A stretch of DNA of 64,000 nt from contig NC_015391.1 in assembly GCF_000195575.1 (NCBI RefSeq), forward strand, positions 470,501 to 534,500, read 5' to 3'. Both the position numbers and the translations under genes were made by a program. Positions 1-64,000 of this stretch are shown here, piece after piece (within the stretch, counting starts at the first letter, position 1; each line of letters begins with the position of its first letter). The notes beneath the pieces are model-generated. The model did not search any database. It was given only the letters and a program-made list of their open reading frames with translations, and was not told the DNA's origin. Source of the stretch: Carnobacterium sp. 17-4 (GTDB lineage Bacteria > Bacillota > Bacilli > Lactobacillales > Carnobacteriaceae).

Positions 1-59
1 AGATTTTTTGGTTTTTCTGAGTCTAGTTCTTCTAAAAGCACTTGTTCTTTTTTAGACAT
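1..59 (-). CDS. ABC exporter second half-transporter (5' end only)
   Basis: The minus strand opens an ATG at 59-57 that reads MSKKEQVLLEELDSEKPKN and runs off the window. It overlaps the last 8 bases of the upstream ABC exporter half, the usual translationally coupled arrangement for the two subunits of a heterodimeric exporter. Only 19 codons are visible and no domain can be seen, so the identity as partner subunit (the one expected to hold the canonical catalytic site) is inferred from the overlap and from the degenerate ATPase site of its neighbour. Confidence 0.6.
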   Translation of the reverse strand, partial: MSKKEQVLLEELDSEKPKN

Positions 60-1809
60 TTTCTGTCACCTCACTTTTAGACTGCATATTTTGAGATCTA
101 GCTAATTCTTGATAGACAGGATTTTTTTCAATTAATTCTGAATGGGTTCCTTTACCCACAATTTTACCTTCATTTAAGACGATGATTTGATCGGCATCAA
201 TGATCGTGCTGATTCTTTGGGCAATGATCAACGTTACCGCATCTTTCAATTCTGGTTTTAAAGCGGCTCTTAGTTTCGCATCTGTTTTATAATCCAGTGC
301 CGAAAAACTATCGTCAAATACATAAATCTGAGATTTCTTTATCAATGCACGTGCGATTGCCAAACGTTGTTTTTGTCCGCCAGAAAAATTGGTTCCTCCT
401 TGAGCTACCAAGGCATTAAATTGCTGATCCTGTTCTTCTATAAACGGTAAGGATTGAGCAACCTGAGCAGCATGTCTCAATTCGTCAATCGTAGCTTCTT
501 TATTTCCATCTAAAATATTATCCTGGATGGTTCCACTAAATAGAAATGCTCGTTGTGGGACGTAGCTGATCAATGAACGAAGGTCTTTTTGAGAAAGTTT
601 GCTGATATCTGTACCGTGTATCAAAATGCGACCCTTTTGAATGTCATTGAACCGTAAAAGGATTTTAGCAATCGTACTTTTACCGGAGCCCGTTCCACCA
701 ACGATAGCCAATACTTCACCTGTATTGATGGAAAAATCCATGTCTTCTAAGACTGATTTGTCAGCACCTTGGTACTTAAACGTTACATTTTCAAATGACA
801 AAGCAGGCTGCACAGTAACATCTACTTTTTCGTTTAACTGAATTTCATCTTCCACTTCTGGCTGAAGCGTCAGTACTTCTTGAAGTCTATTTAATGATGC
901 GATTGCTCTTGGTATATTAAACATGATCAAAGCGGTCATGATAAATGAAGACATTGTGATGACTGAGTACCCTATAACGGCAGTAATGGAACCTACTTGA
1001 ATGCTGTTTTCTGCAACTAATGAACTGCCCACCCAAATAATAGGGATCATCGTAAGGGCGTTCAGGCTAAAAGCAACAGGTGTTAGAAAGGCAAAGTACT
1101 TATTGATCCGAATCATGTTAGCAGCAAAATCATTAAAACTACCATCAACTTTATTCTTTTCATATTCTGCATTATCAAACGCACGAATAATTTTTACGCC
1201 TTTAAAAAATTGTCTAACAAGCATCGTCATTTTATCCATCTTTTTCTGGATGTTATTAATCAAGCGAGTAGATTTGAACATCACGGCAGTAATCACACCG
1301 ATAAAAATAAGAATGGATACAAGTGGAATGACCATCATAATAGGGGAAATCCGATAAGCCAATACTATAGAAATGACTGCCATAAATGGACTTGGTAAAA
1401 CCATTTGAAAGAGAGACAAAGTGACTTCTTGAATATTGACAACATCACTAGACGTTCTCGTGACTAAAGAGGCCACACCAATTTTATTAGTGTCATTTAG
1501 TGACAAATCTTGTATTTTTCTAAATAGTTTTTTACGTGTTTCTTTTCCAAAACGTGAAGCAATTTCAGAAGTATAGTAACTTCCAAGCACTCCAACAACG
1601 GCACCTATAAGTATAGTAAGCAACATCTGGACTCCAATAGAAGAAACGACGCTGGTATTTTTTTCTAAAATGCCTTTATCAATGAGTTGAGCGATTAAAT
1701 AAGGAATGAATAGAGTTGCTACTGATTGAAGTAAAATTAAGCTACTTGTAGCGAGGACAAGCAGTTTGTTTTTCTTTAAAAATGTAAAAAATAAATGCAT
1801 ATTGTTCAT
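52..1809 (-). CDS. Heterodimeric multidrug-type ABC exporter, degenerate-NBD subunit
   Basis: A 585-residue half-transporter: six membrane segments in about residues 15-300, then an ATPase domain with Walker A GGTGSGKST (371-379), signature FSGGQ (475-479) and Walker B IYVFDD (495-500). The catalytic Glu position is Asp500 and the switch His is Gln531 (IIAQRIS). That double change is what is known for the degenerate site of heterodimeric exporters such as TM287/288, so this protein should work with the partner starting 8 bases inside its end. Probable role is drug or lipid efflux in the cell membrane. The ribosome-binding site AGGAG sits 2 bases from the first ATG; the ATG three codons on (at 1800) has better spacing. 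Transcription probably comes from the MerR-type promoter at 1912-1942. Confidence 0.88.
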   Translation of the reverse strand: MNNMHLFFTFLKKNKLLVLATSSLILLQSVATLFIPYLIAQLIDKGILEKNTSVVSSIGVQMLLTILIGAVVGVLGSYYTSEIASRFGKETRKKLFRKIQDLSLNDTNKIGVASLVTRTSSDVVNIQEVTLSLFQMVLPSPFMAVISIVLAYRISPIMMVIPLVSILIFIGVITAVMFKSTRLINNIQKKMDKMTMLVRQFFKGVKIIRAFDNAEYEKNKVDGSFNDFAANMIRINKYFAFLTPVAFSLNALTMIPIIWVGSSLVAENSIQVGSITAVIGYSVITMSSFIMTALIMFNIPRAIASLNRLQEVLTLQPEVEDEIQLNEKVDVTVQPALSFENVTFKYQGADKSVLEDMDFSINTGEVLAIVGGTGSGKSTIAKILLRFNDIQKGRILIHGTDISKLSQKDLRSLISYVPQRAFLFSGTIQDNILDGNKEATIDELRHAAQVAQSLPFIEEQDQQFNALVAQGGTNFSGGQKQRLAIARALIKKSQIYVFDDSFSALDYKTDAKLRAALKPELKDAVTLIIAQRISTIIDADQIIVLNEGKIVGKGTHSELIEKNPVYQELARSQNMQSKSEVTENV

Positions 1810-1890
1810 GTCTCCTTTTAGTTATTCGGATAAACTTAGCACAAGTTTATAATAAAACCAATTCATTAGCATAGGAGGGGGCACTATGCT

Positions 1891-1919
1891 TTGAAATAAG
1901 CGAATAATAGCAGTATAAT
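1891..1919 (+). promoter_or_regulatory. Sigma-A promoter of the merR gene
   Basis: TTGAAA (1891-1896), a 17-base spacer and TATAAT (1914-1919) form a near-consensus vegetative promoter about 65 bases before the MerR-family gene. Its expected start point (about 1926) falls inside the 19-bp palindrome 1920-1938, so the regulator bound there should limit its own transcription. It overlaps the -10 element of the divergent exporter promoter. Confidence 0.6.
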
Positions 1920-1942
1920 CTGTATAGCGACTATACAGTCAA
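1912..1942 (-). promoter_or_regulatory. MerR-type 19-bp-spacer promoter and operator of the ABC exporter
   Basis: Read on the minus strand: -35 TTGACT (1942-1937), spacer of exactly 19 bases, -10 TATACT (1917-1912). The spacer holds the perfect inverted repeat CTGTATAG-CGA-CTATACAG (1920-1938). An over-long 19-bp spacer filled by a palindrome is the hallmark of promoters that MerR-family activators untwist. It points at the exporter operon and adjoins the MerR gene, so the pairing is well supported. About 100 bases of leader follow before the coding start. Confidence 0.75.
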
Positions 1943-1983
1943 GTTTTATTTTCAAAAATTGTGTACGGGAAGAGAGGAATCAG

Positions 1984-2784
1984 ATGGAAAAGGAATATCT
2001 AACCATTAGTCAGTTTTCAGTTTTATCTGGAATTAGTCGAAAGACCCTTATTTATTATGACAAAATCAATTTGTTCTCACCTAAAATGGTTACAGATAAA
2101 AGGTATCGAATGTATGAAGAAAAACAATTAGATACCATTAGTGTGATCTATATTTTAAGAGAATTAGGGAAACCAATTAATGAAATAAAAATCTATTTAC
2201 AAGAACGAACTCCAGAAAAAATGCTGTCATTATTTCAAGAAGAACAAAAACAGATTGATAAAAAAATTAGTACGTTACAGCAATACAAAGATATGTTGGA
2301 AAAAAGAATAGAGTTAACAAAATTGGCAGATGTAATAACTGTAGGAAAACTAACCTTTATCCAGCAAGAAAAGAAGCCGATACTAATCGGTAAAAAAATA
2401 AATCAACAATACAATGAAGCCCTTATTGATTTTTATTCACTTATTGACCAACAACACATTGTCCAAGGTTTTCCAATAGGAGCGATTATTGGGAAAAATG
2501 AATTGGCCAAGGGAGAGTTTTCAAATTTTAGTTATTTCTATATCAATAAATCGACTGAAGATAAAAATCAGGTAAGTATAAAACCTGAAGGATGTTATGC
2601 AGTTATGTATGATTATTGTGATTACAATAAAACAGGAAAACTATATCAAAAAATGTTGGATGGTCTAGCAAAAAAGGGTTATGAGATTGATGGGGACGCC
2701 TATGAAGAATACATTATTGATGAAGTGGCAGAAAAAAATCCAGAAAAGTATTTGGTGAAGGTAATGATTAAAGTAAAAAAATAA
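1984..2784 (+). CDS. MerR-family transcriptional regulator with GyrI-like effector domain
   Basis: 266 residues. Residues about 5-75 form the MerR winged helix-turn-helix (ISQFSVLSGISRKTLIYYDK, then a RYRMYEE wing and LRELGKP helix), followed by a dimerisation helix to about 115 and a C-terminal region of about 150 residues with the size and pattern of a GyrI-like/BmrR-like small-molecule-binding domain. It is divergent from the ABC exporter and an ideal MerR operator lies between them, so it most likely senses a toxic compound and activates the exporter. Start supported by GAGAGGAA upstream. The ligand cannot be read from the sequence. Confidence 0.88.
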   Translation: MEKEYLTISQFSVLSGISRKTLIYYDKINLFSPKMVTDKRYRMYEEKQLDTISVIYILRELGKPINEIKIYLQERTPEKMLSLFQEEQKQIDKKISTLQQYKDMLEKRIELTKLADVITVGKLTFIQQEKKPILIGKKINQQYNEALIDFYSLIDQQHIVQGFPIGAIIGKNELAKGEFSNFSYFYINKSTEDKNQVSIKPEGCYAVMYDYCDYNKTGKLYQKMLDGLAKKGYEIDGDAYEEYIIDEVAEKNPEKYLVKVMIKVKK

Positions 2785-2866
2785 AAATGAAGTGTGCTTT
2801 TATAAACTAATTTATGTGAATCATTACCCGTTTCAATAAGTAATCAAGAGAAGGATAAATAAAAGT

Positions 2867-2904
2867 AAAACTGAAATGTTAATATATTAGCATTTCAGTT
2901 TTTT
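2867..2904 (+). terminator. Rho-independent terminator after merR
   Basis: AAAACTGAAATG (2867-2878) pairs with CATTTCAGTTTT (2891-2902), 12 base pairs with an A/T-rich loop, followed by further T residues. It lies 80 bases after the merR stop codon. Confidence 0.7.
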
Positions 2905-3233
2905 AAAGTTCATTAATAATTAAAGGTAAAATGAACTTTATGGAAAAAATACAGGATTTTCTTTATAAGTCAGTAAAATAGTTTTAACCGAAGCAACTAT
3001 AGAATTAGTTTAGTTAAGAAATTCATACAGGTCATTAGCTTTGCTAATACCCTGTATGAATAATGGTAATTTGTATCGAATGAGATATAGGAATATACTG
3101 AACGTGTAAAAAGAAATCGCTTTCTGCATGGTCGAAAATTATTACCATAAAATGAATTTCCTACTGATTTTGTAAGAAAGCTATTGCTGCTAAGTCGTCC
3201 GTATTATTGTCAGAAAAGAGGGGGTAAGTAGAA
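2905..3233. other. Non-coding stretch with two inverted repeats
   Basis: No convincing gene is seen here. Two inverted repeats stand out: AAAGTTCAT (2905-2913) with ATGAACTTT further on (to about 2939), and a longer hairpin at 3021-3061 (11 + 6 base pairs with a 2-nucleotide internal loop and a TTT loop) that has no T run after it. The last 20 bases hold the AGAGGGGG ribosome-binding site of the next gene. Confidence 0.5.
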
Positions 3234-4022
3234 ATGTATAAAACAATCCTGTATGAAGAAAAAGAGAATATTGCGTACATCACTTTTAATAGACCTGAAG
3301 TAGGAAATGCCTTCTCAGAAGTTTCATTTCGAGAGATTCCAGAAGCTTTAACGAAAGCATCAGAAGATGGTAATATTCGTGCAGTGGTTTTGGCAGGAAA
3401 AGGAAAGTTGTTCTGTGGAGGAGGAGACATCAACCAATTTAAAGAGATGATAGAAAAAGATGATGAAGGGATTCCAGAACATTTGGTCGAAGCTACAGGG
3501 GCAATGGGTCGTGCCATTCGAAACTGCAGCAAACCGGTTATTGCTTCTATCAATGGAGCGGCAGCGGGCGCGGGCATGGGGGTAGCATTAGCAGCTGATT
3601 TTCGTATCATGGAGAAACGCAGCTCTCTTGTTACAGCCTTTATAGGCATGGGATTACCAGGAGACACAGGTGTACTTTATTTATTGCAAAAGATGGTAGG
3701 GATCTCAATAGCAACAGAATTGTTAATGTTTTCTAAACCTATCAAAGGAGAGCGTGCATTTGATTTAGGTTTGGCAAATAAAGTGGTTGAAGATGGCACA
3801 TTAGAGGAAGAAACATGGGCATTTGCAAAAAAAGTAGCTTCATTACCAACACAGACGGTTTCCTATCAAAAGCAACTTTCCAATGAGTTTTTTTATAGTG
3901 ATTTAGAGAAATTCAATCATAGAGAGGCACAACTGATGCATCTGTCTTCTTTAACAGATGATCATAAAGAGGCTGTCACGGCGTTTCTTGAAAAAAGAGC
4001 ACCTCACTTCAGAGGACACTGA
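3234..4022 (+). CDS. Enoyl-CoA hydratase/isomerase (crotonase) family protein
   Basis: 262 residues, normal crotonase length. Oxyanion-hole motifs are visible at FCGGGDINQF and NGAAAGAGMGVALAADF. The residue equal to crotonase Glu144 is Val, and the Glu164 region reads GLPGDTG, which resembles PaaG-type isomerases that use an Asp there (family knowledge). An isomerase acting on an acyl- or aryl-CoA is therefore more likely than a classical hydratase, but the substrate is unknown. The gene stands alone, with no fatty-acid or phenylacetate genes nearby. Start supported by AGAGGGGG 10 bases upstream. Confidence 0.8.
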   Translation: MYKTILYEEKENIAYITFNRPEVGNAFSEVSFREIPEALTKASEDGNIRAVVLAGKGKLFCGGGDINQFKEMIEKDDEGIPEHLVEATGAMGRAIRNCSKPVIASINGAAAGAGMGVALAADFRIMEKRSSLVTAFIGMGLPGDTGVLYLLQKMVGISIATELLMFSKPIKGERAFDLGLANKVVEDGTLEEETWAFAKKVASLPTQTVSYQKQLSNEFFYSDLEKFNHREAQLMHLSSLTDDHKEAVTAFLEKRAPHFRGH

Positions 4023-4055
4023 ATTAAGTTGTTCATGTAAAAAAGCGATTAATAG

Positions 4056-4083
4056 ACTTCTGAAAAACAGCCTCGGAAGTTTT
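4056..4083 (+). terminator. Weak terminator after the crotonase gene
   Basis: ACTTCTG (4056-4062) can pair with CGGAAGT (4074-4080), followed by TTT. The stem is short with an 11-base loop and a poor T run, so this is only a candidate. Confidence 0.35.
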
Positions 4084-4085
4084 AA

Positions 4086-4319
4086 ATAAACGGCATCCTA
4101 AATGTAGGGAAAGCACCAAAATTTAAAAACACATTAAAAGCATTGGAAGGTTATATTCTTGAGCAATTTGAAAATGGATGCAACCAGTTAATAATTTTGT
4201 ATAGTTTAAATAGTTATGAAGATGAACCTTTAAAGGAAACTGAAGAAATCTACCTAGTTGATTTAAATTATCAAGATTTGTATTATCGTGCAGGTAGATT
4301 AGTAAAAATAAAAAAGTAA
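4086..4319 (+). pseudogene. Open frame without start codon, probable gene remnant
   Basis: An uninterrupted frame of 77 codons from just after a stop (4083-4085) to TAA at 4317-4319. It reads like real protein (KNTLKALEGYILEQFENGC, later EEIYLVDLNYQDLYYRAG) but has no ATG, GTG or TTG start with a ribosome-binding site, and the nearest ATG is out of frame. I do not recognise the family. It is most simply the 3' end of a gene whose 5' part was lost; an unusual start codon cannot be excluded. Confidence 0.4.
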
Positions 4320-4400
4320 GTAAGAATGATTTTTATCCTTTAGAAAGTACTTTTAGTACACTTAGTAATAAAGGTAGTCGGACAGTTAAAATAAAAGACA

Positions 4401-4429
4401 TTGACATCTCTTGTATTTAAATATATTCT
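4401..4429 (+). promoter_or_regulatory. Promoter of the riboflavin operon
   Basis: TTGACA (4401-4406), 17-base spacer, TATTCT (4424-4429): a strong sigma-A type promoter whose start point (about 4436) lies just before the first FMN riboswitch. No second promoter was seen between the two riboswitches, so one transcript should carry both. Confidence 0.7.
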
Positions 4430-4449
4430 TACATTATAAAAGTAAATTA

Positions 4450-4556
4450 GTCTTCAGGGCAGGGTGCAAGTCCCTACCGGTGGTAAAGCCCACGAGCCGC
4501 AAGGCAGATTCGGTTAGATTCCGAAGCCGACAGTATAGTCTGGATAAAGCGAAGAC
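4450..4556 (+). promoter_or_regulatory. FMN riboswitch (RFN element), first copy
   Basis: Contains the conserved RFN core: AGGGCAGGGTGCAAGTCCC, CTACCGGTGGTAAAGCCC, GAGCCGCAAGGCAGATTCGG and TTCCGAAGCCGACAG, closed by the P1 helix GTCTTC (4450-4455) with GAAGAC (4551-4556). FMN binding should favour the terminator at 4661-4692 and shut off riboflavin synthesis. About 105 bases separate aptamer and terminator, including the GATAGCTAT / ATAGCTATC inverted repeat, which may belong to the antiterminator. Confidence 0.95.
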
Positions 4557-4660
4557 AAAGTAATTGCAGAGAAGTTAAGATAGCTATAGTCTTTTTTGGA
4601 CAGATAGCTATCATGAATTTGTGAAGCAACTATTAACTAGTCTTATTTAGCTATAAGTCG

Positions 4661-4692
4661 AAGCCCTGGATATAAAAATCTGGGGCTTTTTT
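4661..4692 (+). terminator. Terminator of the first FMN riboswitch
   Basis: AAGCCCTGGAT (4661-4671) pairs with ATCTGGGGCTT with two G-U pairs, giving an 11-bp stem followed by a run of T. It is the expression platform of riboswitch copy 1. Confidence 0.8.
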
Positions 4693-4716
4693 GTGTCGAA
4701 AAGTAAAAATTGAATA

Positions 4717-4824
4717 GTCTTCAGGGCAGGGTGCAAGTCCCTACCGGTGGTAAAGCCCACGAGCCGTAAGGCAGATTCGGTTAGATTCCGAAGCCGACAG
4801 TTATAGTCTGGATAAAGCGAAGAC
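4717..4824 (+). promoter_or_regulatory. FMN riboswitch (RFN element), second copy
   Basis: Repeats the first aptamer almost base for base. I see one C/T change (GAGCCGTAAGGC instead of GAGCCGCAAGGC) and one extra T in the P6/P1 linker (ACAGTTATAGTC). P1 is GTCTTC (4717-4722) with GAAGAC (4819-4824). It has its own terminator at 4905-4937 directly before ribD. The two expression platforms differ in sequence although the aptamers do not. Confidence 0.95.
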
Positions 4825-4904
4825 AAAGTTTACAAAAATCAAAAAGTAACCGAGTACAGAGTATTCGGAGTTATTTGTTGAGTCTTGTAAGCAAAAAAAT
4901 GATG

Positions 4905-4937
4905 AAAGCCCTGAGAGTATATTCTTGGGGCTTTTTT
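4905..4937 (+). terminator. Terminator of the second FMN riboswitch
   Basis: AAAGCCCTGAGAGTA pairs with TATTCTTGGGGCTTT (stem with several G-U pairs) and is followed by T residues up to 4937. It lies 20 bases before the ribD start, so it must be bypassed for any ribD expression from the upstream promoter. Confidence 0.8.
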
Positions 4938-4957
4938 AAATTGAATGGAGTGAGAGA

Positions 4958-6046
4958 TTGGATGAATTGTACATGAGGATGGCACTGGACTTGGCAAGAA
5001 AGGGAAAAGGGTGGACAACTCCTAATCCTTTAGTTGGAGCGGTCATTGTAAAAGGTGGAAGAGTTATTGGGCAAGGATATCATCAAAAATATGGACAGCC
5101 TCATGCGGAAGTAAATGCTATTGTATCAGCAAAAAAAGATGTGACTGGAGCAACGTTGTATGTCACGTTAGAACCTTGTTCTCATTTTGGGAAAACACCA
5201 CCTTGTTCAGACTTATTGATAGACAAGAATATTAAACGAGTAGTCGTGGGCACACTTGATCCAAACCCACTAGTTGCTGGAAAAGGAATTGAAAGACTTC
5301 GTAGCAACGGAATTGAAGTAGTTACTGGTGTATTAGAAGAAGAGAGTCAAAAATTGAATGAGATCTTTATAAAATACATTGTCACAAAAGAACCATTTGT
5401 GGTTATGAAAAATGCGATGTCACTAGATGGAAAAATCGCTACAGTGACAGGCGAATCTCAATGGATTTCTGGTGAGTCATCTAGGAAACAAGTTCATTCT
5501 TTGCGCCATGAATTAGCGGGAATCATGGTCGGTATTGAAACGATTATCAAGGATGACCCACAACTAACTTCTAGAACACTAAACAGTCGTAATCCTATTA
5601 GAATTGTTGTGGATAGTCAGCTAAGAATCCCAATCGCCTCAAAGGTATTAACCCAACAAGATAAAGCGAAGACAATTGTGGCTACCACCAAAAGAGCCAA
5701 TAATGAAAAATTAGAAACTTTAAAGCAAATGGGGATTGAAGTGATTGTGACTAAAGAAAAATATGGAAGAGTTGATTTACAAGAATTAATGAAGGTAGTA
5801 GGAGCTAAAGGAATCGATAGTATCTTACTGGAAGGCGGTGCAACTTTGAATTTCTCGGCTTTGGAAGAAGGGATCGTGGACAAAATACAGTCCTATATTG
5901 CACCAAAAATCATCGGAGGAAAAGAGGCTAAAACAGCTGTAGAAGGGGCAGGAGTTCACTCATTAAAAAGTGCTTTTCAAATTGATCGGATGACGCCTGT
6001 GATGGTCGGAGAAGATCTGTTTGTGGAAGGCTATATTGTTAAATAA
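4958..6046 (+). CDS. ribD: Bifunctional riboflavin deaminase/reductase RibD
   Basis: 362 residues. The N-terminal deaminase domain (about 1-145) has the zinc site His49-Ala-Glu51, Cys74 and Cys83 (PCSHFGKTPPC). The C-terminal reductase domain (about 150-360) carries the NADPH-binding fold ending in ILLEGGATLNFSAL. It deaminates and reduces the pyrimidine product of GTP cyclohydrolase II. Start is TTG at 4958, favoured because GGAG lies 7 bases upstream and because RibD proteins normally begin MDE-YM; the next in-frame ATG (4973) would cut this off. First gene of the riboswitch-controlled rib operon. Confidence 0.95.
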   Translation: MDELYMRMALDLARKGKGWTTPNPLVGAVIVKGGRVIGQGYHQKYGQPHAEVNAIVSAKKDVTGATLYVTLEPCSHFGKTPPCSDLLIDKNIKRVVVGTLDPNPLVAGKGIERLRSNGIEVVTGVLEEESQKLNEIFIKYIVTKEPFVVMKNAMSLDGKIATVTGESQWISGESSRKQVHSLRHELAGIMVGIETIIKDDPQLTSRTLNSRNPIRIVVDSQLRIPIASKVLTQQDKAKTIVATTKRANNEKLETLKQMGIEVIVTKEKYGRVDLQELMKVVGAKGIDSILLEGGATLNFSALEEGIVDKIQSYIAPKIIGGKEAKTAVEGAGVHSLKSAFQIDRMTPVMVGEDLFVEGYIVK

Positions 6047-6073
6047 AGAGAAACAATCGATTGGAGGGAAAGC

Positions 6074-6727
6074 ATGTTTACAGGAATTATTGAGGAGATG
6101 GGAACGATTCAATCAATCAAACGAGGTGAAAAGTCTTCAATACTCAAAATAAAGGGACAAAAAGTATTGCAAGGGACTCGTATCGGAGATAGTATCTCGA
6201 CAAATGGCATTTGTTTGACCGTGACGAAGATAGGAAATGATTCCTTTGATGCGGATGTCATGTCCGAATCGTTAAAACGGACGAACATAGGGGAATTAGC
6301 GCCTGGAAGTTACGTCAACTTGGAACGAGCATTAAGTTTGGAAACGCGTCTTGGTGGCCATATGGTGAGTGGCCATATCGATGGAACAGGAGAGATAAGA
6401 GAAATGAAGCGTGAGGATAATGCCGTTTGGATCACGGTTGAAACAAGTCCTAAATTATTGCGTTACATTATCGAGAAAGGTTCTATAGCGATTGACGGAG
6501 TTAGTTTGACAGTTGTGACAGTAGATGATCAGTCGTTCAAGGTTTCTGTCATTCCTCATACCGGTGAAGAGACAGTTCTATTGCGTAAGCAACTTGGAGA
6601 TGCTGTAAATCTTGAATGCGATATGATTGGAAAATATGTTGAAAAATTATTAGGATTGGATTCGAAAGTACCAGTTCAAGAGAGTCAAGTAACGACAAGT
6701 TTTTTGAAAGATAACGGGTTCTTTTAG
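6074..6727 (+). CDS. ribE: Riboflavin synthase (alpha subunit) RibE
   Basis: 217 residues made of two similar lumazine-binding barrels; it starts with the typical MFTGIIEE and the second barrel begins near GGHMVSGHIDGTG (about 96-108). It dismutates two 6,7-dimethyl-8-ribityllumazine molecules to riboflavin. It follows ribD by 27 bases with the ribosome-binding site TTGGAGGGAAAGC and precedes ribBA by about 18 bases, so it is part of one operon. Some organisms call the same gene ribB or ribC. Confidence 0.95.
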   Translation: MFTGIIEEMGTIQSIKRGEKSSILKIKGQKVLQGTRIGDSISTNGICLTVTKIGNDSFDADVMSESLKRTNIGELAPGSYVNLERALSLETRLGGHMVSGHIDGTGEIREMKREDNAVWITVETSPKLLRYIIEKGSIAIDGVSLTVVTVDDQSFKVSVIPHTGEETVLLRKQLGDAVNLECDMIGKYVEKLLGLDSKVPVQESQVTTSFLKDNGFF

Positions 6728-6745
6728 AACAGAATGGAGAGACTT

Positions 6746-7939
6746 ATGTTTAATACAATCGAAGAATTGCTTGCTGATTTAAGAGCTGGAAAAAACATTT
6801 TATTGGTAGATGATGAAGACAGAGAAAATGAAGGAGACATTATTTGTGCGGCTGAATTTGCTACTACAGAAAATGTGAACTTTATGGCTAGTTATGCCAA
6901 AGGTCTAATATGTATGCCTATGCCTAAAAGCTATACAAAGAAGTTCGCATTGCCACAAATGAGTTTAAACAGTACAGATAATCATGGAACAGCTTTTACC
7001 ATTTCAGTGGATCATGTGGAAACTACAACGGGTATTTCAGCTGGGGAACGGTCATTGACAGCTATGAAATTGGTGAGCGATGATGCAAAAGCGGAAGACT
7101 TTAGAAGACCAGGGCATATGTTCCCATTAGAAGCTGTTGACGGGGGTGTACTAGCTCGAAACGGACATACAGAAGCAACGGTTGACTTGATGCGTTTAGC
7201 AGGTCTGCAACCAGTGGGGCTATGTTGTGAAATCATGAATGAAGATGGATCGATGGCAAGAAGAGATGATTTATTGGTTTTAGCCAATAAACATGAATTG
7301 AAAATCGGTACAATTGCCGATTTAATTGAATATCGAAAAACCCAAGAACAAGTTATTTTCCGCGAATCTAAAGCACTATTACCTACCAAATATGGAGATT
7401 TTGAAATCTATGCCTATGAACATGCGGTAACTGGGGAACACCATGTCGCTTTGGTTATGGGTGAAGTCAGTGATGGGGAACCAGTACTATGTCGTGTCCA
7501 TTCGGAATGTTTGACAGGTGATGTATTTGGTTCTAAAAAATGTGATTGTGGTCAACAATTGGATGCAGCAATGAAACGAATTGCAGATGAAGGACGTGGG
7601 ATTTTAGTTTACATGCGTCAAGAAGGGCGTGGAATTGGATTAGTCAATAAAATAAGAGCTTATGCATTACAAGATCAAGGACACGATACAATTGAAGCTA
7701 ACTTAATGCTTGGTTTTCCAGCTGATCTACGAGAATACTATGAATGCAAACAAATTTTTGATGATTTAGGTGTTTCTCAACTACGCCTGATGACTAATAA
7801 TCCACTGAAAGTAGAGAGTATGGATAAATACGGTTTGGACATCGTAGAAAGAATTTCACTTCAAATGGAAGCTTTTACGGAAAATAAAGACTACCTAAAG
7901 ACTAAGCAAGAAAAGATGCATCATCATTTGAACTATTAA
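6746..7939 (+). CDS. ribBA: Bifunctional DHBP synthase / GTP cyclohydrolase II RibBA
   Basis: 397 residues from the ATG at 6746. An earlier in-frame ATG at 6734 exists, but the ribosome-binding site GGAGAG (6736-6741) lies inside those first codons and fits the 6746 start. The N-terminal half (about 1-200) is 3,4-dihydroxy-2-butanone-4-phosphate synthase with the acidic DDEDRENEGD loop; the C-terminal half is GTP cyclohydrolase II with zinc ligands near Cys255, Cys266 and Cys268 (CLTGDVFGSKKCDC) and RQEGRGIGL. It supplies both substrate branches of riboflavin synthesis. Confidence 0.95.
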   Translation: MFNTIEELLADLRAGKNILLVDDEDRENEGDIICAAEFATTENVNFMASYAKGLICMPMPKSYTKKFALPQMSLNSTDNHGTAFTISVDHVETTTGISAGERSLTAMKLVSDDAKAEDFRRPGHMFPLEAVDGGVLARNGHTEATVDLMRLAGLQPVGLCCEIMNEDGSMARRDDLLVLANKHELKIGTIADLIEYRKTQEQVIFRESKALLPTKYGDFEIYAYEHAVTGEHHVALVMGEVSDGEPVLCRVHSECLTGDVFGSKKCDCGQQLDAAMKRIADEGRGILVYMRQEGRGIGLVNKIRAYALQDQGHDTIEANLMLGFPADLREYYECKQIFDDLGVSQLRLMTNNPLKVESMDKYGLDIVERISLQMEAFTENKDYLKTKQEKMHHHLNY

Positions 7940-7987
7940 GAAAAGAACAGCGCATGATAAAAAAATACCATAAATGGAGGAATTAAA

Positions 7988-8449
7988 ATGAACGTATTCG
8001 AAGGACAATTAATTGCAAAAGACTTAAAAGTGGGTATCGTGATTGCACGGTTTAATGAATTTATAGGATCAAAATTATTAAGTGGGGCTGTTGACGGTTT
8101 AAGAAGACATGGCATGCTAGAGGAAGAAATCACAGTTGCGTGGGTTCCAGGAGCTTATGAAATTCCATTAGTTGCACAAAAAATGGCAGCTTCAGGAAAG
8201 TATGATGCTATTATCACTTTAGGGGCAGTCATTAAAGGGTCTACATCGCACTACGATTACGTCTGTTCTGAAGTTTCAAAAGGCGTAGCTGCAGCTGCAA
8301 TGAATACAGGTGTACCCGTAATGTTTGGGGTCTTAACGACAGATAATATCGAACAAGCCATTGAACGTGCCGGTACGAAAGCTGGAAACAAAGGTTATGA
8401 ATCTGCAGTTTCAGCGATTGAAATGGCCAATTTATTGAAAGGCATGTAA
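7988..8449 (+). CDS. ribH: 6,7-dimethyl-8-ribityllumazine synthase RibH
   Basis: 153 residues, the standard length. It shows the substrate-binding RFNEF, PGAYEIP and [15 protein letters not shown] motifs, with the catalytic histidine at His88. It condenses DHBP with the ribitylaminopyrimidine; the icosahedral assembly known for the family is expected. Preceded by AATGGAGGAA and 48 bases after ribBA; followed after 9 bases by a HAD phosphatase gene in the same operon. Confidence 0.96.
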
Positions 8450-8458
8450 GGTCGGATC

Positions 8459-9124
8459 ATGGATGAAACAAGTCTAAAGAAAATTCAAACAATTATTTTT
8501 GATTACGATGGGACACTACATGACAGTACGGCAAACTATATTGCTGCTTTCAAAATGGCTTATAATTATTTGATAGAGAATAAAAAAGCTGACCCAAGAG
8601 AGTGGAAAGATGAAGAAATCACTAAATGGCTAGGATACAGCAGTAAAGACATGTGGGGAAATTTCATGCCGAATTTAGATGTTGAACACCAAACTGCAGC
8701 TTCAAAAATCATAGGAGAACAGTTGCTGAAAAAAGTTCTCGCAAAAGAAGCAATTCTTTATACTGGAGCTTTGGAAACATTAGGTTACTTAAGAGATAAA
8801 GGATACCAACTTATCTTTTTAAGTAATTGTAGTGAAAAATATATGAATGCACATCGGCAAGCTTTTCAGTTAAATCAGTATTTTGAGGACATGTACTGCA
8901 CAGAAACATTTGATTATAATGCCAAATACAAGATCTTTGAATTAATTGAAAAACAGTATAAAGATAATTTTCTTATTGTAGGAGATCGCATACAGGATTT
9001 TGAAATTGGTCACTACCATAATCTAGTTAGCATAGGGTGTAATTATGGATTTGGGTCAGAAGAAGAATTGCAGCAATCAGATCTAAGGATAAATGATATC
9101 CAAGAATTGCAAGACATTCTTTAG
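8459..9124 (+). CDS. HAD-family hydrolase, candidate riboflavin-pathway phosphatase
   Basis: 221 residues with all four HAD motifs: nucleophile Asp15 and acid Asp17 in FDYDGTLHDS, FLSNCS (motif II), the Lys of NAKYKIF (motif III) and VGDRIQDFEIG (motif IV). A helical cap fills about residues 25-100. The gene begins 9 bases after ribH with an AAGG overlapping the ribH stop, and the operon terminator follows it. HAD enzymes (YcsE, YbjI, YigB) are known to dephosphorylate 5-amino-6-ribitylamino-uracil 5'-phosphate, the step that no other rib gene covers, so this is a plausible assignment by position; the activity itself cannot be read from sequence. Confidence 0.8.
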   Translation: MDETSLKKIQTIIFDYDGTLHDSTANYIAAFKMAYNYLIENKKADPREWKDEEITKWLGYSSKDMWGNFMPNLDVEHQTAASKIIGEQLLKKVLAKEAILYTGALETLGYLRDKGYQLIFLSNCSEKYMNAHRQAFQLNQYFEDMYCTETFDYNAKYKIFELIEKQYKDNFLIVGDRIQDFEIGHYHNLVSIGCNYGFGSEEELQQSDLRINDIQELQDIL

Positions 9125-9173
9125 ATAGGAAAACTTGAATAAGATGGTTACTTTTTACGCAAGTAAGAAAAAA

Positions 9174-9217
9174 GATAGCCTTCAGTTTGTTTATGACAAA
9201 CTGAAGGCTATCTTTTT
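9174..9217. terminator. Bidirectional terminator between rib operon and the convergent gene
   Basis: GATAGCCTTCAGTTTG (9174-9189) pairs perfectly with CAAACTGAAGGCTATC (9197-9212), with TTTTT after it and a run of A before it. It can end transcription of the rib operon (plus) and of the convergent minus-strand gene ending at 9234. Confidence 0.9.
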
Positions 9218-9233
9218 AATAAGGTGAATATTA

Positions 9234-10736
9234 TTAAACTTCTCCAACAAACGCCCAAGTTATGCCGTTGTCTTTGGATTGATACAAGGCTTTACTGCCG
9301 CCGTTATAATCGCCATCTTGACCTTGACCCACTTGGATAAACAAACTGTCGCTTTCTTTATAAGGCATTTCCGGAAAATCGAAAGGAACGTACTTCTCTG
9401 TATCGGTTAAAGGAACTTCGATTATGGGCAATTCTACTTGTTCAAAAGTGAGGCCGCCATCGGTCGTCAAATATAGATCCGCATAACTACCTCCACTGTG
9501 GGACAATCCAATAAAGCCAAGATTTTCATCCATAAAAGTTATCCCAGATGAAACCCCTAATTGTCCCACAAATGGATCCGAATTAACAACGTCCCAAGTA
9601 TTTCCACCATTTGTGGTTTTGTTCAAGGTATAGAAACGTGAGCCTAACGCAGCATCTACTACAAATAGTTGGTAACCAAGTTGTTCAGTTAAAAAATAAG
9701 TTTCGTTATCATTCATATTTTGATTTGTTGGAATGTCTCCAATTTGTGCAGGAGATACTGTTGGCGAATAGTCAACAAAACGTACCGGTGTAATCGTGTT
9801 GTTATTTGGGGTGTAAACAGAAATCGTGTAGCCAATAATTTCATTAAAGGCTGTTTCGATTGGAAAGGTATCGCCTTTTTCATCAAAGTAAAGGACCCCT
9901 TCAGTATTGTATCCCCAACTACGGGAACCAGCATAATAGATGCCAAGGGTTTCTTCATTCCAATTTTTCACAGTGTCTTTTATCGGAAGATTTTCTACTG
10001 CATCTAGCAACGGTTGAAGTCTCATCGTTTTCTCAAAAGTTGGATTCACGTTTCCGTTTAAAGTCATACTGAGATCATCACTTTTTGAACTGTCATAATC
10101 AATCAAAAAGCTTTCCGTTTCACCATCTTCGTTTAAGCCATACAAAAAGCTATATAAAGTAGTAATATCGCCCTGTTTATTAAAAGTCAATTCGACCTGA
10201 TTACTGACATACAATTCTTCTGGCAAATCATATTTCGTTTCAAGGTCTTCAATCAATCCATTTAAGCCATCTTCGTAGACATTATTATGAACAAATGTAA
10301 CATCGCTAGATTGCAAGTAGCCTTGAATCACAAAGTCTAATCGTCCTTGGGAATTTGTCCCGCTTTGATAAAGGCTTATTCCAGCTGCAACTGTGATCAA
10401 AAGAAACGAATTCACGCTGAACAGAAAAAGAAACTTACTTCGTCTTATGGAACGGGGAGAAGTGGATTGTTTTTTATTGAGTTTCCATATGTACCAATAT
10501 AGACTCCAGCCAACCCAAACAAACAGACTAAGAAAAATGATTAGGATAATGGGAGCCTTCTGAGCAACCCCGCCGTCTTGAGCAAGTGAACATAAGTAAT
10601 AACAACCTATAGCGTAAATAGCTACGGTTACAGGATTAAAAATAAAAGCTTTTAATTTGTAATTCTTGTTCTTCAAGTAAATTTCATCTCCAGTTGTGTA
10701 GGTTAATTTCTGTGGTAATGAGTTATGGATGACCAA
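9234..10736 (-). CDS. Membrane-anchored protein with C-terminal Asp-box (BNR) repeats
   Basis: 500 residues; I do not recognise a named family for the whole protein. Three hydrophobic segments lie in about 30-50, 60-88 and 100-122. The rest looks extracellular or periplasm-facing. Near the C-terminus are three Asp-box-like motifs, TTNGGNTWDV (about 380), TTDGGLTFEQV (about 430) and SKDNGITWAFV (about 487), which in known proteins mark beta-propeller blades of sialidases and photosystem-stability factors. No catalytic residues of a sialidase are evident. Monocistronic, convergent with the rib operon. A surface-exposed binding role is conceivable but unproven. Confidence 0.65.
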   Translation of the reverse strand: MVIHNSLPQKLTYTTGDEIYLKNKNYKLKAFIFNPVTVAIYAIGCYYLCSLAQDGGVAQKAPIILIIFLSLFVWVGWSLYWYIWKLNKKQSTSPRSIRRSKFLFLFSVNSFLLITVAAGISLYQSGTNSQGRLDFVIQGYLQSSDVTFVHNNVYEDGLNGLIEDLETKYDLPEELYVSNQVELTFNKQGDITTLYSFLYGLNEDGETESFLIDYDSSKSDDLSMTLNGNVNPTFEKTMRLQPLLDAVENLPIKDTVKNWNEETLGIYYAGSRSWGYNTEGVLYFDEKGDTFPIETAFNEIIGYTISVYTPNNNTITPVRFVDYSPTVSPAQIGDIPTNQNMNDNETYFLTEQLGYQLFVVDAALGSRFYTLNKTTNGGNTWDVVNSDPFVGQLGVSSGITFMDENLGFIGLSHSGGSYADLYLTTDGGLTFEQVELPIIEVPLTDTEKYVPFDFPEMPYKESDSLFIQVGQGQDGDYNGGSKALYQSKDNGITWAFVGEV

Positions 10737-11106
10737 ATAATTGCAGGAACGATTAAAAGAATAATATCAATAGATTATTCGTCTAAAGAACAGTATACAA
10801 TAAAATAAAATAGGACTACAGCCAGTTAGTAAATATAAAGAAAAAATTATACTTAGTAAATAAGAAGTTTATAGAAATCACTTGAATTATAATAAAGCGC
10901 ATACTAATATGACTTATAAAGAACAATCCTATATTTGAGATAGTAAACTAAACAAACGTACAAGTATGGATAAAAGATCATAATAATTACCCTTTAAAAA
11001 ACGTAATATATTTTCTTTTTATAGATAATATTCACTCTCAAGCACTAAATAAATGTGTAAAAAATAAAATGATAATAGATTCATTTCAAAGAAGGAGATA
11101 ATTAAT
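10737..11106. other. Intergenic region between divergent genes
   Basis: 370 very A/T-rich bases between the Asp-box gene (minus) and the amidohydrolase gene (plus). It must hold promoters for both, but I cannot single out a convincing -35/-10 pair, operator or RNA structure. The last bases include AAGAAGGAGATAATTA, the ribosome-binding site of the amidohydrolase. Confidence 0.5.
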
Positions 11107-12318
11107 ATGGTTTGGATTAAAAATGTTCATTTAGAGACAGGTTACGAGGAAGTCAGACCGAATAAATTTGTAACGACTACAGCTGAATTTGCTTTAGAAG
11201 TTGAGAATGGCAAAATCAAGACGATTACTGAAAAAGCTCCAGAAACTAATATACAGACAATTGATGCAAAAGGTTACTTAGCTTTACCTGCTCTGCAAGA
11301 TAATCATGTCCATTTAGATAAAGGTCATTTTGGCGGGAAATGGCAAGCTGTTATACCTGCTTCAGGAGTAGCAGAACGGATTCAAGAAGAGAAAGAATTT
11401 TTAAGAGATTTTCTTTCTGAAACACCCCAAAAAGCACAAGCGTTGATTGATTTAATTTGTAGCAAAGGAGCTACTTTTTTAAGAGTTCAAACAAATGTTG
11501 ATTCGGTAATAGAGTTAGATAATTTAATATGTGTAAAACAAGTATTAGAAAAGAATAAACACCGTTTAGATTATGAAATTGTTGTTTTTCCACAACATGG
11601 CACGTTGATAACTGAAGAACAAGGCTTATTAAGTAAAGCTTTGGCTAGTGATGATACGTTTATTTTAGGGGGATTGGATCCAGCAACGATTGATGGAGAT
11701 ATAGAAAAATCGCTCCTTACAACTTTTACATTAGCTAGTCAATACAATAGAAAAATTGATTACCATCTCCATGATAGAGGAACATTAGGATTATTTGAAA
11801 TTAATCGAATAATCGACTACACAAAAAAATATCAATTAGAAGGAAAAGTTCAAATTAGCCATGCACTTGCTTTGGCTGATGGAGAAGAAGAAATAATCCA
11901 AACGATTGCAAAAAAATTAGCTGAAGCGGGTATTGGAATTAACACAACTATTCCGATTGATACAACAGTTCTACCAGTTCTATTACTTCAAGAAAAAGGT
12001 GTAAAAGTACGAGTGGTAAATGATAATATCAATGACCATTGGAGCCCATTTGGTTCTGGGGATTTAATTGAACGAGCTAGACGGGCTGCAGAAGTGTTTT
12101 CGATGAAAGATGAAAGGTCATTAGCTCAAGCATATTCCTTGGTATCGAATGGATTAACTCCTTTAGATTCAAAAGGCAATCAACAATGGCCGGAAATAGG
12201 AGACCAAGCTCATATATTATTTGCAAAAGCAGATAGTTCTGCACACCTAATTGCACGAGTTTGTCCAGAAAGAGTTGTCATGTTTAATGGAGAACTTGTT
12301 TCTGGAAAGTTTCACTAA
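11107..12318 (+). CDS. Amidohydrolase-superfamily deaminase/hydrolase (CodA-like)
   Basis: 403 residues with the metal-dependent hydrolase fold: DNHVHLDK near residue 65 (first two metal His), DYHLHDRG, ISHALA and a VVNDNINDHWSPFG segment that lines up with the HDDVFDPWYPLG active-site region of cytosine deaminase CodA. The CodA catalytic Glu in HCDE is Asp here (HLHD) and the HDD becomes NDN, so the substrate is probably not cytosine; an N-containing ring compound is a reasonable guess. Preceded by GAAGGAGATAA. No transporter or pathway gene adjoins it. Confidence 0.75.
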   Translation: MVWIKNVHLETGYEEVRPNKFVTTTAEFALEVENGKIKTITEKAPETNIQTIDAKGYLALPALQDNHVHLDKGHFGGKWQAVIPASGVAERIQEEKEFLRDFLSETPQKAQALIDLICSKGATFLRVQTNVDSVIELDNLICVKQVLEKNKHRLDYEIVVFPQHGTLITEEQGLLSKALASDDTFILGGLDPATIDGDIEKSLLTTFTLASQYNRKIDYHLHDRGTLGLFEINRIIDYTKKYQLEGKVQISHALALADGEEEIIQTIAKKLAEAGIGINTTIPIDTTVLPVLLLQEKGVKVRVVNDNINDHWSPFGSGDLIERARRAAEVFSMKDERSLAQAYSLVSNGLTPLDSKGNQQWPEIGDQAHILFAKADSSAHLIARVCPERVVMFNGELVSGKFH

Positions 12319-12325
12319 TTTGTAG

Positions 12326-12466
12326 AAGTTTTTAGTTAGAGACTATCAAGAGAGAGCACCTGAAGAAATTACCAAATGGGCTAATAATTATCTAAGTATT
12401 GTTCGACCCATCTTTATGGCACATCAAGAAGTTGATAAGGAAATTCATTTAAGTTACAATAAGTAA
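12326..12466 (+). pseudogene. C-terminal remnant of an unknown protein
   Basis: A 46-codon open frame directly after an in-frame stop, without a start codon (VRDYQERAPEEITKWANNYL, later IFMAHQEVDKEIHLSYNK), ending TAA at 12464. The composition looks like genuine helical protein, for example the tail of a regulator, but it is too short for a family call. Most likely the leftover 3' end of a deleted gene between the amidohydrolase and the FrnE-like gene. Confidence 0.35.
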
Positions 12467-12498
12467 GTGAAATAAAGTTAACGAATAGGAGTGTTGAA

Positions 12499-13206
12499 AT
12501 GCAAGTAGAGTTTTTTCATGATGTCATCTGCAGTTTTTGTTTTCCAATGTCTTATCGTATGAGAAAAGTAGCTAAAAAGTATCCAAAATTAGAAATTATT
12601 CATCGTTCATTTGCTTTAGGGTGGGAGAAAGAACAGTTTATCCAACAATTTGGTTCTCATGAAGCAGTAAAACCTGAAGTAATCCATCATTGGGAATCGG
12701 CTAATCAAAATGATGACGAACATCGTTTCAACATCGAAGGCATGAAAGAACAAGGTTTCTTGTTTCCAACATCTAAGAATGGTTTGAAAGCCGCAAAAGC
12801 TGCGGGGATAATCGCGGATCAAGAAGCCTATTGGGCTGTTTTTGATGGTTTACAACAAGCTTTATTTGTAGAAAACAGAGATATTTCAGACATGAAGGTT
12901 ATTTATAGTGTTGTGAAACAAACCTCTATTGATTTTGATGCTTGGAAAACTCAATTTGAAAATCCAGAAACAGAACAAGTCGTGATGGAAGATTTACAAC
13001 GAGTGCAAGACTATGGTATCCAAGGGGCTCCTGCTATAGTGGTGAACCAAAAATATTTAATCAGCGGAGCACAACCACAAGAAGTGATCGAACAAACCAT
13101 TGAACAAATTGCTGAAGAAGAAGGATTTCAATTAAAAGGATTAACGTTAATGGGGTCAGATGCTGCAGCGTGTAACATGATTGATGGCAAATGGGTCTGT
13201 GACTAA
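12499..13206 (+). CDS. DsbA-family (FrnE-like) thioredoxin-fold oxidoreductase
   Basis: 235 residues. The thioredoxin-fold active site Cys11-Ser-Phe-Cys14 follows the first strand (VEFFHDVICSFC), a long helical insertion occupies about 60-150, and the cis-Pro motif appears as GIQGAPAIVVNQKYLISGAQP near 175-195. This architecture matches FrnE-like cytoplasmic disulfide oxidoreductases. No signal peptide is present. Two more cysteines lie at the extreme C-terminus (AACNMIDGKWVCD). The likely role is thiol-disulfide exchange or stress tolerance; substrate unknown. Confidence 0.8.
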   Translation: MQVEFFHDVICSFCFPMSYRMRKVAKKYPKLEIIHRSFALGWEKEQFIQQFGSHEAVKPEVIHHWESANQNDDEHRFNIEGMKEQGFLFPTSKNGLKAAKAAGIIADQEAYWAVFDGLQQALFVENRDISDMKVIYSVVKQTSIDFDAWKTQFENPETEQVVMEDLQRVQDYGIQGAPAIVVNQKYLISGAQPQEVIEQTIEQIAEEEGFQLKGLTLMGSDAAACNMIDGKWVCD

Positions 13207-13241
13207 AATATTCTTTAACATTAAAAAGCGTTGTATAGTAT

Positions 13242-13317
13242 AGAAGAGAGCTTAAGTTATTTCTAGAAATTAGTTTTATACTGATTTTAAGAATTAACGA
13301 TAAAGCTCTCTTTTTTA
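13242..13317 (+). terminator. Terminator after the FrnE-like gene
   Basis: GAGAGCTT (from 13245) pairs with AAAGCTCTC (13302-13310) and TTTTTT follows. The intervening 50 bases can fold into smaller hairpins (for example around TTCTAGAA), making an extended structure. Confidence 0.55.
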
Positions 13318-13495
13318 TGCTAAAAGATCGTTTTTTAAAGGAATACATTGTGCAAATAAAAATCACTTCTAATTGCTTTTAGGGAAAACGTTTCCTAGTG
13401 TATCGTGATATTGTGTATACTAGAGGTATAGAGAAAACTTCGGACTCAAAACTAGTTGGAAATGAGTTTTGTAAAAGAGAAATTGGGGGAAGTAA

Positions 13496-15271
13496 ATGAA
13501 TAAAAGGGTAAGAAGGTCGCTTAGTATAGGGGTAGCATTTTTGTTTAGTATGGCTTTTGGCGAAACGGTTTTTGCGGAAAATCAATTATCGGATATGAGA
13601 ATCGAAATCGAACTGCAAGAAGATGGATCGGGGATTGTTACAGAACATAGAAAGATGAACATGGATGATGGTACTGAATTGTACATCGTGTTAGATGATC
13701 TGCAGGATTCAAAATTGCTTGATTTTTCAGTAGCCGGTTATCAAGAGTTGGAACCATGGAATCCAGACGCTTCACTAGAGGAAAAGGCAGGTCAATACGG
13801 TACTGTAGGAACAGATGATGGGGTAGAACTTATATGGGGTATAGGTGAGTATGGAGAAAACGACTACGAAGTAACGTATACCATATCAAACTTAGTTCGC
13901 GAATTGGAAGATGGACAAGGACTGCTATGGAACTTTGATACGTTTTCCGATATTCCAGCTGAAAATTTGACGGTTGAAATTACTGGATTTGAACCCTTTA
14001 CAGAAGATAATGTCCGTTTCTGGGGCTTTGGTTTTGAAGGGGATATGCAATTAGAGGGCAACACGATCGTTTGGGAAGCTGAGGAAGAAGTAGACGACAG
14101 CAACGATGTAACAATATTGCTGCAATTTCCTCAAGGAATGTTCACTACACAAGCCAGTGCAGGTATGACTTTGGAAGAACAGCGTGACATGGCCATGAAC
14201 GGCTCAGCGTACAATGATGAGCCTATTTCTAACACGATACCTATCGTTATTTTTTCTGTCCTAGCAGTCGCTGTTGGTGGAATCACAACATTTATTATCA
14301 AATATGTTAAGAAATTACATCAAGCGAGAGAAGAAGCTGGACAAATGAGTACTGGATTACAAAGAATCAAGGAGAATAAAGAAGTTATATTAGAAGAAAT
14401 TCCTTATAAAGGAGAAGACTTTGCAGGCATTGCATTTTTATTGCAAGACATGAACAAAGGTTATTTTGAAGATTACTTTTCAGCTTACTTGCTGAGATGG
14501 TCTTATGAAGAACGTATCCTTATCCACACAGCTGAAACCAAATCATTATTTAGCGAGAAATTTGATACGGAAATAGAAATAATTCATTTTGAGGAAGAAC
14601 GGACACGTTACCCTCAATCGTTCAGTGACTTTATTGCTCATTTAGAGACTAATGATGAAACGTATGAAACTGGATTATGGTTGATGTTATTGGATGCTGC
14701 AAATAATAGTGGTTTTGTTAAAGACGAGGATATGAAAAAATGGGCAAGGAAACATGCCAAAGAAGTAGGCAAGTTTGCAGATTATTTGATTGACTACTCA
14801 AAAGAGTATTTAGAAAGAGAAGGCCTTATTTCTTTTGGGAAAGTTGATGTATGGGGTGCAAAACATGAGGTATCTGTTGCCAGTCCTGAAGGCGACGAAC
14901 TGTTTGATCGTTTGGTTCAATTTGATAACTATTTAGAAGAAATTGACTTAAAAGGTTTTGCGGACAACACCAATCCATTTACATTTGAAGAATTTCTATT
15001 CTGGAATACCTTGTACTTTAGAAGTGAGGAAATCACAGATGAATTTAAGGAAATGATTCCGAATCCGAATGATGTCTCTGGAGACAACTCCTTCATCTAT
15101 TATTATTGGTATTGGAACGGCATGACTGGATTTAGAAACAACTGGTCTAGTGGATTAGCAAGTGGTGGATTTAACTCAAGTGCTTCATCAGCAGCATCCG
15201 GAACAGGTGGATCAACTTCCTTTGGTGGAGGTGGAGGTGCCGGTGGTGGAGGCGGCGGAGGGGCTCGATAG
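13496..15271 (+). CDS. DUF2207-family membrane protein with glycine-rich tail
   Basis: 591 residues. A signal peptide (about 1-27, ending FAEN), an exported beta-rich DUF2207 domain to about 240, one clear membrane span (TIPIVIFSVLAVAVGGITTF, about 247-270), then a cytoplasmic domain of about 300 residues and a C-terminal tail of Ser/Ala and uninterrupted Gly ending GGAR. These features are typical of the DUF2207 family, whose function is not established. Monocistronic; the ribosome-binding site is GGGGGAAG. The downstream terminator stem begins inside the Gly-tail codons. Confidence 0.85.
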   Translation: MNKRVRRSLSIGVAFLFSMAFGETVFAENQLSDMRIEIELQEDGSGIVTEHRKMNMDDGTELYIVLDDLQDSKLLDFSVAGYQELEPWNPDASLEEKAGQYGTVGTDDGVELIWGIGEYGENDYEVTYTISNLVRELEDGQGLLWNFDTFSDIPAENLTVEITGFEPFTEDNVRFWGFGFEGDMQLEGNTIVWEAEEEVDDSNDVTILLQFPQGMFTTQASAGMTLEEQRDMAMNGSAYNDEPISNTIPIVIFSVLAVAVGGITTFIIKYVKKLHQAREEAGQMSTGLQRIKENKEVILEEIPYKGEDFAGIAFLLQDMNKGYFEDYFSAYLLRWSYEERILIHTAETKSLFSEKFDTEIEIIHFEEERTRYPQSFSDFIAHLETNDETYETGLWLMLLDAANNSGFVKDEDMKKWARKHAKEVGKFADYLIDYSKEYLEREGLISFGKVDVWGAKHEVSVASPEGDELFDRLVQFDNYLEEIDLKGFADNTNPFTFEEFLFWNTLYFRSEEITDEFKEMIPNPNDVSGDNSFIYYYWYWNGMTGFRNNWSSGLASGGFNSSASSAASGTGGSTSFGGGGGAGGGGGGGAR

Positions 15272-15285
15272 ATGAGCCTCTTTTT
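15257..15285 (+). terminator. Terminator overlapping the end of the DUF2207 gene
   Basis: GGAGGGGCTC (15257-15266) pairs with GAGCCTCTTT (15274-15283, three G-U pairs) around the loop GATAGAT, which contains the stop codon, with T residues to 15285. The 5' arm is the coding sequence for the glycine-rich tail. Confidence 0.6.
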
Positions 15286-15312
15286 ACTGTTATAAAATTA
15301 GTTTAACGTATC

Positions 15313-16200
15313 CTAATCAAATCCGACATAAACTCTTTCACTTTGGACATTACAAGGGACTCCGCTGCTATTAACGTATTGATAATTTGTTAATTTGATA
15401 TGATCTGGAAAAAGTTGGATACCATCTATTTCTGTTAGTGGTTCGGCATATTGATAGAAATTATACCTTTTTTGCTTTCTTCCAGATTTTGTTGTGCTGT
15501 GAAGTACTTCATATCTAGGACTATCTTTAATGATTTTAAAAGCACTAACAATCATGCCGCTGCCAGGATAGACACCTAGGATATATTCTATACTGTTTGC
15601 TTTATCTAAACTCATTACCCAATCACCCAATGTTCTCTTTTTCAGGGCTTCTGATACAGGATTGTACATTTCTTCAGCCTTTAAATCCTTACTAGAATCA
15701 GATTTATCTTTAGTTGGCTTGATTTTTACAAACATAATTTTATGGGAATTTAATTGATTAATATCAACGGGTTTTGGACTAAGTGCATCTTGTAAAAGTT
15801 CGACTCTTCCAAAAGTTTGCAATGCTTCTTTTTGTCCATCAGAACGATGTCCACTCATAATATTAGTCAATTTTTTCACGTTCAGTTTTTGTTCATCAAT
15901 TAGTTTACAAAAATTAATAACCGCATTTTCTACGTGGAAGGCTTCATCTTCACTTAATCCAAAAGTCAAAATATATTTCTCAACTTCCATACCATTTGAA
16001 TGAATAGTCTTTATTTCATTTAATTTTTGCTTTTCCACAAGGTCATTAGAGAAGTCAGTTTTTAGATAATCTAATTCATGAGCGAATACTCTATTTTTTG
16101 TTCCTTTACCAATATAAAAAACGGTATGGTCAATAGGATTAACTAAAATATAAACGTAATAGCGAAGCTGAGTAATAACTTCTTCTGTAAATCGATTCAT
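15313..16200 (-). CDS. LEM-3-like GIY-YIG nuclease-domain protein
   Basis: 295 residues from the ATG at 16200 (GGAGG nine bases upstream); a longer in-frame reading exists but has no ribosome-binding site and overlaps the upstream gene. The GIY-YIG core lies at residues 14-110 with YYVYILVNP and FYIGKGTKNRVFAHE, then a Glu-containing helix (AFHVENAVI). The C-terminal 180 residues are of unknown function. LEM-3-like GIY-YIG proteins cut DNA. It follows a deoxyinosine-glycosylase gene by 40 bases on the same strand, which suggests a base-excision or DNA-surveillance pair (inference). Confidence 0.75.
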   Translation of the reverse strand: MNRFTEEVITQLRYYVYILVNPIDHTVFYIGKGTKNRVFAHELDYLKTDFSNDLVEKQKLNEIKTIHSNGMEVEKYILTFGLSEDEAFHVENAVINFCKLIDEQKLNVKKLTNIMSGHRSDGQKEALQTFGRVELLQDALSPKPVDINQLNSHKIMFVKIKPTKDKSDSSKDLKAEEMYNPVSEALKKRTLGDWVMSLDKANSIEYILGVYPGSGMIVSAFKIIKDSPRYEVLHSTTKSGRKQKRYNFYQYAEPLTEIDGIQLFPDHIKLTNYQYVNSSGVPCNVQSERVYVGFD

Positions 16201-16240
16201 TGTATTCTTTCCTCCATGTCTACTGTAAGATCTGAATAAA

Positions 16241-16726
16241 TTACTCTCTAAGAAAGGGAAGTTGGAGAGCCTCATTCCATTCTATTTTTCGTTCTTGTGC
16301 TTTGCCATTATTTGCACCGCTAGTGGATAAACATTTTATAACAGTGAGGTGCTCAAAAATAGTTGATTTTAAAACTTCTTGATAAGACTTGTCTCCATTT
16401 GCAATGATAAGTTTAATGGAAGCTGTTGAAAGTAACGTATCAAAATCATTTAATTTTGTTTGTTTAAAGTTACTATCTAAACTTCCAATTCTATCAAAAT
16501 GACTATAAATATCCCATAAACCAATTTGATTTTGTACCAGTAATTCCAACCGTTTTTCATAGTCGATTGGATCAATAGTATTTAAAGATTCAGAAATGAT
16601 TTTCCAAAATTGATTGCCTTTATTTGCATAGTATTGTTGCAATTCTAACGACTTCTCACTTGGAGCACTGCCAAGTATTAAAATTTTAGTGTTTTCATCA
16701 TAGATTGGTTCTAAACCACTCTTCAT
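16241..16726 (-). CDS. DNA-deoxyinosine glycosylase (UDG superfamily, family 6-like)
   Basis: 161 residues. The N-terminal motif LILGSAPSEKSLELQQYYAN followed by NQFWKII is the pattern of the family-6 (hypoxanthine-DNA glycosylase) branch of the uracil-DNA glycosylase superfamily. A later segment CLSTSGANN corresponds to the DNA-intercalation/SPS-type loop. It would remove deaminated adenine (hypoxanthine) from DNA. The start ATG has AGGAG nine bases upstream. First gene of a two-gene unit with the GIY-YIG protein. Confidence 0.75.
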   Translation of the reverse strand: MKSGLEPIYDENTKILILGSAPSEKSLELQQYYANKGNQFWKIISESLNTIDPIDYEKRLELLVQNQIGLWDIYSHFDRIGSLDSNFKQTKLNDFDTLLSTASIKLIIANGDKSYQEVLKSTIFEHLTVIKCLSTSGANNGKAQERKIEWNEALQLPFLRE

Positions 16727-16960
16727 AAGTTAGACTCCTTAATAGTAAATTTATTTTAGACACCCGCTATATGTAAAAAAATGAATTAGTATCTTTCAAT
16801 TGTATAGTAAAAAATTGGGAATTCCTATAGGGTTATTGCCGTTGCAATAGCTTTTGTATATTTTGGTTTTTTCTAAACGCATTTTGAGCTTGTACTTAAA
16901 CCTGATAAGTAAAAATATGTAGTATAATTGACGCATAAGTTCAAATTCTAGTTTGAAAGG

Positions 16961-17494
16961 GTGAAGTTAGTGAGGGAGAATAATCCGATTCGAGTGCAAA
17001 TAAGAATCAAAGAACTAGCAATTGATTACGGTGTGATTTTGCTTTATCTTGTTTTTGTTCTTCTGGCTAACTTAGTCATTTATTTTTTAGTGTTAGATGG
17101 AATACCTGAATTCACAATCGTTCAATCCCAACTGATAGCGACGTTTGAATCGGTTGTTCCGATAGTGCTGATTTTCTCGCTACTTGATTACAAGAAACCC
17201 TTTGGGACATACGGTAAGAGAAGTGCTGGGTTAAAAGTGCAGTATAAAACGCCTTCGTTTTTTAGAAGTTTGGTTAGAAATAGCATTAAATTTTTACCGT
17301 GGCAGCTTGCTCATATTGGGGTCATCGATGGTGTTTATTCTGAATTTACAACCTGGAGTTCGATTGTTTTTACAAATGCTGGAATTCTGTTAGCTCTCAT
17401 CTTATTGGTTATGGGGTTTTTTAGAAAAGATAAACGTCATTTAGGTGATTTGTTAGCCGGAACTCAAGTCGTTCCTATTAGGAGGGGATCATAA
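16961..17494 (+). CDS. RDD-family membrane protein
   Basis: 177 residues with hydrophobic segments near 22-48, 63-75 and 135-157 and the family pattern IKELAIDYGVILL, KRSAGLKV and DLLAGTQVV. RDD proteins are small integral membrane proteins, some linked to ion or osmotic tolerance. Start is uncertain: GTG at 16961 or GTG at 16970, the latter better placed behind AAAGGGTGA. The stop codon is immediately followed by the GTG of the methyltransferase gene, so the two are co-translated. Confidence 0.75.
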   Translation: MKLVRENNPIRVQIRIKELAIDYGVILLYLVFVLLANLVIYFLVLDGIPEFTIVQSQLIATFESVVPIVLIFSLLDYKKPFGTYGKRSAGLKVQYKTPSFFRSLVRNSIKFLPWQLAHIGVIDGVYSEFTTWSSIVFTNAGILLALILLVMGFFRKDKRHLGDLLAGTQVVPIRRGS

Positions 17495-18259
17495 GTGGAA
17501 CAGAATGTTGATGCTGAAGAAGCGATTAGAAGATGGGATGCTTTTGCCGATGCGTACTCAAAAAATCACAACGAACAAGGGGATATTCACAAAGAAGTAT
17601 TTTTAAATCCTACTTTATTTTCTCTTATGGGCGAATTGAAAGATAAACAAGTTTTGGATGCAGGATGTGGCGAGGGTTATTTAAGCAGATTGCTATCCAA
17701 GGCTGAATCAAATGTGACCGCTGTGGATTATTCTCCAAGAATGATTGAAATTGCACTGGAGAGAACGCCAGTTGACTTACAAATTAAGTATATGAGAGGA
17801 AATTGTGAGAAGTTGGATATGCTCGAAGACAACAGTTTTGATTTGATTGTGTCCAACATGGTGATACAAGATCTACCAAACTACGAAAATGCCTTTCAAG
17901 AAATGTTTCGTTTGTTAGTAGATGGAGGGAGTTTTATCTTTTCAATTTTGCATCCTTGTTTTGTCACTCCTGGAAGTGGGTGGGAGAAAAATGATAATAG
18001 TGAAAAATTGCATTGGAATGTGGATCGTTATTTTTATGAAGGTGCCTATGAACAACGATTAGGAGATAAAGATAAAGTATTATTTTTCCACAGGACATTA
18101 ACCAGTTATGTTGATAAGTTAACTAAAGCAGGCTTTATGATAGAAAGTATAGTCGAACCGAAGCCATCAGAAATAATGTTGGAAAAATATCCGTCATTCG
18201 AAGAAGATTTGAGATGTGCTGATTTTATGGTGTTTAAGGCCACTAAGTCAAAAAGATAG
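17495..18259 (+). CDS. Class I SAM-dependent methyltransferase
   Basis: 254 residues. Motif I VLDAGCGEGYLSRLL (about 50-64) and the acidic VTAVDYSPRMI define the SAM pocket; FDLIVSNMVIQDL is motif IV and the fold continues to a typical C-terminal YVDKLTKAGF helix. It resembles the ubiE/Methyltransf_11 group. GTG start at 17495 with AGGAGGGG 7-14 bases upstream, no gap to the RDD gene. The methyl acceptor cannot be told; genes of this group act on small molecules, quinones or rRNA. Confidence 0.82.
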   Translation: MEQNVDAEEAIRRWDAFADAYSKNHNEQGDIHKEVFLNPTLFSLMGELKDKQVLDAGCGEGYLSRLLSKAESNVTAVDYSPRMIEIALERTPVDLQIKYMRGNCEKLDMLEDNSFDLIVSNMVIQDLPNYENAFQEMFRLLVDGGSFIFSILHPCFVTPGSGWEKNDNSEKLHWNVDRYFYEGAYEQRLGDKDKVLFFHRTLTSYVDKLTKAGFMIESIVEPKPSEIMLEKYPSFEEDLRCADFMVFKATKSKR

Positions 18260-18293
18260 AGTGATAAAGACTCGAATGCGTGAAATCATAGGT

Positions 18294-18336
18294 ACTGCAA
18301 AGGCTAAAGAATCGTCTTTTAGCCTTTGCAGTCTTT
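18294..18336 (+). terminator. Terminator after the methyltransferase gene
   Basis: ACTGCAAAGGCTAAA (18294-18308) pairs perfectly with TTTAGCCTTTGCAGT (18318-18332), followed by CTTT. Strong 15-bp stem with a weak T tract. Confidence 0.75.
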
Positions 18337-18479
18337 AATGTTATAAACTAGAGACACGATAGTTCGCAAAATCAACGGAATGTAGACTTTTTAAATGACA
18401 AACTATTTACTTTACTTACTTTTTGTAAAGTGATAAAATTGAAAATTAAGAACGTCAACAGAAAAGGATGAGATAAACA

Positions 18480-19304
18480 GTGAAAAAGAAAAAATGGATG
18501 CTAGCTGGAATCGCAGCAGTAGCATTATTTGTTAGTGCATGTGGAACATCAACAAAAGAAGATGCCACTTCAACTGAAGGCGGAGATTTATTGCAGTCTG
18601 TTCAAGACGCTGGGGTATTAAAAGTCGGCGTAATGGGAACGTATCAACCGTACAACTTTATCAATGAAGATAAAGACATGGATGGGTTTGATGCAGATAT
18701 TGCTAAAGAAATTGCTAAAGGATTAGATGTGGACATTGAATTTGTCTCTCAAGAATTTTCAGGAATGATCGCTGGATTGCAAACGGGTAAATTTGATATG
18801 GTTGCTAGTCAAATGACGATCACGGATGACCGTAAAAAAGAAATGCTATTCTCAGATCCATATATCACCAATCAAGTAAAAGTTATTGTAAAAGATGACA
18901 ATACAGAGATTACTTCTGTTGAGGATTTTGTGGGTAAAGATATTGGAGTAGGTCTAGGAACAAATGATGAAACTTATTTGCGTAACGAATTGATGCCTGA
19001 AGTTGGTGAGTTTAATATTCGTACGTATGATGATGTGATCACTTCATTGAAAGACTTGGATTCTGGTCGAATCGACGCTACTATCAACAACATGTATGCT
19101 TTAAAACCAATCATTGAAGCAAATGGGTTGAAGATTAAAGCAGTTGGCGAACCAATCAAATCAGACCAAGCCGGAATTGCTGTTCAATTAGGTAATGAAG
19201 CCTTTATTGAAGAAGTAAATACTATTTTATCTGATATTAAAGCAGATGGTACGTATGATGAAATTTTTATGAAATGGTTCGGTGAAGCACCACCAAAAGA
19301 CTAA
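18480..19304 (+). CDS. Polar amino-acid ABC transporter substrate-binding lipoprotein
   Basis: 274 residues. Lipoprotein signal with lipobox ALFVSAC (Cys about 21), then a family-3 solute-binding fold: LKVGVMGTYQPYNF, GFDADIAKEIA and DMVASQMTITDDRKK are the standard ligand-site elements of cystine/arginine/glutamine binding proteins. GTG start behind AAAAGGATGAG. It is the first gene of an SBP-permease-ATPase-OsmC operon. Substrate cannot be fixed; the linked OsmC thiol-peroxidase-type gene makes a sulfur amino acid such as cystine attractive but not proven. Confidence 0.88.
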   Translation: MKKKKWMLAGIAAVALFVSACGTSTKEDATSTEGGDLLQSVQDAGVLKVGVMGTYQPYNFINEDKDMDGFDADIAKEIAKGLDVDIEFVSQEFSGMIAGLQTGKFDMVASQMTITDDRKKEMLFSDPYITNQVKVIVKDDNTEITSVEDFVGKDIGVGLGTNDETYLRNELMPEVGEFNIRTYDDVITSLKDLDSGRIDATINNMYALKPIIEANGLKIKAVGEPIKSDQAGIAVQLGNEAFIEEVNTILSDIKADGTYDEIFMKWFGEAPPKD

Positions 19305-19343
19305 ACATGAAGCAAGAATAAGTAGAAGAGAGGTACTTCTTTT

Positions 19344-19988
19344 ATGGAAGTTTTAATACAGAATATCCCGTTCTTGTTGCAAGGAGCGTATTATACGTTA
19401 TTAATTACATTGGTTTCGATGTTTTTTGGTTCTCTTATCGGGATTATCGTCGCAATAGCCCGTTTGAAAGGCAATAAAGCGATCCAAGCTGTTGCACGAG
19501 GGTATGTATCAATTATCCGAGGCACACCGACATTGGTTCAAATCATCATTATTTATTATGGTTTAGTTGATTTTGGAATTAGTTTAGATCCTTTGCCAGC
19601 TGCTTTTATTGCATTGAGTGTTAATAATGGAGCGTATTTATCTGAATCGATTCGTGGAGCTTTACAGTCGATTCCAAAAGGTCAAATGGAAGCTGCTTAT
19701 GCAACAGGGATGACACCTTGGCAAGCGATGCGTCGAATCATTCTTCCGCAAGCCATTCGCATTGCTATTCCGCCAGTAGGGAATACCTTTATTGGTATGT
19801 TGAAAGAAACGTCCTTAGTATCGGTCATCAGTGTAACGGAATTATTGCGTTCGGCTCAATTGCTGATTGCTCAATATTATAGTTACATGCCGTTTTACTT
19901 GGGAATCGCGGTCATTTATTGGATCATGAGCACAGTTTTTTCTTTCCTACTGAACAAGTTGGAAGCACGTATGTCAATCTATGAATAG
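19344..19988 (+). CDS. Polar amino-acid ABC transporter permease
   Basis: 214 residues with about five membrane spans and the HisM/GlnP-type pattern: LLITLVSMFFGSLIGI, IIRGTPTLVQI and the EAA loop EAAYATGMTPWQAMRRIILPQ that contacts the ATPase. It forms the membrane channel, presumably as a homodimer since only one permease gene is present. Located 39 bases after the binding-protein gene and 13 before the ATPase gene; ribosome-binding site AGAGAGGT. Confidence 0.92.
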   Translation: MEVLIQNIPFLLQGAYYTLLITLVSMFFGSLIGIIVAIARLKGNKAIQAVARGYVSIIRGTPTLVQIIIIYYGLVDFGISLDPLPAAFIALSVNNGAYLSESIRGALQSIPKGQMEAAYATGMTPWQAMRRIILPQAIRIAIPPVGNTFIGMLKETSLVSVISVTELLRSAQLLIAQYYSYMPFYLGIAVIYWIMSTVFSFLLNKLEARMSIYE

Positions 19989-20001
19989 TTGAGGGATTAA
20001 C

Positions 20002-20769
20002 ATGATTAAAATAAATGGATTAATAAAATCGTTTGGAGCATTAGAAGTCTTAAGGTCGATTGATTTGCAAATTAGTTCAGGTGAAGTTGTGGTTATTTTG
20101 GGACCTAGTGGATCTGGAAAAAGCACCTTGCTGCGTTGCATGAATGGTCTTGAAGAACTAACAGCTGGAAGCATTGAAGTAAACGGCGTTGTTATGAACG
20201 CTGAGCAGTCTAAAAAAGAGCGCACCAAAAAAGTTCGTGAAGCACGTTTGCATACAGGAATGGTTTTTCAACAATTTAACTTGTATCCCCATAAAACGGC
20301 ATTGGGAAATGTAACGGAAGCGTTGATTACTGTTAAGAAAATGGATAAAACTAAAGCAAACCAACTTGGCGAAAAAATGTTGGAACAAGTAGGATTATCA
20401 GATAAAAAAGATGAATTTCCTTCTAGATTATCGGGTGGACAACAACAGCGGGTAGCCATTTCACGTGCGTTAGCTATGGATCCTACCGTAATGTTATTCG
20501 ATGAGCCAACATCTTCATTGGATCCTGAATTAGTCGATGAAGTTTTGACAGTCATCAAAGAATTAGCTAAAGAAGGTCGAACAATGGTTATCGTGACACA
20601 TGAAATGCAATTTGCACGTGAAGTGGCAGATCGTGTGATTTTTATGGCAGACGGTATTATTGTTGAACAAAATGAACCAGAAGCTTTTTTTACACAACCA
20701 AAAACAGAGCGTGCTAGAAGATTTTTAAAAATGGAAGAATTAGAACATAGAGAAGGGGTAAAACGATGA
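20002..20769 (+). CDS. Polar amino-acid ABC transporter ATPase
   Basis: 255 residues, GlnQ/HisP type. Walker [10 protein letters not shown] (about 34-42), Q-loop [14 protein letters not shown], signature LSGGQQQR, Walker [13 protein letters not shown] and switch VTHEM are all intact. It energises the permease encoded just upstream. Its last four bases overlap the start of the OsmC-family gene, so both are translationally coupled. Confidence 0.93.
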
Positions 20770-21191
20770 TTGTAACAACAACATGGAATAAAGGTCGTAA
20801 GTTTACCGCTAAAGGCGATTCAGGTTATGAACTTAAGATGGATGCTACACCAGCTTATGGCGGAGTAGGAGAGGGCGCAACACCAACAGAAATGTTGTTG
20901 GCTTCTTTGGCAGGCTGCATCGGAATTGATGCAACCATGGTTTTGAATCCGCATTTGGATAAAATCGAGAAACTCGAAATTATTACTGATGGAACTCGCA
21001 GAGAAGAAGCTCCTAAAGACTTTACCGCTATGAATGTTACCTTTGTAGTAGACGGCACAGTGAACAGCGACAAAATTTGGCGTGCTATTCGCTTAAGTGA
21101 AGAAAAATACTGTACGGTTTCTAATTCCTTAAAGGCTGAAATCACGTATGATGTAGTATTGAATGGCGAAAAATTAGCAAGAGAAATGTAA
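20766..21191 (+). CDS. OsmC/Ohr-family protein
   Basis: 141 residues. The two family cysteines are in LAGCIGID (about 57) and EKYCTVS (about 119), the pair that reduces organic peroxides in OsmC/Ohr proteins. Start ATG overlaps the ATPase stop by 4 bases. Being fused by translation to an amino-acid importer is unusual for a stress gene and suggests that the importer delivers a thiol-relevant substrate (inference). The terminator follows directly. Confidence 0.85.
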
Positions 21192-21197
21192 GGAAAA

Positions 21198-21243
21198 AAT
21201 ACTCGTTACCCTTAGTGTTACAAGGGGAGCGGGTATTTTTTTT
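21198..21243 (+). terminator. Terminator of the amino-acid transporter/osmC operon
   Basis: AATACTCGTT-CCCTT pairs with AAGGGGAGCGGGTATT (one mismatch and G-U pairs), followed by eight T residues. Confidence 0.8.
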
Positions 21244-21257
21244 GATTACTTAGTGAA

Positions 21258-21584
21258 TTATTTTTCTAATCTTTTTTCAGTGGTGGATAAAAAGTTTTCT
21301 AAAGCTTCAGAGCTATTAATGTTCATTCTTTCAGCTAAAACAATCAACCACCACATAGTTTCACCAATTTTTAACTCTAAATCGGTTTCGTTTGTTGAGC
21401 TACTAGGCCAACGTTCTTGTTGGGCCATAGTTAAACGTCCAACTAAACCAGCATCGGTCAGAAATGCTAATGCATCTTCTTCAACGCTCCAAATATCCTC
21501 ATGGTGCTTTATCTCCAACTCATGGTAACGTGCTCGTAATTTTTTAGAGCGTTCAACTAATTCATTAAATGTTGTTTCATTCAT
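21258..21584 (-). CDS. MazG-like nucleotide pyrophosphohydrolase-family protein
   Basis: 108 residues from the ATG at 21584, which has GGGAGG seven bases upstream (a longer reading starts at 21650 without such a site). The helical sequence has WSVEEDALAFLTDAGLVGR and LELKIGETMWWLIVLAE, resembling the EExxE + ExxD helices of small MazG-like proteins that hydrolyse abnormal NTPs, but I cannot confirm all metal ligands. Alone on the minus strand; the divergent region holds a tandem repeat. Confidence 0.6.
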   Translation of the reverse strand: MNETTFNELVERSKKLRARYHELEIKHHEDIWSVEEDALAFLTDAGLVGRLTMAQQERWPSSSTNETDLELKIGETMWWLIVLAERMNINSSEALENFLSTTEKRLEK

Positions 21585-21689
21585 AAAAATCCCTCCCAAT
21601 TCATCTATAAGCACTTTGTGAAACTTGAAGGTTTTAGTATAGCACAACAAAAAAAGGATTTGAGATGTTAGTCTTAAATACTTTTTTTA

Positions 21690-21932
21690 TTGTGTAGTTA
21701 ACTGAGAACAGGATTCTATTTGTGTTGGCACAACGAGCTTTAGTTCGAGTAACTCAGAATTGTTTTTCATTTGAGTTGACACAACAAGCTTTAGTTCGAG
21801 TAACTCAAGTCGGTTTTTCGTTTGAGTTGATACAACGAGTCTTAGTTCGAGTAACTCAAAACTGTTTTCCGTTTGAGTTGACGCAACGATCCTTAGTTCT
21901 ATCAACTCAGAACTAGATTCTATTTGAGTGGG
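21690..21932. repeat. 51-bp tandem repeat array (4 full units plus partial ends)
   Basis: The segment TTTGAGTTGA (or one- to three-base variants) recurs at 21719, 21770, 21821, 21872 and 21923, exactly 51 bases apart each time. Each unit is about TTTGAGTT, then ACAACGAGCTTTAGTTCGAG, then TAACTCA and a variable T-rich linker; TTGAGTT and AACTCAA inside a unit can pair. A further partial copy (GTTAACTGAGAACAGGATTC) precedes the first unit. Because 51 is a multiple of 3, both strands give open repeated frames, but neither has a ribosome-binding site, so I regard it as non-coding. Confidence 0.85.
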
Positions 21933-21966
21933 TGAAATGACTAGTATTTAACCCCATCCTATCCAA

Positions 21967-22035
21967 TTTACATAAACTTTAAAAAAAACATTCGGAATTT
22001 ACGGAGCATTTACATAGAATCTACATGCCTATGCT
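21967..22035 (+). promoter_or_regulatory. PhoP-box-like direct repeats and promoter of the ugp-type operon
   Basis: TTTACG (21998), TTTACA (22009) and TCTACA (22020) follow each other every 11 bases, and TTTACA (21967) and TTTAAA (21978) form another pair further upstream. This matches the Gram-positive PhoP recognition pattern TT(A/C/T)ACA repeated with about 5-base gaps. A -10 like TATGCT follows at 22030-22035. It suggests induction by phosphate starvation. Confidence 0.6.
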
Positions 22036-22085
22036 AGAGTAGAAAAGTAAGAAAAAGGAAGCTTATTAGCAACGGAGGGAATTTT

Positions 22086-23141
22086 GTGCAGGTTAAATTT
22101 GAAGATATTACAATGGCTTATGGAGAAAAAAATGTACTCCAAAATATCAATTTTGTTATCCCTGAACATTCCTTGGTTTCGATACTTGGGCCAAGCGGCT
22201 GTGGAAAGTCAACGACATTGATGTTGATTTCTGGACTGACCACACCTTCAGAAGGAAAAATCTACTTTGGTGAAAAAGATGTGACCAAAGCTGATGCTGT
22301 AAAACGAAAAGTAGGAATGGTTTTTCAGAATTATGCGTTATACCCTCATTTATCCGTATTAGAAAATATCATGTTTCCTTTGAAAATGGCAAAAATGTCT
22401 AAAAATGAACGAATAACTCGAGCGATGGATTTAGCGAAATTGGTTAAAATACAAGATCATGTGGATAAAAAACCGAAACAGCTCTCAGGAGGACAGCAGC
22501 AACGGGTAGCAATAGCACGTGCGTTAGCTAAAGAACCTTCTATATTACTGATGGATGAGCCGTTATCGAATTTAGATGCACGATTGAGGATTGAAATGCG
22601 AGAAGAGATTCGCCGTATACAACAAGAAACAAATGTGACGACTGTTTTTGTTACACATGATCAAGAAGAAGCGTTAAGTATCTCTGATCAAGTGATGGTT
22701 TTAAATGACGGAGCCATTCAGCAAATTAGTGAGCCACAGCCATTGTATGAACGCCCAGTTAATCTATTTGTAGCGAAGTTCTTGGGAACTCCTATCATCA
22801 ATACCTTTTCTGTGGATGAGCAACAAGTCAATTGGTCCAAATTATCTAGTGCTTTGAGTTTTGATCCAACTTTCCATTCTATTGGAGTCCGAGCAGAGAA
22901 TTTTAAAGAAGCTGCAGATGAATCGCAAGGATTTATTAGCGGTCAGATTCGACATATTGAACGAGTAGGGAAAGATACTTCTATTAAAATCAAATGTGGA
23001 GAGAAAGAAGTCATTGCTACCAATCTTTCTGGAAATTATATAGAAGGAGATATTCTTCATTTGACAGCAGATGTACAAGATATTCTGCATTTTGATAAAC
23101 AAGGGAATACGATGGTGTTGGAGGAGGCTGTTATTGGATGA
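22086..23141 (+). CDS. ugpC: Ugp/Mal-type ABC transporter ATPase (UgpC-like)
   Basis: 351 residues: an N-terminal ATPase domain with Walker A GPSGCGKST (about 36-44), LSGGQQQR, Walker B ILLMDEPLSNLD and switch VTHDQ, then a C-terminal regulatory OB/TOBE-type region (about 235-351) as in MalK/UgpC. GTG start behind CGGAGGG. It powers import by the two permeases downstream. The PhoP-box-like repeats in front of it support a phosphorylated substrate such as glycerol-3-phosphate or a glycerophosphodiester; sugar import is the alternative. Confidence 0.82.
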   Translation: MQVKFEDITMAYGEKNVLQNINFVIPEHSLVSILGPSGCGKSTTLMLISGLTTPSEGKIYFGEKDVTKADAVKRKVGMVFQNYALYPHLSVLENIMFPLKMAKMSKNERITRAMDLAKLVKIQDHVDKKPKQLSGGQQQRVAIARALAKEPSILLMDEPLSNLDARLRIEMREEIRRIQQETNVTTVFVTHDQEEALSISDQVMVLNDGAIQQISEPQPLYERPVNLFVAKFLGTPIINTFSVDEQQVNWSKLSSALSFDPTFHSIGVRAENFKEAADESQGFISGQIRHIERVGKDTSIKIKCGEKEVIATNLSGNYIEGDILHLTADVQDILHFDKQGNTMVLEEAVIG

Positions 23142-24028
23142 TTGAAAAACCGACACTGAAAAGTACCCTGCGAGCATGGGCTTACATTGCACCAATGATA
23201 GCTATTATTGGGGTCTTTAATATCTATCCGATCCTTAAATCACTTGCCATGAGTTTTTACTCTGATTACAATTTTTATCAAGATGTTGTCTACGCTTATG
23301 GTTGGGACAACTTTATCCAGATTTTTAATGATTCAAATTTATTTTTAGCAATCAAAAATACCTTTATCTTTGTATTGGGTGTCGTTCCTTTATCGATCAT
23401 GCTTTCACTGGGTATTGCATTACTTCTACATAATGTGCAGTTTTTATCAGGATTTTTTAGGTCTATTTATTTCTTGCCATTTGTTACCAGTACGGTTGCT
23501 ATCTCAATTGTCTGGAATTGGATTTACCATTCCAGATATGGCTTGATGAATTATTTTCTAGGACTATTCGGAGTGGACCCAATCAATTGGATAACGGATC
23601 CAAAATATTCCATGTTGGCATTGGTCATTATGGCTATCTGGAAAGGACTCGGCTTCAATATTATTCTGTTTCTCGTAGGATTGAACAATATTGACAAAGG
23701 CTATTACTCGGCAGCTAAGGTTGATGGAGCCTCTGATTTGCAACGGTTTACTAATATCACAGTTCCATTGCTAGGACCAACGACATTTTTGGTGACAGTT
23801 ATGGGAGTTATCAGTAGTTTTAAAGTTTTTGACGAAGTGTATTCGCTTTTTCAAGGGAGACCTGGACCAGGGAATTCAGCTTTGACAGTGGTTTATTATA
23901 TCTATGAAAAATTTTATACCGAATACCAATATGGTGTTGCCGCAGCCGCTGGAATTGTGTTGTTCCTAATTATCTTAGTGGTTACGCTTATTCAAATGGC
24001 TTACAACAAGAAATTTGTTCACTACTAA
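23138..24028 (+). CDS. ugpA: Ugp-type ABC transporter permease (UgpA-like)
   Basis: 296 residues with six predicted membrane spans and the MalF/UgpA-type EAA loop YYSAAKVDGASDLQRFTNITVPLLGPT (quoted in two parts elsewhere as AAKVDGASDLQRF) near 200-225. It starts 4 bases inside the ATPase gene, so it is translationally coupled. Forms a heterodimeric channel with the next gene product. Confidence 0.85.
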   Translation: MIEKPTLKSTLRAWAYIAPMIAIIGVFNIYPILKSLAMSFYSDYNFYQDVVYAYGWDNFIQIFNDSNLFLAIKNTFIFVLGVVPLSIMLSLGIALLLHNVQFLSGFFRSIYFLPFVTSTVAISIVWNWIYHSRYGLMNYFLGLFGVDPINWITDPKYSMLALVIMAIWKGLGFNIILFLVGLNNIDKGYYSAAKVDGASDLQRFTNITVPLLGPTTFLVTVMGVISSFKVFDEVYSLFQGRPGPGNSALTVVYYIYEKFYTEYQYGVAAAAGIVLFLIILVVTLIQMAYNKKFVHY

Positions 24029-24043
24029 GAGAGGAGAAAAAAG

Positions 24044-24949
24044 ATGAAGGAATTATCCAATAAAGCTATCCCAAAAGTATCGCGTTCACTTTTGGCAGAT
24101 TTTTCAAAAGAACGTGAGAACACAGATGTAGGGAGTAAAGTTAAAAAAAGCATCCTTTATATTTTGTTGGTTTTAGGAGCAGCAACGATGTTGATTCCCT
24201 TTATTTGGATGGTTTCTACATCCTTGAAGACTCCAGGAGAAACGGTTGCTATGCCACCGGTTTGGATCCCTGATATCTTGCAGATAGGAAATTACGCAGA
24301 AGCTTTCGAGGCAGCACCATTTGGCCGTTATTTTTTGAACAGTGTGTTTGTTACCGTGCTTTCTACGGCAGGAGAACTAATCACAACGATTTTGGCTGCT
24401 TTTGCCTTTGCTAAAATTGAATTTTATGGCAAAAATATTTTGTTCACATTATTGATTGCGACGATGATGGTCCCCGGTGAAATCCTGATCATCCCTAATT
24501 TTGTGACACTATCCAACATGGGATTGATCAATACATATGCGGCGCTGATCGTTCCCTATCTAGCAAGTGTTTTTTCGGTATTTATGCTGAAGCAAAGTTT
24601 TCAATCGGTTCCAAAAGAATTGCATTATGCAGCTAAAGTAGATGGCTGTAGTGATTTTCGCTTTTTATGGACGATAATGGTTCCGTTGGCTAAATCGTCA
24701 ATTGTAGCTATTACCATTTTGAAAATTATTGGAAGTTGGAATGCATTTATGTGGCCTTTGATCGTGACAAATGATCGTGCTTTACGTACATTGCCCGTTG
24801 GTCTGCAGGCTTTTACAACTGAAGCTGGAACGCAATATGAACTTCTGATGGCGGCAGCAACTATTGTGGTTATTCCAATGGTTATTGTGTATCTTTTTCT
24901 CCAAAAATACATCATTATGGGGATTTCAAAAAGTGGATTAAAAGGGTAA
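24044..24949 (+). CDS. ugpE: Ugp-type ABC transporter permease (UgpE-like)
   Basis: 301 residues. A hydrophilic N-terminal extension of about 35 residues precedes six membrane spans; the EAA loop is YAAKVDGCSDFRFLWTIMVP near 200. It ends KYIIMGISKSGLKG, the usual end of MalG/UgpE permeases. Second channel subunit, 15 bases after the first permease with AGAGAGGAGAAAA as ribosome-binding site. Confidence 0.86.
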   Translation: MKELSNKAIPKVSRSLLADFSKERENTDVGSKVKKSILYILLVLGAATMLIPFIWMVSTSLKTPGETVAMPPVWIPDILQIGNYAEAFEAAPFGRYFLNSVFVTVLSTAGELITTILAAFAFAKIEFYGKNILFTLLIATMMVPGEILIIPNFVTLSNMGLINTYAALIVPYLASVFSVFMLKQSFQSVPKELHYAAKVDGCSDFRFLWTIMVPLAKSSIVAITILKIIGSWNAFMWPLIVTNDRALRTLPVGLQAFTTEAGTQYELLMAAATIVVIPMVIVYLFLQKYIIMGISKSGLKG

Positions 24950-25000
24950 TTTATATAGGTTTTATGCAATTTAAAAAATAGAATTAGAGGAGAATGACAG

Positions 25001-26329
25001 ATGAGCAAAAAAAGGAATTGGTTAACATTTGGTACAGGTTTACTGCTTTCAAGCAGTCTTTTATTGGCCGCTTGTGGAACAGGAAATGAAGAAGCAGATG
25101 CAGGGGGATCAACTAAAGCAACTGAAGGTACAGAAGAAACTGAGATTACTTTTTGGCATGCGATGAATGGCCCTCACCAAGAAGCCATCACAGCTTTGAC
25201 GGAAGAGTTTAATGAATCACAAGAATTGTATACCGTAGAAGAAATGAACCAAGGGGACTATGAAACGCTTGAACAGTCCATTATGGCCTCTGGTGTTTCG
25301 GGAGATCTTCCTACATTGTCTCAACTAACTCCTGGTTTAGTACCGGATTTGGCGACCAACGAATTGCTTTTACCACTGGATGATATTCTAACAGGGGAAA
25401 ATGGCTTTACACAAGAAGAATTGGATGATATCTACCCAGGATTTATGGAAAGCTCTGTGTACAATGAGCAAACTTATGCTATGCCTTTTTCAAAGTCAAC
25501 GCGTGTCATGTACTACAACCAAGATTTATTGGATGAATATGGGGTAGAAGTGCCGACTACTTGGGAAGACGTAAAAGCTTTAGGTGAAAAAATGGTTGCT
25601 GCTGGAGATGACAGTATTGCCATGGGACTTGAAAATGCCTTTGAGATGGAATACGAAACGATGGCTCGTCAAAATGATTCAACGTTCATTGATGGTGAAA
25701 CATTAGAAGTAGACATTGATTCTCCTGAAAGTGTTGAAACTCTTGAATTTTTAATGGGATTGATTGACGAAGGCCACGCACGTACAGCTGGTGAAGATGG
25801 TTTCTTCTCAGGTCCATTTGCTCGTGGGGAAAGTGCTTTGTATATTGGATCTAGTGCTGGATTAGCACATGTTGGACCTGTAGCTGAAGAAAATGGAATC
25901 AACTGGAGCACGGCTGAACTGCCAACTTACAATGATACTCCTTTAACCATTTTTGCGGGTAATGATTTAGGTGTCTTTTCTTCTGCTACTGAAGAAGAAC
26001 AAGAAGCTGCAGTTGCGTTCCTAAGCTTCTTATTAGAACCTGAAAATACAGCTTTCTGGTCTATGGAAACAGGTTATGTCCCGATTAGTAAAGCTGCTTT
26101 AGAAGTTCCAGAATACAAAACCTATTTAGAAGAAAACCCAACAGCAGAAGCAGCAACTCTTGAATTAGACTATGGAATCTCTGCACCTTCATTTGTTGGA
26201 TATGGCGAATACCGTAATGAGTTATTGAACACGATGGATGATGTTTTAGTAAATGATGTAGATGAACAAGAAGCGTTAACGGAACTGAATAAGAAGGCAG
26301 AAGAAATTATTTCAACTAATAATAACTAA
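25001..26329 (+). CDS. ugpB: Ugp-type ABC substrate-binding lipoprotein (UgpB-like)
   Basis: 442 residues. Lipobox LLLAAC gives a lipid anchor (Cys about 25). The family-1 solute-binding fold opens with ITFWHAMNGPHQEAI, as in UgpB, and contains MPFSKSTRVMYYNQDL and FFSGPFARGESALYIGSSAG, which line the ligand cleft in the family. Highly acidic. It supplies substrate to the UgpA/E/C complex of the same operon. Glycerol-3-phosphate or its diesters are the best guess from similarity and the phosphate-type promoter. Confidence 0.83.
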   Translation: MSKKRNWLTFGTGLLLSSSLLLAACGTGNEEADAGGSTKATEGTEETEITFWHAMNGPHQEAITALTEEFNESQELYTVEEMNQGDYETLEQSIMASGVSGDLPTLSQLTPGLVPDLATNELLLPLDDILTGENGFTQEELDDIYPGFMESSVYNEQTYAMPFSKSTRVMYYNQDLLDEYGVEVPTTWEDVKALGEKMVAAGDDSIAMGLENAFEMEYETMARQNDSTFIDGETLEVDIDSPESVETLEFLMGLIDEGHARTAGEDGFFSGPFARGESALYIGSSAGLAHVGPVAEENGINWSTAELPTYNDTPLTIFAGNDLGVFSSATEEEQEAAVAFLSFLLEPENTAFWSMETGYVPISKAALEVPEYKTYLEENPTAEAATLELDYGISAPSFVGYGEYRNELLNTMDDVLVNDVDEQEALTELNKKAEEIISTNNN

Positions 26330-26344
26330 AAAGGAGACTTAAAC

Positions 26345-27670
26345 ATGACACAGTATCGTTTTTGGAGTGGTTTACACACCATTGGCGGCAATATCATGGA
26401 AGTCCAAACAGCCCAAGCCAGAGTCATATGCGACTTTGGCTTGAGTGTTGGTGGGGATACTGAACAGATTGATGAAACATTATCTGAACTGGAATTTCTC
26501 CTTGTGACTAACCAATTGCCTTCAATACCTTACCTCTATGAGACTGAATCGTTCAAAAAAATAAAATTGGCATCTGTCAATGAATCAACTTTGAAGACAA
26601 CTCTATTTATTTCTCATTTGCATTTGGACCATATGGGGGGATTGCAGTATTTACCAGAAGGAACTGTGGTTTACCTATCTGAAGATGCATACCGTTTGTA
26701 CTATGTGTTAATTAAAGTCGGTGAAGAAAACCCTAGCAAAGCAGATATACGACTGTTTGATTTTGATACAGCAGTTCAAGTTGGCGATATTACGGTTACA
26801 CCTAAATGGAGCGATCACGATTCAGTCGGTTGCAGTGCATTTTTTATTGAAACTCAAGAATTAAAATTGATTCACTCTGGAGATGTTCGTCTAAATGGAG
26901 AGCATCCTGAACGCATCATCGAATGGGCAAATGAAGCAAAGGCATGGAAACCGGATGTGCTTCTTTTGGAAGGAACCTCTTTTAGCTTTGATGGTGAAAA
27001 AAAGCAAGCAACAGAAGAACCTGTTTCTGAAAAGGAACTGCTTCAAAAGTGGGGAGAATTGTTGCAAGATGATCCTGATTCAATTATTTTATATAATCCT
27101 TATATTCGGAATATCGAGCGTATAAAAGCTATTGCTGAAGAAACTGAATTGTATGGACGTAAAATGGTTTTTGAATCGGCATATGCAGAAGTACTGCATG
27201 CATTTTATCCCGAAAAAAAATGGCGGATTCTAGAAAGCACTCAAATGGATATAAAGGAATATGTAGAAGAAGTGTTGACTTTACAGGAATTGATTCAACA
27301 TCCATCACACTATGTTTTACAAAATAGTTATAAAAATAAAGAGACTGTGACTTATTTTAATAACGGCATTTATGTCCATAGTAACGGGGAACCTCTAGGA
27401 GATTATGATGCACGTTATGCAGAATTACTGTATTTTTTAGAAATTCATCAATTTTCTTTTGTTCAAATGGGGACGAGCGGTCATGCGACAAAAGAAGATT
27501 TACTTACGATTGCTGAAAATGTTGGCGCAAAACAAACGATTCCGTGGCATAGTTTTAAACCAGAAGTCTTCCAACAGAGATTAATTGAAAAAGGATTGGA
27601 CAGTTTTGTTCCAGAAGTAAACAAGAACTACTTGGCGAAACAAAAGACTGAAATAGGTGTGATAGAGTAA
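26345..27670 (+). CDS. MBL-fold metallo-hydrolase in the ugp operon
   Basis: 441 residues. Metal-binding motif SHLHLDHMGG (about 92-101), a second His in SDHDSVG, IHSGDVRLNG and a late GTSGHATKEDL with a final PWHSF: the arrangement resembles the RNase J / beta-CASP-like branch of metallo-beta-lactamase-fold phosphodiesterases. It begins 15 bases after ugpB and ends the operon. Ugp operons elsewhere end in the phosphodiesterase UgpQ; here this enzyme may take that place, releasing sn-glycerol-3-phosphate or phosphate from imported diesters (inference). Confidence 0.7.
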   Translation: MTQYRFWSGLHTIGGNIMEVQTAQARVICDFGLSVGGDTEQIDETLSELEFLLVTNQLPSIPYLYETESFKKIKLASVNESTLKTTLFISHLHLDHMGGLQYLPEGTVVYLSEDAYRLYYVLIKVGEENPSKADIRLFDFDTAVQVGDITVTPKWSDHDSVGCSAFFIETQELKLIHSGDVRLNGEHPERIIEWANEAKAWKPDVLLLEGTSFSFDGEKKQATEEPVSEKELLQKWGELLQDDPDSIILYNPYIRNIERIKAIAEETELYGRKMVFESAYAEVLHAFYPEKKWRILESTQMDIKEYVEEVLTLQELIQHPSHYVLQNSYKNKETVTYFNNGIYVHSNGEPLGDYDARYAELLYFLEIHQFSFVQMGTSGHATKEDLLTIAENVGAKQTIPWHSFKPEVFQQRLIEKGLDSFVPEVNKNYLAKQKTEIGVIE

Positions 27671-27775
27671 AGTGTGTTTGAAAAGATTCGCATCGTTACC
27701 AGGTTAATTAACCTATAGAGTAGATTGATTAACCAATTGCGTCACATTTTTTGTAGAAAAGTATATTATCATTCA

Positions 27776-27821
27776 TAGTAAAAAAGGAGTGAGATTATGA
27801 TCTCACTCCTTTTTTACTATG
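27776..27821. terminator. Bidirectional terminator between ugp operon and mgtA
   Basis: TAGTAAAAAAGGAGTGAGAT pairs with ATCTCACTCCTTTTTTACTA around a short loop. T runs occur on both strands, so it can end the ugp operon and the convergent mgtA gene. Confidence 0.9.
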
Positions 27822-27833
27822 ATTTTTCAATTA

Positions 27834-30449
27834 CTATAACCATTGTTTATTAATATTGATATAAATAGATTTGACGACTTGTACCATTACGATATAGGAT
27901 AGGACAATTAGTATCATCCATTTCCAGTAAGTCGTTGGCAGTGTTACAAAGTCAAAAAATGTTCCAAATGTACTGCCTGGAATAAACACTGCAGCTGCTA
28001 CAACAGCAAATGTTGAGATGGTTACACTCATACTAGCTCTACTTTGGATAAATGGAATTTTTTTCGTTCTGATAATATGCACGACAACGGTTTGAGTGAT
28101 TAAACCAATCACAAACCAACCAGTATGGAATAGTGCAGCATCTTGGACGGTATTGGCTTGAAATACAAACCACATTAAGATAAAGGTTAGAATATCAAAA
28201 ATAGAACTGATTGGTCCAATACTAAACGTAAACTTTAATAAATCTGAGGTTCCCCATTTAGATGGTTTCATTAAGTCTTCAGAGTCCATTTTATCCCAAG
28301 GAATCGTTAATTGAGCAACATCATAAATAAGATTTTGTACTAAAAGTTGAATTGAAAGCATAGGCAAGAATGGTAAAAAAGCACTTGCAACTAAGACACT
28401 AAATACATTTCCAAAGTTTGAACTGATTGTCATCTTGATGTATTTCATCATGTTTCCAAAAACAGTCCGACCTTCTAAAACGCCATCTTCTAAAACTGTC
28501 AAACTTTTTTCCAAAAGAATAATTGAACTGGCTTCTTTAGTAATATCAGCTGCAGTATCAACGGAGATACCTACATCAGCTATTCTCAATGCTGGAGCAT
28601 CATTGATTCCGTCGCCCATAAATCCAACAGTGTGTCCTTTTTGTTGCAACAGCTCAATGATCCGAGCTTTTTGAGTGGGGTTTAATTTAGCAAAAAGATT
28701 CACTTCTTCTGTAGCGTCCATCAGTTCAGTATCTGTCATGGATTCAAGTTCTGTTCCAAGGATTGCTCGATCGACTTGGATTCCGACATCTTTGCAGATT
28801 TTTTGAGCAACGATCTCATTATCGCCTGTCAATACTTTTACATTCACACCATGTTCATGAAGCGATTTAATAGCTGTGATAGAGGATTGTTTTGGCGGAT
28901 CTAAGAACCCCATGAAACCAACAAGGACCATATCAGATTCGTCTTTAATGGAATAGACAGCTGAATCATGAACGTTTTGTTTATACGCAACACCAAGGGC
29001 ACGCATGCCTTCTTTATTCATCTTGATGCTAACTTCTTCCATCTTTTTTTGTAGCTCAAGAGTTAATGGAATGATTTCGTTATTTAATTCTACATATTGA
29101 CAAACTTTCAGCATTTCTTCAACGGCACCTTTTGTGATCATTAATTGCTGATTACCGGCTTTAACAGCAACAGTTAGGCGTCGTCTTGAAAAATCAAAAG
29201 GGATTTCATCGATTTTCTCGATTTTTTCTAATTCATTTTCTTCACGATTCTCATTGAAGTACTCAATCACAGCATGATCCATCACATTTTTCCAACCGGT
29301 TTGGTAATTGGAATTCATATACGCTAATTCTAAAACACGATTACTTTCTTCACCAACTGGGTTAACATGTTGCACTAAAACAACTTTGTCTTCCGTTATG
29401 GTGCCTGTTTTATCAGTACATAAAACATCCATAGCGCCTAAGTTTTGAATGGCATTTAATTCTTTAACAATTACTTTTTTCTTAGACATCGTAATCGCAC
29501 CTTTAGCAAGGTTGCTGGTAATAATCATTGGCAACATTTCTGGTGTCAGACCAACGGCTACGGCTATTGAGAAGAAGAATGCTTCGCTCCAATCTCCTTT
29601 TGAGATTCCATTGATCAAAAAAACAATAGGGACCATAACCAACATAAATCTGATCAATAATTTACTTACATTTTTTACTCCGCGGTCAAAACTCGTTTCG
29701 CCTCTAGACTTAGAAGATTGAGCAGCGATATCGCCAAAGAGAGTATCTTCACCAGTTTTAACAACAACAACTTTACCTTGGCCGCTTAAAACATCGGTAC
29801 CCATAAACAGTAAATTAGGAAAATCTAAAGCGGTCAACTGTGAATCTTCTATTTCTGTTTTCAAAGAAGCAAGTTTTTCGATGGGCATGGATTCGCCAGT
29901 CATTGAAGATTGATTAACAAATAAATCCTTTGCCCAGAACAAACGAGAGTCTGCTGGAATCAAATCTCCAGTTGAAAGAGTGACAATATCACCAGGAACC
30001 ACTTCATCGATTGGAATTTCTTTTGTTACGCCATCTCTAGTCACAGCGCAAGTCGTTTCAATCAGTTCTTTCAAAGCTAAACTAGCTTTTTGAGAACGGT
30101 ATTCTTGAATGAAATGAAGACCAGCACTAAACAAAATCATCATGGCCATCACAATACTGGCTTCAAAATCTTTAGTGGCAGATGAAACGACTAATAAAAG
30201 AGTCAAAACATAAATAAAAGGATCTTTAAATGCTTGAAACACTAATTGATACCAAGAAACAGGCTTTTGGGCTGCTACTTCATTTAGCCCAAATTCTTCT
30301 AAACGTTTTTTCGCTTCTTGATTGCTTAATCCTGACGCATTTGACTTCAGCTGTTTTAAAACAGCTTCTTCTTTGAGGTAACCTAATTCCTTCAATTGGT
30401 TATTTTTAGATTTTTTTTCTGTATAAATAGAATTCTTTTTGTTTGTCAT
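27834..30449 (-). CDS. mgtA: Magnesium-translocating P-type ATPase MgtA
   Basis: 871 residues, P3B-ATPase size. Phosphorylation motif CTDKTGTITEDK (Asp about 348), TGES in the actuator domain (MTGESMPIEK), the hinge GDGINDAPALRIADVGISVD, and about ten membrane spans. The N-terminal cation-ATPase domain and the long cytosolic N-terminus match MgtA/MgtB. Imports Mg2+ down its gradient using ATP. The 5' leader carries an M-box riboswitch with terminator plus a small ORF, which fixes the substrate as Mg2+. Ribosome-binding site GGGAGGAAATAAT. Confidence 0.95.
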   Translation of the reverse strand: MTNKKNSIYTEKKSKNNQLKELGYLKEEAVLKQLKSNASGLSNQEAKKRLEEFGLNEVAAQKPVSWYQLVFQAFKDPFIYVLTLLLVVSSATKDFEASIVMAMMILFSAGLHFIQEYRSQKASLALKELIETTCAVTRDGVTKEIPIDEVVPGDIVTLSTGDLIPADSRLFWAKDLFVNQSSMTGESMPIEKLASLKTEIEDSQLTALDFPNLLFMGTDVLSGQGKVVVVKTGEDTLFGDIAAQSSKSRGETSFDRGVKNVSKLLIRFMLVMVPIVFLINGISKGDWSEAFFFSIAVAVGLTPEMLPMIITSNLAKGAITMSKKKVIVKELNAIQNLGAMDVLCTDKTGTITEDKVVLVQHVNPVGEESNRVLELAYMNSNYQTGWKNVMDHAVIEYFNENREENELEKIEKIDEIPFDFSRRRLTVAVKAGNQQLMITKGAVEEMLKVCQYVELNNEIIPLTLELQKKMEEVSIKMNKEGMRALGVAYKQNVHDSAVYSIKDESDMVLVGFMGFLDPPKQSSITAIKSLHEHGVNVKVLTGDNEIVAQKICKDVGIQVDRAILGTELESMTDTELMDATEEVNLFAKLNPTQKARIIELLQQKGHTVGFMGDGINDAPALRIADVGISVDTAADITKEASSIILLEKSLTVLEDGVLEGRTVFGNMMKYIKMTISSNFGNVFSVLVASAFLPFLPMLSIQLLVQNLIYDVAQLTIPWDKMDSEDLMKPSKWGTSDLLKFTFSIGPISSIFDILTFILMWFVFQANTVQDAALFHTGWFVIGLITQTVVVHIIRTKKIPFIQSRASMSVTISTFAVVAAAVFIPGSTFGTFFDFVTLPTTYWKWMILIVLSYIVMVQVVKSIYININKQWL

Positions 30450-30487
30450 TATTATTTCCTCCCTTGTCTTACCAAAAGAAATAAGGT

Positions 30488-30598
30488 TTACTGCACGAGT
30501 TTCCTAACCAAGAAGAGGTTCATAGCAGGCTTACTTATTCCTTCTTTCATTCTCCAAAAATCATCACCTGGACTATCATTACTAGAACTTTTTTCCAT
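30488..30598 (-). CDS. 36-residue leader ORF in the mgtA transcript
   Basis: An ATG at 30598-30596 with GAGGTGAG 6-13 bases upstream opens a 36-codon frame ending TAA at 30488, 38 bases before mgtA. It begins MEKSSSNDSPGDDFWRM and ends NLFLVRKLVQ; not hydrophobic, unlike MgtS. It lies downstream of the M-box terminator, so it is only transcribed when mgtA is. It may be a leader peptide regulating mgtA translation or a small functional protein; I know of no homologue. The good ribosome-binding site is the main evidence. Confidence 0.5.
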   Translation of the reverse strand: MEKSSSNDSPGDDFWRMKEGISKPAMNLFLVRKLVQ

Positions 30599-30695
30599 AC
30601 CACTCACCTCACTTTTTTTGATCAAACCATTCACTATATGAAATGATAAGACAAAGCTTCAAAATTAGGATTAAAACCTTTTTGTAAAGACAACA

Positions 30696-30738
30696 ACAAA
30701 AAAAGCATATACTCTATTCAACGATAGAGTATATGCTT
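30696..30738 (-). terminator. M-box-controlled attenuator terminator upstream of mgtA
   Basis: On the minus strand AAGCATATACTCTAT (30738-30724) pairs perfectly with ATAGAGTATATGCTT (30717-30703) around the loop CGTTGA, followed by a T run. The segment CTCTATCGTTGA of its 5' arm and loop can instead pair over 12 bases with TCAACGATGGAG at the 3' end of the M-box, forming the antiterminator. Confidence 0.88.
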
Positions 30739-30802
30739 GAATGTCCATTCCAAATAAACGATTCCATATTTAGCTAAATTTTTTTTCATATCAAAAAAAC
30801 TT

Positions 30803-30972
30803 TAACCATCTCCATCGTTGAGTTTTAGCACTATATGGCGTAGATTGTCCATCAGCTACATTAAAAATAACCTTAATTCGATTATTCCTGTTGACCCATT
30901 GGTGTCTCTCGACGTTTTTGGGCAGCAGCGTGTGTCCATATAGGAGCCTCACCTAACAGAAGTCTTATTCAT
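30803..30972 (-). promoter_or_regulatory. M-box (ykoK-leader) magnesium riboswitch
   Basis: The minus strand shows the hallmark segments GTTAGGTGAGGCTCCTATAT, GGACACACGCTGCTGCCC, AAAAACGTCGAGAGACACC, ACCAATGGGTCAACAGGAA and TAGCTGATGGACAATCTACG in the right order. Mg2+ binding should sequester the 3' strand (TCAACGATGGAG, 30821-30810) and so allow the downstream terminator to form, stopping mgtA when Mg2+ is plentiful. Confidence 0.95.
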
Positions 30973-30982
30973 TTCATATTCT

Positions 30983-31011
30983 ATGCTAGCTCAAAGATTT
31001 TTAGAAGTCAA
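30983..31011 (-). promoter_or_regulatory. Promoter of the mgtA transcript
   Basis: Minus strand: TTGACT (31011-31006), 17-base spacer, TAGCAT (30988-30983). The predicted start point (about 30976) is just before the M-box. Confidence 0.6.
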
Positions 31012-31117
31012 GTTACTCTATTATTTTGATAAGGATACTTAGGAGAATTATTTTATTTGTTAATATTACAAAGATACTTAAAAGTTGAAGAGTAGAATTA
31101 GGGTTTTATATAACAAT

Positions 31118-31166
31118 AAAAAAAGACCAAAGAAATTTCCGAATTGGAAATTTCTTTGGTCTTTCT
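31118..31166. terminator. Terminator of the minus-strand oppA-like gene
   Basis: GACCAAAGAAATTTCC and GGAAATTTCTTTGGTC form a perfect 16-bp stem with a 5-base loop; on the minus strand a long T run follows. It may also stop read-through on the plus strand. Confidence 0.88.
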
Positions 31167-31179
31167 CGTTTTCAACTAA

Positions 31180-32838
31180 TTAATTTTTAACACTAGCGCG
31201 ACTTAAGTCAAACTCTACACCAACTGAATTGAAAATGATTCCTTCAACAGCAGGGTTACGAAGTTGTGTTTCTGCTTCTTGGTACAAAGGAATGAAAGCA
31301 AAATCGTCAGTTATGACTTTATGAGCTTGTTGGAGATCTTCCCAACGTTTTTCATCATCATTTGCATTTGTTGTTTTCGCTTGGTCGATCAAAGCATCAT
31401 AATCGCTATTTGCATATCCACCTTCGTTATAAGGAGAATCGCTGTATAGCAGGTCCATAAAGTTAATGGCATCCGCAAAGTCAGCACCCCATCCAGTAAG
31501 CAAGATATCAAAATCACGAGTATCAGCTAATGCAAGACGGTTCTTCTTAGGTACATTACGTAACTCAACAGAGATACCAGGTAAATTATTTTGAATTTGG
31601 CCTTGGATGTATTGACTGATTTGCTTGCTCTTTTCATCATCGTCTCCAACAAAAGATAGAGAGATACTATCTACGCCTAATTCAGATTTAGCTTCTTCCC
31701 ATAGCTCTTGAGCACGCTCTGTATCATAAGATAAGAAAGTTCCTGCTTCTTCAGTAAAATCTTCACCAGTAGCTGGATCAGTTACAAAATCAGCTGGCAA
31801 AAATCCTCCGATTTCAGTTGAACCATCTGCTAAAACAGTATTCACTAAATCATCTGTATTGATAACCAGTCCTAAAGCTTCTCTTAATTTTTCGTTTTGC
31901 AAGTATTCATTATCCCAATTGAATTCCAAATAAGAGGTTCTAGCTTTCTTTTGAACGACAACATTTTCGTCTTCAGCGAATTGCTTAACGATCTCTCCGG
32001 TTAATTGAGCGTTATCTACTTGTCCACCTTCAAATAAATTAACAGCAGTACTAGTTTCTTTTACAACTTGAACATTCACAGCGTCTAACGTCACTTCATC
32101 AGCTGCATAGTAATCATCATTTTTTACTAAGTCCCAAGTTAGTCCCGTGCCATCCCAATTTTCTAATGTAAATGGTCCATTAGCGAGTAATGCTTCACTA
32201 GAAGTTCCGTAGTTATCGCCTTGTTCTTCAACAAAGGCTTCATTTTGAGGGAAGAAAGCCGTAAAGGCTAATAGGAATTCGAAGTAAGGTGTTGGTTGCG
32301 TTAAGTTAAACGTAATTTCATGATCGCCATTAGCCGTAACGCCTAGTTCACTGACGTCTGTTTCTCCAGCCATAATTTCAGGTGCGTTAACAATCGTTTC
32401 TGCTAGATAACTATAAGAAGCTCCAGTATCAGGATTGACTAATTTTTGCATAGCGTACACGAAATCATTTGCTGTAACAGGATCGCCGTTAGACCAAACA
32501 GCATCGTCACGAAGTGTATACGTATACGTAAGTCCATCTTCTGAGATTACGCCTTCGTCAGCTGCAATAGCGGGTACAGGATTTCCTTCTTCGTCAATAC
32601 GTAATAATCCTTCAATAACATGTCCCAAATAATTGGAACTATTGATATCAGTAATTAAAGCCGTATCCATGGTAGATAACTCTGTAGGGGCAGTATAATT
32701 AACGACTTGTTCCCCAGAGGTAGAGCCTGCAGAATCACCGCTCGTTGAATTTGAACCTTCGTTCCCACCACACGCTGTTAATAAAAATGCGGTACTCATG
32801 GTAGCTGCTAATTTATATGTTTTTCTCACTATAAACAC
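31180..32838 (-). CDS. Oligopeptide ABC transporter substrate-binding lipoprotein (OppA-like), orphan
   Basis: 552 residues. Lipobox FLLTAC (Cys about 23), a Ser/Gly-rich linker, then the family-5 solute-binding fold: GLTYTYTLRDDAVWSNGDPV (ligand-lobe signature), NDFVYAMQKLVNPDTG, ANGPFTLENWDG and DILLTGWGADFADAINFM. It binds peptides at the outer membrane face. No oppBCDF genes adjoin it, so it must dock on a transporter encoded elsewhere. It is clearly related to the second OppA at 50465-52111. Confidence 0.9.
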   Translation of the reverse strand: MFIVRKTYKLAATMSTAFLLTACGGNEGSNSTSGDSAGSTSGEQVVNYTAPTELSTMDTALITDINSSNYLGHVIEGLLRIDEEGNPVPAIAADEGVISEDGLTYTYTLRDDAVWSNGDPVTANDFVYAMQKLVNPDTGASYSYLAETIVNAPEIMAGETDVSELGVTANGDHEITFNLTQPTPYFEFLLAFTAFFPQNEAFVEEQGDNYGTSSEALLANGPFTLENWDGTGLTWDLVKNDDYYAADEVTLDAVNVQVVKETSTAVNLFEGGQVDNAQLTGEIVKQFAEDENVVVQKKARTSYLEFNWDNEYLQNEKLREALGLVINTDDLVNTVLADGSTEIGGFLPADFVTDPATGEDFTEEAGTFLSYDTERAQELWEEAKSELGVDSISLSFVGDDDEKSKQISQYIQGQIQNNLPGISVELRNVPKKNRLALADTRDFDILLTGWGADFADAINFMDLLYSDSPYNEGGYANSDYDALIDQAKTTNANDDEKRWEDLQQAHKVITDDFAFIPLYQEAETQLRNPAVEGIIFNSVGVEFDLSRASVKN

Positions 32839-32984
32839 TCCTTAATCTAATTTGATTAACCTTATTTTAATATAATAACACGTTTATACAAAAAAATGTG
32901 TGATTTAATCTAAAATTCACGCAATTCTGAATAAAAACAAGAATATAATACGATTAAAGAGTGTTGTTTATTTTTTTTTTGTCA

Positions 32985-33044
32985 AAAAAAGAACCTTCTT
33001 ACAATTTATCGCAAATCAACGATAAGTTATAAAGAAGGCTTCAA
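32985..33044 (-). terminator. Terminator of the zinc-ribbon membrane protein gene
   Basis: On the minus strand GAAGCCTTCTTTATAACTTATCG can fold on CGATAAATTGTAAGAAGG (arms with single mismatches), followed by TTCTTTTTTTG. It lies 25-80 bases after the stop of the gene ending at 33069. Confidence 0.7.
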
Positions 33045-33068
33045 TTTTAAGATAAAGCTTGTTACTGA

Positions 33069-33473
33069 CTAAGTTTTTTTGATGAATTGGTCTTTACAGT
33101 GTGGGCATTTGATACTAATTTTTCCTTTGTTTCTGGGTACGCGCAATTTTTTATGACAGTTGGGACAAGAGTAATACTTGTAAACTTTTCGTTGCAGAAA
33201 TTTATTCCGCTTTTGGTTCCAACTCCTAGTAAATTGACGAGTGGATGCTAAAAATTTTTGGTTTTCCTGATACCGTTTTGTCCGATTGCGGGAAAAAGTT
33301 CGATAGTAACCAAGAATAATAGCTGCCCAGCCGAGTAAGCCAATGATTGACCAATTGAATAAGTTAGCTAAGACAACAACAGCCAGTCCCCCATAAAGCA
33401 AATAGGTTGAAAGTTTATCTACCCCATATCTCCCAATCATAAATTTTTGAATGTAAGTTTTAAATTTTCTCAT
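33069..33473 (-). CDS. Small membrane protein with C-terminal zinc ribbon
   Basis: 134 residues. Two membrane spans in about 24-42 and 44-58, a strongly basic middle, and a C-terminal CPNCHKKLRVPR ... IKCPHCKDQ (four Cys in two CXXC pairs) that should bind zinc. I do not know a function; similar small zinc-ribbon membrane proteins are found in many Firmicutes. Monocistronic with its own terminator. The start ATG is preceded by GGAGACAC. Confidence 0.65.
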   Translation of the reverse strand: MRKFKTYIQKFMIGRYGVDKLSTYLLYGGLAVVVLANLFNWSIIGLLGWAAIILGYYRTFSRNRTKRYQENQKFLASTRQFTRSWNQKRNKFLQRKVYKYYSCPNCHKKLRVPRNKGKISIKCPHCKDQFIKKT

Positions 33474-33726
33474 TTAATAGTGTCTCCTCTTTCTCTTTGT
33501 TCCATAAGATTAGCATTAAATAGTGTAACATGTTGACCAGCATTCAGCGACAGTCTTTAGTCTGAGTTGATAAAAAATAGAGTTGCCAAAGGATCAAAAA
33601 CGATAATATACTTTAAGAAATTATTAGTTTGTTGCTCTATTCATGTATGGGTTCATCAGGCTTTACATTAAGTATTAAAACGCTTACGATTTATATGAGG
33701 TTGGTTTTACAAAAAAGGGGGATACC

Positions 33727-34911
33727 ATGAAAAAAGTGAGCTGTTTGTTAATCGTATTAGTAGTAAGCGGGTGTGCAAAGTCAATTGTTGAGAAGCCTAA
33801 TGAAGATACTTCAGAACAGGTTTCATCAAGCGAGTCATCGGTACAAGTGGAACATCAAACTAGTGAAGAAAAAAGAGTTTCATTTGTGGGAGTAGGAGAT
33901 AACCTGATTCATAATGTGATATTTGAAGAAGCGCAATTAGAAGACGAGACGTTTGATTTTAAACCTATGTTTGAAAATGTAGCTGAGGATATTGAAGCAG
34001 CAGACTTAGCTTTTATTAATCAGGAAACTTTGATTGGTGGAGATGATTTTGGTTTCTCAGGTTATCCAGCCTTTAATACACCTAGCGATATGGCAGACAA
34101 TTTAAATACTTTAGGGTTTGATTTAGTAAATGGAGCATCCAATCATTCATTGGACAAAGGCAAGCAAGGTGTCATAAATACTTTAGAAATATGGGATAAG
34201 CAAGAAAATATGATCTTTACTGGAGTGTTTGATTCACAAGAAGAACGGGATGCGATACCAGTTATTGAGCGTGATGGAGTAACGTTTTCCTTTTTAGCTT
34301 ATACATACGGAACTAATGGAATTGAGCCTGATGTTTCGTATCGTTTAAATTACTTTGATGAAGCGTTAATTACTCAAGATATTGAACGGGCAAAGCAAAT
34401 TAGCGATTTCGTTATTGTCTCTGCTCATTGGGGCGATGAACACATGCTTGAACCGAATGAGTTTCAAAAAAAATATGCCCAATTGTTTGCGGATTTAGAA
34501 GTAGATGCAGTAATTGGAACTCATCCTCATGTGATTCAACCAATTGATTGGGTAGAAGGTAAAAACGGGAACCAGACATTAGTCGTTTACTCATTGGGTA
34601 ATTTTCTCTCTGCGATGTCTACGGGAACTGAAAATAATATGTTAGGAGGAATGATTTCCTTTGATTTTGTAATGACTGAAGAAGAGAAAAGCCTTGAAAA
34701 TGTGAAATGGGATGCGACAGTGATGCATTATACAGGCAATAAAAGCGATAATAAGGATTCAAGAAAGGCGTTTAGAATTTACCAGCTGGATGATTATACC
34801 GAAGAAATTGCCAGTCAACATACCCTTAACAGCTCTCAAGGAAATCAAATTTCTAAAGAGTCTTTACAGCAGACAACCGAAACAGTTATTGATGCTGAAT
34901 TTCTAAAATAG
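33727..34911 (+). CDS. CapA-family lipoprotein (poly-gamma-glutamate-synthesis type metallophosphatase fold)
   Basis: 394 residues. Lipobox LVVSGC (Cys about 16), Ser/Glu-rich linker, then the PGA_cap fold: FVGVGDNLIHN, FINQETLIGG, NGASNHSLDKG, SAHWGDEH and IGTHPHVIQP carry the expected metal-binding Asp, Asn and His residues. CapA/PgsA proteins belong to the calcineurin-like phosphoesterases; the family role in capsule anchoring is known only for some members. No pgs/cap biosynthesis genes lie near, so polyglutamate synthesis is unlikely here. Ribosome-binding site AAAAGGGGGAT. Confidence 0.82.
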   Translation: MKKVSCLLIVLVVSGCAKSIVEKPNEDTSEQVSSSESSVQVEHQTSEEKRVSFVGVGDNLIHNVIFEEAQLEDETFDFKPMFENVAEDIEAADLAFINQETLIGGDDFGFSGYPAFNTPSDMADNLNTLGFDLVNGASNHSLDKGKQGVINTLEIWDKQENMIFTGVFDSQEERDAIPVIERDGVTFSFLAYTYGTNGIEPDVSYRLNYFDEALITQDIERAKQISDFVIVSAHWGDEHMLEPNEFQKKYAQLFADLEVDAVIGTHPHVIQPIDWVEGKNGNQTLVVYSLGNFLSAMSTGTENNMLGGMISFDFVMTEEEKSLENVKWDATVMHYTGNKSDNKDSRKAFRIYQLDDYTEEIASQHTLNSSQGNQISKESLQQTTETVIDAEFLK

Positions 34912-34970
34912 AAGGAACAAAAAAGTACGGTCACCATTAGTTAAAAGTTGTTTCAATTGGAGGGCTAAAA

Positions 34971-35885
34971 ATGAGTTTAGTAGAAGTAAAAGGGTTAACT
35001 AAACGATTTGGGAAATTTACTGCTTTAAAAAACGTCGATCTCTCTGTAAATGAAGGTGAAATTTACGGATTTATTGGTCCCAATGGTGCCGGGAAATCCA
35101 CAACTATTCGTGTTTTACTTGGGATGTTGAAACCAAGTGAAGGACAAGTAACGATTTTTGGGCAAGACGCTTGGAAAGATGCTGTAGAAATTCATAAACG
35201 GGTTGCATATGTTTCAGGTGAGGCTAAACTATGGCCCAATTTAACTGGCGGTGAAGTAATTGATTTATTCATAGCCATGCGCGGCAATGGAAATCAAAAC
35301 CGGCGTGATGAATTGATTCAACTGTTTAAACTGGATCCGTCAAAAAAATGCCGCACTTATTCGAAAGGGAATCGACAAAAAATAGCCTTAATCGCTGCAT
35401 TTGCTTCTGAGGCAGACTTGTATATTCTTGATGAACCAACTGCGGGTTTGGATCCATTGATGGAGCGTATTTTTCAAGAACTTATTTTAGAGATGAAACA
35501 ACAAGGTAAGAGTGTATTGTTGTCGAGTCATATTCTTTCTGAAGTTGAAAAGCTGTGTGATCGGGTAGCCATTATTCGCGAAGGTGAAATTATTGAAACA
35601 GGAACATTAGCTGAGATGCGCCATTTGACACGAACAAAATTAACTGTTGAGACAAGTGAACCTTTGATAGATTTGCTCGAGCTAAAAGGTGTACATGATG
35701 TTGTCCAGACAAATACGGGATGGGTATTCCAGGTAGACAGCGAAGAACTCGCGAAAGTTATTCGCCATATCAGTCAATTTGGTATTTTGAAACTTGAAAG
35801 TGCTCCTCCGACTTTGGAAGATTTATTTATACGCCACTACAAAGGGGACAGTCAGGAACAAAGTGGCTTAAAAGGGGGTGTCTAG
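34971..35885 (+). CDS. ABC exporter ATP-binding protein
   Basis: 304 residues. Walker A GPNGAGKST (about 37-45), signature YSKGNRQKIALI (a degenerate LSGGQ seen in this export subfamily), Walker B LYILDEPTAGLD and switch SSHIL; the C-terminal 80 residues resemble the DUF4162 accessory domain of drug-exporter ATPases. It ends 2 bases before the permease gene. Likely partner in an antibiotic or lipid exporter. Confidence 0.88.
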   Translation: MSLVEVKGLTKRFGKFTALKNVDLSVNEGEIYGFIGPNGAGKSTTIRVLLGMLKPSEGQVTIFGQDAWKDAVEIHKRVAYVSGEAKLWPNLTGGEVIDLFIAMRGNGNQNRRDELIQLFKLDPSKKCRTYSKGNRQKIALIAAFASEADLYILDEPTAGLDPLMERIFQELILEMKQQGKSVLLSSHILSEVEKLCDRVAIIREGEIIETGTLAEMRHLTRTKLTVETSEPLIDLLELKGVHDVVQTNTGWVFQVDSEELAKVIRHISQFGILKLESAPPTLEDLFIRHYKGDSQEQSGLKGGV

Positions 35886-35887
35886 CG

Positions 35888-37486
35888 ATGGTTGGTCAGC
35901 ATTTTAAAGGAACTGGTCAGATCATACGACTGCTTTTCCAACAAAATGGAGTAAAAATTGTTTTATGGTTAAGTGGTTTGATTGGTGTTTCAATCGCTAC
36001 AGTAACTGCCTATACAACTATTTATACCGGTCAAAAAGAGATCATAGAATTTGGTTTGACAATGCAAAATCCAGCTATGATAGCCATGCTAGGATCGCTT
36101 TATGAAGTGGATACCTTTAATTTAGGGGCTGTTTTTGCAAGTGAAATGTTATTATTTTCAGCTATTGCAGCCAGCGTTATGAATATATTATTGGTCAGTT
36201 CTAGTACGAGGATGGATGAAGAAGAAGGCCGATTGGAAATGATTCTAGCATTACCTGTGGGACGGCTAGCATATTTAGCTGCAACAATTAGTATGATGGT
36301 TATCGTAAATAGTCTATTGTTTATGATTTTGTCGCTAGGTCTAGGGTTATTTAACCACGAAGCGTTTAGTGTAGAATCTGCTTTGCTATATGGGGGTATC
36401 CTTGCAAGCACAGGGCTATTTTTTGCAAGCGTGACCGCCGTTACAGCACAATTAGCTGAAACATCTAGAGGTGCTACAGGAATTTCTTTTGCGGTACTAA
36501 TAACTGCCTACATCATAAGAGCTGTTGGAGATGTTAACAATGAGATGCTGTCACTCGTTTCCCCATTAGGTTGGACTGTTCGAACAGCGGTATTTGTCGA
36601 CAATGACTGGTGGCCAGTTAGTGCATTAATTAGTGGGATGGCTATTTTATTAGTGAGTGCCTTTTATTTGAACCAGCAAAGGGACATTAATGCTGGATTA
36701 TTACCTGAGCGTAAAGGAAAAGTTTACGCTTCGAATGTGTTAAAGAGCCGATTCGGCTTAACTTGGCGATTGGAAAAAGGAACGATTATTTCATGGGCCA
36801 TTGGTGTTTTTCTAATGAGTGCTGCTTTCGGTTCTATTTTAGGCGATTTAGAAGCTTATTTCTCGGACTTTGAATTGGTTCAAGTCATCTTAGGCGATGA
36901 CTTAAGTGATTCTATGACTGAACAGTTTATTACATTGTTGGTGGGTATTATGTCTGTTTTTGCTGCTGTTCCAGCGGTATCGGTCTTATTAAAACTGAAA
37001 AAGGAAGAACGATTGGGGCGAACGGAAAACTTATATAGTCGATCTGTTTCTCGAAATAAAGTGATGGGAAGTTATTATACTATAGCATTTTTAACGGCTG
37101 TACTGATGCAATTGCTGATTGGATTAGGGTTGTATGCTTCGGCAAGTCAAATTATAAAAACAACTATTGGCGTAGGAACAGTTATCGCATCTGGGCTAGT
37201 CTATATTCCGGCAATTCTGGTGGTTTTAGGATTAACAACAGTACTTGTAGGAGTATTTCCTAAGAGAACAGGCTTGATTTGGATCTATGTAACTTTTGCT
37301 ATTTTGGTCATCTACCTTGGCAATTTACTCGAATTTCCAGAGTGGGTAAATAATATCTCTGCCTTCCATCACATACCTCAACTGCCAAATGAAGAAATTG
37401 CTTGGTCCCCTCTTATTACGTTAAGTCTAGTAGGGGTTGGTCTTACTATCATAGGGTTTTTAGGCTACAACAAAAGGGATATCTAA
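35888..37486 (+). CDS. ABC exporter permease (polyketide-antibiotic-exporter-like)
   Basis: 532 residues with about twelve membrane spans arranged as two six-span halves, an architecture like the TM-exporters of polyketide antibiotics and nisin/bacitracin-type ABC-2 exporters. The motif TRMDEEEGRLEMILALPVGR (about 103-122) precedes a coupling helix, repeated around KKEERLGRTENLYSRSVSRN. Coupled to the ATPase gene. No regulator or immunity partner is adjacent. Confidence 0.8.
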   Translation: MVGQHFKGTGQIIRLLFQQNGVKIVLWLSGLIGVSIATVTAYTTIYTGQKEIIEFGLTMQNPAMIAMLGSLYEVDTFNLGAVFASEMLLFSAIAASVMNILLVSSSTRMDEEEGRLEMILALPVGRLAYLAATISMMVIVNSLLFMILSLGLGLFNHEAFSVESALLYGGILASTGLFFASVTAVTAQLAETSRGATGISFAVLITAYIIRAVGDVNNEMLSLVSPLGWTVRTAVFVDNDWWPVSALISGMAILLVSAFYLNQQRDINAGLLPERKGKVYASNVLKSRFGLTWRLEKGTIISWAIGVFLMSAAFGSILGDLEAYFSDFELVQVILGDDLSDSMTEQFITLLVGIMSVFAAVPAVSVLLKLKKEERLGRTENLYSRSVSRNKVMGSYYTIAFLTAVLMQLLIGLGLYASASQIIKTTIGVGTVIASGLVYIPAILVVLGLTTVLVGVFPKRTGLIWIYVTFAILVIYLGNLLEFPEWVNNISAFHHIPQLPNEEIAWSPLITLSLVGVGLTIIGFLGYNKRDI

Positions 37487-37505
37487 GGATGATAAGTTAG
37501 TCGCT

Positions 37506-37548
37506 TTTAATAAAGGTTGAAAAGGTCATTTACTTTAATAAAGGTTGA
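37506..37548. repeat. 15-bp direct repeat
   Basis: TTTAATAAAGGTTGA occurs at 37506-37520 and again at 37534-37548, 28 bases apart, just after the ABC exporter gene and before the phnF-like gene. It could be a regulator-binding pair or a local duplication. Confidence 0.5.
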
Positions 37549-37732
37549 TTTATAGCTGTAGAATTCGTGTGCTTTTTAAGTAATAGGAGCTTGATAAAAT
37601 ACGATAAATGATATAACGTTAAGTCATAACTAGGTAAGAACTTGATTAAGAGTAACGTGAAGGTTCTTTTTAAAATAGAGAATGCACGATTTAATCAGCG
37701 GAAATATTATTTGAAATGAGGACGGAATTTTT

Positions 37733-38446
37733 ATGGAAATAACAGAAACAGAGATGCGTGATTATATTTTGGAAAAAATTATTCGCCATGAATTTCCAAC
37801 AAATAAAAAGTTGCCAAGTGAAAATGAATTAGCAGATTATTTTGGGACGACTCGTAACAGAATTAGAAAAGTTTACCAAATGTTGGAAGCTATGGGCTAT
37901 ATCACTTCAAAACAAGGAATCGGTCATTTTCCACGTGAAAAAGGCCCCACTATCGAACTTGCATTGCGAGGAGATATCAGCTTTTCAGAAAAGATGAAAC
38001 AGCAAGGTATAGCGTATCAATCGATCAATATCCATTGTCTTCCGATTCAATTGAACGAAAGTGACGATCGTCAGCAGCTGTTTTCTAATGAAGGCCAAGT
38101 GTATGAAATTTGTCGGTTGCGCATCGTTCATGGTAAACCAGCAGCATTGCACTACTCTTATGTGTCTACTGAGACATTCCCGAATATTGCAGAAGATGGG
38201 AAAAAAATTACTTCAATATTCAATTATTATTTTAAAAAGGGGTTCTCGAATTTTACAAGTAGCGGTTCTGAGTTAAGTATTTCATTTCCGCAATTAGAGG
38301 AACAAAGATTGCTCAAATGCGGAGAATTAGTACCCTTATTAATAATGAAAAGTGATTGTCGAGATAAAAAAACTGACAAACTCCTTGAAATAACTAAAAT
38401 TATTTATCGGAGTGATTTGTTTAAATATAAAATTGAAATAGATTAA
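37733..38446 (+). CDS. phnF: GntR-family regulator of the phosphonate locus (PhnF-like)
   Basis: 237 residues: an N-terminal winged helix-turn-helix (residues about 5-72, KLPSENELADYFGTTRNRIR) and a C-terminal UTRA ligand-binding domain (about 90-235). This HutC/PhnF-type architecture and the position immediately before the C-P lyase genes make it the probable repressor of the phn operons. Its own terminator separates it from phnG. The ligand is not visible from sequence. Confidence 0.8.
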   Translation: MEITETEMRDYILEKIIRHEFPTNKKLPSENELADYFGTTRNRIRKVYQMLEAMGYITSKQGIGHFPREKGPTIELALRGDISFSEKMKQQGIAYQSINIHCLPIQLNESDDRQQLFSNEGQVYEICRLRIVHGKPAALHYSYVSTETFPNIAEDGKKITSIFNYYFKKGFSNFTSSGSELSISFPQLEEQRLLKCGELVPLLIMKSDCRDKKTDKLLEITKIIYRSDLFKYKIEID

Positions 38447-38448
38447 AG

Positions 38449-38487
38449 AAACCGCTTGACTGCGACAAACAGTCAAGCGGTTTTTTT
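38449..38487 (+). terminator. Terminator after phnF
   Basis: AACCGCTTGACTG pairs with CAGTCAAGCGGTT around a short loop, followed by seven T residues. Confidence 0.9.
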
Positions 38488-38587
38488 GTTGTGCTTTTAT
38501 AGGAGTAGAAGGACGTGAACTATTGGGTAGCTTAGTAGATAGAAAAGGTTCAATGATGAAGCAGGAGTTAACAATAAAAGTCTTAAT

Positions 38588-38638
38588 TTAACAAACGATA
38601 ACAATACTTTACAAACCTTTACGCAAATTTCATAGTAT
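38588..38638 (+). promoter_or_regulatory. PhoP-box-like repeats and promoter of the phn operon
   Basis: TTAACA (38588), ATAACA (38598), TTTACA (38608) and TTTACG (38618) repeat every 10 bases and are followed by a -10 like TAGTAT (38633-38638). This is the Gram-positive PhoP-type pattern. A short inverted repeat ACTTG-GCGA-CAAGT (38642-38655) just after the -10 could be the PhnF operator. Confidence 0.6.
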
Positions 38639-38684
38639 CCCACTTGGCGACAAGTTAGACTAAATTTCGAAGGGGGCGTTCCAC

Positions 38685-39107
38685 ATGAATAGAAAAAGAA
38701 GGACACGCATTTTAATCGATTTTGGAAAAGAAGAGTCACTCAAGTTAGCTGAAATAATTGAAAATAATTATCCCATTGAAATGATTTCTGAACCAAGCGA
38801 GGCATTGACTATGATCAAGGTGAGAGAGTCAGCCAAAAATTCACTCTTTTATTTAGGCGAAGTGCTAATTACAGAAACAAAAGTACGCATTGAAGGTAAA
38901 GTTGGAATCGGTATTGTAAAAGGCCATGAAACAAAATTTTCCAGAGCGTTAGCAATCATCGATGCGGCATACAGTGCTGAATTGCCAGAAACAGCTGAGT
39001 GGTTCAGAATCTTGAAAGATATAGAGACAACAGGTGAAGAAGCCGTTGGAGAGAAACAAAGACAACTAGCTCAAACAAAAGTAAATTTCGAAACAATGAA
39101 TCAATAG
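38685..39107 (+). CDS. phnG: C-P lyase core subunit PhnG
   Basis: 140 residues. Has the PhnG pattern: MIKVRESAKNSLFYLGEVLITETKV (read in two halves) followed by GIGIVKGHE and RALAIIDAAYSA. PhnG is part of the PhnGHIJ core complex that, with PhnI, couples ATP to the phosphonate to give ribose methylphosphonate triphosphate. First gene of the structural operon, with AGGGGGCG as ribosome-binding site, 9 bases before phnH. Other phn genes continue without a gap. Confidence 0.9.
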   Translation: MNRKRRTRILIDFGKEESLKLAEIIENNYPIEMISEPSEALTMIKVRESAKNSLFYLGEVLITETKVRIEGKVGIGIVKGHETKFSRALAIIDAAYSAELPETAEWFRILKDIETTGEEAVGEKQRQLAQTKVNFETMNQ

Positions 39108-39116
39108 GAGGATAAC

Positions 39117-39692
39117 ATGCAAAACAAAGTGAAGGATACGCAAAGAGTTTTCCGAAATATTTTGGATAGTTTATCTCGTCCAGGAAAAATCGTTGAATTG
39201 GGAACGACATTTGACTATCAGACAAGTCTTTTGGATGAAACAATGGATATCTTGATGACTTTATTAGACGGTGAAGTGACATTTCATTTAGTAGGTGAAG
39301 AACCAACAGCTATTGAAGAAATAAAAATTCGAACGTTAGCTACTTTCGTACCACTTATTGAAGCAGATTATATTATTCTGCCAGATGGAACAAATCAAGA
39401 TTATTTGATTAATGTTTTTCAGCAAGCTAAGAAAGGGACTTTAATGGATCCCAATCGTAGTGCAACAGTAATTATCGAAACAGAAAACCTAACAACTAGT
39501 GAAAAATATACATTAAGTGGACCAGGCGTGAATGGTAGTCGTGAAGTAGCTATTCCCACTGCTGAGTTTTGGATTGAGGCACGTAATGAAGCAATAAGCG
39601 AGTTTCCTCTAGGTGTTGACTGTTTTATCATTGACCAATTTGGACAATGTATGGGTCTGCCACGAACAACAAAAATGAGAGAGGTGCGCTAA
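39117..39692 (+). CDS. phnH: C-P lyase core subunit PhnH
   Basis: 191 residues with the family beginning RVFRNILDSLSRPGKIVEL and the C-terminal GPGVNGSREVAIPTAEFW and FPLGVDCFIID. PhnH is the dimer-forming subunit at the centre of the PhnGHIJ core complex. Its stop codon abuts the phnI start (TAA-ATG), so translation is coupled. Confidence 0.92.
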   Translation: MQNKVKDTQRVFRNILDSLSRPGKIVELGTTFDYQTSLLDETMDILMTLLDGEVTFHLVGEEPTAIEEIKIRTLATFVPLIEADYIILPDGTNQDYLINVFQQAKKGTLMDPNRSATVIIETENLTTSEKYTLSGPGVNGSREVAIPTAEFWIEARNEAISEFPLGVDCFIIDQFGQCMGLPRTTKMREVR

Positions 39693-40799
39693 ATGGGTTA
39701 TGTAGCAGTAAAAGGTGGACAAAAAGCCATTGAACGTTCCAATCTAGCATTGGATTACGACCGAATCAAAGATGGAAGAGTTTTAGATGTTGCTGATATC
39801 TTGGCAGGAATGCGACCTTTAGTCGATCAAGTCATGTCAGAAAGCAGTCTTTATGACGAAGAGCTGGCTGCATTGGCCATAAAACAAGCAAGTGGGAGTA
39901 TGGAGGAAGCTGTATTTTTAATGCGTGCCCACCGTTCAACTTTAGCAAGACTTTATTACACAAATACGACCAGCACAAAATCCATGTTCGTTGAACGACG
40001 CATTTCAGCTTCGTTTAAAGACATTCCAGGAGGGCAATTGCTAGGAAGTGCTAGTGATTTCAAGCAACGCTTCTTAGATTTTGATTTGCTGAATGAAACC
40101 CAAGAGCAGGTGCGAGAGACAGCTGAAAACTTCGAAAAAAAAGAATTTGATGCTCCAGTGATGAATTTACGGCAGCTTCCGAAAGTCATAGATTATCTGG
40201 AAGAAGAAGGATTGTATACTTCGCAACCACTAAACGACCGTGAACCTGATGATATTACCAAAAGCAGTATTCAATTCCCTACATCACGCAGCCAACGTCT
40301 ACAATCTTTGACTCGTGGCCAAACAGGGGCAGTTACCTCTTTAGGATATGCAGGAATTCGTGGTTACGGAGTAGCGTCACACCCAAATATCGGAGAATTA
40401 CGGGTTGGCGAATTGCCTCTCCATGTTTCTGATGCCCGTCATCCTGATGAAGAGGACCAAGCTTATTATATCGGTTCAATTATTACGACTGAAGTGGAAT
40501 CTTTTCTTCCTATTGATGTCACAGATAAAGATGGCAAAACGACGCAAAGTTTTGCGGTAGGCTATGGCCTGACATTCGGTCAAAATGAAACAAAAACAAT
40601 TGCAATGAGTGTTCTGGACTATTCGTTGGAGCATCCAGTAGATGGCTACCCAACTTCCGATGAAGAATTTGTGCTACTGCATGTGGATTCTGTCGAATCA
40701 ACTGGGTTCATCTCACATCTGAAGTTGCCGCATTACGTTACCTTCCAATCATTGCTGGATGGAATCCGAGAAATTAAAAAAGGAGGAACAGCAGAATGA
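39693..40799 (+). CDS. phnI: C-P lyase core subunit PhnI
   Basis: 368 residues, normal length. It contains the metal-binding pair His342-x4-His347 (ISHLKLPHYVTFQ), equal to E. coli His328 and His333 at the PhnI/PhnJ interface, and GYVAVKGGQKAIERS at the N-terminus. PhnI is the purine-ribonucleosidase that attaches the phosphonate to ATP ribose. The intact metal site indicates that this complex is under selection. It overlaps phnJ by 4 bases. Confidence 0.93.
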   Translation: MGYVAVKGGQKAIERSNLALDYDRIKDGRVLDVADILAGMRPLVDQVMSESSLYDEELAALAIKQASGSMEEAVFLMRAHRSTLARLYYTNTTSTKSMFVERRISASFKDIPGGQLLGSASDFKQRFLDFDLLNETQEQVRETAENFEKKEFDAPVMNLRQLPKVIDYLEEEGLYTSQPLNDREPDDITKSSIQFPTSRSQRLQSLTRGQTGAVTSLGYAGIRGYGVASHPNIGELRVGELPLHVSDARHPDEEDQAYYIGSIITTEVESFLPIDVTDKDGKTTQSFAVGYGLTFGQNETKTIAMSVLDYSLEHPVDGYPTSDEEFVLLHVDSVESTGFISHLKLPHYVTFQSLLDGIREIKKGGTAE

Positions 40800-41665
40800 A
40801 TTACCAAGGAAATTATGCTTTCCTCGATGAAAATTCAAAAAAAGAAATCCGTCGAACGATCTTGAAAGCTGTTGCTATTCCAGGTTATCAAGTGCCGTTT
40901 GCTTCTCGTGAGTTGCCAATTGCACGTGGTTGGGGAACAGGTGGGCTGCAAGTTAGTCTGTCGCTAGTTGGGGAAGAGGACGTTGTGAAAGTTATTGACC
41001 AAGGATCTGACGAAAGTGTCAATGCGGTCAACATTAAGAAGATGATTACGGATACAACTGGTGTGGATACAACAATCCATACGATTGAATCAACTATTAT
41101 CCAATCTCGCCACCGAATCCCTGAAGTACCTCTTACAGAAGAACAAATTTTAGTACTACAAGTTCCGCTTCCTGAACCACTGAGATTGATTGAGCCATCT
41201 GAGCGGAAGACGAAAGAAATGCACGCGTATGGAGAATACAGTGTTTCCTGGTTACACATCTTTGAACAAATTGTTCGTTATGGTAAAGCGTCAATGCAAT
41301 CGGATTATCCGGTTATCGTCAATGGTCATTATCTTATGGCGCCAAGTCCAATCCCGCGTTTCGATAATCCTAAAATGAATCAGAATGAGGGACTTATTCT
41401 ACTGGGAGCAGGTCGTGAGAAGAAAATCTACGCCGTTCCGCCTTATACAGATGTCGTTTCAATCGACTTCGAAGATTACCCATTTGAAACGGAAAGTTTC
41501 TCTGGAGCCGCATGTCGGATGACTGGTTTGACAGATGTTTTCCTTGATGAATTACAGGATGAAAAAACTGGAGAAAGCTATTATTTGACCAATGATCAGT
41601 CTTACATGTTGGAAGTCTTAAATGAACAACAAAACACAGTCACAGGAGGGGGCACACATGAATAA
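40796..41665 (+). CDS. phnJ: C-P lyase PhnJ homologue lacking three of four Fe-S/thiyl cysteines
   Basis: 289 residues and collinear with E. coli PhnJ (IPGYQVPF, RGWGTGGLQ, RHRIPEVPLT, DPSPIP-like APSPIPRFDNPKM, GAGREKKIYAVPP, LDE). In E. coli CX2CX21CX5C (Cys241, 244, 266, 272) holds the 4Fe-4S cluster and the thiyl-radical Cys272. Here the positions are Cys240, Thr243, Thr265 and Met271, with the same 2, 21 and 5 spacing and no other cysteine in the protein. So canonical radical-SAM C-P cleavage looks impossible as known. The reading frame is otherwise intact. Overlaps phnI by 4 and phnK by 8 bases. Confidence 0.9.
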   Translation: MNYQGNYAFLDENSKKEIRRTILKAVAIPGYQVPFASRELPIARGWGTGGLQVSLSLVGEEDVVKVIDQGSDESVNAVNIKKMITDTTGVDTTIHTIESTIIQSRHRIPEVPLTEEQILVLQVPLPEPLRLIEPSERKTKEMHAYGEYSVSWLHIFEQIVRYGKASMQSDYPVIVNGHYLMAPSPIPRFDNPKMNQNEGLILLGAGREKKIYAVPPYTDVVSIDFEDYPFETESFSGAACRMTGLTDVFLDELQDEKTGESYYLTNDQSYMLEVLNEQQNTVTGGGTHE

Positions 41666-42497
41666 TGAAGCGCCAGTGTTATCCGTTCGCAACATGAACA
41701 AACAGTTCGGTAAAGGCTGCATGACTTGTCAAGGACACCCTGAAAATCTTGAAATGAACTATTGTCCAAGTTGCGGGACCGTCTACGCTTGTCGAGATAT
41801 TTCTTTTGATCTTTATAAAGGTGAAATCATCGGCATCGTTGGCGAAAGTGGATCTGGAAAATCAACATTGATGAAGTCGCTCCATTTTGATATGGACGTA
41901 ACAAGTGGAGAATATCTATTGGCTGATTATAAAGAAGGCGCACAAAATGTCTTCGAAGTATCTTTACAACACCAAAAATGGATTCGCAATATGTTGCTGG
42001 GAATGGTCTATCAGAATCCGATTCTAGGGTTGCGGATGGAATTTTCTTCCATTGCCAATATTGCTGAAAAAATGATTGCCGCAGACCACAGGAATGTTGA
42101 AGCCATGTTTGATAGAGGACATGAGTTGCTCAATAAAGTAAATATTCCAACATTTCGTTCTAAAGAAGCCCCAGAAAATTTTTCGGGTGGTATGCAACAA
42201 AGAGTTCAAATTGCTAAAGCACTTTCGAACAATCCGCCAGTATTGTTGTTAGATGAAGTGACGACGGGTCTCGATTTGAGTGTGCAAGCGGATGTCTTAG
42301 ACTTGATCAAGACCATTCAGCGAGAGCTGCAAATTAGTATGATTGTCGTTTCGCATGATTTATCCGTTATACGCATGCTTTCTGATAGGACCATCGTGAT
42401 GTACAATGGTGAAATTATTGAAGAAGGGCTGACAGATCAGATCTTGGAAGACCCACAGCATGCCTATACGCAACAACTCGTCTATTCATTAATTTAG
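41658..42497 (+). CDS. phnK: C-P lyase ABC-type ATPase PhnK with cysteine-rich insert
   Basis: 279 residues from the ATG at 41658 (AGGAGGGGG upstream; the longer reading lies inside phnJ). Walker A GESGSGKST (62-70), signature FSGGMQQR, Walker B LLLDEVTTGLDL, switch SHDLS. An insert before the ATPase core, relative to E. coli PhnK, carries Cys21-x2-Cys24-x11-Cys36-x2-Cys39-x5-Cys45 ahead of RDISFDLYKGE. It could bind zinc or an iron-sulfur cluster. PhnK docks on PhnJ in the known complex, so the insert sits where PhnJ has lost its own cysteines (inference). Confidence 0.9.
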   Translation: MNNEAPVLSVRNMNKQFGKGCMTCQGHPENLEMNYCPSCGTVYACRDISFDLYKGEIIGIVGESGSGKSTLMKSLHFDMDVTSGEYLLADYKEGAQNVFEVSLQHQKWIRNMLLGMVYQNPILGLRMEFSSIANIAEKMIAADHRNVEAMFDRGHELLNKVNIPTFRSKEAPENFSGGMQQRVQIAKALSNNPPVLLLDEVTTGLDLSVQADVLDLIKTIQRELQISMIVVSHDLSVIRMLSDRTIVMYNGEIIEEGLTDQILEDPQHAYTQQLVYSLI

Positions 42498-42554
42498 ATA
42501 GTCAAAAAAGTGTAGTGGAGTTGAATACCAATTAAAACTAGCAGGGGGAAAGTC

Positions 42555-43733
42555 ATGTTCATTATCATAAATGGAGTAATCGTATTAGAGGAGTCATTAT
42601 TGGAAGACGCTGCAATCGTGGTTGAAGGAGATACCATCAAAAAAATCATGTCTATGGATGAAGTAGAGAGTTATGGTCCGGAATATCATATTCTGGATGC
42701 AGATGGAGGCTTTATTGCACCAGGGTTCGTGGACATTCATTCTGATTATATTGAGACGATCGTCTCGCCTCGTCCGACTGCGATGATGGATTTCGACATG
42801 GGGTTGCGCGAAAGCGAACGGATTCTAATTACACATGGAGTAACAACGATGTTCCATTCGCTTTCTTTATATAAAGGAGAAGATTTTGGAGCGAAACTCA
42901 TTCGCCAACCCAAACACGCGAACCGTTTAATCGAAGCAATCAATGATACACATAGTAAAGATCATCTTATCCGTCATCGTGTCCATGCTCGTTTTGAAAT
43001 TGATAATTTTGAAATGGTAGAACAAGTGAAAGAGCATATTAAAAATGGCAAGATTCACCTCATTTCTTTCATGGATCATACCCCTGGCCAAGGGCAGTAT
43101 CGCAATTTAGAAATATTCAAAAAAACAATTGCTGGCTATCAAGATATGACGGATGCAGAAGCAGAAACCATCATTGTGAAACATCAGGGCAAAGAAAAGA
43201 TTGCTTTTGATAAAATAGCTGAGATTGCTGAGGTAGCCGTAATAAATGGTATAGCAGTTGCTTCTCACGATGATGATTCAATCGGAAAGTTGGATATCGT
43301 CCAACGACTAGGTACAACAATCAGTGAATTTCCAACTACATTGGAAGTGGCAGTTGCCGCTCACAATGCAGGCTTATGGACCCTCGCTGGTGCACCAAAT
43401 ATTTTATTAGGCGGTTCGCATACAGGAAACCTCAGTGCTGCAGAAGGTATCCAACAAGGATATATTTCGATTCTATGCAGCGACTACTACCCATCAGCTT
43501 TGATTCATGCCATTTTTATCATGCACCAAAAATATGGCGTCAACCTAGTGGATATGTTTCGCATGTTGACCATTAATCCAGCAAAAGCTGTGAAGTTGGA
43601 TCATGAGATTGGCTCTATCAAAGAAGGTAAAAAAGCTGATTTATTACTGATTAAAGTAAAAGATGACTATCCCGCTATTAAATCCGTTATGGTTGATGGG
43701 AAAATCATCTACAGAACAGAGTATCGCCAATGA
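42555..43733 (+). CDS. phnM: Alpha-D-ribose 1-methylphosphonate 5-triphosphate diphosphatase PhnM
   Basis: 392 residues, amidohydrolase fold. Metal-binding [13 protein letters not shown] (the N-terminal His), [19 protein letters not shown] and the C-terminal [15 protein letters not shown] are typical of PhnM. It removes pyrophosphate from the ribose methylphosphonate triphosphate made by the core complex, upstream of the PhnJ step. It is 57 bases after phnK and overlaps the acyltransferase gene by 4 bases. Confidence 0.92.
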
Positions 43734-44353
43734 TTACCAACAAAAAAAGATTGACCCAAGAACCAACAATTGATCCTACAGCAAAAATGAAAAATGTTAC
43801 ATTTGGCATCTTTAATGAAATTGGAGAGCTAAATTCCATCGAAAATAGTCATTTCGACGACTATTCTTATACTGGTCAGTTTTGTTTCGTTCAAAATGCT
43901 CAAATTGGAAAGTTTGCGAATATTGCTGCAGCTGTCCGTATTGGACCAACTGATCATCCTTATGAACGTGCTTCATTGCATCACTTTACTTACCGGCCTG
44001 AAATGTATGGTTTTGCAGAAAGTGCTGAACAATCTTTTTTAGAACGCCGAGCTGACCGTATTACGACAATTGGACATGACACTTGGATCGGTCACGGCAC
44101 GATCATTATGCCAGAAGTTACGATTGGCAACGGGGCAATCATTGGAGCTGGAGCGATTGTAACAAAAGACATTCCTCCTTATGCAATTGCTGTTGGCGTT
44201 CCTGCAAAAGTGGTGAAATACCGTTTTGAACCAGAAATAATCAACGCACTTGAACATATTCAGTGGTGGGATTGGACACCGGAAGCGATCAAAGAACGGT
44301 TTGAGGATTTTAGAGAACCAATTGTAGATTTTGTGGAAAAATACAAAAAGTAG
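43730..44353 (+). CDS. Phosphonate-locus hexapeptide-repeat acyltransferase
   Basis: 207 residues forming a left-handed beta-helix (hexapeptide repeats: [63 protein letters not shown]), with the catalytic His near [12 protein letters not shown]. It belongs to the chloramphenicol-acetyltransferase-like/phn-linked transferase group found in many C-P lyase operons. The probable role is acetylation of an aminophosphonate or of a toxic intermediate, as PhnO does with a different fold; not proven. Coupled to phnM. Confidence 0.85.
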
Positions 44354-44381
44354 TTGAACAAAGATAAGAAGGAGGAAGACC

Positions 44382-45086
44382 ATGACCAATAAAATCATTG
44401 AAATACACCAATTGGAGAAAACCTTTACGACACATCATCTAGATAAGACGATGACTGCTGTTGAAGGAATCTCTTTCAGCCTGGAAAAAGGAGGTTTTGT
44501 AGGAGTTGTCGGTAAGAGTGGAAGTGGTAAGTCAACTATCATCAAATGCATTTATAGAACGTATCTACCTCAAAACGGACAGATCTTTTATGATTCAGAA
44601 TCTTTCGGGAAAATTGATTTAGCATCAGCGTCAGAACGTGAAATTATCCAATTGCGTAAAAATGAAATTGGCTATGTTTCTCAATTTTTAAGTGTTATGC
44701 CGCGAACGACTACATTGGAATTAGTCGAGCAGAGTCTCTTAGAAACAGGAGTGGACCAAGCGACAGCAACAAAACGTGCAAAAGAAGCACTGCAGCATTT
44801 TGATATCGCTGAAGAACTCTGGGACAGTTATCCAGTCACATTTTCTGGTGGTGAAAAATTACGGTTGAACATCGCTCGAGCAACAGTGAAAAATCCACGT
44901 TTACTGCTTTTGGATGAACCAACTGCCAGTCTTGATAACGAATCAAAGCAAAAAGTTCGTGAAGTTATCCAAAAATTGAAAAATGAAGGTACGACTATGA
45001 TCGGTATTTTTCACGATTTAGAATTCATGGATGGTTTGTGTGATTACACTTACCACATGCAAGACCGGAGAATGGAGATGAACTAA
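44382..45086 (+). CDS. phnL: C-P lyase accessory ATPase PhnL
   Basis: 234 residues, ABC ATPase without membrane domain. Walker A GKSGSGKST (about 39-47), signature FSGGEKLRLN, Walker B LLLLDEPTASLD, switch IFHDLE. The YVSQFLSVMPRTTTLE segment is PhnL-typical. PhnL binds PhnK on the core complex in E. coli. AGGAGGAAG upstream; the next gene (PHP) begins directly after its stop. Confidence 0.92.
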   Translation: MTNKIIEIHQLEKTFTTHHLDKTMTAVEGISFSLEKGGFVGVVGKSGSGKSTIIKCIYRTYLPQNGQIFYDSESFGKIDLASASEREIIQLRKNEIGYVSQFLSVMPRTTTLELVEQSLLETGVDQATATKRAKEALQHFDIAEELWDSYPVTFSGGEKLRLNIARATVKNPRLLLLDEPTASLDNESKQKVREVIQKLKNEGTTMIGIFHDLEFMDGLCDYTYHMQDRRMEMN

Positions 45087-45899
45087 ATGAAAGCAGACTT
45101 ACATGTTCATAGTGAATTTTCGGATGGTTATGACAGTATTGAAACAGTTTTAGATTTAGCGCAACAAAATGGCATTGAGATGATTAGTTTTGTTGATCAT
45201 GATACAACGGCTACTTACCCTGCAGCGAAAGAAGCTGGAGAAAAGCGTGGAATAACCGTTGTTCCAGGTATTGAAATATCCTCTTATGATTTCAAACGTA
45301 GTCGAAAAGTGCATATTCTAGGGTATAACTATCGGTACCCCACGCATCATATCAATGAATTATGCAATGAATTATTAGAAAGAAGAAACAATCATTCTTG
45401 GCTACAATTAGAGACTCTTATTGACAATGGCTATGAGGTTCATACCAGCAAGCTGAAAAAATCAAAGGATGATTTTTCGACACTTTACAAGCAGCATATT
45501 ATGGAATCATTGACTAATGAGGCATATGAATCAGCTGAATATAAAACACTCTACCAAAAGCTTTTTAAAAGAGACGGCATCTGTGCAGGAGATATTGAAT
45601 ATATTGATGCTATCTTGGCTGTCCGTGCGATCAAGGCAGATGGCGGATTCCCGGTTCTTGCGCACCCGGGACAACTTGATTCATATGATATTGTGCCTAA
45701 ACTGGTTGAAAATGGCTTGGCAGGAATTGAAATTTATCATCCAGACCATACTGAAGAAGATCACAAAAAAGTGCGCGAAATAGCTAAAGAATTCAACTTG
45801 TTTTTGACCGGAGGATCCGATTACCATGGGAACTATTGGATTCCAATAACTGTCGGACAATGTTTAACACCAGAAAGAAGTCTTCTTCATTTAAAGTAA
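45087..45899 (+). CDS. PHP-domain phosphoesterase (cyclic phosphate dihydrolase-like)
   Basis: 270 residues, PHP fold with metal ligands visible: DLHVHSEFSDG (His6, His8, Asp13), FVDHD, PGIEIS, HILGY, AHPGQ and GGSDYHG. In Eggerthella lenta a phn-linked PHP enzyme hydrolyses both ester bonds of 5-phosphoribosyl 1,2-cyclic phosphate. Position between phnL and phnD and the absence of phnP and phnN here suggest the same role: turning the PhnJ product into ribose 5-phosphate and phosphate. The exact substrate is inferred. Its stop is followed by about 110 bases and the phnD promoter. Confidence 0.82.
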   Translation: MKADLHVHSEFSDGYDSIETVLDLAQQNGIEMISFVDHDTTATYPAAKEAGEKRGITVVPGIEISSYDFKRSRKVHILGYNYRYPTHHINELCNELLERRNNHSWLQLETLIDNGYEVHTSKLKKSKDDFSTLYKQHIMESLTNEAYESAEYKTLYQKLFKRDGICAGDIEYIDAILAVRAIKADGGFPVLAHPGQLDSYDIVPKLVENGLAGIEIYHPDHTEEDHKKVREIAKEFNLFLTGGSDYHGNYWIPITVGQCLTPERSLLHLK

Positions 45900-45927
45900 A
45901 CTCCTTAACCTATTATTGACAAGAAGT

Positions 45928-45979
45928 TATACAAAAACTAACGGGTAATTTACATTCAAATGCTAAGTTTAACTATGTA
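45928..45979 (+). promoter_or_regulatory. Possible PhoP-type promoter of phnD-phnC-phnE-phnE
   Basis: TATACA (45928), CTAACG (45938) and TTTACA (45949) stand about 10-11 bases apart, with a -10-like TATGTA at 45974-45979. The pattern is weaker than before phnG and ugpC. It would let phosphonate uptake be transcribed separately from the lyase genes. Confidence 0.4.
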
Positions 45980-46009
45980 AGAAAAAACAATAAAAATTTG
46001 GAGGCTATC

Positions 46010-47068
46010 ATGAAAAACGTATTTTCAAAATTCGCAGTATTATCAATGAGTGCATTAGTATTAGCAGCATGTGGAAACAGTGGTTCAGCGACAACAGATT
46101 CAGGAACAGCATCAACTGAAGACTACTCAGACAAACTCACGATGGTATGGTACCCAAATGAATCAGGAAGCGATATGGAAAAATCCCGTGAAGTGATCGG
46201 CAATTACATTGAAGAAGCAACAGGCAAAGAAGTGGAGCATCAATTGACAACGGATTATGCTATTGCAATTGAAGCTATCGCAAGTGGACAAGCGAACTTA
46301 GCCTTTATGGGAGCTCAAGGTTACGTAGAAGCTAACGAAAAAAATGAAAATGTTCTTCCACTAGTTGTTCCATCTGGTGAATCTGGAACATTAGAAGATG
46401 CTATTTATTACAGCTGGATCAACGTTAAAAAAGGCAACGAAGATCAATACAGTGATGGCAATGGAGGCTATTCCATTGAAAACATTAAAGACAAACGTTT
46501 CTCATTTGTCTCAAATTCATCGACATCTGGATTTGTTGTGCCAACGTCGGGTATCGTTGAAGCTTTCCCAGATGAAAATCTGACACAAGAAGCTTTAATG
46601 GAAGGTGGAGAAGATAAGTTTTTCAGCGAAGTTCTATTTGGAGGATCTCACCAAGGTTCAGCTGTTAATTTAATAAGTGACCGCGCAGATGTTGCAGCAT
46701 TCTGTGACACTTGTGTAGCGAATTATGTAGAACCGGTTGAAGGAGAACAAAATGAAGTTGGAACAACGTATGCAGTAAGAGAAGATGCAGCAGATCCATT
46801 TAGTGGATTAGCAGGCCAAAAATTTGTCTCAATTGCTGTTACACCTGTTTTGAACGCTCCAATGGTAATCAACAATGATGTAACTTCACCAGAAGATCAA
46901 GCTGCATTGAAAGAAATCTTCACAAGTGAAGAAATGAATAATGATTCCGGAATCTGGAAAGATCCAGAATCTGAAGATAGTGCTTTGTTTGAAAAAGAAG
47001 GAGACTCACAATTCATCCCTGCAGAAGATGCTTGGTTTGATCCAATCCGCGAATTATCAGAAAACTAA
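46010..47068 (+). CDS. phnD: Phosphonate ABC transporter substrate-binding lipoprotein PhnD
   Basis: 352 residues from the ATG at 46010; the TTG at 45998 lies inside the ribosome-binding site TTGGAGGC. Lipobox LVLAAC (Cys about 21). PhnD-type ligand-binding elements MVWYPNESGSD, IASGQANLAFMGAQGYV, FVSNSSTSGFVVPT (phosphate-clamping Ser/Thr) and GSHQGSAVNL are present. It captures phosphonates outside the cell for PhnC/PhnE. Starts the import half of the locus. Confidence 0.92.
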   Translation: MKNVFSKFAVLSMSALVLAACGNSGSATTDSGTASTEDYSDKLTMVWYPNESGSDMEKSREVIGNYIEEATGKEVEHQLTTDYAIAIEAIASGQANLAFMGAQGYVEANEKNENVLPLVVPSGESGTLEDAIYYSWINVKKGNEDQYSDGNGGYSIENIKDKRFSFVSNSSTSGFVVPTSGIVEAFPDENLTQEALMEGGEDKFFSEVLFGGSHQGSAVNLISDRADVAAFCDTCVANYVEPVEGEQNEVGTTYAVREDAADPFSGLAGQKFVSIAVTPVLNAPMVINNDVTSPEDQAALKEIFTSEEMNNDSGIWKDPESEDSALFEKEGDSQFIPAEDAWFDPIRELSEN

Positions 47069-47096
47069 ACAATGAAACAGAAAAGGAGTTAAAAAA

Positions 47097-47870
47097 ATGA
47101 CCTTGCTAGAATTGACTGATGTATCTAAAGAGTATGTAAAAGGCAAGAAAGCATTGTCTGACGTCGACTTCTCAGTTGAAAAGGGAGAATTTATTTCAAT
47201 CATTGGGAAATCTGGCGCTGGGAAATCAACTCTCCTTCGCTGTATCAACCGTATGATTGAACCGTCCGATGGCATGATCAAGTTCGATGGTGTCGATACT
47301 GAAAAATTGAACAAAAAAAAATTGCGTGAATTAAGAAGACAAATAGGGATGATCTTTCAGCATTACAACTTAGTGAATCGATTAAGCGTTTTAGATAATA
47401 CAAGTCATGGACGACTTGGTTATACTGGTACGTTAAAAGGAATGTTTGGCATTTTTACAAATGAAGACAAAGAAAAAGCCATAACCATCTTAGATAAACT
47501 GGGACTTGAAGATCAAATTCATCAGCGCTGTGATCAACTGTCCGGTGGGCAAAAACAGCGGGTCGGTATTGCTCGCGCCTTGATTCAAAATCCTAAAATG
47601 ATCCTGTGTGATGAACCAATTGCTTCACTAGATCCAAGTTCTTCACGTGTTATCATGGAATATTTAAAAAATATCAATGAGACAATGGGAATCACCGTTA
47701 TTTGTAATCTTCACCAAGTAGATGTTGCGATGGCTTATTCAAAACGGATCATCGGTATGAGTAATGGCGAAGTTGTCTTCGATGGAACACCGGATCAATT
47801 AACACATGAAAAAGTTCACGAGATTTACGGTAGTGAAGCAGGAGAACTTATCACAGACATATCTGTTTAA
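47097..47870 (+). CDS. phnC: Phosphonate ABC transporter ATPase PhnC
   Basis: 257 residues. Walker A GKSGAGKST (about 38-46), LSGGQKQRVGIARAL, Walker B MILCDEPIASLDP, switch NLHQV. The QHYNLVNRLSVLDNTSHGRLG segment is characteristic of PhnC. It drives uptake by the two PhnE permeases. AAAAGGAG upstream; 28 bases after phnD and 15 before phnE. Confidence 0.94.
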   Translation: MTLLELTDVSKEYVKGKKALSDVDFSVEKGEFISIIGKSGAGKSTLLRCINRMIEPSDGMIKFDGVDTEKLNKKKLRELRRQIGMIFQHYNLVNRLSVLDNTSHGRLGYTGTLKGMFGIFTNEDKEKAITILDKLGLEDQIHQRCDQLSGGQKQRVGIARALIQNPKMILCDEPIASLDPSSSRVIMEYLKNINETMGITVICNLHQVDVAMAYSKRIIGMSNGEVVFDGTPDQLTHEKVHEIYGSEAGELITDISV

Positions 47871-47885
47871 GAAAAGGAGGATTAG

Positions 47886-48677
47886 ATGGAATTAACAACA
47901 AAAAGACCACAACCACGAGGATGGAAAACAACTATTACTTTCTTGATCCTTTTACTATTGGCTGTTGGTGCGACTATCCTGCTGGAATTCAATTATAGTG
48001 AAGCATTATTCGCCTTTCCCAATGCGGCAATGTGGATCATTCAAAATTTCTATCCAAATGCTGAGGCTTGGCTGAAGTTACCCAATATTGTAGAGAAATT
48101 AGTTGAGACTGTTTTGATGGCCATTGCTTCTGCTACAACAGCTAGTTTCTTTGCCTATATTTTCGCACTTTTCGGGGCTGAAGCGACGAAATTCAACTCT
48201 TTTCTTTCTTGGGCATCTAAGTTATTTGCCTCTTTTTTCCGAAACGTACCAGATATCGTTTGGTCGATGATTTTTCTCTTCTCATTTGGTATGAGCATTA
48301 TGACCGGATTTTTAGCTTTGTTTTTTGTAACATTTGGAATGATGAATCGTGCTTTTATTGAAACAATTGATGAAACATCCAGTGAATCTGTTGAAGCATT
48401 GACCGCAACTGGTGCAAACTGGTGGCAGATCGTCGGACAAGCCATCTTTCCCAATAGCATTTCTGGGGTTATTTCCTGGGTACTGTACAGTATTGAAAAT
48501 AATATTCGTAGTGCAACCTTGATTGGTATGCTTACAGGATCAGGAATTGGACACATCTTCAATCTCTATTATAAGAATCTTGATTATCATTCGTGTAGCT
48601 TGGTCGTCTTATGCATCATGGTAGTCGTACTGGTATTGGAAGGTATTTCCAATAGAGTAAGGAGGTCTATTCTATGA
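47886..48677 (+). CDS. phnE: Phosphonate ABC transporter permease PhnE (first)
   Basis: 263 residues with six predicted spans and the EAA loop VEALTATGANWWQIVGQAIFPNS typical of PhnE (quoted in short form as ALTATGANWWQ). The motif SFFRNVPDIVWSMIFLFSFG lines the channel. It forms a heterodimer with the second PhnE, whose gene starts 4 bases inside this one. Confidence 0.9.
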   Translation: MELTTKRPQPRGWKTTITFLILLLLAVGATILLEFNYSEALFAFPNAAMWIIQNFYPNAEAWLKLPNIVEKLVETVLMAIASATTASFFAYIFALFGAEATKFNSFLSWASKLFASFFRNVPDIVWSMIFLFSFGMSIMTGFLALFFVTFGMMNRAFIETIDETSSESVEALTATGANWWQIVGQAIFPNSISGVISWVLYSIENNIRSATLIGMLTGSGIGHIFNLYYKNLDYHSCSLVVLCIMVVVLVLEGISNRVRRSIL

Positions 48678-49546
48678 GTGAACGAGAGCTGCCACTAACG
48701 TTGAAAGATATAGAAGAAAAAAGAAAGGCTAAGTCAAAAGATTCATCTACTCAAAAAGTACAGAACCAAATGCATCCGATGCGCAATGTTTGGATTGTAT
48801 TAATTTTATTAGTACTCACTAGTATTTACGCATTCATGAGTTTTGACTACGGCAACATCAATTGGAGCGAAGCAATCGCTACGACCTTTGCGAATTTGAA
48901 AATCATTTTCTTGGAGGCAGATCTGACAACGATAACTCTTGGTGAAGCATTGATCCAAGTGTTGATCACTTTCGCGATTGCCTTCTTGACTACTTTATTT
49001 TCCGCTATTGTGTCGTTTTTCTTAGGATTATTTGCCGCTAAGAATCTTGGTGGGGGGAAAACGTCTACTATTATTAAAACCTTTGTGGCCCTTATTCGGT
49101 CCATTCCAACCGTAATGTGGGTTCTTATTTTTGCGATTGTTGCTGGATTAGGAAGTGTCGCAGCAGTAATCGGTATCTCATTCCACTCGTTAGGGTACCT
49201 GACAAAAATGTTCTCTGAGACATTTGAAGACATGGATGAAGGTGTCACTGAAGCGTTGAAAGCAACTGGAGCAAGTTGGTGGCAAATTATCTTTCAAGGT
49301 GTATTGCCAAGTACGATTCGTTCGTTAAGTGCATGGACATTCATGCGACTTGAGATCAATTACATCATAGCTTTGGGAATGGGAGCAGCTGCTGGAGCCG
49401 GAGGAATTGGTTTTAATCTGTTTATGTCTGGTAATTTCTATTACAACATGCATGAAGTAGGAGCAATTACATTCTTGATTCTCATTACTTGTGTCTTGTT
49501 GGAAGCTATTTCGGTAAAAGTTAAGAGAAGTTTAGTAACGAAGTAA
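48674..49546 (+). CDS. phnE: Phosphonate ABC transporter permease PhnE (second)
   Basis: 290 residues. A 40-residue hydrophilic N-terminus precedes six spans; RSIPTVMWVLIFAIVAGLGS and the EAA loop TEALKATGASWWQIIFQGVL are conserved with the first PhnE. The two paralogues differ in length and N-terminus, as in other Firmicutes PhnE pairs. Ends 21 bases before the thioredoxin-like gene. Confidence 0.9.
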   Translation: MSERELPLTLKDIEEKRKAKSKDSSTQKVQNQMHPMRNVWIVLILLVLTSIYAFMSFDYGNINWSEAIATTFANLKIIFLEADLTTITLGEALIQVLITFAIAFLTTLFSAIVSFFLGLFAAKNLGGGKTSTIIKTFVALIRSIPTVMWVLIFAIVAGLGSVAAVIGISFHSLGYLTKMFSETFEDMDEGVTEALKATGASWWQIIFQGVLPSTIRSLSAWTFMRLEINYIIALGMGAAAGAGGIGFNLFMSGNFYYNMHEVGAITFLILITCVLLEAISVKVKRSLVTK

Positions 49547-49567
49547 TCATTTAAGGAGAATCAATTA

Positions 49568-49969
49568 ATGAAAAAATACATGAAATGGTTGCTTGTATTT
49601 GGAGCACTTCTTGTTGTGTCTGGCTTAACTTATTTATCTGGTGATAGTTATAAAAGTGTGAATAATACTGATGACTACGAGGAAGTGATGGAACAAGATA
49701 CCGCCTATATTTACTTTGGTCGGGAAACGTGTAAGTATTGCAAAGCTTTCGAACCACTTTTGGAAAACGCCATAAATGATACGAGTGCAACCGTTTATTA
49801 CTATGACACCGATGAACACAATGGATCTGAGGATTTTCAAGACATCTTAGATGAGAATGAAGTTGTGACCGTTCCTAAATTAGTTAAGTTAGAAATGGGT
49901 GAAGTAGTCGATTATGTAGATCATACAGATTCTCAAGAATCAATTACAACACTATTGACTGCTAAATAA
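49568..49969 (+). CDS. Membrane-anchored thioredoxin-like protein
   Basis: 133 residues. An N-terminal hydrophobic anchor (KYMKWLLVFGALLVVSGLTY) and an extracytoplasmic thioredoxin fold with Cys-Lys-Tyr-Cys near 56-59 (YIYFGRETCKYCKAF), plus a cis-Pro at VTVPKLV. Similar to bacteriocin-accessory/PedC-type thiol proteins. It is placed 21 bases after phnE with AAGGAG, so it is probably part of the phosphonate transcript; a role in disulfide upkeep of surface proteins is the plain guess. Confidence 0.7.
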   Translation: MKKYMKWLLVFGALLVVSGLTYLSGDSYKSVNNTDDYEEVMEQDTAYIYFGRETCKYCKAFEPLLENAINDTSATVYYYDTDEHNGSEDFQDILDENEVVTVPKLVKLEMGEVVDYVDHTDSQESITTLLTAK

Positions 49970-49974
49970 AAAAT

Positions 49975-50021
49975 GAGGTCCTTGATGATTCGATTTGCAT
50001 TGAATTATCAAAGGCTTTTTG
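49975..50021 (+). terminator. Terminator at the end of the phn locus
   Basis: GGTCCTTGAT-ATTC pairs with GAAT-ATCAAAGG (one or two mismatches), followed by CTTTTT. Confidence 0.65.
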
Positions 50022-50139
50022 TATGTCTAGCTAAATGAAAAGGCTAATAAACTTATTTTGACTATTGACAGGTTTATAAACTATCTGTTATTATTTGTTT
50101 AAGATTAAGAAATAATGAATTTTTAATGATAGAAATAAA

Positions 50140-50440
50140 GACTTTGATAAGGAAAGTAAGTCAGAAAATAATTTTTAGAAAGCCCGGATGATGGAAATGG
50201 GTAATGATAGTTCTGATGGAAAATGGCCTTTGAGTCGAGCAGTCGAGTGAGAGTTTCTTTTAGACTGTTACGGTAAGCACCCGTTATCTGATGCATCAGT
50301 TTACGATTTTTCATTTGTGGGATTGTGTACTGAATAAGGTGGAAATAGCGATATTTTCATAAACTAAGGTGGTAACACGGAATTTAAATGTCCGTCCTTT
50401 CTAGTCGAAAGACTAAGATTGGGCGGGCATTTTTTTGTTG
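50140..50440 (+). promoter_or_regulatory. T-box leader upstream of the second oppA-like gene
   Basis: Stem I starts at GACT (50140) with the kink-turn TTGATAAGG opposite CCTTTGAGTC; AAAGTAAGTCAGAA gives the AGUA motif. The T-box core AAGGTGGTAACACGG is at 50366-50380 and the terminator AATGTCCGTCC ... GGGCGGGCATT with a T run ends near 50438. The specifier loop reads GGAAAATGG (50218-50226): ATG (50223-50225, Met) or AAT (Asn) fits, and Met is preferred by position before the purine. Uncharged tRNA should relieve termination and raise peptide-binding-protein synthesis. Confidence 0.88.
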
Positions 50441-50464
50441 TATAAATGAAAAGGGGGAATAGTA

Positions 50465-52111
50465 ATGAAGAAATGGACATTGGGGATAAGCATTGTATTG
50501 GCAACAGGATTATTGATTGGATGTGGTACACAAGCAGAAGGAAATAACGGCTCAGATACTTCAGCAACCACACAAACTGTACAAGAAACAGGCGTTGGCG
50601 TGAGTGCTGAAATCACGACATTAGATACCACTCAGGCTACTGATCGCAATACCTTCACCGTTATCGAGCAAATATTTGAAGGATTGTACCGTTTCAATGC
50701 TGAAGATGAGCTTGAACTAGCTCTTGCAGCAGAACCGGCCATTATCAGTGAGGATGGCTTAACTTATACATTTAAGTTAAGAGAAGATGCAAAATGGTCT
50801 AATGGCACACCTGTAACTGCAAATGATTTTGTTTACGCCTGGGGGAAAATGGTAAATCCAGAATCATTGTCACCGAACGCTTACTTATTTGAAAATATCA
50901 AAAATGGTTCTGAAATTGTTAAGGGAGAAAAAGAACTGAGTGAATTTGGCGTTTCAGCAGTGTCAGACTATGAATTAAAAGTGGAATTAGAAGTTCCCAG
51001 ACCTAATTTTTTGAGCCTATTAGCAATCGGGTGGTTCTTCCCACAAAATGAGGAGTTTGTGGAATCGCAAGGTGACAATTACGGACAAGATACGGATGCT
51101 ATCATTTATAATGGACCGTTTACGTTAGTTGATTGGAAAGATGGCGCTACTAGCTGGGCTTACGAAAGAAACGAATCCTATTATGACAAAGATCAAATTG
51201 CTTTGGACAGAGTGAATGTTACAGTGGTTAAAGAAGTATCTACCGGATTGAACCTCTATGAAACCGGTGAGTTGGATGTTGTTACATTAACAGGAGATTA
51301 CGCAAAACAATTTGAGAATGACGAAAATCTTGTCCGTAAACAAGAATTGGCTCTACAGTACTTAACTTACAATGCCGCAGAAAATAGTCCATTAAACAAT
51401 GAACATTTAAGAAAAGCAATTGCTTTATCTATTGATAGAAAAGAATTGACGGAAAATGTGCTTGAAGATGGATCAGAACCTCTAGGAGGTTTAATACCAC
51501 AAAAATTACTAACCAATCCTGAGACCAATGAAGATTTCCGTACAGACAATGGCTCTTTTAATGATTACGATGCTGAAAAAGCTAAAGCAGAATGGGCTCT
51601 GGCACAAGATAAATTAGGTAATATAGTAGAACTTGAATTATTGACAAACGATGATGCAACTTCTAAGAAAGTTGGTACCTATATCCAAAGTGAAGTTCAA
51701 GAACATCTCCCAGGGGTAACAGTCACCATTAGGAGTGTACCAAGTAACGTTGCCAAAACAGAACGAACTTCTGGCAATTATGACTTTTCAATAGCCGGAT
51801 GGATAGCTGGTGATTTAGATCCAACAGGTTTCTTTGTTTTATTGGAAACAGATAGTCCTTATAACTATGGTGCTTATCAAAATGATGAATACCAAGCTTT
51901 AATAGATGAAAGTAAGACAACGTATGCTAATGATTCTAAAGTAAGATACGCCAATTTTTTGGAAGCAGAAAAAATTCTGATGGATACTGCTGCTTTCCAA
52001 CCATTGTATCAACGTACAACGAACTACTTGCAACGCCCTACAGTCCAAGGATTGGAAAGTCATCTATTGGGATCTGACTTTACCTTCAGAAATGGCACGA
52101 TTACAGAGTAA
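50465..52111 (+). CDS. Oligopeptide ABC transporter substrate-binding lipoprotein (OppA-like), T-box controlled
   Basis: 548 residues. Lipobox LLIGC (Cys about 20), Ser/Thr linker, then family-5 binding fold with GLTYTFKLREDAKWSNGTPV, NDFVYAWGKMVNPE and FSIAGWIAGDLDP. It is similar in layout to the orphan OppA at 31180-32838 and likewise has no oppBCDF next to it. The T-box leader means its supply follows the charging of one tRNA species, so it probably scavenges peptides rich in that amino acid. Confidence 0.9.
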   Translation: MKKWTLGISIVLATGLLIGCGTQAEGNNGSDTSATTQTVQETGVGVSAEITTLDTTQATDRNTFTVIEQIFEGLYRFNAEDELELALAAEPAIISEDGLTYTFKLREDAKWSNGTPVTANDFVYAWGKMVNPESLSPNAYLFENIKNGSEIVKGEKELSEFGVSAVSDYELKVELEVPRPNFLSLLAIGWFFPQNEEFVESQGDNYGQDTDAIIYNGPFTLVDWKDGATSWAYERNESYYDKDQIALDRVNVTVVKEVSTGLNLYETGELDVVTLTGDYAKQFENDENLVRKQELALQYLTYNAAENSPLNNEHLRKAIALSIDRKELTENVLEDGSEPLGGLIPQKLLTNPETNEDFRTDNGSFNDYDAEKAKAEWALAQDKLGNIVELELLTNDDATSKKVGTYIQSEVQEHLPGVTVTIRSVPSNVAKTERTSGNYDFSIAGWIAGDLDPTGFFVLLETDSPYNYGAYQNDEYQALIDESKTTYANDSKVRYANFLEAEKILMDTAAFQPLYQRTTNYLQRPTVQGLESHLLGSDFTFRNGTITE

Positions 52112-52151
52112 TTAAAAGCAAACTAATCGGCTATTACCAAAGATAGGAAGT

Positions 52152-52233
52152 ATGAAAAAAACTTGTGCTTCAAACAGATTTTGGATTAGAAGATGGTGCT
52201 GTAACTCAAATTTTGCTATTTTTTAGAAAATGA
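52152..52233 (+). pseudogene. Fragment of a SAM hydrolase/adenosyltransferase (DUF62) gene
   Basis: After AGGAAGT, ATGAAAAAAACTTGTG (52152) is frameshifted; with one A fewer the frame reads MKKLVLQTDFGLEDGAV, the conserved N-terminus of DUF62 S-adenosylmethionine hydrolases (LQTDFGLxDGAV), then loses family similarity and stops at TGA (52231). So a start codon and about 20 codons remain from a gene of about 280 codons. The family call rests on the short LQTDFG signature. Confidence 0.55.
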
Positions 52234-52300
52234 GAAAGGTAGAGCCATAGAAAACTAGTTATTAAGCTAGGTTGGGACATAAGTCTCTTCCTTTATAATT

Positions 52301-52343
52301 AAAACCCGCAGAATTGCATAGAAAATGCAATTCTGCGGGTTTT
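52301..52343. terminator. Strong hairpin terminator
   Basis: AAAACCCGCAGAATTGCAT (52301-52319) and ATGCAATTCTGCGGGTTTT (52325-52343) form a 19-bp perfect stem, with A and T ends on both strands. Preceded by GGTTGGGACATAAGTC, a phrase that often marks dispersed intergenic repeat elements in Lactobacillales (recollection, not checked). Confidence 0.75.
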
Positions 52344-52495
52344 AGTTGTTAGTTGTCCAAAAAAGCATACTCTTTACTTTAAGATAAAAAAACGATAAAT
52401 ATACTAGTAAGAGGTGTTCTTAATAGTGTATCAACTATACAGTAACAAATTTACTTGCCGCTTAAATTGATTGCAATCATTTGACAGTACTTTCT

Positions 52496-53158
52496 TTAGA
52501 TTGTTTCTGAATCTTTCAATCTGTAGGCACCATGGAAAATAGGTCCAACAAATTCATTAAAACGAAAGCCATGCTCAATAGCAGCGGTAACAAAGTCCTT
52601 AGCCTTGAAGATAGCTTCTTTTTCGGATAGCCCAGTTGCTAGTCCAGCTGTGATTGCAGCAGCAAAAGTGCACCCAGCTCCATGGTTGTAAGCAGGATGG
52701 ATTTTTTTTGTTTCAAGGGTGGTTAATTTTCCTAGTCCTGAAAAGATACCAGCTTCAATAAGATTTGGAGTTGCCACATCCGCAAGAGGCAATAGATATT
52801 TTTGAATGGCTTCTGCCGTTTCGGGATTTAATAATTCGTCTTCTCCTTTACATGCTAGAACAGGGTCAATAACAACTTTAGGGAAGTGATAAGCAGAAAT
52901 TGTGTTGTCTACAAGTTCAACAATTTCCACTGAACCAAGCATACTTGTTTTCATAGCGGCAATTTTAGTATCTCCTGCCAGAATAGTTTTTAATTGTTCT
53001 TCCACAACTGAAATTGGCAGAGTAGTAACATTATGCTTCCAATCATTATCCGGATCCATGGTAGCAATAGTAGTCAAAGCTACCATGCCATAAGTGCTAT
53101 ATTCTGAGAAGGTTTTTAGGTCTGCCGCTAGTCCAGCACCGCCGCTGGCATCGCTGCC
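52496..53158 (-). pseudogene. Decayed pyridoxine/HMP kinase (PdxK/ThiD-like)
   Basis: The minus frame reads GSDASGGAGLAADLKTFSEY (beginning about 53158), then GMVALTTIATMDPDNDW, a sugar-kinase core, and NHGAGCTFAAAITAGLA before the stop at 52496. Two lesions are evident: the first 10 or so codons with the start are gone, and about 45 codons are missing between SGLGKLTTLE and YNHGAGCT, where intact ThiD/PdxK has the ATP-binding lobe. The remainder has no frameshift. Upstream of the truncation the DNA is M20 peptidase sequence on the other strand. Confidence 0.75.
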
Positions 53159-53159
53159 T

Positions 53160-53543
53160 GTAAATGTTCAATCTATTGTTTCTCGAGTTGTGGATCCTAT
53201 GCAGCCAGCTGTTGTAACTTTAGGGAAAATGGAAGTTGGGACTCGCTTTAATGTTATTGCAGAAAATGGTCATATAGAAGAAACGGTCCGTATATTTGAT
53301 ACTAGAACACGCGATAAAGTAGAAGAATATTTAAAACATTATGCTGAATAAATCGCTCGTATGTATGGTGGGGAAGACTTTGGTCATTATATGATGAAAA
53401 TCCAAGGAGCATTTGCAACTGTGGGTAGTGGTAACCCTAAAAAAGATACTTGTTGGCCTCATCATTCTGGATGTTTCAACGTAGACAAAGAAACGTTGAA
53501 AGTCGGAGCAGAATTGTATGCTCAATATGCATTAGCTTATTAG
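53160..53543 (+). pseudogene. Decayed M20-family amidohydrolase/peptidase
   Basis: Plus-strand frame NVQSIVSRVVDPMQPAVVT continues with LGKMEVGTRFNVIAENGHIE and KVEEYLKHYAE, then an in-frame TAA (53349-53351), then IARMYGGEDFGHYMMKIQGA and CWPHHSGCFNVD to TAG at 53541. The catalytic N-terminal part (about 200 codons) is absent, and the join RMYGGEDFGHY skips about 50 codons between two GGE sites of the intact family, a sign of deletion between short repeats. Three lesions, so surely non-functional. Confidence 0.8.
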
Positions 53544-53704
53544 AACAAGACAAATTTTTAATAATGCTTTCTATAGTAAGGAACAGCACTACTTTGCACA
53601 GGTTTCGTATTCTTAAATAATTTATGTAAGAGTGTGTTTAATCTAAAAATAGAAAAGTTATAAGAAAATATAAACAATACACTAAAAGTTAAAAATAAGA
53701 GAGT

Positions 53705-53754
53705 ACAAAACAAATAATCGATACACTAATTAGTGTATCGATTATTTGTTTTGT
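53705..53754. promoter_or_regulatory. Perfect 50-bp palindrome upstream of the sigma-54 promoter
   Basis: ACAAAACAAATAATCGATAC followed by ACTAA (53705-53729) is exactly mirrored by TTAGTGTATCGATTATTTGT-TTTGT (53730-53754), with no spacer. Its centre lies about 100 bases upstream of the expected sigma-54 start. The core ATACACTAA recurs singly at about 53677 and 53792. It is the likely upstream binding site of the sigma-54 activator (LevR/ManR type). Confidence 0.65.
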
Positions 53755-53804
53755 GTATCACTGCATAGCTCTAGTCTACAGGGATGTAAAGCAATACACT
53801 AAAG

Positions 53805-53821
53805 TTGGCACAGAAATTGCA
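53805..53821 (+). promoter_or_regulatory. Sigma-54 (-24/-12) promoter of the mannose PTS operon
   Basis: TTGGCACAGAAATTGCA matches the consensus TGGCAC-N5-TTGCA, with GG (53807-53808) and GC (53819-53820) exactly 10 bases apart. Mannose-family PTS operons of Listeria, Enterococcus and relatives are known to use RpoN with a LevR-type activator. The leader to manX is about 195 bases and contains the inverted repeat ATCTAAAC / GTTTAGAT (53862-53884). Confidence 0.9.
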
Positions 53822-54028
53822 TATAGTAAGTGATGGACAAATCAATAAACTTGTTAAAAAAATCTAAACAGTTTAAGTTTAGATAAAGAGGATATTGAAA
53901 GGTGGCGGTGTTGTAGCTTTAAGAGTTGTGTTTTTAAGTGAGATAAAACTAAAAAACATGATGAAGAAGTGATTCTGTTAGTTTCGTCTCATCAGAAAAT
54001 AGAAATAAAATATTTAGGAGGTAGAAAT

Positions 54029-55015
54029 ATGGTAGGAATTATACTAGCAAGCCATGGCGAATTTGCTGAAGGCATCTTGCAATCTGGCGCAATGATTTTT
54101 GGAGAACAAGAAAATGTTAAAGCTATTACCTTAATGCCAAGCGAAGGACCAGAAGACATTAAAGCAAAAATGAAAACTGCAATCGCTTCGTTTGACGATC
54201 AAGATGAAGTATTGTTCTTAGTTGATTTATGGGGTGGAACTCCATTTAATCAAGCAAACACTTTGTTTGAAGAACATAAAGAGAAGTGGGCAATCGTTTC
54301 TGGGTTAAATTTACCAATGGTAATTGAAGCTTACGCATCTCGTCTTTCAATGAATTCAGCTCAAGAAATTGCAGCTCATATCATTGAAACAGCAAAAGAG
54401 GGCGTTAGAATCAGACCTGAAGAGTTGGAACCTGTATCAACAACTGCAGTTGCAACTGGTGAACCAGTACAAGGTTCGATCCCACCAGGAACAGTAGTTG
54501 GCGATGGCAAAATCAAATTAGGTCTAGTACGTGTAGACTCTCGTTTATTACATGGTCAAGTAGCTACAGCATGGACAAAATCTGTGTTACCAAACCGTAT
54601 TATCATCGTTTCAGACGTTGTTGCTAAAGATGAGCTTCGTAAGAAATTGATCGAACAAGCAGCACCACCTGGAGTTAAAGCTAACGTTGTTCCAATCAGT
54701 AAAATGATTGAAATTGCTAAAGACCCTCGTTTTGGAGGCACAAAAGCATTATTATTATTTGAAAACCCTAGAGATGTTGTTAGAGTTATGGACGGCGGCG
54801 TAGACATTAAAGAAGTTAACGTTGGTTCTATGGCGCATTCAGTAGGTAAAGTGGTTGTAAGTAAAGTTCTTTCAATGGGACAAGATGATGTTGAAGCTTT
54901 TGAAGAAATGAAAGAAAAAGGCGTTAAATTTGATGTACGTAAAGTACCAAATGATTCAAGTGGCAATATGAACGAGATTCTTAAAAAAGCAAAAAATGAA
55001 TTAGCACGCGCATAA
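54029..55015 (+). CDS. manX: Mannose-family PTS enzyme IIAB
   Basis: 328 residues from the ATG at 54029, chosen because TAGGAGG precedes it and because the product then starts MVGIILASHGEFAEG; a longer reading from 53969 has no ribosome-binding site. IIA domain (about 1-130) with phospho-acceptor His9; IIB domain (about 162-328) with His175 in DSRLLHGQVATAW; a Pro/Thr-rich linker joins them. It passes phosphate from HPr to the incoming sugar, mainly mannose or glucose. Confidence 0.94.
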   Translation: MVGIILASHGEFAEGILQSGAMIFGEQENVKAITLMPSEGPEDIKAKMKTAIASFDDQDEVLFLVDLWGGTPFNQANTLFEEHKEKWAIVSGLNLPMVIEAYASRLSMNSAQEIAAHIIETAKEGVRIRPEELEPVSTTAVATGEPVQGSIPPGTVVGDGKIKLGLVRVDSRLLHGQVATAWTKSVLPNRIIIVSDVVAKDELRKKLIEQAAPPGVKANVVPISKMIEIAKDPRFGGTKALLLFENPRDVVRVMDGGVDIKEVNVGSMAHSVGKVVVSKVLSMGQDDVEAFEEMKEKGVKFDVRKVPNDSSGNMNEILKKAKNELARA

Positions 55016-55053
55016 TGAACTAATAAAATAATAAATTAAATAGGAGGCCTATT

Positions 55054-55854
55054 ATGTCTATAATATCAATTATTCTAGTAATTCTTGTTGCATTTCTAGC
55101 CGGTATCGAAGGAATCTTAGACGAATTCCAATTTCATCAACCATTAGTGGCATGTACATTAATCGGTTTAGTAACAGGTAATTTAACAGCATGTATCATT
55201 CTTGGCGGAACACTTCAAATGATCGCTCTTGGTTGGGCAAACATTGGAGCAGCCGTAGCACCAGATGCTGCATTAGCATCAGTTGCATCAGCAATTATTT
55301 TAGTATTAGGTGGACAAGGAGCAGCTGGAGTTCCAGCAGCGATCGCAGTTGCGGTTCCACTTGCAGTAGCAGGACTTTTCTTAACAATGGTTGTTCGTAC
55401 ATTAGCTGTACCTATCGTACATTTAATGGACAGCGCAGCTGAAGATGGTAATTTCAGAAAAATCGAAATGTTACACATTGGTGCAGTATGTATGCAAGGA
55501 GTTCGTATTGCAATTCCAGCAGCAGCTCTTTTATTCATCCCAGCACAAACGGTTCAATCATTCTTAGAATCTATGCCAGCTTGGTTAACTGACGGTATGG
55601 CAATCGGTGGTGGAATGGTCGTTGCGGTTGGTTATGCATTAGTTATCAACATGATGGCGACAAAAGAAGTATGGCCGTTCTTCATTATCGGTTTCGTAGT
55701 AGCAGCAATTTCTCAATTAACTCTTATTGCTCTTGGAGCATTAGGCGTAGCTTTAGCTCTTATTTACTTGAACCTTTCTAAAATGGGTGGTTCTTCAAAT
55801 GGTGGCGGAAGTAACTCTGGTGACCCGCTTGGCGATATCTTAAACGATTATTAA
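55054..55854 (+). CDS. manY: Mannose-family PTS enzyme IIC
   Basis: 266 residues, strongly hydrophobic with several helices and the family start VAFLAGIEGILDEFQFHQPL, and GGTLQMIALGWANIGAAVAP. With IID it forms the sugar channel, which in related bacteria is also the target of class IIa bacteriocins (family knowledge). It ends in a Gly/Ser-rich tail (SSNGGGSNSGDPLGD). AGGAGGCC upstream, 38 bases after IIAB. Confidence 0.94.
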   Translation: MSIISIILVILVAFLAGIEGILDEFQFHQPLVACTLIGLVTGNLTACIILGGTLQMIALGWANIGAAVAPDAALASVASAIILVLGGQGAAGVPAAIAVAVPLAVAGLFLTMVVRTLAVPIVHLMDSAAEDGNFRKIEMLHIGAVCMQGVRIAIPAAALLFIPAQTVQSFLESMPAWLTDGMAIGGGMVVAVGYALVINMMATKEVWPFFIIGFVVAAISQLTLIALGALGVALALIYLNLSKMGGSSNGGGSNSGDPLGDILNDY

Positions 55855-55875
55855 TCCTGAAGGAGGAGAAGAGAC

Positions 55876-56787
55876 ATGGCAGAAAAAATTCAGTTAACTA
55901 AAAAAGATCGCTTAGCCGTAGCATGGCGCTCTACGTTCATTCAAGGTTCTTGGAACTACGAACGTATGCAAAATGGTGGTTGGGCTTATGCAATGATTCC
56001 AGCAATTAAAAAATTATACACTACTAAAGAGGAACGCTCATTAGCGTTAAAACGTCATTTAGAATTCTTTAATACTCACCCATACATTGCTTCACCAATT
56101 CTTGGAGTTACTTTAGCTCTTGAAGAAGAACGTGCAAACGGAGCTCCAGTTGATGATGTAGCAATTCAAGGAGTAAAGGTTGGTATGATGGGTCCTTTGG
56201 CCGGTGTTGGTGACCCTGTGTTCTGGTTTACTGTACGTCCGATGTTAGGTGCTCTTGGAGCATCATTAGCAATGGGTGGAAGTATCCTTGGACCAATCAT
56301 TTTCTTCGTAGCTTGGAACTTAATTCGTTGGGGATTCATGTGGTATACACAAGAATTCGGTTATAAAGCCGGTTCTAAAATCACAGAAGACCTTTCAGGT
56401 GGGTTATTACAAGATATTACAAAAGGTGCATCAATTCTAGGTATGTTCGTACTGGCTGCTTTAGTACAGCGGTGGGTATCAATTAGTTTCCAACCGGTTG
56501 TTTCCAGAGTTCAATTAGATGAAGGAGCATACATCAAATGGGATGAACTTCCTAATGGTGGAGAAGGAATTCGTCAAGCCTTTGAACAAGTCAACTCAGG
56601 ATTGGCGCTTTCACCTACAAAAGTAACAACTTTACAAAACAACTTGGATCAATTGATTCCAGGGTTAGCTGCATTGGCTTTAACAATGTTCTGTATGTGG
56701 TTGCTTAAGAAAAAAGTTAGTCCAATCGTTATTATTCTTGGCTTATTCGTAGTCGGAATCGGTGGACATTTAATCGGACTTTTATAA
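55876..56787 (+). CDS. manZ: Mannose-family PTS enzyme IID
   Basis: 303 residues, beginning with LTKKDRLAVAWRSTFIQGSW and containing GPLAGVGDPVFWFTVRP, the IID signature, with the C-terminal membrane helices KVSPIVIILGLFVVGIGGHL. It completes the IIC-IID membrane complex. AGGAGGAG upstream; operon terminator 50 bases after the stop. Confidence 0.94.
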   Translation: MAEKIQLTKKDRLAVAWRSTFIQGSWNYERMQNGGWAYAMIPAIKKLYTTKEERSLALKRHLEFFNTHPYIASPILGVTLALEEERANGAPVDDVAIQGVKVGMMGPLAGVGDPVFWFTVRPMLGALGASLAMGGSILGPIIFFVAWNLIRWGFMWYTQEFGYKAGSKITEDLSGGLLQDITKGASILGMFVLAALVQRWVSISFQPVVSRVQLDEGAYIKWDELPNGGEGIRQAFEQVNSGLALSPTKVTTLQNNLDQLIPGLAALALTMFCMWLLKKKVSPIVIILGLFVVGIGGHLIGLL

Positions 56788-56834
56788 GATCAACTAAAAA
56801 GTCGGTTAAAATCTCTGAATCACTACTAATTCGC

Positions 56835-56872
56835 AAAAAAAAGTGGCTGGGATCATCTCAGTCACTTTTTTT
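56835..56872 (+). terminator. Terminator after manXYZ
   Basis: AAAGTGGCTGGGA pairs with TCTCAGTCACTTT (G-U and one mismatch) and T residues follow. It lies before manO, so manO may be expressed by read-through or its own promoter. Confidence 0.75.
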
Positions 56873-56938
56873 ATTGCTCTAAGCACTTAAAACAACGTAT
56901 AATGATGAAAAGATGATAAATGAAATGGAGCAGATAGA

Positions 56939-57343
56939 ATGGTTGAATCAATTAATACAAAAGTAGATTTAGTAATAGATGCCACTGCTTTTACAGGATT
57001 AACGGATTATGGAAAAATAATGATTGGTGATAAAGGGTTTGAGTTCTTTAATTCTCGAGACAAACGTAAATTTGTTCAAATTCCATGGGAAGAAGTAGAG
57101 AATATCATTGCTTCAGTAATGTTTAAAGGAAAATGGATACCACGTTATGCTGTCGAAACAAAAAGATCTGGGACATTTACCTTTTCATCTAAGGATCCTA
57201 AGAAAGTTCTTCGAGCTATCCAAGTATATGTAGATCCAAGTCATATGGTCCATTCCTTAAGCTTCTTTGAGGTTATAAAACGTGCGTTTAAATCAATTGG
57301 GAAAAAGAAAACGAAGATAAAAAAAACTAAGAAAAAGAAATAA
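56939..57343 (+). CDS. manO: DUF956 protein ManO
   Basis: 134 residues. Matches the small DUF956 family that follows mannose PTS genes: VDLVIDATAFTGLTDYGKIM, FFNSRDKRKFVQIPWEEV and a lysine-rich tail (KKKTKIKKTKKKK). It is thought to modulate the mannose PTS; the biochemical role is unclear. The first part of the protein is beta-rich and soluble; the basic tail may bind nucleic acid or membrane. Confidence 0.8.
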   Translation: MVESINTKVDLVIDATAFTGLTDYGKIMIGDKGFEFFNSRDKRKFVQIPWEEVENIIASVMFKGKWIPRYAVETKRSGTFTFSSKDPKKVLRAIQVYVDPSHMVHSLSFFEVIKRAFKSIGKKKTKIKKTKKKK

Positions 57344-57385
57344 TAAAATCTTAGTGTGCTTTTTCTTGTTCATTAACAATTCCTG

Positions 57386-57414
57386 CCTAGAACAGATTTG
57401 TTCTAGGTTTTTTT
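57386..57414 (+). terminator. Terminator after manO
   Basis: CCTAGAACA-GATT-TGTTCTAGG, a perfect 9-bp stem followed by seven T residues. Confidence 0.85.
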
Positions 57415-57483
57415 GTGTATATGTTATACTAAGCAAAAAAATATGGGGAAATGTAGTAAATAATAAAGAAGGTAGGAATTCGA

Positions 57484-58062
57484 ATGGTAGAAAAGGATGT
57501 ATTGCTTTTATTGACTGATAAGTGGGCGGATTGGGAAGCTTCGTATGCTATTGCTGAAGTAAACTCTGTTCCACACTATTCAGTAAAGACTATTGCTTTA
57601 GATAAAGAATCAAAGTCTTCTATTGGCGGCTTACGCGCTGAAATCGACTTTTTGATTGAAGAGTATACCGACCTTAGCAATTTGGCTTTAGTCATCTTAC
57701 CAGGTGGATTTTCATGGCAGGATAATCGATATGAAGAAATTGCTCGTTTTATTAAACACGTTCTTGACCAAAACATACCGATAGCAGCTATTTGTGGAGC
57801 GACTATTTTTCTTGGCAGTCATGGTTTACTGGATCAAGTTAAACATACTGGTGACAGTTTTGAGTTTTTTGAAGCGCAAGATGAATATAATGGAGCAACG
57901 AATTTTCTGGAAGCACAGGCGATTCGAGATAAAAATATCATCACCGCTAATGAAACAGCCGCAGTCGAGTTTGCCTATGAAATATATAAATTGTTAGAAA
58001 TTGATGAACCAAAAGAGCTAGAAGCTTGGTACGATAATTTTAAAAATGGATTTGTAAGATAG
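57484..58062 (+). CDS. DJ-1/PfpI-family protein
   Basis: 192 residues with the class I glutamine-amidotransferase-like fold. The nucleophile elbow AAICGATIFL puts the conserved Cys near 101; LVILPGGFSWQD supplies the oxyanion-side Gly; there is a Glu near the start (WADWEASYAI). Homologues are deglycases, chaperones or peptidase-like proteins, and the activity cannot be told. Own terminator; ribosome-binding site GAAGGTAGG. Confidence 0.8.
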   Translation: MVEKDVLLLLTDKWADWEASYAIAEVNSVPHYSVKTIALDKESKSSIGGLRAEIDFLIEEYTDLSNLALVILPGGFSWQDNRYEEIARFIKHVLDQNIPIAAICGATIFLGSHGLLDQVKHTGDSFEFFEAQDEYNGATNFLEAQAIRDKNIITANETAAVEFAYEIYKLLEIDEPKELEAWYDNFKNGFVR

Positions 58063-58100
58063 AAAAGGGTTTCAAAGAAATAGATTTTGTTTTAAATAGT

Positions 58101-58139
58101 AAAAACGGGTGGTTGCTTAAACGCGACCATCCGTTTTTT
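58101..58139 (+). terminator. Terminator after the DJ-1/PfpI gene
   Basis: AACGG-TGGT-GC pairs with GC-ACCA-CCGTT (single mismatches) and TTTTT follows. Also placed to end the convergent ABC gene. Confidence 0.7.
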
Positions 58140-58174
58140 CTAATTCTTATTTAAATTTATTGTATCATCCTAAG

Positions 58175-59827
58175 CTAGTCACTTAAACGAGACCAGAAGC
58201 GCTCGTTGTACCATTTCACAGTACCAATACATGCCATAATTGGGATAGCAGCTGTTAGCACAGATACGATTGTTTGCCAGATAGGAGTTAAGTTATTCAA
58301 TAAGAAGCCAATAAGAAGAATTGATAATAGCCCAATAATGAGTGAGCTAAAAATACTAACAAATTGAATGAATGCTCCTCCTCTGTTGAATAACTCTGTA
58401 AGATTCTGCCATTCCAAATATAATAGACGGAAATCACGGGCAAAGTAATAGTGACATAGTACGAAAATCCCGATGATAATTCCAGCTAAGAATAGAACTC
58501 CCAATAATAAAGGTAGTTTTGCAATAAAAATAAAGGCTATACCTAGAATAAGTGGGAGCAGAGCTTCCGCTATAAAAGCGAATAGAAATTTCTGCTTTAG
58601 GTAGTTTTTCATCGAAAAAGGTAAGGACTTTAGGTACATAAAGTTTTCTCTATCTAGTGAGATAATAACACCAACAATTGAGGTCGCACTCAATGTAAGG
58701 AAAGCATACGCGAATCCAGCAAAGAAAAACAAAGACCAATAGTGTAAGGTCATACCTCCTAAATAAATCCCATTCGTAAAAATTGGACCTAATAATATAA
58801 TGACAGGAAAAACAATACTTGAACTCAAATGTTGCATGATAAGTGTACCATCTTGAATAAGACCAAAGTTATATTTCCATAAGGTTCGATTAACAGAAAC
58901 GGAAGGTTTCTCTAAAGCAGTTGAGTCGTCTTTTTTTGGGTTTTTTGTCTTTTTTTGTCTATCTCTTACATCTAATTCTTCTTCCCGATAAAATCCGGGC
59001 ACTGCCCATTTGAACACGATTAACGCCAAAATAGCTAGTAGTACAATCCATAAAGAGATACCAAACCAAGCATTCAAACTGAGTGGCTTTAATAGGACCT
59101 GGTGGAAGGATTGAACAAAAGGAATCACTTGATAGTCAGGTAAGACTTGCCCATAGGGAATGTCAGCTTCTTGGTCCATGGAAGAGATAAAAAGGATGAC
59201 AGCCGTCATTCCTAAACTGGACAAAGTATAAAGAGTCGTTGTGACGGCTTGTTTATTTTTTTTGAAAAATGCCAGTTTGGTAATCAAATGAACCAAAACC
59301 ACAGAAAAGAAAAAGACCACCATCATCAGTAAAAGAAATAAAAACAACGAAACTATAATAGAAATAAGGATAGACTGTCCAGCATCCTGTCCTAACAGAA
59401 TAAATAAAGATAAGATTGGAATCAAGTACGGCAATATCATTAGTGCAAGGACAGCCAACTTGGCTGTGAAAACTTCACTCCATTTGAAAGGCAAAGGAAG
59501 ATAGTGAATGAGATCTTTTGACTCATAGAATAAATTATAAACTAAATAGAATCCTTGCAGAACAGCCATGATAATGAACATAACGATATAAGTAGTAAAC
59601 ATGCCAGGATACTGAGTAAAGTCTATGAAAAAAAACATAAAACTATACAATAGAAAAAATACCAACAACATAAGACCACTTTGCAAAAGAACAGACATAT
59701 ATGGCGGAAACGAAGATGCCGTTCTTGTTTTTGCTTCTTCGCTCCTTTTTTTCTCGATTAGATGAGGATTAGCAGAAATCAGATTTACTTTAGCCAGCTG
59801 TTTGATATGTTGCAGCCGCATGGTCAT
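58175..59827 (-). CDS. ABC-2-type exporter permease
   Basis: 550 residues with roughly eleven to twelve hydrophobic segments and a charged loop KKTKNPKKDDSTALEKPS in the middle. I recognise it as an ABC-2-like permease by its neighbour, but not a specific substrate family. The ATG at 59827 overlaps the ATPase stop by 4 bases; ATG 59821 is 9 bases behind GGAG and may be the true start. The natural substrate could be a peptide, lipid or drug. Confidence 0.75.
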   Translation of the reverse strand: MTMRLQHIKQLAKVNLISANPHLIEKKRSEEAKTRTASSFPPYMSVLLQSGLMLLVFFLLYSFMFFFIDFTQYPGMFTTYIVMFIIMAVLQGFYLVYNLFYESKDLIHYLPLPFKWSEVFTAKLAVLALMILPYLIPILSLFILLGQDAGQSILISIIVSLFLFLLLMMVVFFFSVVLVHLITKLAFFKKNKQAVTTTLYTLSSLGMTAVILFISSMDQEADIPYGQVLPDYQVIPFVQSFHQVLLKPLSLNAWFGISLWIVLLAILALIVFKWAVPGFYREEELDVRDRQKKTKNPKKDDSTALEKPSVSVNRTLWKYNFGLIQDGTLIMQHLSSSIVFPVIILLGPIFTNGIYLGGMTLHYWSLFFFAGFAYAFLTLSATSIVGVIISLDRENFMYLKSLPFSMKNYLKQKFLFAFIAEALLPLILGIAFIFIAKLPLLLGVLFLAGIIIGIFVLCHYYFARDFRLLYLEWQNLTELFNRGGAFIQFVSIFSSLIIGLLSILLIGFLLNNLTPIWQTIVSVLTAAIPIMACIGTVKWYNERFWSRLSD

Positions 59828-60600
59828 CCTCTCCTTTCTGGAGAAGCCAGATCAACCTTACTGCTAGTTTGTTCTTCCACTGGAGTTCTTCCGGCCATTT
59901 TTAAATAAATCGTCTCCAGTGATTGATCTTCATTTTCCGCTTGTAGTTCTTCAACCGTCCCATCATACAAGATTTCACCGTTCTTGAGGATCGCAATGTG
60001 GTCGCAAAGTTGCTGTGCTACCTCTAATACATGAGTGGAGAACAGCACAGTATTCCCTTTTGCTGCATGTTGCCTCATTAATTCTTTCAAATCATAGGCT
60101 GCTTGTGGATCTAATCCCGTCATGGGCTCGTCCAAAACCCATATTTCTGGTTCTGATAGTAAGGCACCTATAACAAAGGTTTTTTGACGCATCCCATGTG
60201 AAAAAGAACTAATAATACTAGCTTGATTTTCTATCATATCGAATAAGTTCATTAGCTTTAATAGTTGTTTGTCTTTTTCTTCTTCGGGTATTTCATAAGC
60301 GACAGCAATCAAATCCCAATATTCCATAGCTGATAAACGTAAGAACATATCAGGAGAGTCAGGAACGTAACCGATTTTCTTTTTGATAGCAAGACGGTTA
60401 GTTGCAATATTTTCTCCATCCACTAAAATTTCGCCTTTGCTTGGTTCAATGATACTAACTAACGATTTGATGGCGGTCGATTTTCCAGCACCGTTATGTC
60501 CGATTAAACCAAAAATTTCTCCTGAACGGATAGTGAAAGAGACTTCTTTTAACGCTTGTTTACTATTATAAGATTTTGAAACAGTTTTGAATTCTATCAT
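59824..60600 (-). CDS. ABC-2-type exporter ATPase
   Basis: 258 residues. Walker A GHNGAGKST (about 34-42), signature FSHGMRQK, Walker B IWVLDEPMTGLDP, switch STHVLE. The FSHGM signature is typical of ABC-2 exporter ATPases. It is first in a two-gene operon with the permease. Ribosome-binding site AAGGAGAA. Confidence 0.88.
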   Translation of the reverse strand: MIEFKTVSKSYNSKQALKEVSFTIRSGEIFGLIGHNGAGKSTAIKSLVSIIEPSKGEILVDGENIATNRLAIKKKIGYVPDSPDMFLRLSAMEYWDLIAVAYEIPEEEKDKQLLKLMNLFDMIENQASIISSFSHGMRQKTFVIGALLSEPEIWVLDEPMTGLDPQAAYDLKELMRQHAAKGNTVLFSTHVLEVAQQLCDHIAILKNGEILYDGTVEELQAENEDQSLETIYLKMAGRTPVEEQTSSKVDLASPERRG

Positions 60601-60790
60601 TTAGGCATTCTCCTTATGTTTATCATTCATTCTGCTAATTATATAACATGTTTTTTTTATTATAACAAAAGCTTAAAGTAAAATGAACTACATGAAAAAG
60701 AAATTATTTTCTTAGAAATAAAAAATGATTTTTGCTTTATACATAACAATATGGTTTATTATAGTTATAAGTAGTTGGGAGTGGTAATGT

Positions 60791-61711
60791 ATGCGAAAGA
60801 AGGTTTGTTTTCCTTTCATGGTCATCTTGTTCAGCTTTGTAATCATGGGTTGTGGAAACCGGGAAATCACTGAATCGGTTAATGAAAACCAAACAACTAA
60901 TGAGGAGCAGTCAACCAATGCAAGCGAAAAAATGAGTTCCAACATTGATTCTTCGGATCCATTAACGACCAATCAAACGGCAGTCCCGACGCTTTTTATC
61001 CATGGGTATGGAGGAACAGCAGGCAGTTTTAATGGAATGCTATCTCGATTTGAAGCGAATAGTTGGGGGGGGAATGTATTAACGATAACTGTTCAGCCGG
61101 ATGGCATTATTTCTGAAATCGGTGAATGGCAAAATAAATCAAACAATCCAATGATCCAAGTGTTGTTTGCAGATAATAAGAACAATGAATGGAATCAAGC
61201 AGAGTGGATCAAAGCTGTTTTAACCTATTTAAAGACAGTCTATCAAATTAATGAAGTTAACTTAATCGGGCACTCTATGGGTGGAGTAAGTAGTTTACGC
61301 TATCTAGTCACATATGGAAACGATAAAACATTGCCGATAGTAAATAACTTCGTAGCGATAGGTGCTCCATTCAATGACTTTGTATCAGGTAATGAGGAGC
61401 AATCTTTAAATGATTTAAATCAAAATGGTCCTTTAGTAAGCAGCGAACGGTATAGCGATTTTACTACAAGAATCAAACAATACCCTAGAATTACTAAAAT
61501 GTTGAACATCGTTGGGGATCTGGAAGATGGGTCAGAAGGAGATGGAACAGTTTCGATTAGAAGCGGATTATCGATTGGTCATTTAATGCAAAAAAATGAA
61601 ATGAATTATCGTGAGGAAACCGTTAATGGATCACAGGCTTCTCATAGTCAACTACATGAAAATACGCAAGTAGATAAGTTGGTTGCTGACTTTATATGGA
61701 GTACTCCATAA
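60791..61711 (+). CDS. DUF915-family alpha/beta-hydrolase lipoprotein
   Basis: 306 residues. Lipobox FVIMGC (Cys about 21), Asn/Thr/Ser linker, then an alpha/beta hydrolase: PTLFIHGYGGTAGSFNG (oxyanion loop), nucleophile elbow LIGHSMGGVSS (Ser about 152), Asp in VGDLEDGSEGDG and a late His (ASHSQLH). DUF915 proteins are surface esterase-like; substrate unknown. Its stop is 45 bases before the DUF1697 gene. Confidence 0.82.
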   Translation: MRKKVCFPFMVILFSFVIMGCGNREITESVNENQTTNEEQSTNASEKMSSNIDSSDPLTTNQTAVPTLFIHGYGGTAGSFNGMLSRFEANSWGGNVLTITVQPDGIISEIGEWQNKSNNPMIQVLFADNKNNEWNQAEWIKAVLTYLKTVYQINEVNLIGHSMGGVSSLRYLVTYGNDKTLPIVNNFVAIGAPFNDFVSGNEEQSLNDLNQNGPLVSSERYSDFTTRIKQYPRITKMLNIVGDLEDGSEGDGTVSIRSGLSIGHLMQKNEMNYREETVNGSQASHSQLHENTQVDKLVADFIWSTP

Positions 61712-61756
61712 GTATATTTAGGTATGTCAACTAAACGGATAAAGGGGTTTGGTCGT

Positions 61757-62293
61757 ATGCAATTTATTATCTTATTACGAGGAGTCAATGTTGGAGGGAA
61801 AAATCGAGTTCCAATGAGCGAGTTAAAACAGCATCTAACCAACGCTGGATTTGTAAATGCCAGATCTCATATTAATAGCGGCAATTTAATTGTTGAAAGT
61901 GAAAAAGACAGTGAACAGGTTGTTTTAGAAAAATGTCAAAAAATCTTATCGGATCACTTTTCTTTCCCAATTGAAGTCGTGATCATTTCTGCTGATAAAT
62001 ACCAAAAAGAACTCGCTAGTATTCCTTCGTGGTGGGGAGAGAATGAGCTTTACAAGCATAATGCTCTGTTTTTATTGCCTTCAGTTGACAAGAAGGGGAT
62101 TTCTAAACTTTCATCGATGATTAATGAGAACTACGAAAAAATCTATATTGGGGAACTAGCTATTTTTTGGTCGTCTTCTTTCAAGGAGAATTATAGTAAG
62201 ACTTATTATTCAAAATTAATTGGTAATCCTTTATATAAACAAGTAACTATCAGGAACCGGAATACAACACTTAAATTAAGTACCTTTTTATAA
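61757..62293 (+). CDS. DUF1697-family protein
   Basis: 178 residues from the ATG at 61757 (AAAGGGG ten bases upstream; ATG at 61724 has no proper site). Typical start FIILLRGVNVGGKNRVPMSE and ARSHINSGNLIVES; C-terminal ...KLSTFL is the usual end. The family is of unknown function, small soluble and common in Firmicutes. It follows the DUF915 gene closely and may share its transcript. Confidence 0.82.
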   Translation: MQFIILLRGVNVGGKNRVPMSELKQHLTNAGFVNARSHINSGNLIVESEKDSEQVVLEKCQKILSDHFSFPIEVVIISADKYQKELASIPSWWGENELYKHNALFLLPSVDKKGISKLSSMINENYEKIYIGELAIFWSSSFKENYSKTYYSKLIGNPLYKQVTIRNRNTTLKLSTFL

Positions 62294-62412
62294 AAGTGTA
62301 TATGGTTGCCAGTTTGAATTATAAAAGATAAGATTAAAATAGTAAACGCTTTAGTATTTTGATACAGTAATAAATCTTGTGTTTTGTGTAAATAATCACT
62401 AGGAGGTTTTAT

Positions 62413-62682
62413 GTGGAAGAATATTATAAAAATGGACAAATTAAACAAGTGGTTAAAGATGGAATACGAACACATTATTTTGAAAATGGAAAAATAAAAG
62501 CAATAGGTCCTTTTGATGGAAAGATGCAAGGAGACTGGAAATTTTACCGTAAAAGCGGAGAACTGTGGCAGGTTGGATACTTAGAGAATGATATGAAAAA
62601 TGGTGAATGGATTCGTTTTTATCAAGATGGACAGGTTGAAAAAGAAGCACAATTTGATAAGGGAAAAGAAAAGAGACAGTGA
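62413..62682 (+). CDS. MORN/YwqK-like repeat protein
   Basis: 89 residues from the GTG at 62413 (AGGAGG six bases before; the ATG two bases earlier is out of frame). Contains about four MORN-like repeats with Y-x-NG-x-I/L pattern: EEYYKNGQIKQVV, THYFENGKIKAIG, WKFYRKSGELWQVG and WIRFYQDGQVEKE. YwqK-type proteins are named as antitoxins in some annotations, but no toxin gene adjoins it. Role unknown. Confidence 0.75.
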   Translation: MEEYYKNGQIKQVVKDGIRTHYFENGKIKAIGPFDGKMQGDWKFYRKSGELWQVGYLENDMKNGEWIRFYQDGQVEKEAQFDKGKEKRQ

Positions 62683-62872
62683 TTTATTTACTTAAAATAC
62701 TATTTTTTGTCACAAAATAAAAAAAAACTTTTTAAATAACAAATACAAGTTGAATAATTCACAAAGATGTTGTACACTATATTTGTAGTTGTTAAGGCGG
62801 ATCAATTCTTCTTAATATAATGGTATTGATAGCTTTGGAAACGCATAAAAAAATTGGAGGTAAGGATACATT

Positions 62873-63439
62873 ATGATTAAAACAAACAAAAAAAGAGCAT
62901 TATTTTTAGGGGCTTGTGCATCACTTATTATTTTTGCAGCAGGTTGTGGAAACAACGAAGATACAGCAGAAAAAGAATCAACAGCTTCTTCAGCTGTAGA
63001 AAGTACAGAAGTTGTTACAACTGCTTCAATCAGCAATGATCCAGCAGACGTTTTAGCTGGACTTAGCGAAGACGGAACTTGGATCTATGCTATTACAGAT
63101 GATGTAACAGTAAATGATGACATCGTTGTAGCAGGGACTTTCTATGATAAAGGGGAAGAAAGTGGAGATGTTTACCGTAAATTAGCTTTGTATGCACAAG
63201 ATGAAGATCATAATGTTACAGACGAATTTACTTTAACAGCACCAACAATGACTGTTGAAACACCAAACTTTAAAATCCAAAACGGAACATTTGTTGGAGA
63301 TGTTGTAGTAGAAGCTGAAGGATTCGAACTTGCTGATGCAACTATTGAAGGAAATCTTACATTTGCTACTCAAGAATTAATGGATTCTGCAGTATTAGAT
63401 GCAGGCACTGTAACTGGAGAAACAACTGTAGCTGAATAA
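62873..63439 (+). CDS. Lipoprotein of unknown function
   Basis: 188 residues. Lipobox IIFAAGC (Cys about 25), an acidic Ser/Thr linker, then a short beta-rich domain (about 55-188) with repeats like NFKIQNGTFVGDVVVEAEGF and LADATIEGNLTFAT that suggest a small beta-helix. I do not recognise a family. Very acidic and without catalytic motifs. Ribosome-binding site TTGGAGGTAAGG. It is single, with its own terminator. Confidence 0.7.
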   Translation: MIKTNKKRALFLGACASLIIFAAGCGNNEDTAEKESTASSAVESTEVVTTASISNDPADVLAGLSEDGTWIYAITDDVTVNDDIVVAGTFYDKGEESGDVYRKLALYAQDEDHNVTDEFTLTAPTMTVETPNFKIQNGTFVGDVVVEAEGFELADATIEGNLTFATQELMDSAVLDAGTVTGETTVAE

Positions 63440-63454
63440 TAAACTGAATTTTAA

Positions 63455-63497
63455 AAACATCTTGCCTTTAGCTACTTAAAGGCAAGATGTTTTTTTG
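63455..63497 (+). terminator. Terminator after the lipoprotein gene
   Basis: AACATCTTGCCTTTA pairs with TAAAGGCAAGATGTT around the loop GCTACT and T residues follow. Confidence 0.9.
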
Positions 63498-63600
63498 TTT
63501 GAGTACTGAAATCATTAAGTAAAAAGGGTCTAAACTTGACTAAATATCAATAGAATCATTATTATTGATATTGTAGATATTCTTTTAAGGGAGTGATTCA

Positions 63601-64000
63601 ATGCAAATGATCACGTTAGCGAATGGAGTAGATATACCAGTAGTTGGAACAGGAACGAATACTTATGGCAAAGAAGGCAATCAATACAATGGAGCTTTGA
63701 CTAACGATTTTAGTTCATTAAAGTCTGCAATACAAGCTGGTTATCGGTTGATCGATACAGCAATTTCTTATCGAAATGAAGAAGGGGTCGGAGCTACTAT
63801 TTTTGAAAGCGGCATTCCACGTGGCGAATTTTTTATCACCACAAAGATTCCTTCAGATGAAGCGTATATTGGTTCAAAAAAATTGATTAATCAAACTATA
63901 CTAAACAGTTTGAAAAATTTACAAACGGATTATATTGATTTGTATTTAATTCATCATCCGATTGAAGATGATGAAAAATTGCAACAAACCTGGGAAGTTC
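63601..64000 (+). CDS. Aldo/keto reductase (5' part, cut by window end)
   Basis: The frame from ATG at 63601 (TAAGGGAGTGA upstream) runs 133 codons to the window edge. It shows the family catalytic residues in order: Asp in LIDTAISY, Tyr in ISYRNEEGVG, Lys in FITTKIP and His in IHHPIED. This is the NADPH-dependent aldo/keto reductase barrel of the 2,5-diketogluconate-reductase-like group. About half the protein lies outside. Confidence 0.92.
   Translation, partial: MQMITLANGVDIPVVGTGTNTYGKEGNQYNGALTNDFSSLKSAIQAGYRLIDTAISYRNEEGVGATIFESGIPRGEFFITTKIPSDEAYIGSKKLINQTILNSLKNLQTDYIDLYLIHHPIEDDEKLQQTWEV

Follow-up and report, generated by a model that had tools for sequence, protein, structure and literature searches.

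A clade of C-P lyase operons in Bacilli appears to have given up the proposed 4Fe-4S/Cys272 site of PhnJ while nearly everything else in the complex is retained. At the four positions that in E. coli PhnJ are Cys241, Cys244, Cys266, and Cys272, phnJ of the window, the stretch of 64,000 nucleotides from Carnobacterium sp. 17-4 that was analyzed here, encodes Cys240, Thr243, Thr265, and Met271. In total, 45 such Cys-poor PhnJ proteins were found, from at least five families of Bacilli. Judging from these sequences, we see an evenly balanced case for a C-P lyase complex that still works although its PhnJ can form neither the proposed cluster nor the Cys272 radical. This reading was favored because in all 45 proteins the Cys272 equivalent and one or more of the three cluster ligands are missing, but the residues of the product pocket and the glycine that carries the radical in the E. 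coli model are kept. Counted against it was that the cluster model from E. coli is impossible with the residues of Cys-poor PhnJ.

The window PhnJ has an altered cluster motif

According to the accessible text of PMC7916636, the model for E. coli PhnJ places a 4Fe-4S cluster on Cys241, Cys244, and Cys266, with SAM making a radical on Gly32 and Cys272 attacking the phosphorus; the accessible text of PMC9947105 names all four cysteines as the putative cluster site. The first-pass annotation of the window had claimed that three of these cysteines are lost at a retained spacing of 2, 21, and 5 residues, with no other Cys in the protein. This was confirmed from the codons, the translation, and a phmmer alignment to E. 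coli PhnJ (4xb6 chain D; E value of 7.6e-96), in which the four motif columns are in register. The window protein reads C-x2-T-x21-T-x5-M and does not match the CX2CX21CX5C of radical-SAM C-P lyase PhnJ, and Cys240 is its sole Cys. Apart from the replacement of Cys244, Cys266, and Cys272 by Thr, Thr, and Met, it differs from E. coli PhnJ in changed knuckle neighbors and in a Phe at Tyr158, the latter as in four-Cys Bacillota. Like PhnJ of the E. coli Phn(GHIJ)2 core (4xb6, 7z15-7z19), which it matches over residues 6-272 by sequence, it keeps the equivalents of Gly32, Arg107, His108, and Gln124, together with the PhnI His pair and the operon partners. It is a full-length member of its family, matching PF06007 with 440 bits (cut-off of 25) over positions 4-273 of 275. 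No second PhnJ was found by a search of the genome from which the window comes (2.69 Mb, two contigs).

The phn operon of the window is complete

All of phnGHIJKLM are present in the window, in the order G-H-I-J-K-M-(transferase)-L, with PhnK named by a best hit below its cut-off (Table 1). The first-pass annotation had described the remainder of the complex, including the PhnI His pair, as intact, and this was confirmed, with His342 and His347 of PhnI kept.

Table 1. Genes of the phn operon and codons of the altered PhnJ motif, in positions of the window
Feature	Position	Strand	Basis
phnF-like GntR/UTRA regulator	37733..38446	+	Pfam GntR and UTRA; position shared with most relatives compared
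phnG	38685..39107	+	TIGR03293, above cut-off
phnH	39117..39692	+	TIGR03292, above cut-off
phnI, HxKxPH zinc-site pair His342 and His347	39693..40799	+	PF05861, E 5.6e-126
phnJ, Cys-poor variant	40796..41665	+	PF06007, 440 bits; phmmer to 4xb6 chain D
Altered cluster motif (Cys240, Thr243, Thr265, Met271)	41513..41608	+	codons and alignment read
Cys240 codon TGT	41513-41515	+	
Thr243 codon ACT	41522-41524	+	
Thr265 codon ACC	41588-41590	+	
Met271 codon ATG	41606-41608	+	
phnK, Cys4 insert (Cys21, 24, 36, 39)	41658..42497	+	TIGR02323 best hit, below its cut-off; insert aligned
phnM	42555..43733	+	TIGR02318, above cut-off
Hexapeptide-repeat transferase of phosphonate operons	43730..44353	+	TIGR03308, above cut-off
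phnL	44382..45086	+	TIGR02324, above cut-off
PHP-domain phosphoesterase	45087..45899	+	NF041661, E 1.6e-91, below its cut-off
phnD, substrate-binding lipoprotein	45998..47068	+	PF12974
phnC, transporter ATPase	47097..47870	+	operon position; match to annotated phnC of L002
phnE, first permease	47886..48677	+	operon position; match to annotated permease of L002
phnE, second permease	48674..49546	+	operon position; match to annotated permease of L002

The PHP-domain phosphoesterase likely acts on the phosphoribosyl cyclic phosphate, as suggested by its NCBIfam match below cut-off, and 15 His/Asp/Glu columns were invariant across 26 aligned copies. After the second phnE lies a thioredoxin-like protein with a CXXC motif (49568-49969), for which, among the loci compared, matches were found in L004 and L087 only. 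Further downstream, an ORF of 196 aa on the minus strand (52496-53086) encodes a phosphomethylpyrimidine/pyridoxine kinase; the Pfam profile matched it only from position 23 and in two stretches, and it may be truncated or missing an internal segment. Phosphate-starvation boxes gave 48 matches, compared to 61 expected by chance. A period-11 repeat upstream of phnD scored 18, with 20 shuffles reaching maxima of 17-20, and some relatives score 19-21 for this repeat near their phn genes, the shuffles having been run for the window only.

Cys-poor PhnJ is spread across Bacilli

A first survey of 132 PhnJ rows gave 121 with C,C,C,C at the four motif positions, 9 Cys-poor ones, and 2 fragments in which the motif is incomplete. 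A second survey, which targeted groups with Cys-poor PhnJ already seen, added 45 loci (36 Cys-poor and 9 four-Cys). Across the 45 Cys-poor proteins, position 240 was invariably Cys, position 243 was Thr (24) or Ser (21), position 265 was Thr (24), Cys (18), or one each of Val, Met, and Ala, and position 271 was Met (41) or Leu (4). The closest relative of the window PhnJ, that of Trichococcus paludicola (L004), is 85% identical and the same variant, with the motif C,T,T,L differing from the window at position 271 only; the genes and order of its operon are also shared. A PhnJ from a Bacillota metagenome genome, 78% identical to that of the window, reads C,T,V,M, while the remaining 78 of the 80 loci in this search of relatives, at most 71% identical, were C,C,C,C.

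Wider searches covered the order, the class, the phylum, and two further groups. In the phylum draw, PhnJ was found in 21 of 398 genomes, and every full motif read besides that of the window was four-Cys; the class draw gave PhnJ in 25 of 398 genomes, 5 of them Cys-poor, including the window. Within the window's own order, one of the four PhnJ found was four-Cys (L089), and all 20 PhnJ found in 157 genomes of the order around genome G937 were Cys-poor. In family f12, 54 of 261 genomes had PhnJ, and the 34 that were read (leaving out G1253 and a fragment in G399) comprised 20 Cys-poor and 14 four-Cys proteins, a Cys-poor share that is biased upward because the reads were mostly best matches to the window. 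In G1253 (C2:180992-181809), the phnJ matches are split over two separate open frames, and the gene may be broken there. Named-contig and genome rows were not fully de-duplicated in these counts, and L004 and G398 appear to represent the same genome.

Among 17 other genomes of the window's family, including 5 of its genus, there was no match to PhnJ; the operon is therefore patchy and may have been acquired. Both kinds of PhnJ coexist inside genus code g367, four-Cys in L115/G1003 and Cys-poor in L162-L164, L167, L170, L171, L175, and L178, and one kind of operon may therefore displace the other through transfer. In each of the remaining Cys-poor whole genomes searched, there was one PhnJ match and no second, normal PhnJ, with the L005 genome left out and G398 only 63% complete. 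No paper on PhnJ without these cysteines was recognized by title or abstract in the open literature, subscription papers being mostly outside this coverage.

The pocket, the zinc site, and the partner proteins are kept

In the phmmer alignment, Gly30 of the window PhnJ corresponds to Gly32 of E. coli, Gly45-Thr48 to the 47-50 loop, and Arg105, His106, and Gln122 to Arg107, His108, and Gln124. All of these were present in 45/45 Cys-poor PhnJ. In the accessible text of PMC9947105, the 47-50 loop, Arg107, His108, and Gln124 of E. coli PhnJ touch a ligand modeled as the cyclic phosphate product. Equivalents of the core zinc site (PhnI His328/His333 and PhnJ His108 of E. coli) were also present; the HxKxPH pair of PhnI was found in all 45 Cys-poor loci, and both His were seen in 9/9 Cys-poor and 19/19 four-Cys operons that were aligned. 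The nine Cys-poor loci that were read contain phnF, G, H, I, J, K, M, L, D, C, and two permeases, with phnF located ~5 kb away from phnG in L139. Eight of them have the PHP phosphoesterase; the ninth, L088, has an operon without a PHP match and a calcineurin-like phosphoesterase at 14053-14874. From what is kept, we infer that phosphorus is still released from the C-P bond in the Cys-poor clade. The sequences leave room for a C-P lyase with neither an iron-sulfur cluster in PhnJ nor Cys272, for which we argue tentatively; the radical-SAM assignment would then not be universal, or the chemistry would take place at the PhnI-PhnJ zinc site.

The same pattern, in which the radical residues are gone and those of the scaffold and pocket are kept, would also suit a complex that has been repurposed, with PhnJ serving as scaffold, as PhnK-binding subunit, and as half of the PhnI-PhnJ pocket, for a substrate whose bond needs no radical. 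This fits with the PhnK site, which sits on PhnJ in E. coli (accessible text of PMC9947105), and with the ATPase motifs of PhnK and PhnL, including the Walker B acids, which were intact in 9/9 Cys-poor operons. We nevertheless consider repurposing less likely than a working C-P lyase, given that the operons retain the transporter and the core order phnG-H-I-J-K-M, that a phosphoesterase gene is found in 9/9 loci as in four-Cys operons, that no new enzyme common to the operons of the clade was seen, and that Gly30 is invariant. Among Cys-poor and four-Cys operons alike, however, the transporter, PHP, and transferase genes are not always found at the same place. One observation counts against a working C-P lyase complex: at the position of E. 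coli Glu149, the nine Cys-poor operons have Glu (6), Asp (2), or Ala (1; L140), compared to Glu in 19/19 four-Cys operons, and PhnK binding may therefore differ in some Cys-poor members. In E. coli, this residue contacts PhnK, and its change to Ala abolished growth on phosphonates, as reported in the accessible text of PMC9947105.

No clear substitute for the lost cluster site

No clear substitute cofactor or cysteine for the lost PhnJ site was found. Twelve operon proteins were compared between 9 operons with Cys-poor and 19 with four-Cys PhnJ, using columns in which Cys reaches at least 60% in one group or the other; L088 and L012 contributed no PHP protein, and L011 neither phnD nor the permeases. 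There was no clear gain of compensating Cys columns except in PhnC, where one column was gained (8/9 Cys-poor vs 5/19 four-Cys); several Cys columns were lost.

A radical could also be supplied in trans if PhnJ had become a glycyl-radical-type subunit, using Gly30 and Cys240 and activated by a radical-SAM activase. Both residues are present in all 45 Cys-poor PhnJ. A pyruvate formate-lyase activase is encoded in the genome of the window, and the genomes without it have weaker radical-SAM matches, among which there may be another activase. However, this activase was above cut-off in just 4/7 Cys-poor and 3/10 four-Cys genomes, the other 10 of the 17 having weaker radical-SAM matches only, and it was rejected as a general partner. 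The canonical radical-SAM motif CX3CX2C was absent from ORFs of at least 150 aa in the window and 8 other operon loci. The geometry of the E. coli protein is a further point against this split, which we regard as improbable: Gly32 lies ~30 Å from Cys272, a distance called confusing in the accessible text of PMC7916636, and the cluster site is placed ~30 Å from the radical glycine in that of PMC9947105.

PhnK carries a Cys4 insert (CX2C...CX2C), located in the window at 41718-41800 (residues 21-45), before the Walker A region. Readable non-Bacillota PhnK appear to be without it, with a few rows misread. The first-pass annotation had suggested that a Cys-rich PhnK always travels with the Cys-poor PhnJ. 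This pairing was indeed seen in 45/45 Cys-poor operons (43 by pattern and 2 by eye), with all four Cys kept in 9/9 aligned, but it did not stand as a mark of the clade, since the same insert is present in 19/19 four-Cys Bacillota. As it is also found in two deep-branching four-Cys operons, L158 and L160, the insert probably predates the loss. Given that four-Cys PhnJ operons carry it as well, it does not qualify as a specific replacement, and it was rejected as a clade-specific partner of Cys-poor PhnJ. There is thus only a slim chance that the insert carries the cluster or metal that PhnJ lost, and its spacing resembles that of a zinc ribbon.

The Cys-poor operons form a clade under purifying selection

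A tree of six proteins (PhnG, I, J, K, M, and L; 35 rows and 1694 columns, with the four motif columns excluded and with long rows for L089, L158, and L088) joined the nine Cys-poor operons tested with a support of 99/98; the first-pass annotation had raised the question of whether PhnJ of the Thr/Thr/Met type forms a clade. An earlier tree with partly different controls gave the same clade (97/100). In a tree of PhnJ only, two Cys-poor groups were placed within an unresolved polytomy, and a single clade was not rejected (AU p 0.292). The trees were made without L112 (incomplete) and L131 (in-frame stop, read as two pieces).

The two operons that keep Cys265 branch first within the Cys-poor clade of the six-protein tree, and Cys243 and Cys271 were therefore most likely lost earlier and Cys265 later; the persistence of Cys265 in 18/45 proteins likewise argues for a stepwise loss. 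The f12 rows L169 and L174 are C,T,T,M among mainly C,T,C,M relatives, and column 265 needs at least 5 changes among the Cys-poor rows of the PhnJ tree, so that more than one loss of Cys265 is probable. Together, the sequences most likely reflect one origin of the Cys-poor operons with stepwise loss.

The dN/dS of phnJ was 0.027 for the Cys-poor pair of T. paludicola (L004) and L087, which have the same genus code, and 0.044 for the Cys-poor f12 pair L141 and L142, whose synonymous distance of 2.1 is near saturation, while four pairs of four-Cys phnJ gave 0.098, 0.052, 0.080, and 0.053. Synonymous sites were saturated in the other Cys-poor pairs tried, leaving these two for the estimate. Across 80 four-Cys PhnJ, conservation reached at least 98% in 90 columns; 80 of these columns were unchanged in all five Cys-poor proteins compared, and the ten that varied were the three Cys and positions 5, 40, 54, 99, 226, 228, and 231. 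Seven columns separated the 45 Cys-poor from 66 four-Cys Bacillota PhnJ, and five of these (242, 243, 245, 264, and 271) sit at the metal knuckle, where Cys-poor proteins have Thr or Ser (243), Met or Leu (271), and in most cases Leu (245) and a hydrophobic residue (264). With these residues, the knuckle of the C-terminal domain looks rebuilt to stand metal-free. Cys240 is encoded by TGC in 27 and TGT in 18 of the 45 and stays unchanged throughout the tree. By itself, this conservation is unremarkable, because Cys240 is one of 117 unchanged columns among 279.

Recent inactivation or a sequencing error is hardly credible: the loss is clear, the nearest four-Cys relatives of the window PhnJ being ~70% identical, but it is shared by 45 proteins from many assemblies, dN/dS is low in the two measurable pairs, the operons are complete in 9/9 read, and there are no stops among the Cys-poor phnJ matches listed (the sole listed stop is in L131, a four-Cys row). 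Recent decay was rejected by dN/dS, the single clade in the six-protein tree, and the 45-protein spread. The first-pass annotation had already considered decay a poor explanation and had argued against a single sequencing error, and both views are borne out by a variant that makes up a diverse clade under purifying selection.

Discussion

The four-Cys operons of Bacilli that were compared, from a Mesobacillus foraminis plasmid, Cytobacillus, Neobacillus, and Paenibacillus, share with the window the core genes, the PhnK Cys4 insert, and a PhnJ that is ~64-71% identical. Unlike the window, they keep all four Cys, and their PHP and transferase genes are often upstream of phnF. If the Cys-poor complex is a working C-P lyase, phosphonates would be imported and then coupled to ribose by PhnGHI with PhnL, PhnM would trim the triphosphate, the phosphorus would be freed at the PhnI-PhnJ zinc site, and the PHP enzyme would finish the product. 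As a first guess, the zinc-site chemistry would involve Gly30, and possibly Cys240, and would be initiated from a radical source external to PhnJ. The accessible text of PMC9947105 describes the C-P lyase mechanism as an unresolved conundrum, although more than 35 years have passed since the discovery.

In dozens of genomes, the proposed cluster site has been removed and the rest of the complex kept. If the Cys-poor operons work, the cluster model will have to be revised; if they break no C-P bonds, the complex has another, new job. Either outcome would affect surveys in which phnJ is used to indicate phosphonate breakdown.
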